Of a DNA stretch of 33,005 nt, positions 1-33,005 are shown one piece after another. Position 1 is the first letter of the stretch. Each line of letters opens with the position of its first letter. A program made the position numbers and the translations under genes. Location of the stretch: contig JAUXOG010000039.1 of NCBI GenBank assembly GCA_030682385.1, forward strand, positions 1-33,005, read 5' to 3'. The notes below the pieces were generated by a model. The model did no database searches and was not told the origin of the DNA. It saw only the letters and a list, made by a program, of their open reading frames with translations. The DNA comes from Bacteroidota bacterium. Its GTDB lineage: Bacteria > Bacteroidota > Ignavibacteria > UBA10030 > BY39.

Positions 1-124
1 GATGGAGTGAATTAAAAAACAAAAACAATATCCAACGGGGTAAATTTAGAAGTATATTTCCACTTCGTCATTCGATATTCGGTGTTCATTATTCATTATT
101 AGAACTACCCTAAAATCTAAAATC

Positions 125-1438
125 TTATTCTTTCATTAAAACAACCCTCAACCACGAGTATGGCACATCCCAATGATTTACAGGGAATTCGTGACCGAGA
201 TTTGCGTGGATAATTAACTGTTTCGTTCTGCTTGGTATCCGATTGTACAAAGCGAAAACTGTATTTGGTGCGGATATCCTGTCTTTAAAATGTGTCGAAA
301 GTAAAACAGGTTTTGTAAATCGCTCTGTAAAATTATTAGCATCAAAGTAACTTAAGGTTCGAAGCGCTGTTGTCTTATTAACTAATCCGTTGATTATCGA
401 CCTTCTTACACGCGAGCAACAACCGCTTTCGATTCCTTCAGAAAAACTGCATAAAGTCGGAATTGTTGCAACGGTGGCTTTAATCCTGTTATCCAACCCT
501 GTTAAAAGCAATGCCAAGCCACCGCCTTGACTTGTTCCTGCAACCCCAATGCGCGCTGTATCCACTTCACTTCGCGTATAAAAAAAATCGATGGCCCGCT
601 TTGCACTTGCAACTGCTTTTCGTAAATAATACTCGCTTGGATTATCAAGGTTCTTTCCTGCCGATGGGTCATCACCCTCAGGATAATTATCGACCTCTAC
701 ATCCAATCCGTGGATCTGTATTGCGACGACTGCGAATCCGAGTCTTGCAAGAGTATATGGAATTTGTATCGGAGTATTTCCATAACTTGGCAGGATTAAA
801 ATTACCGGAAGCGGATCATCGGATTTTGGAAAACAATACCAGCCTTTTATACACATTGCATCAAAACTCCGATACATTAATTTAAAAACTTTGATGCTGT
901 CCTGTTGTTTATCGGTGTGTTCTGTTAATTCAAAGTAAGGATGAATAGTATCTAAAGCAGAAAATGTATTCAGCCAAAATGTTTCAAAATCTATCGGATT
1001 TGTAGCGGAAAAGAGAATCGAATCAGATTGAAAGGCAAACGTAAGTGTATCTGAAAAATATTCGTATTCACCTGTAACTACCCGTGCAAAAATTTCATAA
1101 AAGCCGGGACGCCATTGATAGTTGAGGGATTTTTTTTCGGAAGAGAAATGTATTGTTTTAATACCCTTCTCGAATTTTGAATTTTCCTCATAAACAGTAT
1201 CATAGTGTTTTTGTGTGATACTTTTAAGTCGTATAAAAATTATTCCTCTAACTTTCCGTTGCGATTCGATTCTTACATTAAAAGCGGGGGAGTGATTTTT
1301 ATTGTATAGATGAGTTGGCAGGAACGATTCAATGGATACCGAAATAATCCGTTGTGCGTAAGAACTCGATGCAGATATTGAAAGTAAAATTGCTAAGAGC
1401 GGGATAATTCGGTGTATATTTTTTAGGGAATACCTAAT
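125..1438 (-). CDS. Secreted acetyl-xylan-esterase-like (AXE1/CE7) alpha/beta hydrolase, probable ATT start
   Basis: The C-terminal part matches the AXE1/CE7 esterase family, which removes acetyl groups from xylan-type sugars. In a 437-residue reading, the nucleophile serine is in GTSQGG (about residue 303), the aspartate in HFKDRIS (about 386) and the histidine in NLGHEF (about 416). Before the hydrolase core come the family's DFETFW segment, a roughly 120-residue region of unknown fold, and a signal peptide ending ..SASSSYAQ, so the enzyme is probably exported. The frame is open from a stop at 1475-1477 down to 125, yet I found no in-frame ATG, GTG or TTG above the ATG at 877. That ATG would remove the signal peptide and the start of the family domain. 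ATT at 1436-1438, one base after the ftsE stop, gives a normal signal peptide and suggests translational coupling. The family call is firm; substrate and start are inferred. Confidence 0.72.
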   Translation of the reverse strand: MRYSLKNIHRIIPLLAILLSISASSSYAQRIISVSIESFLPTHLYNKNHSPAFNVRIESQRKVRGIIFIRLKSITQKHYDTVYEENSKFEKGIKTIHFSSEKKSLNYQWRPGFYEIFARVVTGEYEYFSDTLTFAFQSDSILFSATNPIDFETFWLNTFSALDTIHPYFELTEHTDKQQDSIKVFKLMYRSFDAMCIKGWYCFPKSDDPLPVILILPSYGNTPIQIPYTLARLGFAVVAIQIHGLDVEVDNYPEGDDPSAGKNLDNPSEYYLRKAVASAKRAIDFFYTRSEVDTARIGVAGTSQGGGLALLLTGLDNRIKATVATIPTLCSFSEGIESGCCSRVRRSIINGLVNKTTALRTLSYFDANNFTERFTKPVLLSTHFKDRISAPNTVFALYNRIPSRTKQLIIHANLGHEFPVNHWDVPYSWLRVVLMKE

Positions 1439-1439
1439 T

Positions 1440-2102
1440 TTAGATACTTTCGATTTCTTTGATTTTAGTATCTTTTATCTGCAAAATTCTGCTTCCCGAT
1501 CTTCGAACTAAATCGTAATTATGTGTAGCCAACAAAACGGCAGTCCCTCGCGAATTGATTTGCAACAGGACATCAAGAATTTCGTTTGCTAAGGCAGGGT
1601 CTAAATTACCGGTTGGTTCATCTGCTAAAAGAATAAAGGGTTCGTTCACCAAAGCCCGCGCAATTACAACCCGCTGCTGCTCGCCACCTGATAGCTCATT
1701 AGGCATTGCCCCGCGTTTGTGGCTCAAACCGACTTCTGCTAAAACCCGGACAATACGCCTTTGAATTTCGTGCCGCTTAACCCCTGTAACGTGTAATGGA
1801 AAGGCAACATTCTCAAAAACATTCCGGTCTTCTAAAAGCTTAAAATCCTGAAACACAACTCCTAAAGTTCTTCTCAAATAGGGAATCTCCCTTTGTTTAA
1901 TTACTAACGAGTTGTATTTACCGACTGTAACCATACCTGAATTGGGGAGTAAATCCATATAAATTAAACGAAGAAGTGTTGTCTTGCCAATGCCCGACTC
2001 ACCGATTAAAGAAACAAATTCACCCGAGTTGATGTGCATGCTTATATTCGATAAAATCGGTTGAGCGTTAAATGAAAGTGTAACGTTTTTGAGTGTAATC
2101 AT
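1440..2102 (-). CDS. ftsE: Cell-division ABC transporter ATP-binding protein FtsE
   Basis: This is a 220-residue ABC ATPase of normal FtsE length. The Walker A motif GESGIGKT is at residues 34-41, the Q-loop lies in the FtsE-typical stretch GVVFQDFKLLEDRNVFENV (81-99), the signature LSGGEQ is at 137-142, Walker B ILLADEP at 157-163, and the switch histidine in LATHN (194). FtsE normally works with the membrane protein FtsX at the division site and controls peptidoglycan hydrolases. No ftsX lies in this window. The gene begins 3 bases after pdxA stops and is followed by the exported esterase, so all three are probably one transcript. A LolD-type role is possible, but the VFQDFKLL region favours FtsE. 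Confidence 0.88.
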   Translation of the reverse strand: MITLKNVTLSFNAQPILSNISMHINSGEFVSLIGESGIGKTTLLRLIYMDLLPNSGMVTVGKYNSLVIKQREIPYLRRTLGVVFQDFKLLEDRNVFENVAFPLHVTGVKRHEIQRRIVRVLAEVGLSHKRGAMPNELSGGEQQRVVIARALVNEPFILLADEPTGNLDPALANEILDVLLQINSRGTAVLLATHNYDLVRRSGSRILQIKDTKIKEIESI

Positions 2103-2105
2103 ATT

Positions 2106-3107
2106 CTATTTTTTATTTTTGCGGCGGTTATTAATAATAGTTACTGCAGTTTTAATAGCTTCAATTGTGCTGGATGGATTTGCTTTTCCTTTTCCGGCGA
2201 TGTCGAATGCCGTTCCATGATCCGGTGAAGTGCGTACTATCGGCAATCCGGCAGTGAAGTTTACACCTTCCTCGAATCCTAATAATTTTATTGGGATCAA
2301 TCCTTGGTCGTGGTACATTGCAAGCACCGCATCATAGTTTTTGTAAGCATGAACTCCAAAAAAACCATCGGCTGGGAATGGACCTTCGATATTAACACCT
2401 TTTCTTTTAGCTTGCTTCATTATTGGAATTATCATTTCATTTTCTTCTTCTCCGATAACTCCATTTTCACCGGCGTGCGGGTTGAGTCCTAATACAGCGA
2501 TTTTAGGTTTTCTAATTCCAAAATCTTTGATGAGCGAATCGTTCAGTGTTTGTATTTTATCTTTAAGTAATTGTTTCGTGAGCAAGGATGGAATTTCTTT
2601 GATTGGAATATGAATTGTTACCAAAGCCACACGGAAATTTTTATAAAGCATCATCATTGCAAAATTACTACGTTTGCAGAGTGTTGTAATCAATTCGGAT
2701 TGTCCGGGGAAATCGAAACCCTCGAAGTTGATAGATTCTTTTGCTAAAGGTGCTGTTACCATACCATCAACTTCTTTTTCGAGACAAATAAGAGCTGCCG
2801 AAATAACAGATTCAGTAGCAATCCTGCCAGCTTCGTATGAAAGTATTCCCGGTTTTATATTTGGTTTTACAAATTTACGAACTGATAAAATCGGTAAAGC
2901 ATCTGAATTGTTTTTAGGAACAGATTCGATTTCTTTAAGTGTGATTTTCATTTTTAGAAGTTTTGCATAATGCTCGAAAACATAAGTCGAGCCAACCAGA
3001 ACCGGAATGCAAATTCGTTTAACTGCTGGCGATATTGCGGCTTTTAGTGCCACTTCCGGTCCGATGCCGTTATAGTCGCCCATTGTAATTGCTATTATTG
3101 GTTTCAT
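2106..3107 (-). CDS. pdxA: 4-hydroxythreonine-4-phosphate dehydrogenase PdxA
   Basis: The product is a 333-residue NAD-dependent dehydrogenase that oxidises 4-phosphohydroxy-L-threonine in the DXP-dependent route to pyridoxal phosphate. The start MKPIIAITMGDYNGIGPE is the family's N-terminal signature. The three metal-binding histidines fit the segments VTIHIPIKE, LNPHAGENG and YHDQGLIPIK, and the end carries TSPDHGTAFDIAGKGKA. Length is typical. It is the first gene of the pdxA-ftsE-esterase run, and a TTGCTT-17-TAAATT promoter-like sequence lies directly upstream. No other PLP biosynthesis gene is present here. Confidence 0.95.
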   Translation of the reverse strand: MKPIIAITMGDYNGIGPEVALKAAISPAVKRICIPVLVGSTYVFEHYAKLLKMKITLKEIESVPKNNSDALPILSVRKFVKPNIKPGILSYEAGRIATESVISAALICLEKEVDGMVTAPLAKESINFEGFDFPGQSELITTLCKRSNFAMMMLYKNFRVALVTIHIPIKEIPSLLTKQLLKDKIQTLNDSLIKDFGIRKPKIAVLGLNPHAGENGVIGEEENEMIIPIMKQAKRKGVNIEGPFPADGFFGVHAYKNYDAVLAMYHDQGLIPIKLLGFEEGVNFTAGLPIVRTSPDHGTAFDIAGKGKANPSSTIEAIKTAVTIINNRRKNKK

Positions 3108-3133
3108 ATCCTATACATTAGTTGTTGAGTGTT

Positions 3134-3162
3134 AATTTACAAACGACTATGTAGAAAAGCAA
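3134..3162 (-). promoter_or_regulatory. Candidate promoter of pdxA-ftsE-esterase
   Basis: On the minus strand, TTGCTT (3162-3157) and TAAATT (3139-3134) are separated by exactly 17 bases, a sigma-70-like layout. The first base of pdxA is 27 bases further down. The same TTGCTT hexamer appears in other candidate promoters of this window. Confidence 0.4.
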
Positions 3163-3190
3163 GAAAATTAAGCAAATTATAAAAATTTAC

Positions 3191-3219
3191 TTGCTTTTTA
3201 GTGAAATGGAGTATATATT
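3191..3219 (+). promoter_or_regulatory. Candidate promoter of the orphan RNA
   Basis: TTGCTT (3191-3196) and TATATT (3214-3219) have a 17-base spacer. The hexamers and spacing are identical to the candidate cmk promoter at 28372-28400. Transcription would start near 3226, just where a stable hairpin begins. Confidence 0.42.
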
Positions 3220-3225
3220 TTCTAC

Positions 3226-3470
3226 AGTATTTGTAATACTGATAGCCAATACAGATTACAGAATATTCAGGATCGAGGAGGGCTATTGCCGGTTATTAAT
3301 TTATAAAAAGAAAATGCTGATATTTTTTTACATACCGTTACAGGTTGTAAAAAGATGCATTCAAAGAGTTGACTATTGTTATTCGTTCCCATTTCCGAAT
3401 TTATTATCTGGATGCATTTTCTAAAACCTCTTTTTCCCTTTAACAGGGAAGGAGAGGTTTTTTTGTTTTT
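3226..3470 (+). ncRNA. Candidate structured non-coding RNA gene (about 240 nt)
   Basis: This stretch sits in a 677-base gap between divergent genes and has no convincing protein. It has a promoter-like start and ends in a very strong intrinsic terminator. Visible helices are CAGTATT/AATACTG (3225-3241, loop TGT), ATAGCC/GGCTAT (3242-3247 with 3281-3286), TTACA/TGTAA around 3338-3350, ATTCG/CGAAT (3381-3400), and a closing helix around the two ATGCAT words at 3355-3360 and 3412-3417. I see no match to tmRNA, RNase P RNA, SRP RNA or common riboswitch cores. The 5' and 3' ends do not pair with each other as in 6S RNA. No function is assigned. Confidence 0.42.
3425..3470 (+). terminator. Strong intrinsic terminator
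   Basis: A stem of about 16 pairs, including two G-U pairs, runs from AAACCTC to GAGGTTT. It closes on the loop TTAAC and is followed by a T7-G-T7 tract. The direction of the T tract shows it ends a plus-strand transcript, the candidate RNA at 3226. Confidence 0.8.
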
Positions 3471-3505
3471 TTAAAAATACAAATGAGGGCAGTTCGAATA
3501 ATGAA

Positions 3506-3521
3506 TCCGTTAGCTAACGGA
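3506..3521. repeat. Perfect 16-bp palindrome
   Basis: TCCGTTAGCTAACGGA is fully self-complementary and lies just upstream of the hairpin array. It could be another REP-like element or a dimeric protein-binding site. Nothing in the sequence decides between these. Confidence 0.45.
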
Positions 3522-3532
3522 TGAACAACGAA

Positions 3533-3740
3533 CCCGCCTACGTCCCGATTTTATTCGGGACTTCGGCGGGCAGGTGACGAATGACAAACCCGCCTGCGTC
3601 CCGATTTTATTCGGGACTTCGGCGGGCAGGTGACAAATGACAAACCCGCCTGCGTACCGTGTTACGGGACTTCGGCGGGCAGGTGACAAATAACAAACCC
3701 GCCTGCGTCCCGATTTTATTCGGGACTTCGGCGGGCAGGT
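3533..3740. repeat. Tandem array of four hairpin repeat units
   Basis: Four copies begin with CCCGCC at 3533, 3589, 3645 and 3698 (periods 56, 56 and 53). Each has outer arms CCCGCC/GGCGGG and, in copies 1, 2 and 4, inner arms TCCCGA/TCGGGA, ending in CAGGT. Linkers are variants of TGACAAATGACAAA. Copy 3 has a different inner sequence (CCGT-GTT-ACGG) that still pairs. Each unit can fold into a two-part hairpin in DNA or RNA. This is REP-like intergenic repeat DNA, not a CRISPR array. Confidence 0.85.
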
Positions 3741-3784
3741 AACTAATTACCAATTAACCAATAACAATTTATGAGGTAACAACA

Positions 3785-4678
3785 ATGAGACACTTAATTT
3801 ATTTCTTCGCACTTTGCGTTCTAACATTTTCTATAATTGGAAATGTCCCGATTTTATCGGGACAAGTCCCGAATAAGATTTCTTACCAGGGACTTTTAAC
3901 AACTTCCGCTGGCACACCAGTGCCGGATGGGAGTTACGATTTAACTTTTAAAATTTTCGATGTTTCCGCTGGCGGTAGTGCATTATGGACAGAAAATCAA
4001 ACCGGCATTACCATTCAGCGTGGAACATTTAATGTTTTTCTGGGTTCAGTAACAACATTCAACATATCTTCCAATCAAACATTATATGTGGAAGTTACTG
4101 CAACATCAGGACCCGCAATACCTTCACCGACAACATTTTCGCCGCGGTCTGAATTAACAAGTTCGCCTTATGCACTTAGAGCCGATACATCCAATTACGC
4201 AACTGTTGCTGGTACGACCGGTGGTGCGGCAGGTGGTGACCTAATAGGGTCATATCCCAATCCTGCGATTGCTACAGATGCAGTAACATCTCCAAAAATC
4301 CTTGATAAAACAATCCAACGAGACGATGTTCAATCTACATTTAAAGCCCCGTACGCAGATACGGCTGACTATGCGAAGACCGTACCATCCGGCATCGTGA
4401 AGAAGGTCGTGTCCAAGGTCTTCGGCGCCCAAAGTGCCGATTCAGGCGGTGAGATCCGCGACCTCTCCTACGGCGAGACCTTCAGCAGTCCGCCGGTCGT
4501 GCATCTCCAGGCCGTTCTTCGGAGCGCCGGCGGCGGGCTCTTGGCCGGCGCCGTTGCCTACGCGGTGGTGACGGCACGGACGGCGGACATGGATATCACG
4601 TTGTACAACCGCTATGGCGGTTCGCCTCTCCCAACCGCCAGCGTCGATCTTCACGTCCTTCTCATCGAGAAGTTCTGA
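3785..4678 (+). CDS. Secreted tail-fibre-like protein with GC-rich mosaic C-terminus
   Basis: This 297-residue protein starts with a signal peptide (first ~20-26 residues). A beta-rich domain follows (about 27-125) of the type PNKISYQGLL...VPDGSYDLTFKIFD, common in exported proteins of Bacteroidota/Ignavibacteria. A linker then has the tail-fibre-like phrase GDLIGSYPNPAIA (about 155-167). The last ~98 residues look like a compact beta domain (ETFSSPPVVHL...VDLHVLLIEKF), weakly like H-type lectin folds. Codons change abruptly at about 4380: the preceding 300 bases are about 46% G+C and the last 300 about 63%. A GAGGT ribosome site supports the start. No T9SS tail is seen. A surface or adhesive role is a guess. 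Confidence 0.75.
   Translation: MRHLIYFFALCVLTFSIIGNVPILSGQVPNKISYQGLLTTSAGTPVPDGSYDLTFKIFDVSAGGSALWTENQTGITIQRGTFNVFLGSVTTFNISSNQTLYVEVTATSGPAIPSPTTFSPRSELTSSPYALRADTSNYATVAGTTGGAAGGDLIGSYPNPAIATDAVTSPKILDKTIQRDDVQSTFKAPYADTADYAKTVPSGIVKKVVSKVFGAQSADSGGEIRDLSYGETFSSPPVVHLQAVLRSAGGGLLAGAVAYAVVTARTADMDITLYNRYGGSPLPTASVDLHVLLIEKF
3845..3872. repeat. Hairpin-repeat core inside coding sequence
   Basis: GTCCCGA-TTTTA-TCGGGAC (3845-3863) is a perfect 7-bp hairpin that matches the inner core of the upstream array. A third half-site GTCCCGA follows at 3866-3872. It encodes VPILSG at the end of the signal peptide, in frame. This suggests insertion or spread of the repeat into the gene. Confidence 0.6.
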
Positions 4679-4696
4679 TTAACTTTAGAGAAAATG

Positions 4697-4725
4697 GTGC
4701 ATGGGTAACGAAATAAAAATATAAT
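4697..4725 (+). promoter_or_regulatory. Weak candidate promoter of the 4756 gene
   Basis: A perfect TATAAT (4720-4725) has GTGCAT 17 bases upstream (4697-4702). The -35 match is weak. A good AGGAG ribosome site follows before the ATG at 4756. Confidence 0.3.
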
Positions 4726-4755
4726 AATCACAAAAATAAACAAGGAGATTTTATT

Positions 4756-6213
4756 ATGAAACACACAATTTTATTTATTGCAATCTGTTTGATTCTTTTT
4801 AGCTCAATGCTATTGAGTCAAACAATTAATCACCCTTGGTGGGTAGTAGACAGAGGTGGAGGTAAATCATCAGGCGGAGAATTAACTCTACAAACTTCAA
4901 TCGGTCAAAATGCAATTCAAAAAATGACTGGCGATACGTTTGCACTCGAAAGTGGCTACATACCCGGCTTGCGAAATCTGGCGGGCACCTCTACTACACT
5001 TGGAATAAGTATGTCGGCAGGATGGAATTTATTATCAGTCCCGCTGCTTGTAAATGATTACAGAAAATCTGTTTTATTCCCAACCGCCGTTTCGCCAGCT
5101 TATGCATATCAAGACGGTTACAAAGTGAAAGATACACTAAGTAATGGAGCTGGATATTGGCTTAAATTTTCATCATCAACATCAATTCCGATTAGTGGTA
5201 CGGCTATAATGTTAGATACAATCGATGTTAATGCACGCTGGAATATGATAGGTGTAGTTTCGTATCCAGTTTTAATATCAGAGATAACACCCGTTCCGCC
5301 TGTTACTATTCAATCACAATATTTCGGATATACAAGCACAGGATACTACACAGAAGACACATTAAAGCCAGGTTATGCATATTGGTTAAAAGTAAATCAA
5401 TCTGGGAAAATTGTGTTGAAATCCGGCTCAGTGCTGATGGCTTCTTCACAATCCGTTATGGTGAAAACTCAAAATAAACCTGATGATATCAAGTCAATTG
5501 CAGAAGAGAAAGGGCTGCGCAGTTTGACACTAAAAGATGAAGCAGGGCGTGAACAGACGCTTTACTTTACAGCAAAACCTGTAGAGATTGATTTAGAGAA
5601 ATATGAGCTGCCGCCAATTCCGCCGTCAGGAGTTTTTGATGTCCGATTCCAATCGCAGCGTAATGTAGAAGTAGCCGACAAAGAAAAATCGGATAAGCAG
5701 GAATTTCCAATAAAAATCAGCGGTGCAAAGTATCCATTAACAATTAACTGGGATGCTTCAATAGATGAGGAACAAGAATACACACTTGAAGTAAAATCGG
5801 TTAATGAATATAAGATTGTATCGAAAGTATTCATACTTGATACGAAAGAGAAATCATTAACGATTGATGAAGAAGTGTTGAGTGTGAAGTTAATAATGTC
5901 GGCAAAAAGTGTTGTAGAAATTCCTAAAGAATATGTTTTGTATCAAAATTACCCGAACCCATTTAACCCGACTACGAAAATAAAGTATGACTTACCTATT
6001 GCCTCAAAAGTAATTCTGAAGGTTTACAATGTTTTAGGTCAGGAGGTAGCAACACTTGTGGATGAGATGCAAGAAGCGGGATTCAAGTCGGTTGAATTAG
6101 ACGGAACGAACTTATCAAGCGGTGTGTATTTTTACAGACTTATGAGTAATGCCCTTTCGACAAGTACAGGGCATGTTTTTATATCAACAAAAAAAATAAT
6201 TTTATTAAAATAA
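4756..6213 (+). CDS. Secreted protein with T9SS type A C-terminal sorting domain
   Basis: The 485-residue product has a signal peptide ending ..SSMLLSQ (about residue 21). A short GGGKSSGGELTLQTSIGQ module follows (about 30-70), a type frequent in this group's exported proteins. Two copies of a GWNLLSVP...GYWLKF / RWNMIGVV...GYAYWLKV repeat span about 80-225, then an Ig-like region. The last ~95 residues (391-485) are the T9SS sorting tail, recognisable by [14 protein letters not shown] and [15 protein letters not shown]. The protein is therefore expected to cross the outer membrane through T9SS and be released or anchored at the surface. A clean AGGAG site precedes the start. No catalytic motif is visible; its biochemical role is unknown. 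Confidence 0.85.
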   Translation: MKHTILFIAICLILFSSMLLSQTINHPWWVVDRGGGKSSGGELTLQTSIGQNAIQKMTGDTFALESGYIPGLRNLAGTSTTLGISMSAGWNLLSVPLLVNDYRKSVLFPTAVSPAYAYQDGYKVKDTLSNGAGYWLKFSSSTSIPISGTAIMLDTIDVNARWNMIGVVSYPVLISEITPVPPVTIQSQYFGYTSTGYYTEDTLKPGYAYWLKVNQSGKIVLKSGSVLMASSQSVMVKTQNKPDDIKSIAEEKGLRSLTLKDEAGREQTLYFTAKPVEIDLEKYELPPIPPSGVFDVRFQSQRNVEVADKEKSDKQEFPIKISGAKYPLTINWDASIDEEQEYTLEVKSVNEYKIVSKVFILDTKEKSLTIDEEVLSVKLIMSAKSVVEIPKEYVLYQNYPNPFNPTTKIKYDLPIASKVILKVYNVLGQEVATLVDEMQEAGFKSVELDGTNLSSGVYFYRLMSNALSTSTGHVFISTKKIILLK

Positions 6214-6235
6214 AAAAAATACAATGGAGGATATT

Positions 6236-7372
6236 ATGAAAACTTCGAATGTTTTTCTTAAGTTAATTTTTATTTTACATTTAGTTTTGGCATTACCTGT
6301 TCTTATGATAGCTCAAACAACTGTTACTTTCCAGGTTAACATGAAAATCAAGATGCTCAAAGGAACTTTTCTGCCAAGTGCCGGCGATATCGTAACAGTA
6401 CGCGGAAGCTTTAACGATTGGGGATTCGATCCAAGCGGTAATGTCGATACACTATTTGATTTCGATAACGATAGTATTTACACACGGACTGAGGAAATGA
6501 GCGCGGGGTACATGGAATACAAATTCTGGAAGACCCTGCGAAGTGAGCTTGATTGGGAATCTGGAAGCAATCGGGCATACACCGTAATCTCAGGTTCACA
6601 AACATTACATGTTGTGTACTTTGATTATGATTCAGAGTACGATCCGGCAGCGATACCTACCATAACCAATATCTCTCCACAATCTGGCGCTGTTGGTGCT
6701 TTCGTAACAATCACCGGGACAAATTATTCCAGCACACCCGCTGAAAATATTGTATATTTTGGTGCAGTCAAAGCATCTGTAACTTCTGCAACATCGACGG
6801 CGTTGGAGGTAATAGTACCAACAGGTGCCACATACTCGCCAATCACGGTAACAATCAATGGACTTACGGCATACTCGAGCATTCCATTCATAGTAACATT
6901 CGCGAGCAGTTATAGCATCGACTATGGAGCGTTTGCTGGAAAGGTTGATTTTGCCAACGAGAGCATACCGTTCCTTCTTGCCATAGGCGATTTAGATGGT
7001 GATGGCAAACCCGATGTTGCCTCAGCAAGTCAAGATAGTTCGTGCTTTATGTTATTCCGAAACACAAGCACAAGCGGTAGTATTTCGTTTGCGACGAGTA
7101 TAAAGTTGGAAACAGGATTTCGTTCCTATAATGTCTTCATAAACGATATTGATGGTGATGGGAAGCTCGACCTTATCAGTGCGATGTACGAACCGGACAA
7201 TCGAGTAGCAGTTTTCCGAAACACAAGCACACCTGGCAGCTTCTCATTTGAAGGAAGAGTTGATTTTGCAGTAGGAGGTTCACCGCGGCGTGTTGCGATA
7301 AGTGATTTTGATGGCGACGGTTGTCAGACCTTGCAGTATCGTGCATGGGTGATGATTCGATTTCAGTTCTAA
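6236..7372 (+). CDS. Large T9SS modular protein, 5' part (frameshifted): signal peptide, CBM-like, TIG, FG-GAP
   Basis: The start is set at 6236 because GGAGG (6226-6230) sits 5 bases before that ATG; the ATG at 6224 overlaps the ribosome site itself. A signal peptide ends ..LMIAQ (about residue 27). Next come a carbohydrate-binding-like E-set module ([11 protein letters not shown]...GSFNDWG, about 28-135), a TIG/IPT domain ([19 protein letters not shown], about 140-225) and the first FG-GAP repeats ([30 protein letters not shown]). The reading then collapses into unrelated residues from about 7322 and stops at 7372. The coding continues in another frame from 7321, so this is the front of one ~1,720-residue protein split by a one-base loss. 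Confidence 0.8.
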
Positions 7373-10300
7373 TAAACAACGGTTCGGTCGGAATTATCTC
7401 GTTTGAAACAAGTAAGAAATTTAGTGCGGGCAACGATCCGCATTTTATCCTCTCACGTGATATAGATGGCGACACTAAACCCGACCTTGTTATTGGAAAT
7501 TATTCTAACAGTTTAATTTCAATAATTCTCAATACGAGTTCACCCGGAAATATCACATTTTCACCAAAAGTGGAATTCTCAGTTGGTGCAAACCCATACC
7601 TGTTTGGAATCGGCGACTTAGATGGAGACGGCAAACCTGATATCGCTGTTCCAAATATAAGTTCTAACTCAGTTTCTGTACTTCGCAATACCAGTTCCGT
7701 AGGCAACGTCTCCTTTGATACACCTTTAAACCTAAACACTGAAGCTGGTCCGCGCCGCGTTGCGTTTGGAGACATCGACGGTGATGGCAAACCCGATCTT
7801 GCTGTTAATAATGGGGGTGGTTCGCAAGTTTCCGTATTCAAGAATGTAGGTACTCCCGGATATATATCTTTCAACAGTCGTGTCAATTACTTTTCTGGAT
7901 CACAACCGAGGGATGTTGCAATTGCAGATATTGATGGCGATTCACAACCCGATCTGATCACAAATAGCATTAATGACCGAACTGTTTCCGTTTTATTAAA
8001 TACAATCAACACACAAGTTGTAACATTTCAAGTGAACATGAAAATAAAGATGATTGAAAAAACTTTCCTGCCATCGGCCGGGGATGTTGTAACAGTAGCC
8101 GGCAGCTTTAATGGTTGGAATACAGCTACGGATACGCTCACTGATGTTGACGGTGATAGTATCTACACTCGCGAAAGCTCAAATCTTCCCGAAGGTTCTA
8201 TTTCATACAAATTTTATAAAACATTGAGAGGAGGAACAAACTGGGAAAAAGATCCTAATAGAGAGTATACGATATTCATAGGTTCACAGTCGATTCCTGT
8301 AGTTTATTTTGACAGAGATTCAATTGTCTCTGCAAATGTCGGCTCTGCCTACTTGAAAAATATTTCAACGATATATGTTGCTGATGATAATAGAGTTAAT
8401 CCGTCAGCTATTCCGTCGGCTTATATCATTACCGGTAACACAATTACGGTTGAGGCTTGGATTTTTCCGATCAGTCTTCCTCCTATCGGAAGAAATGATG
8501 GAATTGTAATGAGGCCATCTTCTACGGGCTATAGTTTGAGTATAATAAATCCTGGGCCTGATAATGATCCGCGAATCGAAATCAGGATCAGCAATGGACT
8601 TGATTCAGTGATAGTTACCGATTCTGCGCCCGTCATAGCGGGTGAGTGGAAACACGTTGCTGCGACATACGATGGCTCACAAGTTAGATTATATATTAAT
8701 GGAATCCTATCAGCGTCTGCCGCTTTTGCAGCGAATATCGGTGCGGGTGATACTGGCTTTTACATTGGTGGCATAGCAGGTAACGTCTTCCACGGCTTGT
8801 TGGATGAAGTAAGACTCTGGAGTATCGCAAGAACATCGGAACAAATCAGTATTTATAAAGACAGTACACTTGTTGGAAATGAAACGGGACTAAACGGTTA
8901 CTGGCCCCTTGATGTAGATACAACTGTAAATGGAATTTATCCTGTAACAGTTGACCGGACTGCCAACCACAATGATCTTCGAGTGCAAAGCCCCATAGAG
9001 TTCATTCCAATTGTACCGACTGAAACAGTCCTTCTTCCACCTCAACTACATTCCAGCGGAATACTTTCTGGCGTTGTCCAGGTACCTTTCAATTTTTCAC
9101 CGGCTGTCAGCGGATGGCCCGCACCTGAAGTAACTTTACTCTATAGTCCAATCGGAATGGCTTTTAATCCAGTGAATGATTCCGTGAGTTGGACTCCAGC
9201 TAATTATCAATCTGGGTTTAATACATTTGGTATGAGAGCATCTAACTCGGTAGGGTCAGTTGATAGCATTTATTCTGTTTGGGTTGATGCCGATTCACAA
9301 CAGTTCAGAGATCATAACAATAACAAAGCAGTTCTTCGCGTTAGGAATAATGGTTTGCTTGGCTACGACCAAAGTGCGGTTGGCTTCCTATACAACGGGA
9401 AGAATGGGCTTTATCAGGCATCCGTAGTAATTGGGCAGTCACAAAGTCAAGTTTCCGGTTCTCTGTACCAAAGGGAGTTTGCCATAAAGGGGGGTATTCA
9501 AATAGTCAATAGCACTCTCCCAGGGTTTGACCAAGCATTTGAGGCTGAATACAATGACCAACGAACCGGAAATCCTATCGGCGTTAACATTATTCAACGT
9601 TCTCATTCGAAATCAACAAACCCGGATAGGAACTATGTTATTTTAGAATATGAAATCGTAAATACTTCGGGTACAGACATTACTGGAATTTATGTCGGAC
9701 TTGCGGCAGATTTCGATGTTGGCGGAGTCTATAATAACCTCACAGGTTACGACGCTTCGAGAGAACTTACATATACCTACGAATATGGCGGAACGACGAA
9801 TCCATATTATTATGGTATTACGGCTCTTGGTGCGCCAGTGTCCGGGCATTATGTTTGGACCGCTGGAGGCGAACCCGAATTTTCCGATTCTGCATATTAT
9901 CAGCGCTTAAAAACATTTAGAACACCACCTACATCGCAAGGTGATGTTAGGTCTATACTGGGTACTGGTCCATATACCATTACTGCTGGTAGGAGTGTTC
10001 GTGCAGTGTTTGCCATGGTCGTGGGTAGTAATCTTGCAGAACTTCAACTCAACGCGGATGCTGCGCGAGCGATTCAATTTAAGGAAAATCCCACAATTAT
10101 TTCAGTAAGAGATATTCCCAATGATCAGGGAGGAACGGTTTTCGTAAGATGGAATGCCTCCTCATTAGATAATCTAATACTTAATCTTTCTCACTACAGT
10201 ATTTGGCGCGCGCTTCCACAGAGTTCAATTTTAAAAAATGATTTAGTCTCCATGCAGGATATAAATAAGGATTTCGCAGGACCAGCACTGCGTAGTTTCG

Positions 10301-11406
10301 AATTGAATGGCGCATCATATTATTGGGAGTGGATTGCTAATCAATCTGCCCATCGGTTTATATCTTACGCCTATACTGCGAGTACTTTAAACGATTCAAT
10401 GACTAACGTTAACGGCAAGCACTATTTCCTTGTTTCCGCTCATACATCAAATCCAATTATATATTATGACTCTAACCCTGATAGTGGGTACTCCGTCGAT
10501 AATTTAGCGCCATCTACTCCAATAAATTCTAATTTAATAGCATTCATCGAAGGTCCTATTCAAATTCTTTGGAACCGAAATCGGACCGACCCTGATGTTG
10601 GATGTTACAGAGTCTATCGTTCCTTATTTAATCAGTGTCCTATTGCAGACTCGACTCTTCTCTTTACTACCACTGATACAACAGTTGTAGATACAACTAC
10701 CGAAGTAGGGCGAGAATATTTTTACAGAGTAACCGCCGTTGACATACATGATAACGAGAGTTTACCTACCGCTGCTATGGGCGCAACTGCCTTACCCATT
10801 CAACTATCATATTTTCAGGCAGTAGAGCTTGAGTGTGGTCATGCCTTCTTATCATGGCTTACATTATCGGAAATAAATAATTATGGTTTTGAGATACAGC
10901 GGAGGCAAGAAGGGCAATTGTATTTTGAGACATTATCTAATAGCTTTATTCCGGGGCACGGAACAACAACAGAGCCGCATTATTATTCCTACACCGATTC
11001 AAGTATTAAAAAAGGTAGATGGTTTTATCGTCTTAAACAAATTGATATGAATGGTCTTGTTCATTTCAGCAAAGAGGTAGAGGTAAATATTTTAACAGAT
11101 GTTTTGAATGAAGAACCACCAACGGAATATGCTTTGTCGCAAAACTACCCCAACCCCTTCAACCCGGTAACAGTTATCAGTTATCAGTTACCAGTTAATA
11201 GTTGGGTAACGTTTAAAGTGTACAACGTTCTTGGGCAAGTAGTAGCAACACTTGTTGATGAGATGCAGGATGCAGGATACAAATCGGTTGAATTAGACGG
11301 AACGAACTTGTCAAGCGGTGTATATTTTTATAAGATTGATGCAATCGGAATTTCTGCCCAAGGTAAACACCTAAATCAGGTCAAAAAAATGTTGTTGAGA
11401 AAATAA
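7321..11406 (+). CDS. Large T9SS modular protein, 3' part: FG-GAP propeller, CBM-like, LamG, Fn3, sorting tail
   Basis: This is the continuation of the 6236 gene after a frameshift; the TTG at 7321 is probably not a real start, since no ribosome site or signal peptide is present. In order (residues from 7321) are FG-GAP repeats with DIDGDxKPDL calcium loops (to about 230), a second carbohydrate-binding-like module nearly repeating the first (232-330), and a LamG/concanavalin-like domain (about 373-540, [10 protein letters not shown]...[12 protein letters not shown]). After these come an Ig-like domain (573-656), an unassigned ~260-residue region, Fn3-like domains (about 923-1157) and a T9SS sorting tail (1266-1361, [13 protein letters not shown]). 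Counting both parts there are seven FG-GAP loops, enough for one seven-bladed propeller. It probably binds polysaccharide at the cell surface; no enzyme motif was found. Confidence 0.82.
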
Positions 11407-11416
11407 GTTCTTAACG

Positions 11417-11447
11417 GATGGAGTCCACACTAGATGTGGACTCCATC
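11417..11447. terminator. Perfect 13-bp hairpin between convergent genes
   Basis: GATGGAGTCCACA and TGTGGACTCCATC pair perfectly around the loop CTAGA. The hairpin lies between the stop of the large T9SS gene and the stop of pepA. It lacks a T tract on either side, so it may act as an RNA 3' end stabiliser or a bidirectional block rather than a classic intrinsic terminator. Confidence 0.55.
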
Positions 11448-11457
11448 ATTACATGAA

Positions 11458-12975
11458 TTACTTCCAATTTCTGAGAAGTTCAGTAAGTAGCCTTACCCCA
11501 ACCCCCGAACCACCTTTTGGAATGTAGGGACTTCCTTCGTCCATAATTGCGGTGCCGGCAATATCGAGGTGCGCCCATTTGTATTCTTTTTTGTTTTTAT
11601 TGGAAATAAATTTCTTCAAAAACATTGCAGCGGTAATCGTGCCGGCGCCGCGACTGCCGATATTTTTTACATCAGCAATATCGCTTTTTATTTGCTTCTC
11701 ATATTCGTCGAACATAGGCAACTGCCAAACACGTTCATAAGTTTTCTCACCCGCCGATTTGATCTTCGAAATCAACTCCTCATCATTTCCTAAAACTGCT
11801 GTAGCGTGATGCCCGAGTGCAACAACTACAGCTCCTGTTAGTGTTGCGAGGTCAATCACAGCAGCAGGATTATAACTCCTTGCGTAAGCGAGTGCATCGG
11901 CTAATATCAATCTTCCTTCAGCGTCGGTGTTATCAACTTCAGATGTTTTGCCGCCATAGTGCGTAATGATGTCGCCCGGTTTCATCGCAGAACCACTCGG
12001 CATATTCTCGGTTGCAGGTATTAAACCGATCAACCGAACTGGTAATTTCAGGCGGGCAGTCGCTTCGATCGTTCCAATGACAGCGGCAGCGCCGCTCATA
12101 TCCATTTTCATCTCCGACATTTTAGCTGAGGGTTTTATAGAAATACCTCCGGAATCGAATGTGATTCCTTTGCCTACCAACACAATAGGGTTGTATTCCT
12201 TTTTATCAGAATTGTATTCCAAAATAATAAAGCGAGGAGGACGTGTGCTGCCGGAACTAACACCCATCAATCCTCCAAATCCTTCTTGTTTAATTTTTTT
12301 CTCATTCCAAATCGAACATTTGAATCCATATTTTTCTGATGATTCTTTTGCGGCTTGTGCGAGCGTTTCGGGATAAATTTCAGAAGCGGGAGCGTTTGCA
12401 AGATTGCGCGCTAGTATCACTCCATCGCAAATAATTCTTGCAATGCCGACACCTTTGGAAATGGATTTATATTTTGCTTCATCTTCTGTGCATACGGTTA
12501 ATTCGTTTAGTTTAACTTCGTCTTCTTTTTTTGACGTAATGTATTTATCGAATTTGTATTGCGAAAGAATTGCACCTTCACCAATTGACTGAGCAGTTTC
12601 TTCAATGGTTGGATTAAAACCAACGGGAAGTTTTGGAAATATAATCGATAAATGTTTCGCTTTCATCGATTTTGCTTTATTCGAAGCAATCGCGGATGCT
12701 TTGCGGAATGTTTCAAGTGTTGTTTTACCTTGTTCTCCAACACCGACTAATATCAATCGTGGTGAATTAATTTTTTTTTCGGTGTAAGTAAAGACAGTTG
12801 TTTCTGGCTTACCCTTGAAACTCTCGAATTTTATGATATGGTCGATTTCATTTGGAAAATATTTCTTCAAACCTGATATTTGTTCTTCAAAGATCTTTTT
12901 ATCCTGATAAATAAGTATAGCAACGGCATCAGCTTTGATGGTTTTTAAGTTTGACTTTAATGTTGAGGTTTTCAT
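11458..12975 (-). CDS. pepA: Leucyl aminopeptidase (M17 family)
   Basis: The product is a 505-residue cytosolic aminopeptidase that removes N-terminal residues from peptides, normally as a hexamer with two metals per subunit. The C-terminal catalytic domain has all expected motifs: VGKGITFDSGGISIKPS with metal-binding Lys and Asp, KMDMSGAAAV with the second Asp, and the family signature NTDAEGRLILADAL. The first ~170 residues form the variable N-terminal domain. Length is typical. It is the last gene of the minus-strand run and ends 51 bases from the convergent T9SS gene. No strong promoter was seen in the AT-rich 147-base gap upstream. Confidence 0.95.
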   Translation of the reverse strand: MKTSTLKSNLKTIKADAVAILIYQDKKIFEEQISGLKKYFPNEIDHIIKFESFKGKPETTVFTYTEKKINSPRLILVGVGEQGKTTLETFRKASAIASNKAKSMKAKHLSIIFPKLPVGFNPTIEETAQSIGEGAILSQYKFDKYITSKKEDEVKLNELTVCTEDEAKYKSISKGVGIARIICDGVILARNLANAPASEIYPETLAQAAKESSEKYGFKCSIWNEKKIKQEGFGGLMGVSSGSTRPPRFIILEYNSDKKEYNPIVLVGKGITFDSGGISIKPSAKMSEMKMDMSGAAAVIGTIEATARLKLPVRLIGLIPATENMPSGSAMKPGDIITHYGGKTSEVDNTDAEGRLILADALAYARSYNPAAVIDLATLTGAVVVALGHHATAVLGNDEELISKIKSAGEKTYERVWQLPMFDEYEKQIKSDIADVKNIGSRGAGTITAAMFLKKFISNKNKKEYKWAHLDIAGTAIMDEGSPYIPKGGSGVGVRLLTELLRNWK

Positions 12976-12989
12976 GTTTTATTCCATTT

Positions 12990-13053
12990 TTAAACTCAAA
13001 TTTCAAAAATCTAAATACTAAACAAATCCTAAATAAATAATTCCAAATTATAT
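12990..13053 (-). repeat. AT-rich repeat, inverted copy upstream of pepA
   Basis: Read on the minus strand this stretch has TTAGGATTTGTTTAGTATTT followed by AGATTTTTGAAATTT. It resembles, in opposite orientation, the AT-rich words at 13073-13130 and 13504-13553 that flank the four-helix-bundle gene. No coding is visible in the gap. Confidence 0.4.
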
Positions 13054-13072
13054 TTTAATATTTCGATATTAT

Positions 13073-13130
13073 GATTTCGAATTTGTTTAGAGTTTAGGGT
13101 TTTGTATTTAGTGTTTCGTAAATCATTTAG
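13073..13130 (+). repeat. AT-rich direct repeat, copy at the 3' end of the four-helix-bundle gene
   Basis: It carries GATTTCGA, TTGTTTAG and ATTTAGTGTTTCG in order, partly shared with 13504-13553. The repeat overlaps the last codons of the four-helix-bundle gene. Similarity is imperfect and judged by eye. Confidence 0.45.
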
Positions 13131-13473
13131 TTTTTTCTAAAATAGCACCGAATATTTTCATTAATTCAGTTGCTTCTTGGATTAATCTCATTCTTTCCCG
13201 TTCATCATCTTTTTTGCATTCAATTAGCTCTAACCAATATATACTTTCTTTAGATTCTTTACGACAAATTTTTATACGCATACCAAAATCTTTTTTCCCT
13301 AAGGCTTCATTGGCTTCACGATAATTTGACCCTACAGAACCGGAAGATTTGATCAATTGTTTGCTGTATTCCATGTTCGACATTGTATTAGGAACTCTCT
13401 TTAAAAAATCCCTAACATCTTTTGCAAACTTTAAAGTCCTATCCTCTAAGTCATAATGTTTTGAATTACCCAT
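13123..13473 (-). CDS. Four-helix-bundle protein (23S rRNA intervening-sequence / Avd-like family)
   Basis: This small basic, mostly helical protein (116 residues) matches the four-helix-bundle family first described from 23S rRNA intervening sequences. Landmarks are FAKDVRDFLKRVP near the start, QLIKSSGSVGSNYREANEAL in the middle and RKESKESIYWLELIE after it. The family also includes the Avd accessory protein of diversity-generating retroelements, but no reverse transcriptase or template repeat is seen here. It lies between nrnA and pepA, flanked on both sides by AT-rich repeats, so it looks like an inserted single-gene cassette. Its function is not established; RNA or nucleic-acid binding is plausible from the positive charge. 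Confidence 0.85.
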   Translation of the reverse strand: MGNSKHYDLEDRTLKFAKDVRDFLKRVPNTMSNMEYSKQLIKSSGSVGSNYREANEALGKKDFGMRIKICRKESKESIYWLELIECKKDDERERMRLIQEATELMKIFGAILEKTK

Positions 13474-13503
13474 CGCATTTATGTCAAATTATTTTAAATT
13501 TGT

Positions 13504-13553
13504 GATTTTGATATTGTTTAGGATTTAGTGTTTAGAATTTCGGATTTCATTAG
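13504..13553 (+). repeat. AT-rich direct repeat, copy upstream of the four-helix-bundle gene
   Basis: GATTTTGA, TTGTTTAG and ATTTAGTGTTT occur in the same order as at 13073-13130, ending in the nrnA stop codon. The two copies bracket the four-helix-bundle gene. Confidence 0.45.
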
Positions 13554-14530
13554 ACGTACTTTTGAGCTTTCATTATTACTTCTTTAACTATCTCTTCTAA
13601 TTTCACTCCAAACAACCTCGCTCCAGCTGCATTCTTGTGTCCGCCGCCGCCGAATTCTTTTGCTAACTCGTTTACAGGGATATCTCCCTTTGAGCGGAAA
13701 CTTATTTTTATTCCATCATCCAACTCGTTAAATAACAAACCAATTTGCACTCCTTCGATGCTCATCGGATAGTTTGTAAAATTATCTGTTTCAACTTCGG
13801 TTGTTCCGGTTGCATCAAACATTTTTTGTGAGCAGACGATGTAAGCAAGTTTGCCGTCGTACTCTGTTTTAGCGGTGTCGAGAACTTCTCCCAATAATCG
13901 CATTCTCCCGAGTGTCCAACTTTCGTAAACTTTTGAATATACTTCGGTCGGGTCAACGCCAAAATGTAGGAGATGCGCGATGATTTGGTGTGTTTCGATA
14001 TCTGTTCTCGGAAAGCGGAACGACCCGGTATCAGTCATAATTGCAGTGTACAAAGGATGGGCTATGTCGTAATCAATAATGTCGTTATCCATTGAAAGTA
14101 AAAATTTGTAAAGTATTTCAGCCGTCGATGTGGCTTCTGAGTCTATCAGATAAAAGTCAGCAAAATCTCCCGCTTCAAGATGATGGTCTATGATTACTTT
14201 GATTGCTTTGCTTTGGAGAACAGGTTTTTCAAGGCTTCGCAGCCGGTCGGATTGGTTTGTATCGACTACAAAAATTACATCGGTGTTGAGTATAATATCC
14301 TTATGCAGGTCAGGATGAAATTTTATAAGTTCATTTCGTTTATCCAAGAATTCATAAAATTTTGGAGTCTCATTATGGTTCAGTATTGTGGCTGATTTAC
14401 CAATTTTTCGGAGGAAGTGGGCGAGTGCGAGTTCGCATCCTAGACTATCGCCATCGGGATTTACGTGTGATGTGATGACGAAATTATTGTTTTGTTTTAC
14501 TATATCTGCGATTTCACGAATCCCTTGCAT
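13550..14530 (-). CDS. nrnA: DHH/DHHA1 phosphoesterase, NrnA-like oligoribonuclease/pAp phosphatase
   Basis: A 326-residue DHH-superfamily phosphoesterase. The N-terminal DHH domain shows SHVNPDGDSLG (metal ligands), FVVDTNQSDR, the eponymous IIDHH, and TDTGSFRF. The C-terminal DHHA1 domain ends with GGGHKNAAGA, which binds substrate. NrnA proteins degrade very short RNA oligomers and dephosphorylate 3'-phosphoadenosine 5'-phosphate; relatives can hydrolyse cyclic dinucleotide products. It starts 16 bases after the small gene at 14547-14810, so the two are probably co-transcribed. Superfamily is certain; the exact substrate is inferred from overall likeness. Confidence 0.9.
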   Translation of the reverse strand: MQGIREIADIVKQNNNFVITSHVNPDGDSLGCELALAHFLRKIGKSATILNHNETPKFYEFLDKRNELIKFHPDLHKDIILNTDVIFVVDTNQSDRLRSLEKPVLQSKAIKVIIDHHLEAGDFADFYLIDSEATSTAEILYKFLLSMDNDIIDYDIAHPLYTAIMTDTGSFRFPRTDIETHQIIAHLLHFGVDPTEVYSKVYESWTLGRMRLLGEVLDTAKTEYDGKLAYIVCSQKMFDATGTTEVETDNFTNYPMSIEGVQIGLLFNELDDGIKISFRSKGDIPVNELAKEFGGGGHKNAAGARLFGVKLEEIVKEVIMKAQKYV

Positions 14531-14546
14531 AGGTTTATTTCTCTAT

Positions 14547-14810
14547 TTAAAGTTCTGAAGAAATGTTAAAAAGTTGGATTAATTTCTTATCTATTTCTTT
14601 TAGGTCATTAACAGTATATAAATCTTCCTCTTCTTCAAGAAATTTATAGGTTATAGAGTCATCCATTAATTTATGAATTCCTTTTTGAAGAATGTGTTCT
14701 TCATATTGCTTTTGTAAAAATTCAGTAAAATCAAAAATCTGTTTTACCTTTTCTTCAGGAAGAATGTTGAGTGTATCGACTGTTTTTTTTATTAATTCTT
14801 GTTTAGTCAT
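14547..14810 (-). CDS. Small acidic protein of unknown function (DUF2281/antitoxin-like)
   Basis: The 87-residue product is highly charged and helical. Its start, TKQELIKKTVDTLNILPEEK, resembles small Bacteroidota proteins grouped near DUF2281 and some antitoxin-like proteins. It ends in an acidic stretch (EEEEDLYTVNDLKEIDKKL). No toxin gene is adjacent: downstream by 16 bases is nrnA and upstream is the korB terminator region. It may simply be an uncharacterised partner of nrnA. The strand and close spacing support a real gene, but the family assignment is weak. Confidence 0.65.
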   Translation of the reverse strand: MTKQELIKKTVDTLNILPEEKVKQIFDFTEFLQKQYEEHILQKGIHKLMDDSITYKFLEEEEDLYTVNDLKEIDKKLIQLFNISSEL

Positions 14811-14860
14811 TTCATCTTTACATTTATTCGAATATAATCAAAAAAAAGAGAAACAGAAGA

Positions 14861-14883
14861 AGAAAGAGCCCACCAAAATGGTG
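14861..14883 (-). terminator. Candidate terminator of korA-korB
   Basis: On the minus strand, 14 bases past the korB stop, CACCA-TTT-TGGTG forms a short hairpin followed after GGGC by a pyrimidine-rich run (TCTTTCTTCTTC). It is modest in strength. Confidence 0.45.
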
Positions 14884-14896
14884 AACTTCAATTGTC

Positions 14897-15910
14897 TTAC
14901 TTAACTTCCCAGGTTTCGCCACGGTTGAAAAGTTTTTCCAAATCACCGGTTCTTTTTTTCGTTGCAACCTCATCAATCTGACTCTGCATCAATTGTTCAT
15001 AAGTCGGTTTTTCAACTGCATATACAACTCCGACCGGTCGTGGTAAGTTCGGTATCCCCGACATCCCGGCAAGTATGAATGCTAACATCGAATCTTTTTC
15101 GTTGTGAACAATCAAATCACCGGTTGTATATTTCCCATCCGTGAGAGAGACGACTTCAGGAGTAAACCCATTTAAGCGAATACCTTTATCTTTATTCTTA
15201 CCAAAAATAAGCGGCTTTCCGTTTTCAAGAACAACAACATTATCATCTTTTGAATCTTTTTCAGTCCACAATTCAAAGGCACCGTCGTTGAACACATTAC
15301 AGTTCTGATAAATTTCAACGAAAGCCGTTCCGTTATGTGCGGCGGCTCGCTTGATTACGGTTTGCATGTGTTTGGGATCGCGATCGAGAGTGCGCGCGAC
15401 AAAAGTTGCCTGAGCGCCTAATGCCAGCGATAACGGATTAAACGGGTGGTCGATATTTCCAAATGGAGTCGATTTTGTAACTTGCCCTTGCAGCGAAGTA
15501 GGGGAGAACTGCCCTTTCGTTAACCCATAAATTTGATTGTTGAAGAGAAGAATTTTTAAACCGATATTTCTTCGGCAAGCGTGTATGAAATGGTTCCCGC
15601 CGATACTCATGCCATCGCCGTCGCCGGTTGCTACCCAAACCGATAAATCGGGACGTGCTATTTTTAATCCTGAAGCAATCGCAGCAGCCCTGCCGTGTAT
15701 TCCGTGAAATCCATAAGTATTCATATAATACGGAAAACGACTTGAGCATCCGATGCCTGAAACAAACACGACTTTCTCTTTCGGTATTCCAAGTTCCGGA
15801 AATACCCTTTGTGTTTGTGCGAGGATCGAGTAATCGCCGCAGCCCGGGCACCAGCGAACATCTTGATCCGATTGAAAATCTTTCGTAGTATATATTGGTA
15901 TTGTATTCAT
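14897..15910 (-). CDS. korB: 2-oxoacid:ferredoxin oxidoreductase beta subunit
   Basis: The 337-residue beta subunit binds thiamine diphosphate for oxidative decarboxylation (or reductive synthesis) of a 2-oxoacid with ferredoxin. RWCPGCGDYSIL near the start is the beta-subunit cysteine motif. The ThDP/Mg motif is GDGDGMSIGGNHFIHACRRN, followed by NNQIYGLTKGQFSPTS. The TPFGNIDHPFNPL segment is typical of the 2-oxoglutarate-type subgroup. It starts one base after the korA stop, so the subunits are made from one transcript. No separate delta (ferredoxin) subunit is encoded here. Choosing 2-oxoglutarate over pyruvate rests on family likeness. Confidence 0.92.
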   Translation of the reverse strand: MNTIPIYTTKDFQSDQDVRWCPGCGDYSILAQTQRVFPELGIPKEKVVFVSGIGCSSRFPYYMNTYGFHGIHGRAAAIASGLKIARPDLSVWVATGDGDGMSIGGNHFIHACRRNIGLKILLFNNQIYGLTKGQFSPTSLQGQVTKSTPFGNIDHPFNPLSLALGAQATFVARTLDRDPKHMQTVIKRAAAHNGTAFVEIYQNCNVFNDGAFELWTEKDSKDDNVVVLENGKPLIFGKNKDKGIRLNGFTPEVVSLTDGKYTTGDLIVHNEKDSMLAFILAGMSGIPNLPRPVGVVYAVEKPTYEQLMQSQIDEVATKKRTGDLEKLFNRGETWEVK

Positions 15911-15911
15911 A

Positions 15912-17747
15912 TTATCCTCTTTTTATCATTTCATCAATTTTTTCTTCAATCTCTACAGCACTGAAGGGTAAGCCGCGTACTAAATTGAATCCCACAGCAT
16001 CCACTAAATATTTATCGCGTAAAATTTTTATCAACTGACCGAGATTAATTTCCGGGACAAGAATTTGTTTGAAGTTGCTTAAAATTTCTCCGATGTTTTT
16101 TTGTAAAGGATTTATATATTTCAAATGCAGGTGCGAAACTGATAATCCTTCATTACGTTTGGTCTCTACGGCATTGTGAACAGCACCGTAAGTGCTGCCC
16201 CAACTTACAACTAATAAGTCGCCGGATTCATCGCCCACAACTTTAGCGAGCGGGATATCGTTAGTAATGTTGTTAATTTTTTCACCACGAGTTGTTATCA
16301 TCAAATGATGATTGTCGGGGTCATAACTAATATTACCGGTGATGTTTTCTTTTTCAAGTCCGCCGATACGATGTTCGAGTCCGGGTGTGCCTGGAATTGC
16401 CCACATTCGCGCTAATGTTTGTGGGTCGCGTTTGTAAGGTGCAAAACCTTCCGGGTTTGTTACAAAGGTGGGAGATAGATCGGGAAGTTCAGAAATTTTT
16501 GGAATCAACCACGGCTCGGCACCGTTTGCGATATAACCATCGGTGAGAACAATTACAGGAGTCATGTACTTCAAAGCAATTCGCGATGCTTCGAAGGTTG
16601 TGTCGAAACAATCGGTCGGTGAACAAGCAGCGAAAACTGGAATTGGTGCTTCACCGTTTCTGCCGTAAACAGCTTGGAGTAAATCGGCTTGTTCGGTTTT
16701 AGTCGGGAGTCCGGTACTCGGTCCGCCTCGCTGCACATCAATAATTACTAAAGGCAACTCTAACATCACCGCTAAACCCATTGCTTCAGTTTTAAGAGCC
16801 AAACCGGGTCCGCTGGTATTTGTAGCACCGAGTGCCCCGCCGTATGAAGCGCCAATAGCGCTTGTTATGCCGGCAATCTCGTCCTCAGCTTGAAAAGTTT
16901 TAACACCGTAATTTTTGTATTTGGATAATTCTTGTAATATCTCACTTGCGGGAGTAATTGGATATGAACCGAGAAATAATTCCAAGTTTGCACGTTTAGC
17001 CGCTGCCATTAAACCCCAGGCAGTAGCTTCGTTGCCAGTTATACTCCGGTAACGCCCAGGTGGGAGTTGTGCAGGTGCAACCTCAAAACGTACCGTAAAT
17101 ATTTCTGTCGTCTCACCGTAAGCGTGCCCGGCTTTTAGAACACGGGTATTAGCTTCGATAATATCTTCTTTGCCTGCAAATTTTTCTCTGATCCATTTTA
17201 AGGTTGGTTCCATTGGGCGGTTGTACATCCAATACGTAAGCCCGAGAGCAAAAAAGTTTTTCGTGCGATCCACGATTTTAGGTGATAAGTTCAAGTCCTT
17301 AAGTGCATTTTGAGTTAGTTTTGAAATCTCAACCGCATACACTTGATACCTGCCTAATGAATCGTTTTGGAGTGGATTTGATTCGTAGCCGGCAAGGCGT
17401 AAATTTTTATCGGCAAAATTATCAGCGTTTGCAATTATGCTGCCGCCCTCTCGAAGATTTTTTAGATAAACCTTCAGTGCGGCTGGATTCATAACTACTA
17501 AGCAATCGGATTTATCGCCGGGAGTTCTGATTTCAGTGGCACCGAAATTAATCTGGAAGCTGCTAACACCGGCGAGAGATCCGGCAGGGGCACGTATCTC
17601 GGCAGGATAATCGGGCATTGTAGCTAAATCGTTTCCTACAAAAGCCGTTGCTGTTGTAAATTGTCCGCCTGTAAGCTGCATTCCATCTCCCGAATCGCCG
17701 GCAAAGCGGATTGTTACTTCATCTATGTTTTTTGTTATTTTATTCAT
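15912..17747 (-). CDS. korA: 2-oxoacid:ferredoxin oxidoreductase, fused gamma-alpha subunit
   Basis: A 611-residue protein joining the gamma domain (about 1-190, FAGDSGDGMQLTGGQF and YPAEIRAPAG) to the alpha domain (from about 230, GNEATAWG...GSYPITPASEIL, TSGPGLALK, QRGGPSTGLPTK). This fused layout is usual for KorA of Bacteroidota and others. With KorB it links 2-oxoacid turnover to ferredoxin, as in an anaerobic or reductive TCA cycle. A TTGTAT-17-TATATT promoter-like sequence lies 45 bases upstream. The gene is divergent from typA. Confidence 0.93.
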   Translation of the reverse strand: MNKITKNIDEVTIRFAGDSGDGMQLTGGQFTTATAFVGNDLATMPDYPAEIRAPAGSLAGVSSFQINFGATEIRTPGDKSDCLVVMNPAALKVYLKNLREGGSIIANADNFADKNLRLAGYESNPLQNDSLGRYQVYAVEISKLTQNALKDLNLSPKIVDRTKNFFALGLTYWMYNRPMEPTLKWIREKFAGKEDIIEANTRVLKAGHAYGETTEIFTVRFEVAPAQLPPGRYRSITGNEATAWGLMAAAKRANLELFLGSYPITPASEILQELSKYKNYGVKTFQAEDEIAGITSAIGASYGGALGATNTSGPGLALKTEAMGLAVMLELPLVIIDVQRGGPSTGLPTKTEQADLLQAVYGRNGEAPIPVFAACSPTDCFDTTFEASRIALKYMTPVIVLTDGYIANGAEPWLIPKISELPDLSPTFVTNPEGFAPYKRDPQTLARMWAIPGTPGLEHRIGGLEKENITGNISYDPDNHHLMITTRGEKINNITNDIPLAKVVGDESGDLLVVSWGSTYGAVHNAVETKRNEGLSVSHLHLKYINPLQKNIGEILSNFKQILVPEINLGQLIKILRDKYLVDAVGFNLVRGLPFSAVEIEEKIDEMIKRG

Positions 17748-17791
17748 GATAGTTCCTATTTGAAAGAAAATTTTTAATCATTAGTTGTAAA

Positions 17792-17820
17792 AATATAAGA
17801 AGATGCTGCTACTTATACAA
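17792..17820 (-). promoter_or_regulatory. Candidate promoter of korA-korB
   Basis: Minus strand TTGTAT (17820-17815) and TATATT (17797-17792) are 17 bases apart. The layout matches the other sigma-70-like candidates in this window. Confidence 0.4.
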
Positions 17821-17838
17821 CTATTTTTATAAGATGCT

Positions 17839-17851
17839 TTTTAGGGGTAAA
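17839..17851 (+). promoter_or_regulatory. TTTTAGGGGTAAA motif upstream of typA
   Basis: An identical 13-base word occurs upstream of prs (26083-26095, minus strand). In both cases it is read in the direction of the downstream translation-related gene. It may be a regulator site; chance is not excluded. Confidence 0.35.
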
Positions 17852-17874
17852 CGATTCTCGTTTTTTTTGTTGGT

Positions 17875-17903
17875 TTTTTATTCTCGGCAAATTTGCGTAT
17901 CTT
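17875..17903 (+). promoter_or_regulatory. Weak candidate promoter of typA
   Basis: TTTTTA (17875-17880) and TATCTT (17898-17903) are 17 bases apart, which would start RNA near 17910. The -35 match is poor. Confidence 0.25.
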
Positions 17904-17916
17904 AAACCGCATCTAA

Positions 17917-17994
17917 ATGAATAACTTGCCTCAGGTTTTATGCTTGAGGCATTTTTATTCTAACTTGAACATAAAGAAACAAAGTAATTTATGA
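17917..17994 (+). CDS. Possible 25-codon leader peptide overlapping typA
   Basis: An ATG at 17917 opens a 25-residue frame (MNNLPQVLCLRHFYS...) that ends in the TGA sharing ATGA with the typA start. It contains the whole terminator-like hairpin at 17927-17957. The peptide is leucine-rich (five Leu). No Shine-Dalgarno sequence is seen before it. Arrangement, not homology, is the only support, so this stays tentative. Confidence 0.25.
   Translation: MNNLPQVLCLRHFYSNLNIKKQSNL
17927..17957 (+). terminator. Terminator-like hairpin in the typA leader (possible attenuator)
   Basis: TGCCTCA (17927-17933) pairs with TGAGGCA (17945-17951). The stem can extend by three weaker pairs, and a TTTTTATT tract follows. 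It points towards typA and lies 33 bases before its ATG, with no upstream plus-strand gene to terminate. That position suits an attenuator. Confidence 0.55.
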
Positions 17995-19847
17995 ATAAAA
18001 CTGAAAACATACGTAACATAGCTATTATTGCCCACGTTGACCATGGCAAGACAACTCTTGTCGATCACATGCTCAGACAAACTGGGATTTTTCGCGAAAA
18101 CCAGGAAGTCGTGAAGCGGGTAATGGACTCGAACGAGCTTGAACGGGAAAAAGGAATCACCATACTAGCGAAGAATACCGCTGTAAAATACAAGCATACC
18201 GATGCAAACGGAAACCCGGAAGTAGTTAAAATTAACATCATTGATACGCCGGGGCATTCCGATTTTGCGGGTGAGGTTGAACGAACTTTGAAAATGGTGA
18301 ATGGCGTGTTGCTGCTTGTGGATGCTGCTGAAGGTCCGTTACCGGGAACTAAGTTTGTTTTGAAGAAATCTCTTGAACTGAATTTGCAACCGATTGTTGT
18401 TATCAATAAGATTGATAGGAAAGATGCGCGGGCACATCAGGTTCTTGATGAAATATTCGATTTATTTCTATCGCTTGGGGCGCACGATCATCAATTGGAT
18501 TTTCCGATTATTTACTGCATCGCTAAATTTGGGATTGCGAAGAGTGAATTAGATGAAGAAAGTACTAACTTGGTTCCATTGTTCGAGGCGATAGTGAATA
18601 AAATTCCACGTCCGCCATCAGATAGCGTGTCGCCGTTTCAGATGCTCGTTACCACGATTGATTATAGTGAATATCTTGGCAGGTTAGGAATCGGACGAGT
18701 TGACAGAGGGACAATACGACTCGGTTCGCCGATGAAAATAATTCATCGGGAAGGTGGAATTGAAGATGCCCGCGTAACAAAAATTTATACCTTCGAGGGT
18801 TTGAAACGAATCGAGGTTGAAGAAGCATCCGCAGGCGACATTATTGCATTAGCGGGAATGGAAGATGTTGATATCGGTGAAACAATTGCAGATGCCGCCG
18901 ATCCTACTCCGTTGCAGTTTGTAAGTATCGAGGAGCCAACCCTTGCGATGAACATTGTTGTGAACAATTCGCCCTTTGCAGGTTTAGATGGAAAGTATGT
19001 AACAACACGACACATAAATGAACGGTTAATCCGTGAATTGAGGTCAAATGTTAGCATGCGAGTCGAGCTAACAGAACAACCCGATACATTTAAAGTAAGC
19101 GGTCGCGGTGAACTTCATCTTGCTATACTAATTGAAACTATGCGGCGCGAAGGATATGAGTTCCAAGTATCGGCTCCGGAAGTTATTTACAAACGTATTG
19201 ATGATGTGCTTTGTGAACCGATGGAACATGTAATCGTGGACGTTCCCGATGAGTTTGTCGGTGCGATGATCGAGAATCTTGGTTCACGCCGCGGAGCTAT
19301 GAAAAACATGATTCAAGCGCAAGGGAACACACGGCTCGAGTTTGTTGTGCCTGCACGTGGGTTGCTTGGCTTTCGAACAGAATTTATGACTGAAACGAAA
19401 GGCACAGGAATTCTGCATCACAATTTTCACGGATATGAACCGCACAAAGGGAATGTAACTACACGACATAAGGGTGCAGTAGTTCAGCTCGAAGATGGTC
19501 TTGCTACCGGATATGCAATGTTTAAATTACAGGAACGTATCACTTTTTTTATTGAACCGGGGACGAGAGTGTATAAAGGTATGGTTGTGGGCGAAAACTC
19601 CCGCGAAGAAGATTTGATTGTGAATATTTGTAAGATGAAGCAACTAACGAATATGCGTGCCAGTGGAGCTGATGATGCAATCCGGTTAGAACCTCCGCGG
19701 ATACATTCGCTTGAGCAAGCGATTGAGTGGATAGGTAACGACGAATACATCGAGGTTACACCGAAATCGCTGCGTCTGCGAAAAAAATATCTCGACCACA
19801 ATGAACGGTCGAGGATGGAAAAGAAAGCTACAGTAGTAGCAGAATAA
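17991..19847 (+). CDS. typA: Ribosome-associated GTPase TypA/BipA
   Basis: The product is a 618-residue translational GTPase, slightly longer than the usual ~605. The G domain shows AHVDHGKTT (14-22), EKGITI (53-58), DTPGH (85-89) and NKID (139-142). Domain II and the EF-G-like domains III and V follow, and the C-terminal TypA-specific domain includes RGLLGFRTEF and FKLQERITFFIEPG. TypA binds the ribosome under stress or cold and helps 50S assembly. It stands alone, divergent from korA, and ends at a terminator shared with the rplI operon. Its leader carries a terminator-like hairpin. The ribosome site is weak (AAAGAAACAAAG). Confidence 0.96.
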   Translation: MNKTENIRNIAIIAHVDHGKTTLVDHMLRQTGIFRENQEVVKRVMDSNELEREKGITILAKNTAVKYKHTDANGNPEVVKINIIDTPGHSDFAGEVERTLKMVNGVLLLVDAAEGPLPGTKFVLKKSLELNLQPIVVINKIDRKDARAHQVLDEIFDLFLSLGAHDHQLDFPIIYCIAKFGIAKSELDEESTNLVPLFEAIVNKIPRPPSDSVSPFQMLVTTIDYSEYLGRLGIGRVDRGTIRLGSPMKIIHREGGIEDARVTKIYTFEGLKRIEVEEASAGDIIALAGMEDVDIGETIADAADPTPLQFVSIEEPTLAMNIVVNNSPFAGLDGKYVTTRHINERLIRELRSNVSMRVELTEQPDTFKVSGRGELHLAILIETMRREGYEFQVSAPEVIYKRIDDVLCEPMEHVIVDVPDEFVGAMIENLGSRRGAMKNMIQAQGNTRLEFVVPARGLLGFRTEFMTETKGTGILHHNFHGYEPHKGNVTTRHKGAVVQLEDGLATGYAMFKLQERITFFIEPGTRVYKGMVVGENSREEDLIVNICKMKQLTNMRASGADDAIRLEPPRIHSLEQAIEWIGNDEYIEVTPKSLRLRKKYLDHNERSRMEKKATVVAE

Positions 19848-19848
19848 T

Positions 19849-19879
19849 AAAAAACCCCGTTTATAAAACGGGGTTTTTT
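19849..19879. terminator. Bidirectional intrinsic terminator between typA and rplI
   Basis: AAAAAACCCCGTTT (19849-19862) and AAACGGGGTTTTTT (19866-19879) form a perfect stem with loop ATA, with T runs on both strands. It can end typA and the prs-rplI operon. Confidence 0.88.
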
Positions 19880-19913
19880 GTTACATCTTGATGGTAGGGG
19901 AATTTGAACTGAA

Positions 19914-20357
19914 TTATTCCCTGACTACCCAAACTTTTAATTTTGCTGTAACTTTTGTGTGAAGTTTTACAGGGACTGTATAAATTCCAAGAGCTTTAAT
20001 TGGCTCATCAAGTTCAATAATGCGCTTATCAATTATTAATCCTTGTTCCTGCAACGCATCGCTAATGGATTGCGATGTAACCGAACCGAAGAGTTTTTCA
20101 TCTTCACCCACATTTGCCTTGATAGTTACCGAAATATTTTCAATTTTCGAACCAAGTTTTTGTGCGTTGAGTTCTTCCTTCTGTTCTCTGTATGCGTGTT
20201 GTTTTTTCTCTTCTTCAAGAGCTTTCATATTTCCTTTTGTAGCTGCATAGGCGATGCCGTGAGGAATCAAATAGTTACGGGCAAATCCACCTTTTACATC
20301 AACTGCATCGCCGATGTTACCTAAATTTTCGAAGTTACGTCTCAATATTATTTTCAT
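19914..20357 (-). CDS. rplI: 50S ribosomal protein L9
   Basis: A 147-residue L9 of normal length. The N-terminal RNA-binding domain has MKIILRRNFENLGNIGDAVDVKGGFARNYLIPHG (1-34). A long charged helix follows (about 43-75), then the C-terminal domain. It binds domain V of 23S rRNA near the L1 stalk. This is the last gene of the rpsF-ssb-rpsR-rplI group, 17 bases after rpsR, with a GAAGGGA ribosome site. Confidence 0.96.
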   Translation of the reverse strand: MKIILRRNFENLGNIGDAVDVKGGFARNYLIPHGIAYAATKGNMKALEEEKKQHAYREQKEELNAQKLGSKIENISVTIKANVGEDEKLFGSVTSQSISDALQEQGLIIDKRIIELDEPIKALGIYTVPVKLHTKVTAKLKVWVVRE

Positions 20358-20374
20358 TTTAATTTCCCTTCTCT

Positions 20375-20632
20375 TTATCGTATTGTATTGCCAACATAAG
20401 GCAGTAGTGCCAAGTGTCGTGCTCTTTTAATTGCAACCACCAATTGTCTCTGGTGCTTTGAACAGGTTCCTGTAATTCGTTTAGGTATAATTTTACCTTG
20501 TTCGTTTAAAAACCTCTGAATTTTTTTCTCATCTTTATAGTCGATGTAAATTTCTTTAATATCACAAAATTTACAAGTCCTTTTTTTACGTAATTGATTT
20601 GTTTCTAATTTTTTAAGTTCTACTCGTCTCAT
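20375..20632 (-). CDS. rpsR: 30S ribosomal protein S18
   Basis: An 85-residue S18. The core [19 protein letters not shown]...[13 protein letters not shown] and the end [12 protein letters not shown] are diagnostic. CKFC (about 20-23) plus the later C..H of TCSKH keep the four ligands of the zinc-binding form, so this is not the zinc-free paralogue. It partners S6 on the 30S platform, whose gene rpsF is two genes upstream. It begins 4 bases after ssb. Confidence 0.96.
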
Positions 20633-20636
20633 TTTA

Positions 20637-21038
20637 TTATTCCTTTAATAGTTTTGATTCTTCATTCGTAAGAAATTTATCGAAAGAATCATCTTCAAAA
20701 ATATCCAGGCATTCATTGTTTTCTGAAGTACTGCCGTTAAGTGTTTCGGCTTCAAAATTTTTCCCGAATTTATTTAGAAATTGAATTCTTCGTGCTTTAA
20801 TCTCAATGATTGGTCGTACGGACGATTCGTCGATTTTTACATTTCGGCTTTGGAGTTCACCATCGACAAACACTGCGTTTCCTTTTTTTAATCGGTTGAT
20901 ACAGCTTTCGGCAAGCTTGTTCCATGCTACAATTCCTACGAAACAAACCTCCTCTTGCCAATTACTTTCGCTGTCGCGGTAACGCCGATTGGCAGCTATC
21001 ATCACATTGTTGAGTTCAGGTAGTTTTATATCTGCCAT
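20637..21038 (-). CDS. ssb: Single-stranded DNA-binding protein, shortened OB fold
   Basis: The gene sits in the classic rpsF-ssb-rpsR position with a strong CGGAGG ribosome site. The 133-residue product has recognisable SSB segments: [44 protein letters not shown] and [13 protein letters not shown]. However, the N-terminus runs directly from NNVMIA to ANRRYRD, so the stretch of about 22-24 residues that normally gives GRLTRDPELRYTPSGTAV and the second strand is missing, in frame. The C-terminus has a short acidic patch (IFEDDSF) but lacks the usual DDDIPF tip that recruits partner proteins. It may be degenerate or specialised, with a full SSB elsewhere in the genome. Confidence 0.85.
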
Positions 21039-21085
21039 GGCAAAACCTCCGTACTAATCATTTAATAAGTTATACATATTTTATA

Positions 21086-21502
21086 TCAACTGATTTTTTC
21101 TTCATCGTCAAAGAGTGGTTCTTTGCCGGGTAATACAATTGTATCAAGTATTTCCTCGATGTCGGGTATAGGGATTGGAAGTTGTCGTTGAGCTTTCAAT
21201 GCCCTTTTATCAAGTTGAATAGTTAAATAACGAATTATATTTTCATCGAGTTTGTAGAATTTTTCTATTTGTTGAATAGCAGTTCCATGTGCTATAAATT
21301 CGATGAAGGCATAGTAGCCATTATTTTTTTTCTTAATAGGGTAAACAAGTCGTTTCCGTCCCCATTTATTTACGGCTGTAATTTCGCCGCCGTAGCGAGT
21401 AATTTGTTCCTGCACCTTCTCGACGATTCCTTCAATTACCGGATCGTCTAAAGATGCATTCACGATGAATGTTGTTTCGTAATTGCGTTTTGTTTTTTCC
21501 AT
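21086..21502 (-). CDS. rpsF: 30S ribosomal protein S6
   Basis: A 138-residue S6: [24 protein letters not shown] opens the ferredoxin-like fold. [26 protein letters not shown] and [16 protein letters not shown] are the family hallmarks. The extension after about residue 100 ([14 protein letters not shown]...DDEEKIS) is acidic, as in some S6 proteins. S6 pairs with S18 on the platform. It lies between hppA and ssb and likely belongs to the same long transcript, although a hairpin at 21543-21569 precedes it. Confidence 0.96.
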
Positions 21503-21542
21503 TTTTTGCCCTTTGGACAGTTATTGTTATTTGTTAAATCTG

Positions 21543-21569
21543 GCTCGTCCCAAATATTATGGGACGAGC
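21543..21569. terminator. Hairpin between hppA and rpsF
   Basis: GCTCGTCCCA and TGGGACGAGC pair perfectly around a 7-base AT loop, 16 bases past the hppA stop. No T tract follows on the minus strand, so it may lower read-through or protect an RNA end rather than fully terminate. Confidence 0.5.
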
Positions 21570-21585
21570 AGGGTTTATTTAAATT

Positions 21586-23718
21586 TTATCTAAGAAGCAG
21601 TGGTGCTATAACAAGTGAAACCACCGACATCAATTTTATTAAAATATTCATCGAAGGTCCGGCTGTATCTTTGAACGGATCTCCTACAGTATCGCCAACA
21701 ACAGCGGCTTTGTGAGCTTCGGAACCTTTCTTCTCGCCCGGAACTTCGCCTTTTTCAATTGCTTTCTTTGCATTGTCCCAAGCTCCGCCTGCATTTGCCA
21801 TCATTAATGCAAGTAAAACACCCGTTACTGTAGCACCCGCGAGCATTCCACCTAACGCAGCAGGTCCGATTAAGAAACCGACTAACACAGGGGCTACGAC
21901 TGCGGTAACACCCGGTAAAATCATTTCACGAAGAGCGGCTGAAGTTGAAATATCAACGCAGCGTGCAGTATCTGGTTTAGCACTTGGATCGCCAGCCAAT
22001 AATCCGGGAATTTCACGGAATTGTCTGCGGATTTCGTCCACCATTTTTCCGGCAGCTTTTCCTACCGAAGTCATTGTTAATGCCGCAATAAAGAAGGGGA
22101 GTACACCACCTATGAAAAGTCCGATTACTACAATTGGCTCAGTAATCATAATTTGCAACGGGTTTTCGTTGTGTGATAATAAAAAATCATACATTTTCCA
22201 TTGCCCAATTAATTCAACCCCAGCTTCTTTCATTTCTGCAAGTTTAGTAACGATGGTTGCATTTACGGCTTGAGAGAAAGCAGCAAATAAAGCAAGCGCT
22301 GTGAGTGCTGCAGAGCCAATAGCAAATCCTTTTCCGATAGCAGCAGTAGTGTTACCGAGGGCGTCAAGTCCGTCGGTAATTTTTCGAACATCCGGTCCTA
22401 ATCCCGACATCTCCGATATACCGCCAGCGTTGTCGGCGATTGGTCCGTAAGCATCAACCGACATAGTAATACCAACAGTTGCTAACATACCGACAGCAGC
22501 AATTCCGATTCCGTAAAGTCCGGCAACTTCGTTTGAAACAAATATCGCGACACAAATTGCGAGAACCGGTAAGGCTACCGATTCCAAACCGACTGCTAAT
22601 CCGTGAATGATGTTTGTTGCTGCACCGGTTTTACTCGCTTCGCCTATTCGTTTGACTGGTTTTGATGATGTATAATATTCTGTTATAAGTCCGATAAAAA
22701 TTCCGCCAATCGTTCCGAAGAATATCGCCCAGAAAACATTATTGTTCACATGAAATACTTGTGTAATGTATAAACTACCGAGTAAGAATATGCCGGCAGA
22801 AATGAATGTTGAATAACGCAAAGCAGCAGCGGGTGAGAATTGTTTTAGAATGCGCATTGAACCGATACCGATAAATGATGCGAGTAAACCTATGGCAGCA
22901 AGAACTATCGGAAGAGCCATTAAAATACCTTTGATGTCGAAATCGGTTACAGTGGGAACAGCTTTTAATAAATTTAAACCTTCAGGAAGCAGAGTAGCTG
23001 CGATAGCAATAGTTGCAACAATAGAGCCGACATAAGATTCGAAAATGTCAGCACCCATACCTGCTACGTCTCCAACGTTATCGCCAACGAGATCTGCAAT
23101 AACACCGGGGTTGCGAGGGTCATCTTCAGGAATACCGGCTTCTACTTTGCCGACTAAATCAGAGCCGACATCAGCAGCTTTTGTGTAAATACCGCCACCT
23201 ACGCGTGCAAAAAGAGCAATCGAACTTGCCCCCATAGCAAAACCATTTATAACATTTGCAGTTTCAGGGCTTCCAAAGAAATAGAAAAAGATTCCAACTC
23301 CGATCAAACCAAGACTTGCAACACTAACACCCATAACAGCACCGCCGTTAAAAGCGACTAACAAGGCAGACCCTTGTCCCTTTTCTTTTGCCGCTTGTGC
23401 AGTTCTTACGTTTGCTTTTGTTGCAGCGGTCATCCCGAAGAAACCTGCAAGTACAGAACTAACTGCACCGCTAATAAAAGCAGTAGCTGTTTGCCAACTT
23501 AGGAAGATGCCTAATAAAAGAAATACGATGAGTACAAAGAAGAGTAATACATAGTATTCTCGTTTCAAAAAAGCCATTGCTCCAATTTGAATTTGTGAAG
23601 CGATGCCTTTCATTTTTTCATTTCCGGCGGATTGCCGTTTGATTGATAGGTAAATTACTAATGCTACAATTAAACCTAAAAATCCAAGAACGATAGATAA
23701 ATTTGATAGTAAAGCCAT
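21586..23718 (-). CDS. hppA: Membrane-bound ion-translocating pyrophosphatase
   Basis: A 710-residue protein with about 16 membrane helices that couples PPi hydrolysis to H+ or Na+ export. The active-site motifs are [11 protein letters not shown] (183-193), DDPRNP (199-204) and DNVGD (213-217). A later GNTTAA (455-460) has alanine where K+-independent enzymes have lysine, so it should be K+-dependent. The glutamate in [10 protein letters not shown] (227) sits where Na+-pumping members carry theirs. Ion choice cannot be settled by reading. It stands between pth and rpsF in an operon rich in translation and PRPP genes, which fits removal of PPi made by biosynthesis. Confidence 0.96.
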
Positions 23719-23728
23719 ACGAATAATT

Positions 23729-24310
23729 TTACTCCGTTTTTTTTGTGTTATATTTGTTCATAGCAGGAGCGATGCCATCGCTCAAAAATGTGAGCGACGC
23801 ATTCCGTGCCGTCGTAATCATTTCGTCAACAATCGGTTTTTCATTTTCTTCGAAAGTGGAGAGCACATATTGCGCTTTTTCTGTTTTTAGACGAGGCATA
23901 GTAACTCCAGCGATCCCACATCGTAAACGTGGAAAGTTTTGCTTTTGGATATGATGAATTATTGAAAACAATCCATTGTGTCCACCGTCGTTGCCCCTTT
24001 GCCGCAAACGAAGTGTTCCGAGTGGAAGTTCAAAGTCATCGCAAACTACCAAAATATTTTCGGGTACTGCTTTGAATCGTTCAATTAAATCAACGATTGC
24101 CAAACCGCTGTTGTTCATGTAAGTAATCGGTTTTACCAAGCCAACCTTTTTCCCTTGATAGGTAGTAAAACTTATGAAATACTCACCGCGTCCTGCGAAT
24201 AGTTTTGTGTTCAATCTTTCGCATAAAGTATCAATAACGCGGAAACCAACATTATGTCGAGTACCTTCGTATTCTGAACCAGGATTTCCTAATCCTATAA
24301 TGAAATACAC
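23729..24310 (-). CDS. pth: Peptidyl-tRNA hydrolase
   Basis: A 193-residue Pth that frees tRNA from peptidyl-tRNA lost by ribosomes. The N-terminal signature is [18 protein letters not shown] with the catalytic histidine at 19. [10 protein letters not shown] holds the conserved Asp, and [12 protein letters not shown] is the second Prosite-type motif. Length is normal. It follows rplY by 39 bases, and the rplY-pth pair is a widely conserved order. hppA starts 10 bases later. Confidence 0.96.
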
Positions 24311-24349
24311 TTATTAAATCTATGAGTTAGTTAATGATAAATAAATTAT

Positions 24350-25000
24350 TTAATCGGCAGCTTCTTCTTCACCTTCGGCTGCTTTTTTGCCCTTGCCAAC
24401 TACTTCTGGTTCTGCAACTGCTTCTACTGCGACCTCGGCAACTACTTTTTCAACCAGTGGTGGAAGGATGGCAATGATGGTGTTATTTTCATTATCAAGA
24501 ACCACAAAATTTTCCACTTTCAAATCTTTTATGTGAACCGACTGATTGATCAGAAGTTCTTCAGCGTTTATTGCGATGTGTTGAGGAATGTGTTCTGGTA
24601 AACAAGAAATTTTTAATTTATGTATGATATGTTGTAAAATTCCACCCTCGCGAACACCTTTCGGGATTCCTCCGATAATGACGACCGGAATATCCAACGT
24701 TAATTTTTCATCAGCCCTCACTCCTTGCAAATCAACATGGACTGGTTTTTCGGTTACAGGGTCAAGCTGTACATCTTTAAGGATGCATCGCTTTTCAGTG
24801 CCATCGCTTAATTTAAGATTGATTAGGTTTGTCTCAGATGAATGTATAAGTTTCAAAAGGCTTTTTTCCGGTAAAGCGACTGTTAAATTATTCTCGCCGT
24901 GTATGTAAAAAATTCCTGGAATTTTTCCTTCACGCCGTAGTGCACCGGGTTTTTTTCCTTTTAATTCCCTTAATTCAGCATGTAAAATTACTTCTGCCAT
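24350..25000 (-). CDS. rplY: 50S ribosomal protein L25 (Ctc/TL5 form)
   Basis: The 216-residue product is the long Ctc/TL5 form of L25, which binds 5S rRNA. The N-terminal L25 domain (about 1-90) includes GALRREGKIPGIFY and KDVQLDPVTEKPVHVDLQ. The C-terminal TL5-type beta domain follows (about 95-185, IPKGVREGGILQ...LPEHIPQHI), then an acidic/alanine-rich tail ending EGEEEAAD. It lies between prs and pth, the usual bacterial order. Confidence 0.95.
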   Translation of the reverse strand: MAEVILHAELRELKGKKPGALRREGKIPGIFYIHGENNLTVALPEKSLLKLIHSSETNLINLKLSDGTEKRCILKDVQLDPVTEKPVHVDLQGVRADEKLTLDIPVVIIGGIPKGVREGGILQHIIHKLKISCLPEHIPQHIAINAEELLINQSVHIKDLKVENFVVLDNENNTIIAILPPLVEKVVAEVAVEAVAEPEVVGKGKKAAEGEEEAAD

Positions 25001-25022
25001 TCTTTTTTCCTTTAATGATTAA

Positions 25023-25970
25023 TTATCCTTTGTAAATATCAAATAACGAACTTATCGACTGATTTTTATAACATCGTTTTATTGCTTCTGCAAATAACCG
25101 GTCGGCTGATAGACATTGAATTTTATCCAATTTCTTTGAATTTTGTGTAAAAGCGACCGAATTTGTAATGTATAATTTTTTAATTTCCGATTCTTGAATT
25201 TTCTTTGCTGCATCACCCGACAGTATCGGATGAGTGCAAGCGCCATAAATATCTTTTGCGCCAGCTTCTTTTAATGCTCGTACTGCATTAATAAACGTTC
25301 CACCGGTATCTATTAAATCATCTACAATCAGAATATTTCGATTTACAGCAGTCCCGATTATATTCATGACTTCAACTTGATTCGCTTTAGGCCTACGTTT
25401 GTCAATCAGTATGAGTTCAGCGTCTAAACGTTTGGCATACGAACGGGCTAATTTTATACTTCCAACATCGGGCGAAACTACCGCCAAGTTTGGAATTTTA
25501 TGTTGCTTAAAGTACGGTGCAAATATTGCAGATGAATACAAATGATCAACGGGAATATCGAAAAAACCTTGTATTTGAGCAGCATGTAAATCCATAGTGA
25601 TTACACGATCGGCGCCTGCTGTAGTTAGCAAATTTGCTACGAGCTTTGCTGTAATAGATACTCGAGGTTGATCTTTCCTGTCCTGTCGAGCATACCCAAA
25701 ATAAGGGATAACTACAGTAACTCTTTTGGCAGATGCTCTCTTTGCTGCATCTAACATTATCAACAATTCCATCAAATTGTCTGACGGTGGATTTGTCGAT
25801 TGGATAATAAAAACATCCGACCCACGTATATTTTCAGTATATTTGACCCAAATTTCGCCATCACTGAAATTTACTATCTGACATTTCCCTAAGGGAATGC
25901 CGAGCCGCTTGCTGATTGCTTTAGCTAATTGCGGATTCGATCTACCTGAAAATAATTGAAGATCCGGCAT
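25023..25970 (-). CDS. prs: Ribose-phosphate pyrophosphokinase (PRPP synthase)
   Basis: A 315-residue class I PRPP synthase. It transfers pyrophosphate from ATP to ribose 5-phosphate to make PRPP for purines, pyrimidines, NAD, His and Trp. Visible motifs are NFSDGEIWVKYTENIRG (phosphate contacts), PYFGYARQDRKD (ATP flexible loop region), MDLHAAQIQGFF with the Mg-binding His, and the PRPP loop VDDLIDTGGT. It is the first gene of the eight-gene minus operon. A TTGCTA-17-TATATT promoter and an upstream TTTTAGGGGTAAA motif precede it. Confidence 0.96.
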   Translation of the reverse strand: MPDLQLFSGRSNPQLAKAISKRLGIPLGKCQIVNFSDGEIWVKYTENIRGSDVFIIQSTNPPSDNLMELLIMLDAAKRASAKRVTVVIPYFGYARQDRKDQPRVSITAKLVANLLTTAGADRVITMDLHAAQIQGFFDIPVDHLYSSAIFAPYFKQHKIPNLAVVSPDVGSIKLARSYAKRLDAELILIDKRRPKANQVEVMNIIGTAVNRNILIVDDLIDTGGTFINAVRALKEAGAKDIYGACTHPILSGDAAKKIQESEIKKLYITNSVAFTQNSKKLDKIQCLSADRLFAEAIKRCYKNQSISSLFDIYKG

Positions 25971-26045
25971 AAAATTATATTCGCTTTGTTAATTATTTGG
26001 GTAAAGTTACTGAAACCCGTATAAATTTTGATAATTTTGAGTTTC

Positions 26046-26074
26046 AATATACATAAATCTTTAGAATTTAGCAA
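26046..26074 (-). promoter_or_regulatory. Candidate promoter of the prs-rplI operon
   Basis: Minus strand TTGCTA (26074-26069) and TATATT (26051-26046) are 17 bases apart, about 75 bases before prs. Confidence 0.42.
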
Positions 26075-26082
26075 GGCGTTTT

Positions 26083-26095
26083 TTTACCCCTAAAA
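26083..26095 (-). promoter_or_regulatory. TTTTAGGGGTAAA motif upstream of prs
   Basis: The 13-base word lies 8 bases upstream of the candidate prs -35 box and is identical to the one ahead of typA at 17839-17851. The place would suit an activator or UP-like element. Confidence 0.35.
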
Positions 26096-26214
26096 GTTTA
26101 AGTTTGAATAATAGAATGAGTTTAGCTACACATTACTGCTAATATGTGCAGTTTCTAAAATTGACAAATTTTATTATATTGATTTCATTCTTAATCAGAG
26201 AAAGGGCTTTTGAA

Positions 26215-26874
26215 GTGAAAATTGTTACGCAACTCAAGGAACAAAGGCGCAATATCTTATTGGTGGTTCTGTTGACATGGTTACCGGTAGTTGTATTTCT
26301 TGGCTTAATCATTGCAATAAGTCTAAAATTAGAGAGACCCATAACTTTCTTTTTTCAGGATTTTTTCTTCATTACTAATAGTCCAATCTATACAGGTTTT
26401 GTTTCGAACATCGGGATAATATTCTGGTCAGTAACGGCGGGTATTTTATTTTTTATCTCTGTAGTTTGTTATCAATTCCGAGCCAGCAGACAAGTGCAAT
26501 GGTTTTACATCTTCGCCGCTGTTATAACTGTTATTATGCTTTTCGATGATTTTTTCTTGTTCCATGAAATTATATACCCTCGTTTCTTTAATATACATTC
26601 GGGTACGGTATATATCATTTATGGAGTTCTAGGTATTATTTATCTTGTTGTCTTCCGGAAAAATATTTTAGCGAGCAATTTTTTGGTTTTGTTTTTTGCT
26701 TTTCTGTTTTTCTTCATTTCAATCGTATTTGATGAATTACGAGAGAGGTGGCTCTTTAATCCTTATTGGATTGTGTGCGAAGACGGGTTTAAGTTACTGG
26801 GTATCGTCAGTTGGCTAACGTATTATTTCTTAACTTCATTGCAGTCGATCAAGGAGTTAGTTCAATCGAAATGA
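26215..26874 (+). CDS. Six-helix integral membrane protein of unknown function
   Basis: The GTG at 26215 is preferred: AGAAAGGG lies 8 bases before it. An upstream GTG at 26146 would add 23 residues and lacks such a site. The 219-residue product has about six hydrophobic helices (roughly 15-36, 59-84, 95-113, 129-147, 153-172 and 191-209). Polar groups recur at helix ends: FDDFFLFHE (D111, D112, H117, E118), FDELRER (D173, E174) and CEDGF (E189, D190). Such paired Asp/Glu/His could bind a metal, as in membrane hydrolases of the ceramidase type, but no family is recognised. It stands 48 bases before the hydrolase gene. Confidence 0.7.
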   Translation: MKIVTQLKEQRRNILLVVLLTWLPVVVFLGLIIAISLKLERPITFFFQDFFFITNSPIYTGFVSNIGIIFWSVTAGILFFISVVCYQFRASRQVQWFYIFAAVITVIMLFDDFFLFHEIIYPRFFNIHSGTVYIIYGVLGIIYLVVFRKNILASNFLVLFFAFLFFFISIVFDELRERWLFNPYWIVCEDGFKLLGIVSWLTYYFLTSLQSIKELVQSK

Positions 26875-26922
26875 TTTGAATTATTAGATTATTTCTTTAT
26901 ATTTTGACAAAATTATAGAGCA

Positions 26923-27807
26923 TTGGATAACATTTCTAAAATTATTAAAAAAGAAATTGAATTTCGGAATAGCTTAAGCGATATTTTTAGATGCGATGTT
27001 CGTGTACCGAATAATTATTCTGCCGATGATAAAAAGTTCTTTGAAAAAATTCCCTGCGTTATCGTCTGTCCCGGTTTTATGGCTTTTAAAGATTGGGGTC
27101 ATTTTCCTTACATCGGCGAAAAAATGGCGCAGGCAAATTATTGTTCAATTGTTCTGAATTATTCCCATAATGGTGTTGAAGAACAACGAAATCGCATAAC
27201 GAACCTCGAAAAGTTTGCTGCCAACACTGTTTCGCAAGAGTTAGCCGACATTCGGAATGTAATAGATACAATTACTGATGGCAATTTGGAAGAGTTTTGT
27301 ATCGACACGGAAAATATTTTCTTATTAGGACATTCACGCGGTGCCGCTAATGCCCTGTTAATAGCTTCATCGGATAAAAGAATTAAAAAATTGGTAACTT
27401 GGGCAAGTATAGCTTATTACGATCGTTGGACAGCGCATCAAAAGAACAATTGGCGACAGTCAGGATTTTTATCACTCTCGAAAGAAACTGAATCGCATCC
27501 GATTCGAATGAAAATCGATTATCTTGAAGACATCGAAAAAAATAGAGTCAAATTTGATTTGTATAAAGCAGCAAGTCGAATAAATATTCCTTGGCTAATA
27601 GTCCATGGCATAGAAGATCTGATCGCCAAAGTTTCTGAAGCCGAGAAGTTATTTGATTTATCAGCAGACGCACAAACACAACTTGTTAAAATTCCAAAAG
27701 TAGGACACATTTTTGGTACTGAGACACCTACTAATAGAAATGATAGCACACTAAATAATATTTTACAATTGACTATTAACTGGTTACATAATCTATCAAG
27801 GAGATAA
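26923..27807 (+). CDS. Alpha/beta hydrolase, dienelactone-hydrolase-like
   Basis: The 294-residue product has the alpha/beta-hydrolase layout. VIVCPGFMAFKDWG is the oxyanion-region loop, GHSRGAANALL carries the nucleophile serine, IVHGIEDLIAKVSEAEKL the acid, and VGHIFG the histidine. No signal peptide is visible, so it should be cytosolic. The start is a TTG with no clear ribosome site. It ends one base before the bioY ATG, so the two are almost surely co-transcribed. The substrate is unknown; a link to biotin or an ester of it is possible only from context. Confidence 0.82.
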   Translation: MDNISKIIKKEIEFRNSLSDIFRCDVRVPNNYSADDKKFFEKIPCVIVCPGFMAFKDWGHFPYIGEKMAQANYCSIVLNYSHNGVEEQRNRITNLEKFAANTVSQELADIRNVIDTITDGNLEEFCIDTENIFLLGHSRGAANALLIASSDKRIKKLVTWASIAYYDRWTAHQKNNWRQSGFLSLSKETESHPIRMKIDYLEDIEKNRVKFDLYKAASRINIPWLIVHGIEDLIAKVSEAEKLFDLSADAQTQLVKIPKVGHIFGTETPTNRNDSTLNNILQLTINWLHNLSRR

Positions 27808-27808
27808 A

Positions 27809-28363
27809 ATGCAAATTTCAAAATCATTAACTATTCAACCTCATTTCATTTTACGATACGGTTTAACCGTTCAAGCCACGTTGGTTTTCGCATTCGTAGC
27901 GCTAACTGCAGTTGGAGCGTGGGTCGAAATTCCCACTCAACCTGTTCCATTTACACTTCAAACATTTTTTGTTCTGCTTTCGGGTGTTGTACTTGGCGCT
28001 CGAAACGCATTTTTCAGTCAGCTAATTTATTTGTCTCTCGGTATAATCGGATTGCCTTTGTTTGCAGGTTTTAGTTTTGGTTTTGCTAAATTAATCGGAC
28101 CTACCGGTGGATATCTGTTGAGTTTCCCGATCGCAGCTTTTGTTACAGGATATTTAGTTACGCTAAATGGCAAGTATATATGGACAATTATTTCGGTTAC
28201 AGTAGGGATGTTAATAATTTTCAGTTTCGGCACTGTTTACTTAAACTTTATATTTTTCAATGATATTGCTAAATCGTTGATGAGTGGTTTCTTAATTTTT
28301 TCATGGTGGGATGCCATTAAAATTTTTGCTGTCGCTTCAATATACCATCAATTAAGAAAATAA
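27809..28363 (+). CDS. bioY: Biotin transporter substrate-binding component BioY
   Basis: The 184-residue membrane protein has the BioY hallmarks QPVPFTLQTFFVLLSG, VLGARNAFFSQLIYLSLGIIGLPLFAG and the GPTGGYLLSFPIAAFVTGY segment, with about six helices. BioY is the biotin-binding S component of an ECF-type importer and usually works with a shared EcfAT module; none is encoded nearby. A strong AAGGAGA site lies within the end of the hydrolase gene. Confidence 0.94.
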   Translation: MQISKSLTIQPHFILRYGLTVQATLVFAFVALTAVGAWVEIPTQPVPFTLQTFFVLLSGVVLGARNAFFSQLIYLSLGIIGLPLFAGFSFGFAKLIGPTGGYLLSFPIAAFVTGYLVTLNGKYIWTIISVTVGMLIIFSFGTVYLNFIFFNDIAKSLMSGFLIFSWWDAIKIFAVASIYHQLRK

Positions 28364-28371
28364 TTTAACTT

Positions 28372-28400
28372 TTGCTTAAGAACAGAAAATTAAGTATATT
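28372..28400 (+). promoter_or_regulatory. Candidate promoter of cmk-ispH
   Basis: TTGCTT (28372-28377) and TATATT (28395-28400) are 17 bases apart. RNA start would fall near 28407, only about 3 bases before the cmk TTG. Confidence 0.45.
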
Positions 28401-28409
28401 TTTCAAAAA

Positions 28410-29093
28410 TTGAAGCAAATAGTTATTGCAATAGACGGACCCGCTGCCTCCGGAAAATCAACAACAGCTAAACTTACAGCCGAAAAGCTAAATTACATTC
28501 ATGTTGATACCGGTGCAATGTATCGGGCACTTACACTGAAAATTATAAAAGATAATATCGATCCGGAAGATGAAAAATCGGTTTATAATGCAATTCGCGA
28601 TTGTAAAATTGAGTTTGAACGAAAAAACAGAGTAACAAAAGTTTTATTAAACGGAAAAGACGTAACAGAAACTATACGGAACAAAGAAGTAACCTCTGCT
28701 GTTAGCGCCATTAGCAGTTATAAGCGCGTAAGAGATTTAATGGTAGCTCAACAACGGAGAATGTGCACCGATGGCGGAGTTGTTCTTGAAGGTCGCGATA
28801 TTGGTACTGTTGTAGTTCCGAATGCCGATTTAAAAATATTTATGATTGCCTCCATCGAGGAAAGAGCAAAACGACGACAGAAAGAGCTTGCTGAAAAAGG
28901 AACTACTGCTGATTTTGCAGATTTGATCAAAGATATCAATGAGCGCGATGCGAAAGATTCAAATCGCACCGAAAGCCCGTTGAAAAAAGCCGACGATGGA
29001 ATTATTTTGGATACCTCGAACTTAACGATAAATCAACAAGTTGATTTTATCGTAAATAAAGCTTTAGAAATAATAAAGAAAATTGATAGTTAG
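28410..29093 (+). CDS. cmk: Cytidylate kinase
   Basis: A 227-residue CMP/dCMP kinase. The P-loop IDGPAASGKST is at about 8-18, HVDTGAMYRALT follows, and GRDIGTVVVPNADLK and RDAKDSNRTESPLKKA are the NMP-binding and lid-region motifs. The start is TTG, since the P-loop strand fixes the N-terminus and no ATG lies upstream. No ribosome site is seen, and the nearest promoter would make the mRNA almost leaderless. It overlaps ispH by 11 bases. The order cmk-ispH-rpsA is known from many bacteria. Confidence 0.94.
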   Translation: MKQIVIAIDGPAASGKSTTAKLTAEKLNYIHVDTGAMYRALTLKIIKDNIDPEDEKSVYNAIRDCKIEFERKNRVTKVLLNGKDVTETIRNKEVTSAVSAISSYKRVRDLMVAQQRRMCTDGGVVLEGRDIGTVVVPNADLKIFMIASIEERAKRRQKELAEKGTTADFADLIKDINERDAKDSNRTESPLKKADDGIILDTSNLTINQQVDFIVNKALEIIKKIDS

Positions 29094-29961
29094 TATAGAT
29101 AAAAATTCAGGATTTTGCTGGGGCGTTGTTCGTACAATCAACATAGCTGAAGACGAATTAAATAAATCGAACAAGTTGTACTGTTTAGGTGAGATAATTC
29201 ACAATCCCTCTGAAATTTCACGATTAAACAAATTAGGTTTGGTAACCATTACTCGTGATGATTTTCACAAAATCGAAAATTCTACAGTTTTAATTCGCGC
29301 ACATGGTGAACCACCTGAAACTTACGATTTAGCCAAGAAATTCAACATAACACTGATAGATGCAACTTGTCCGGTAGTTACAAAGGTACAAGAACGAATC
29401 CGAAATTACGATGCGTTAGGTTACCAAGTAGTTATTTTTGGAAAAAAGAACCACGCCGAAGTAATCGGATTGTTAGGGCAGATAAATGGTAAAGGTATTG
29501 TAATTGGATCGCTCAATGATGTTGATTCAGTAGATTGTAATAAGAATACAGTTCTGTTTTCGCAGACAACGATGGATAAGACTACGTTTTATAAAATTCG
29601 CGATGAATTAAAAAAGCGGATTAATGAATTGGTAGTAGATTCCTTTGAGGACGAGGCTGTCCAATTTGTTGCGAAAGACACTATTTGCGGACAAGTGTCG
29701 GGGCGTGAGAATAAACTCCGGGAATTTGCTAAACAAAACGACGTCGTTATTTTCGTAGCCGGCAAATCGAGTTCAAACGGTAAAGTTCTTTACACGATTT
29801 GTAAAAACGCAAACGAGCGTTCGTATTTTGTAGAAGATGAAAATGAAATTAGCCTCGACTGGTTCGTTGGTGCAAAAACTGTTGGTATCAGCGGTGCAAC
29901 ATCGACACCACAATGGTTGATGCAGCAAGTTAAGAACTTTGTTGAAAGAGTAACAAATTAA
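29083..29961 (+). CDS. ispH: 4-hydroxy-3-methylbut-2-enyl diphosphate reductase IspH
   Basis: The 292-residue [4Fe-4S] enzyme performs the last step of the MEP isoprenoid pathway, giving IPP and DMAPP. All three cluster cysteines are present: GFCWGVVRT (Cys 12), DATCPVV and DTICGQVSGR. RAHGEPP supplies the conserved His and Glu, and GEIIHNP the other His. The TTG start lies inside the end of cmk (11-base overlap), indicating coupling. The cysteine near the N-terminus means no downstream start is possible. Confidence 0.95.
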   Translation: MIVSIDKNSGFCWGVVRTINIAEDELNKSNKLYCLGEIIHNPSEISRLNKLGLVTITRDDFHKIENSTVLIRAHGEPPETYDLAKKFNITLIDATCPVVTKVQERIRNYDALGYQVVIFGKKNHAEVIGLLGQINGKGIVIGSLNDVDSVDCNKNTVLFSQTTMDKTTFYKIRDELKKRINELVVDSFEDEAVQFVAKDTICGQVSGRENKLREFAKQNDVVIFVAGKSSSNGKVLYTICKNANERSYFVEDENEISLDWFVGAKTVGISGATSTPQWLMQQVKNFVERVTN

Positions 29962-30009
29962 AAATTTTTCAAACCATCATTAATAAACAAAAATAATAAC
30001 TAAAATTAT

Positions 30010-30042
30010 TTTTCTTGATGCGTGTGAGACTTTTTCTTGATG
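30010..30042 (+). repeat. Direct repeat TTTTCTTGATG in the rpsA leader
   Basis: The 11-base word is found at 30010-30020 and 30032-30042, exactly 22 bases (about two helical turns) apart, in the 151-base gap before rpsA. The spacing suits a protein bound on one DNA face, but two short AT-rich words can also arise by chance. Confidence 0.35.
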
Positions 30043-30073
30043 GTGGATAAAAGATCACAGGTATTCGAGAACG

Positions 30074-30090
30074 TCTGTTTAAAAAACAGA
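30074..30090 (+). promoter_or_regulatory. Hairpin in the rpsA 5' leader
   Basis: TCTGTTT and AAACAGA pair around AAA, 13 bases before the strong AGGAGGT ribosome site of rpsA (30103-30109). Leader structure is a known route to S1 self-control in other bacteria; here it is only a candidate. Confidence 0.35.
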
Positions 30091-30112
30091 TTAAGAAACC
30101 TTAGGAGGTTTA

Positions 30113-31960
30113 ATGTTAGATGAAACAAAAGTACAATCTGCCACTGATTCAGCAGCGTTGATTCAAGATGCAGAGAAAAAAATAATTCCGGTAACAAATC
30201 AAGACCCTGCTTTTATTTTAAATAGGATTATGGAGGAAGAATACAGCGAAGAGGAATCCAAACAACTTACGAGTTTGTATGAAGCAACTTTTGGCAAAGT
30301 TTCCGCCAACCAACTTGTTAAAGGAAAAATTGTTGCTATCGGCGAAAATGAAGTATCGATAGATATTGGATTCAAATCGGAGGGCAGCGTGCCAATCGGA
30401 GAATTTTCAAATATCGACGAACTCAAAGTTGGAGACGAGATCGAAGTGTTTCTCGAAAGCGTAGAAAATAAAGATGGTCAACTAGTGCTGTCGCGGAAGC
30501 GTGCCGACTTTATGCGTGTTTGGGAAAGAGTTACTACTGTACACGAAACCGGCGAAATTATTCAAGGGAAAATTTTACGACGGATAAAAGGTGGACTCGT
30601 AGTGGATGTGTGGGGAATCGAAGCATTCCTTCCCGGATCTCAGATTGACGTAAAACCGATTCGCGACTTCGACCAATTCATTGATAAAACGATGGATTTG
30701 AAAATTGTTAAAGTAAATAACACAGCAGAAAACATTGTCGTTAGCCACAAAGTTCTTGTTGAAGAAGAAATGGCAGACCAAAGAAATGCTATCCTCGGCT
30801 CGATTGAAAAAGGACAAATACTTGAAGGAACAGTAAAAGCAATTGCTGACTTTGGTGTGTTCGTTGATTTGGGCGGCGTGGATGGTTTAATTCACATCAC
30901 AGATTTATCGTGGGGCAGAATCAATCATCCGACTGAAGTTGTAAAACTCGATCAAGTAATCAACGTTGTGGTAACTGAATATGACCCTGAGAAGAAGCGA
31001 ATTTCACTCGGACTTAAACAGCTTTCTGCTCATCCTTGGGAAAATATCGAAGAGAAATATCCTGTAGGAATGAAAATTAACGGTAAAATTGTTTCCCTTA
31101 CCGATTATGGAGCATTTGTAGAAATTGAGAAGGGAATAGAAGGACTGATTCATATTTCAGAAATGAGTTGGACTCAACACATCAAGCATCCGTCTCAAGT
31201 TGTATCTATGGGACAAATGGTCGATGCGATTATTTTGAGTCTCGATAAAGAAAATAAAAAGATATCACTTGGAATTAAACAATTGGAACCGGACCCGTGG
31301 TATAATTTACTGCAGAAGTATCCCGTTGGTTCAAAGCACCGGGGTGCTGTTCGTAACCTGACCAACTTCGGCGTATTCGTTGAACTTGAACAAGGAGTCG
31401 ATGGTTTAATTCATATTTCCGATTTGTCGTGGACGAAGAAAATTCGACATCCAGGCGAAGTTGTGAAGAAGAACCAATCCATCGATGTTGTAATTCTCGG
31501 TGTCGATGTTGAACAACGAAGGATATCATTAGGTCATAAACAAATCATGGAAAACCCGTGGGACGCTTTCGAAACAGCTTATAAAGTTGGTGTCGAAATT
31601 GATGGAACACTCACACGAATTATCGAAAAAGGTGTTATTGTTGAATTACCTCTCGGTGTTGAAGGATTTGTTCCCGCATCTCAACTCGCAACTATTCAAG
31701 TCAAAAATATCGCTGATACTTTTAAAGTTGGCGATGTGTTGAGCTTGAAAGTTATTGAGTTCGATAAAGACGCAAAAAAAATTGTTCTTTCCGTAATCGA
31801 ATATTTAAGAGGCAAAGAACAAAAAGTGGTTGATGAGTATGTAGGTGAACACAAATTACCTCCAATGACGATAAAAGATTTCGTGAAAGCTCCACAGCCT
31901 TCCGAAATTGCTTCGTTTGAGGAATTAGGTAACGCTCCGGCGCCTGATGAAATTCAGTAA
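30113..31960 (+). CDS. rpsA: 30S ribosomal protein S1
   Basis: The 615-residue S1 has six S1 (OB-fold) repeats. The first two (about 60-125 and 150-215) are divergent and bind the ribosome. Repeats 3-5 are near-identical in style (GVFVDLGGVDGLIHITDLSW, GAFVEIEKGIEGLIHISEMSW, GVFVELEQGVDGLIHISDLSW) and repeat 6 is weaker (GVIVELPLGVEGFVPASQL). S1 recruits mRNA to the 30S subunit. A strong AGGAGGT site fixes the start. The acidic N-terminal ~55 residues are less conserved. It follows cmk-ispH but has its own leader and ends at a terminator. Confidence 0.96.
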   Translation: MLDETKVQSATDSAALIQDAEKKIIPVTNQDPAFILNRIMEEEYSEEESKQLTSLYEATFGKVSANQLVKGKIVAIGENEVSIDIGFKSEGSVPIGEFSNIDELKVGDEIEVFLESVENKDGQLVLSRKRADFMRVWERVTTVHETGEIIQGKILRRIKGGLVVDVWGIEAFLPGSQIDVKPIRDFDQFIDKTMDLKIVKVNNTAENIVVSHKVLVEEEMADQRNAILGSIEKGQILEGTVKAIADFGVFVDLGGVDGLIHITDLSWGRINHPTEVVKLDQVINVVVTEYDPEKKRISLGLKQLSAHPWENIEEKYPVGMKINGKIVSLTDYGAFVEIEKGIEGLIHISEMSWTQHIKHPSQVVSMGQMVDAIILSLDKENKKISLGIKQLEPDPWYNLLQKYPVGSKHRGAVRNLTNFGVFVELEQGVDGLIHISDLSWTKKIRHPGEVVKKNQSIDVVILGVDVEQRRISLGHKQIMENPWDAFETAYKVGVEIDGTLTRIIEKGVIVELPLGVEGFVPASQLATIQVKNIADTFKVGDVLSLKVIEFDKDAKKIVLSVIEYLRGKEQKVVDEYVGEHKLPPMTIKDFVKAPQPSEIASFEELGNAPAPDEIQ

Positions 31961-31981
31961 TCATTTAATTTCATTAATGTT

Positions 31982-32020
31982 AAAAGAGTTGGCTCGTAAG
32001 GGTCAACTCTTTTTTGTATT
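31982..32020 (+). terminator. Intrinsic terminator after rpsA
   Basis: AAAAGAGTTG (31982-31991) pairs with CAACTCTTTT (32004-32013), and a TTTTTT run follows. It ends the rpsA transcript 22 bases past its stop. Confidence 0.8.
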
Positions 32021-32036
32021 AAGTAAAATGTAGTTT

Positions 32037-33005
32037 ATGAAGCGTGTAGCATTCCATACTTTAGGTTGCAAATTAAATTTTGCTGAAACATCAACTATTG
32101 GCAGACAGTTTATCGAGAACGGATTCACCGTATCTCCATTTGCCGAAAAAGCCGATGTTTATATAATCAATACTTGCAGCGTTTCTCAAAGAGCAGATAG
32201 AGAATGCAAAAAAATTATACGAAGCGCTGTTAGAAAATCGCCGGACGCCTTTATAATTGTAACGGGATGTTATGCTCAACTGCGTCCCGAAGAAGTAGCT
32301 TCTATCGCGGGTGTTGATTTGGTTTTAGGGACACAGGAGAAATTTAATCTCTTCGGTCACTGCAATTCTTTTAAAAAAAATAACTCGCCTCAAGTGTTTG
32401 TTTCCGAAATTAAAGATGCAAACGATTTTGGTCTTGCATATTCGGGTGAAGCTGATGAAAGAACACGAGCATTCTTGAAAGTACAAGACGGTTGCGATTT
32501 TCTATGCTCTTACTGCACAATTCCGCTCGCACGAGGTTCAAGCCGAAGCCAGTCGATCGAAACTTCTGTAACGCAAGCCCGTTGGTTAGCCGAAAAAGGT
32601 TACAAGGAAATTGTTCTTTCAGGAGTTAATGTTGGTGATTTTGGAAAAACAAGCGAAACAAATTTATTGCTGTTACTCAAAGCGCTTGTTGAAGTTGATG
32701 GAATCGAACGAATCAGAGTGAGTTCAATCGAACCAAATTTATTGACTGAGGAATTAGTCAATTTTATTTTAGAGTCGGATAAATTGTGTAATCATTTTCA
32801 TATTCCGTTGCAGAGCGGTTCGAACGAAGTCCTGCGTCTAATGAGGCGCCGGCACACGAGAGAAGATTTTCAAAAGCTGATTGCCTATATCAAATTGAAA
32901 GATAATTCGGCAGGCATCGGTTCGGATGTAATAGTTGGTTTTCCCGGTGAAACGGATGAACTATTCGACGAAACTTATAATTTCCTGCTTGATCTACCAC
33001 TTTCG
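32037..33005 (+). CDS. mtaB: tRNA (t6A37) methylthiotransferase MtaB, 3' end beyond window
   Basis: The first 323 residues are present and open to the window edge. MtaB adds a methylthio group to t6A37 of tRNAs reading ANN codons. The N-terminal cluster cysteines are C11 (LGCKLN), C47 (NTCSV) and C78 (TGCYAQ). The radical-SAM CxxxCxxC is C153, C157 and C160 (DGCDFLCSYC). HIPLQSGSNEVLRLMRRRH and SDVIVGFPGETDE are further family motifs. The HTLGCKLN opening separates MtaB from MiaB and RimO. The ATG lies 17 bases after the T run of the rpsA terminator, so its promoter is unclear. Confidence 0.93.
   Translation, partial: MKRVAFHTLGCKLNFAETSTIGRQFIENGFTVSPFAEKADVYIINTCSVSQRADRECKKIIRSAVRKSPDAFIIVTGCYAQLRPEEVASIAGVDLVLGTQEKFNLFGHCNSFKKNNSPQVFVSEIKDANDFGLAYSGEADERTRAFLKVQDGCDFLCSYCTIPLARGSSRSQSIETSVTQARWLAEKGYKEIVLSGVNVGDFGKTSETNLLLLLKALVEVDGIERIRVSSIEPNLLTEELVNFILESDKLCNHFHIPLQSGSNEVLRLMRRRHTREDFQKLIAYIKLKDNSAGIGSDVIVGFPGETDELFDETYNFLLDLPLS

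Follow-up and report, generated by a model that had tools for sequence, protein, structure and literature searches.

A MAT-like bacterial fibre gene with a GC-rich, lectin-like tip that was probably acquired by recent transfer between distant bacteria

How does a gene that is surrounded by AT-rich DNA come to end in GC-rich DNA? The question is raised by a fibre gene in the window, which is the whole stretch of 33,005 nucleotides analysed here. The first-pass annotation reported an abrupt rise in GC content at about position 4380, placed it at a domain boundary, and attributed it to replacement of the C-terminal, probably receptor- or ligand-binding, domain by DNA from a GC-rich source. The explanation that we favour, and consider highly probable, is that the gene encodes a chimeric fibre akin to mosaic adhesive trimers (MATs), with a tip that was swapped through recent transfer between distant bacteria. 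Features of the locus are listed in Table 1.

Table 1. Features of the fibre locus (positions refer to the window)
Feature	Positions	Strand	Evidence
Array of ~four 56-bp REP-like palindromes, one degenerate, just upstream of the fibre gene	3531..3747	+	TRF
Chimeric fibre gene (297 aa) coding for a signal peptide, a beta domain of MAT-like type at the N-terminus, a short stalk and a foreign tip	3785..4678	+	ORF/translation
Hydrophobic signal-peptide region (~residues 1-26)	3785..3862	+	Sequence
Native MAT-like N-terminal domain	3863..4196	+	BLASTN alignment with the syntenic counterpart in same-genus genome G001, ~84% identical in DNA
Native stalk module, GGDLIGSYPNPAI...KILDKTIQRDDVQSTFKAPYADTADYAK	4227..4378	+	BLASTN matches to L041 and L043; motif survey
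Interval that contains the junction of native stalk and imported tip	4379..4388	+	Native homology stops at 4378, donor-like homology starts at 4389
Imported GC-rich tip domain (~residues 202-297) and stop codon; six predicted beta strands	4389..4678	+	77% DNA identity to L009 5005-5291
Next gene: native, secreted, with type IX sorting tail; 3' marker of the locus	4756..6213	+	Por_Secre_tail, E 5.1e-9; synteny with G001

The reported jump is real. Residues 1-199 (3785-4381) have 42.7% GC and 29.6% GC3, and the 98 codons that follow (4382-4675, residues 200-297) have 63.6% GC and 78.6% GC3 (GC1/2/3 = 0.65/0.47/0.79), with native AT-rich DNA on both sides of the tail. GC content reaches 0.65 in 297-bp intervals over the tail; the highest value elsewhere in the window is 0.52, in the palindromic-repeat array at 3.5 kb. 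The GC3 step within the gene is 0.50 compared to a maximum of 0.15 among the 22 other genes in the window that could be tested, and it never exceeds 0.20 in related fibre genes from other genomes. Codon usage in the tail is described better by a table from GC-rich Deltaproteobacteria than by the window's own table (-124.5 vs -150.0 log units), while the N-terminal part clearly follows native usage (-226.1 with the window table vs -556.5 with the deltaproteobacterial table). Homology to native stalks extends to 4374-4378. Donor-like homology takes over at 4389 and continues to 4678, where the stop codon is complete; the import therefore starts at a native module boundary and stops with its own stop codon. 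These borders are sharper than the annotation could resolve.

A same-genus genome (G001) provides the native counterpart of this locus. Window positions 116-3335 align with 3938-7156 of its contig C65 (L040) at 91% identity and positions 4816-6135 align with 11402-12721 at 79% (BLASTN). Between these syntenic flanks, G001 has two fibre genes (660 and 606 aa) with N-termini that have ~84% DNA identity to the window gene (window 3762-4196 aligns with L040 9371-9796) and C-terminal regions that match Peptidase_S74, the endosialidase-type fibre chaperone, in place of the tail found here. The stalk module that ends in KILDKTIQRDDVQSTFKAPYADTADYAK also occurs in other fibres of the same and related genomes, where different C-termini or modules follow it. 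The G001 pair lies in tandem at L040 7260-11214, compared to one gene in the window genome, with a different short repeat between its members. Downstream of the fibre locus, the window contains two large genes with FG-GAP repeats (6224-11406), the first of which also has a TIG domain. The second combines its repeats with a Laminin_G_3 domain and has a type IX sorting tail.

The tail has a narrow distribution. Its 98 residues occur once in their own genome and were not found in 59 relatives, including the same-genus genome, or in 394 other genomes sampled from the phylum. A scan of 84,980 species with these residues returned one relative, which is the C-terminus of a 763-aa collagen-repeat open reading frame (Pfam Collagen, E 1.1e-29) in the deltaproteobacterial metagenome-assembled genome Zod_Metabat.1445 (JAFGHH010000396.1, L009). 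GC content is 65-86% throughout that locus and roughly 70-74% in the genome. The window tail and the C-terminal 97 residues of the L009 protein are 73% identical; at the DNA level, 4389-4678 and L009 5005-5291 are 77% identical in an alignment that ends at the stop codon, and the two sequences have nothing alignable beyond this interval. A partial match to L045, from another genome in the phylum of L009 (E 0.006 over 38 residues), was too weak to be counted as a relative. In L009 3000-5291, a cysteine-rich stretch precedes the collagen repeats, and the first 450 residues of the protein have no Pfam match. The two tails differ by dN 0.15 and dS 0.80 (Nei-Gojobori), which indicates purifying selection on the domain since the copies parted. 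Tail GC3 is lower in the window (79%) than in L009 (96%), so the L009 lineage is best viewed as a relative of the source and not necessarily as the donor; transfer would have run from a GC-rich bacterium into the window lineage. Replacement of the C-terminal domain by GC-rich-source DNA, as proposed in the first-pass annotation, is supported by this relative, by absence of the tail from the sampled relatives and phylum genomes, and by the Peptidase_S74-type C-termini at the syntenic locus. Searches of phages, plasmids and IMG/VR returned no match to the tail, and its carriage by phages or plasmids is unsupported. Identity as a phage tail fibre, encoded by a phage or prophage and with phage relatives, was not supported by these searches, and the genes on either side of the locus are chromosomal and syntenic.

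Two other readings of the composition step were weighed against transfer. Tail uniqueness in the genome and its wholly foreign GC would also be expected from an assembly chimera, in which 300 bp from a GC-rich member of the community were misjoined into the contig, and the genome resembles a draft metagenome bin (140 contigs). Such an error would, however, require two joins within 300 bp, and would have to produce an in-frame fusion at a native module boundary with an exact end at the stop codon. The L009 flanks share no sequence with the contig that might drive misjoining, while the flanks in the window are AT-rich, native and syntenic with G001 on both sides. Direct repeats, which could be a mark of transposition, were not found beside the insert, and their absence also speaks against misjoining. 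We regard an assembly chimera as improbable. Purifying selection on the tail marks it as a functional domain, which could fit an old, vertically inherited fibre type in which a GC-rich codon bias was kept for function. Yet the bias is synonymous, in GC3, and meets no protein-level need; the domain is missing from the relatives and phylum sample listed above; no related fibre gene has a GC3 step above 0.20; and relatives that share the GC step by descent are excluded within the sampled set. Vertical inheritance is therefore a very remote prospect, and recent transfer remains the preferred reading.

The fibre into which the tip was fused belongs to a mosaic family. Residues 25-94 match NCBIfam NF053851 (Bdello_MAT_N) with E 6.5e-10 and 39 bits, which is below the curated cut-off of 60 bits for family membership; none of the 60 related genomes has a match above that cut-off. 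On this sequence evidence the fibre is best described as a distant MAT-like homologue and not as a named MAT. Four of six sister fibres tested have a similar Bdello_MAT_N match, and a related domain occurs in 20 of the 60 related genomes, with one to ten copies in each, and in none of 14 controls. Single-linkage BLASTP clustering of 20 family proteins gave one N-terminal cluster and ten C-terminal clusters, the latter number being approximate because a few of the short proteins could be truncated. The family thus combines a common N-terminus with exchangeable C-termini, and the sister genes of the window fibre have Peptidase_S74. MATs published for Bdellovibrio bacteriovorus have a signal peptide and a conserved beta-rich N-terminal domain of ~130 aa, and their tips are either S74 or swapped non-S74 domains. 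The swapped tips include TNF-like folds and C-type-lectin folds, and glycan binding is reported for one of them (PMC10769870).

Structure prediction gives an indication of what the imported domain resembles. AlphaFold2 with a two-sequence alignment models the tip as a six-strand beta domain (pLDDT 86.7, pTM 0.78). The full-length fibre model, from a two-row alignment, is poor (pLDDT 41.6) and was left out of fold conclusions. The closest folds to the tip in Foldseek and VIA-align searches comprise discoidin H-type lectin domains (Z 7.8, 7.7 and 7.2), the C-termini of the phi297 and LKA1 tailspikes, AP22 gp53, R-pyocin fibre tips and Helix agglutinins. The sugar-binding lectin SLL-2 is also among the nearest folds, and viral predicted structures labelled as tail fibre or H-type lectin match as well. 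All Z values are below 8, and most of the highest-ranked matches belong to H-type lectins or fibre tips. In sequence searches for an H-type lectin family, the tail had no Pfam match at E values up to 1; Pfam, PHROGs and NCBIfam gave chance matches only for tail families, PDB sequence matches were at E 0.5 or worse, and the tail of the L009 relative had only an unrelated Pfam match below cut-off. The model thus consistently resembles H-type lectins and fibre tips, a resemblance that falls short of proving family membership. Fold resemblance and the architecture of the fibre together suggest that the tip may have a receptor- or ligand-binding role, as the annotation had supposed.

A narrower function is conceivable. 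With the same origin by transfer, the foreign tip might be a trimerisation cap only, standing in for the S74 chaperone and closing off the fibre. The tip occupies the place of S74 chaperone regions in sister fibres, and its L009 relative caps a collagen repeat, likewise a trimeric stalk. Among phage tip domains with this fold, many serve for capping and for binding at once. Against this, sugar-binding lectins (discoidin, Helix agglutinin and SLL-2) are among the nearest folds, although fold alone is no proof of binding, and glycan binding has been reported for a variable MAT tip (PMC10769870). We consider a role restricted to capping to be unlikely.

In the preferred explanation of a tip swapped by transfer, the fibre would be exported by way of its signal peptide, with its conserved N-terminal beta domain positioned on the cell surface, a short outward-projecting stalk module and an exchangeable C-terminal domain as the tip. 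A lectin-like domain from a GC-rich bacterium would have replaced the previous tip by horizontal transfer, fused in frame at the native module boundary and with its own stop codon retained. Collagen and S74-type fibres both have trimeric stalks, so that one tip could serve both. If the fibre trimerises, it would present three copies of the lectin-like tip, which could bind surface or extracellular glycans, and exchange of the tip would then change the binding target of the fibre.

Palindromic repeats near the gene may bear on how the exchange occurred. Their REP-like core, TCCCGATTTTATTCGGGA, has five exact sites in the 3.38-Mb genome, four of which lie within 3544-3863. A shorter copy of the palindrome, CCCGATTTTATCGGGAC, lies at 3847-3863 within signal-peptide codons and is missing from the corresponding position in the sister species (alignment with G001). 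The fifth core site (L053, G000:C24, 1900-1917) lies near an IS200-like (Y1_Tnp) transposase gene, an arrangement that is consistent with a REP/RAYT pair. For the transfer mechanism, the upstream palindromes are suggestive only.

Tip swapping in MATs was already described for Bdellovibrio (Caulton et al. 2024, PMC10769870). What is new here is a homologous fibre family in the window lineage, a lectin-like tip, and a transfer that is still visible in DNA; our literature search, which was incomplete, found no paper that covers both MAT fibres and Ignavibacteria-type organisms. Tip swaps in chimeric bacterial fibres have so far been inferred from diverged paralogues. The swap reported here is a rare case that is recent enough for foreign codon usage and both borders to remain visible, and it links bacteria that are taxonomically far apart and two stalk types that are unrelated. 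The MAT anchor of Bdellovibrio has homologues, with varied C-termini, that are common in another lineage, which suggests that modular adhesion fibres of this kind are not a tool of predators only. It is a conceivable generalisation, although one that we would not yet call probable, that non-predatory bacteria with type IX secretion own MAT-like repertoires of surface fibres in which new lectin tips are acquired directly from unrelated bacteria, fused at a fixed module boundary and circulated between phyla and stalk types (S74 beta-helix and collagen), with local REP elements perhaps marking an exchange-prone site.

In its predicted six-strand fold, the tip resembles the C-terminal domain of discoidin I/II, Helix agglutinins, phi297 gp61, LKA1 gp49, AP22 gp53 and R-pyocin fibres, and it shares with H-type lectins and phage or pyocin tips a length of ~95 residues and a position at the fibre end (Z 5.5-7.8, rmsd 3-5 A). 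The tip has only 7-16% sequence identity to these domains over the alignments and no Pfam family match. It is closest to the end of the L009 collagen-like protein, in sequence and in position at the stalk end, whereas that protein has a collagen-type stalk, an unrelated N-terminus and a high-GC genome. In common with Bdellovibrio MATs, the layout begins with a signal peptide and continues through a beta-rich N-terminal domain, related in sequence, to a C-terminus that is S74 in some members and a swapped, unrelated beta or lectin-like domain in others. In contrast to those MATs, the N-terminal score is below the cut-off of the named family, the window fibre is much shorter (297 aa vs 626 to ~1,000), and the host belongs to a different bacterial lineage that has type IX secretion genes and no evidence of predation. 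The tip is H-type-lectin-like, a kind that is not among the tips in the main text of the MAT paper (PMC10769870), and, unlike in Bdellovibrio MATs, the foreign DNA composition of the window fibre is still visible.
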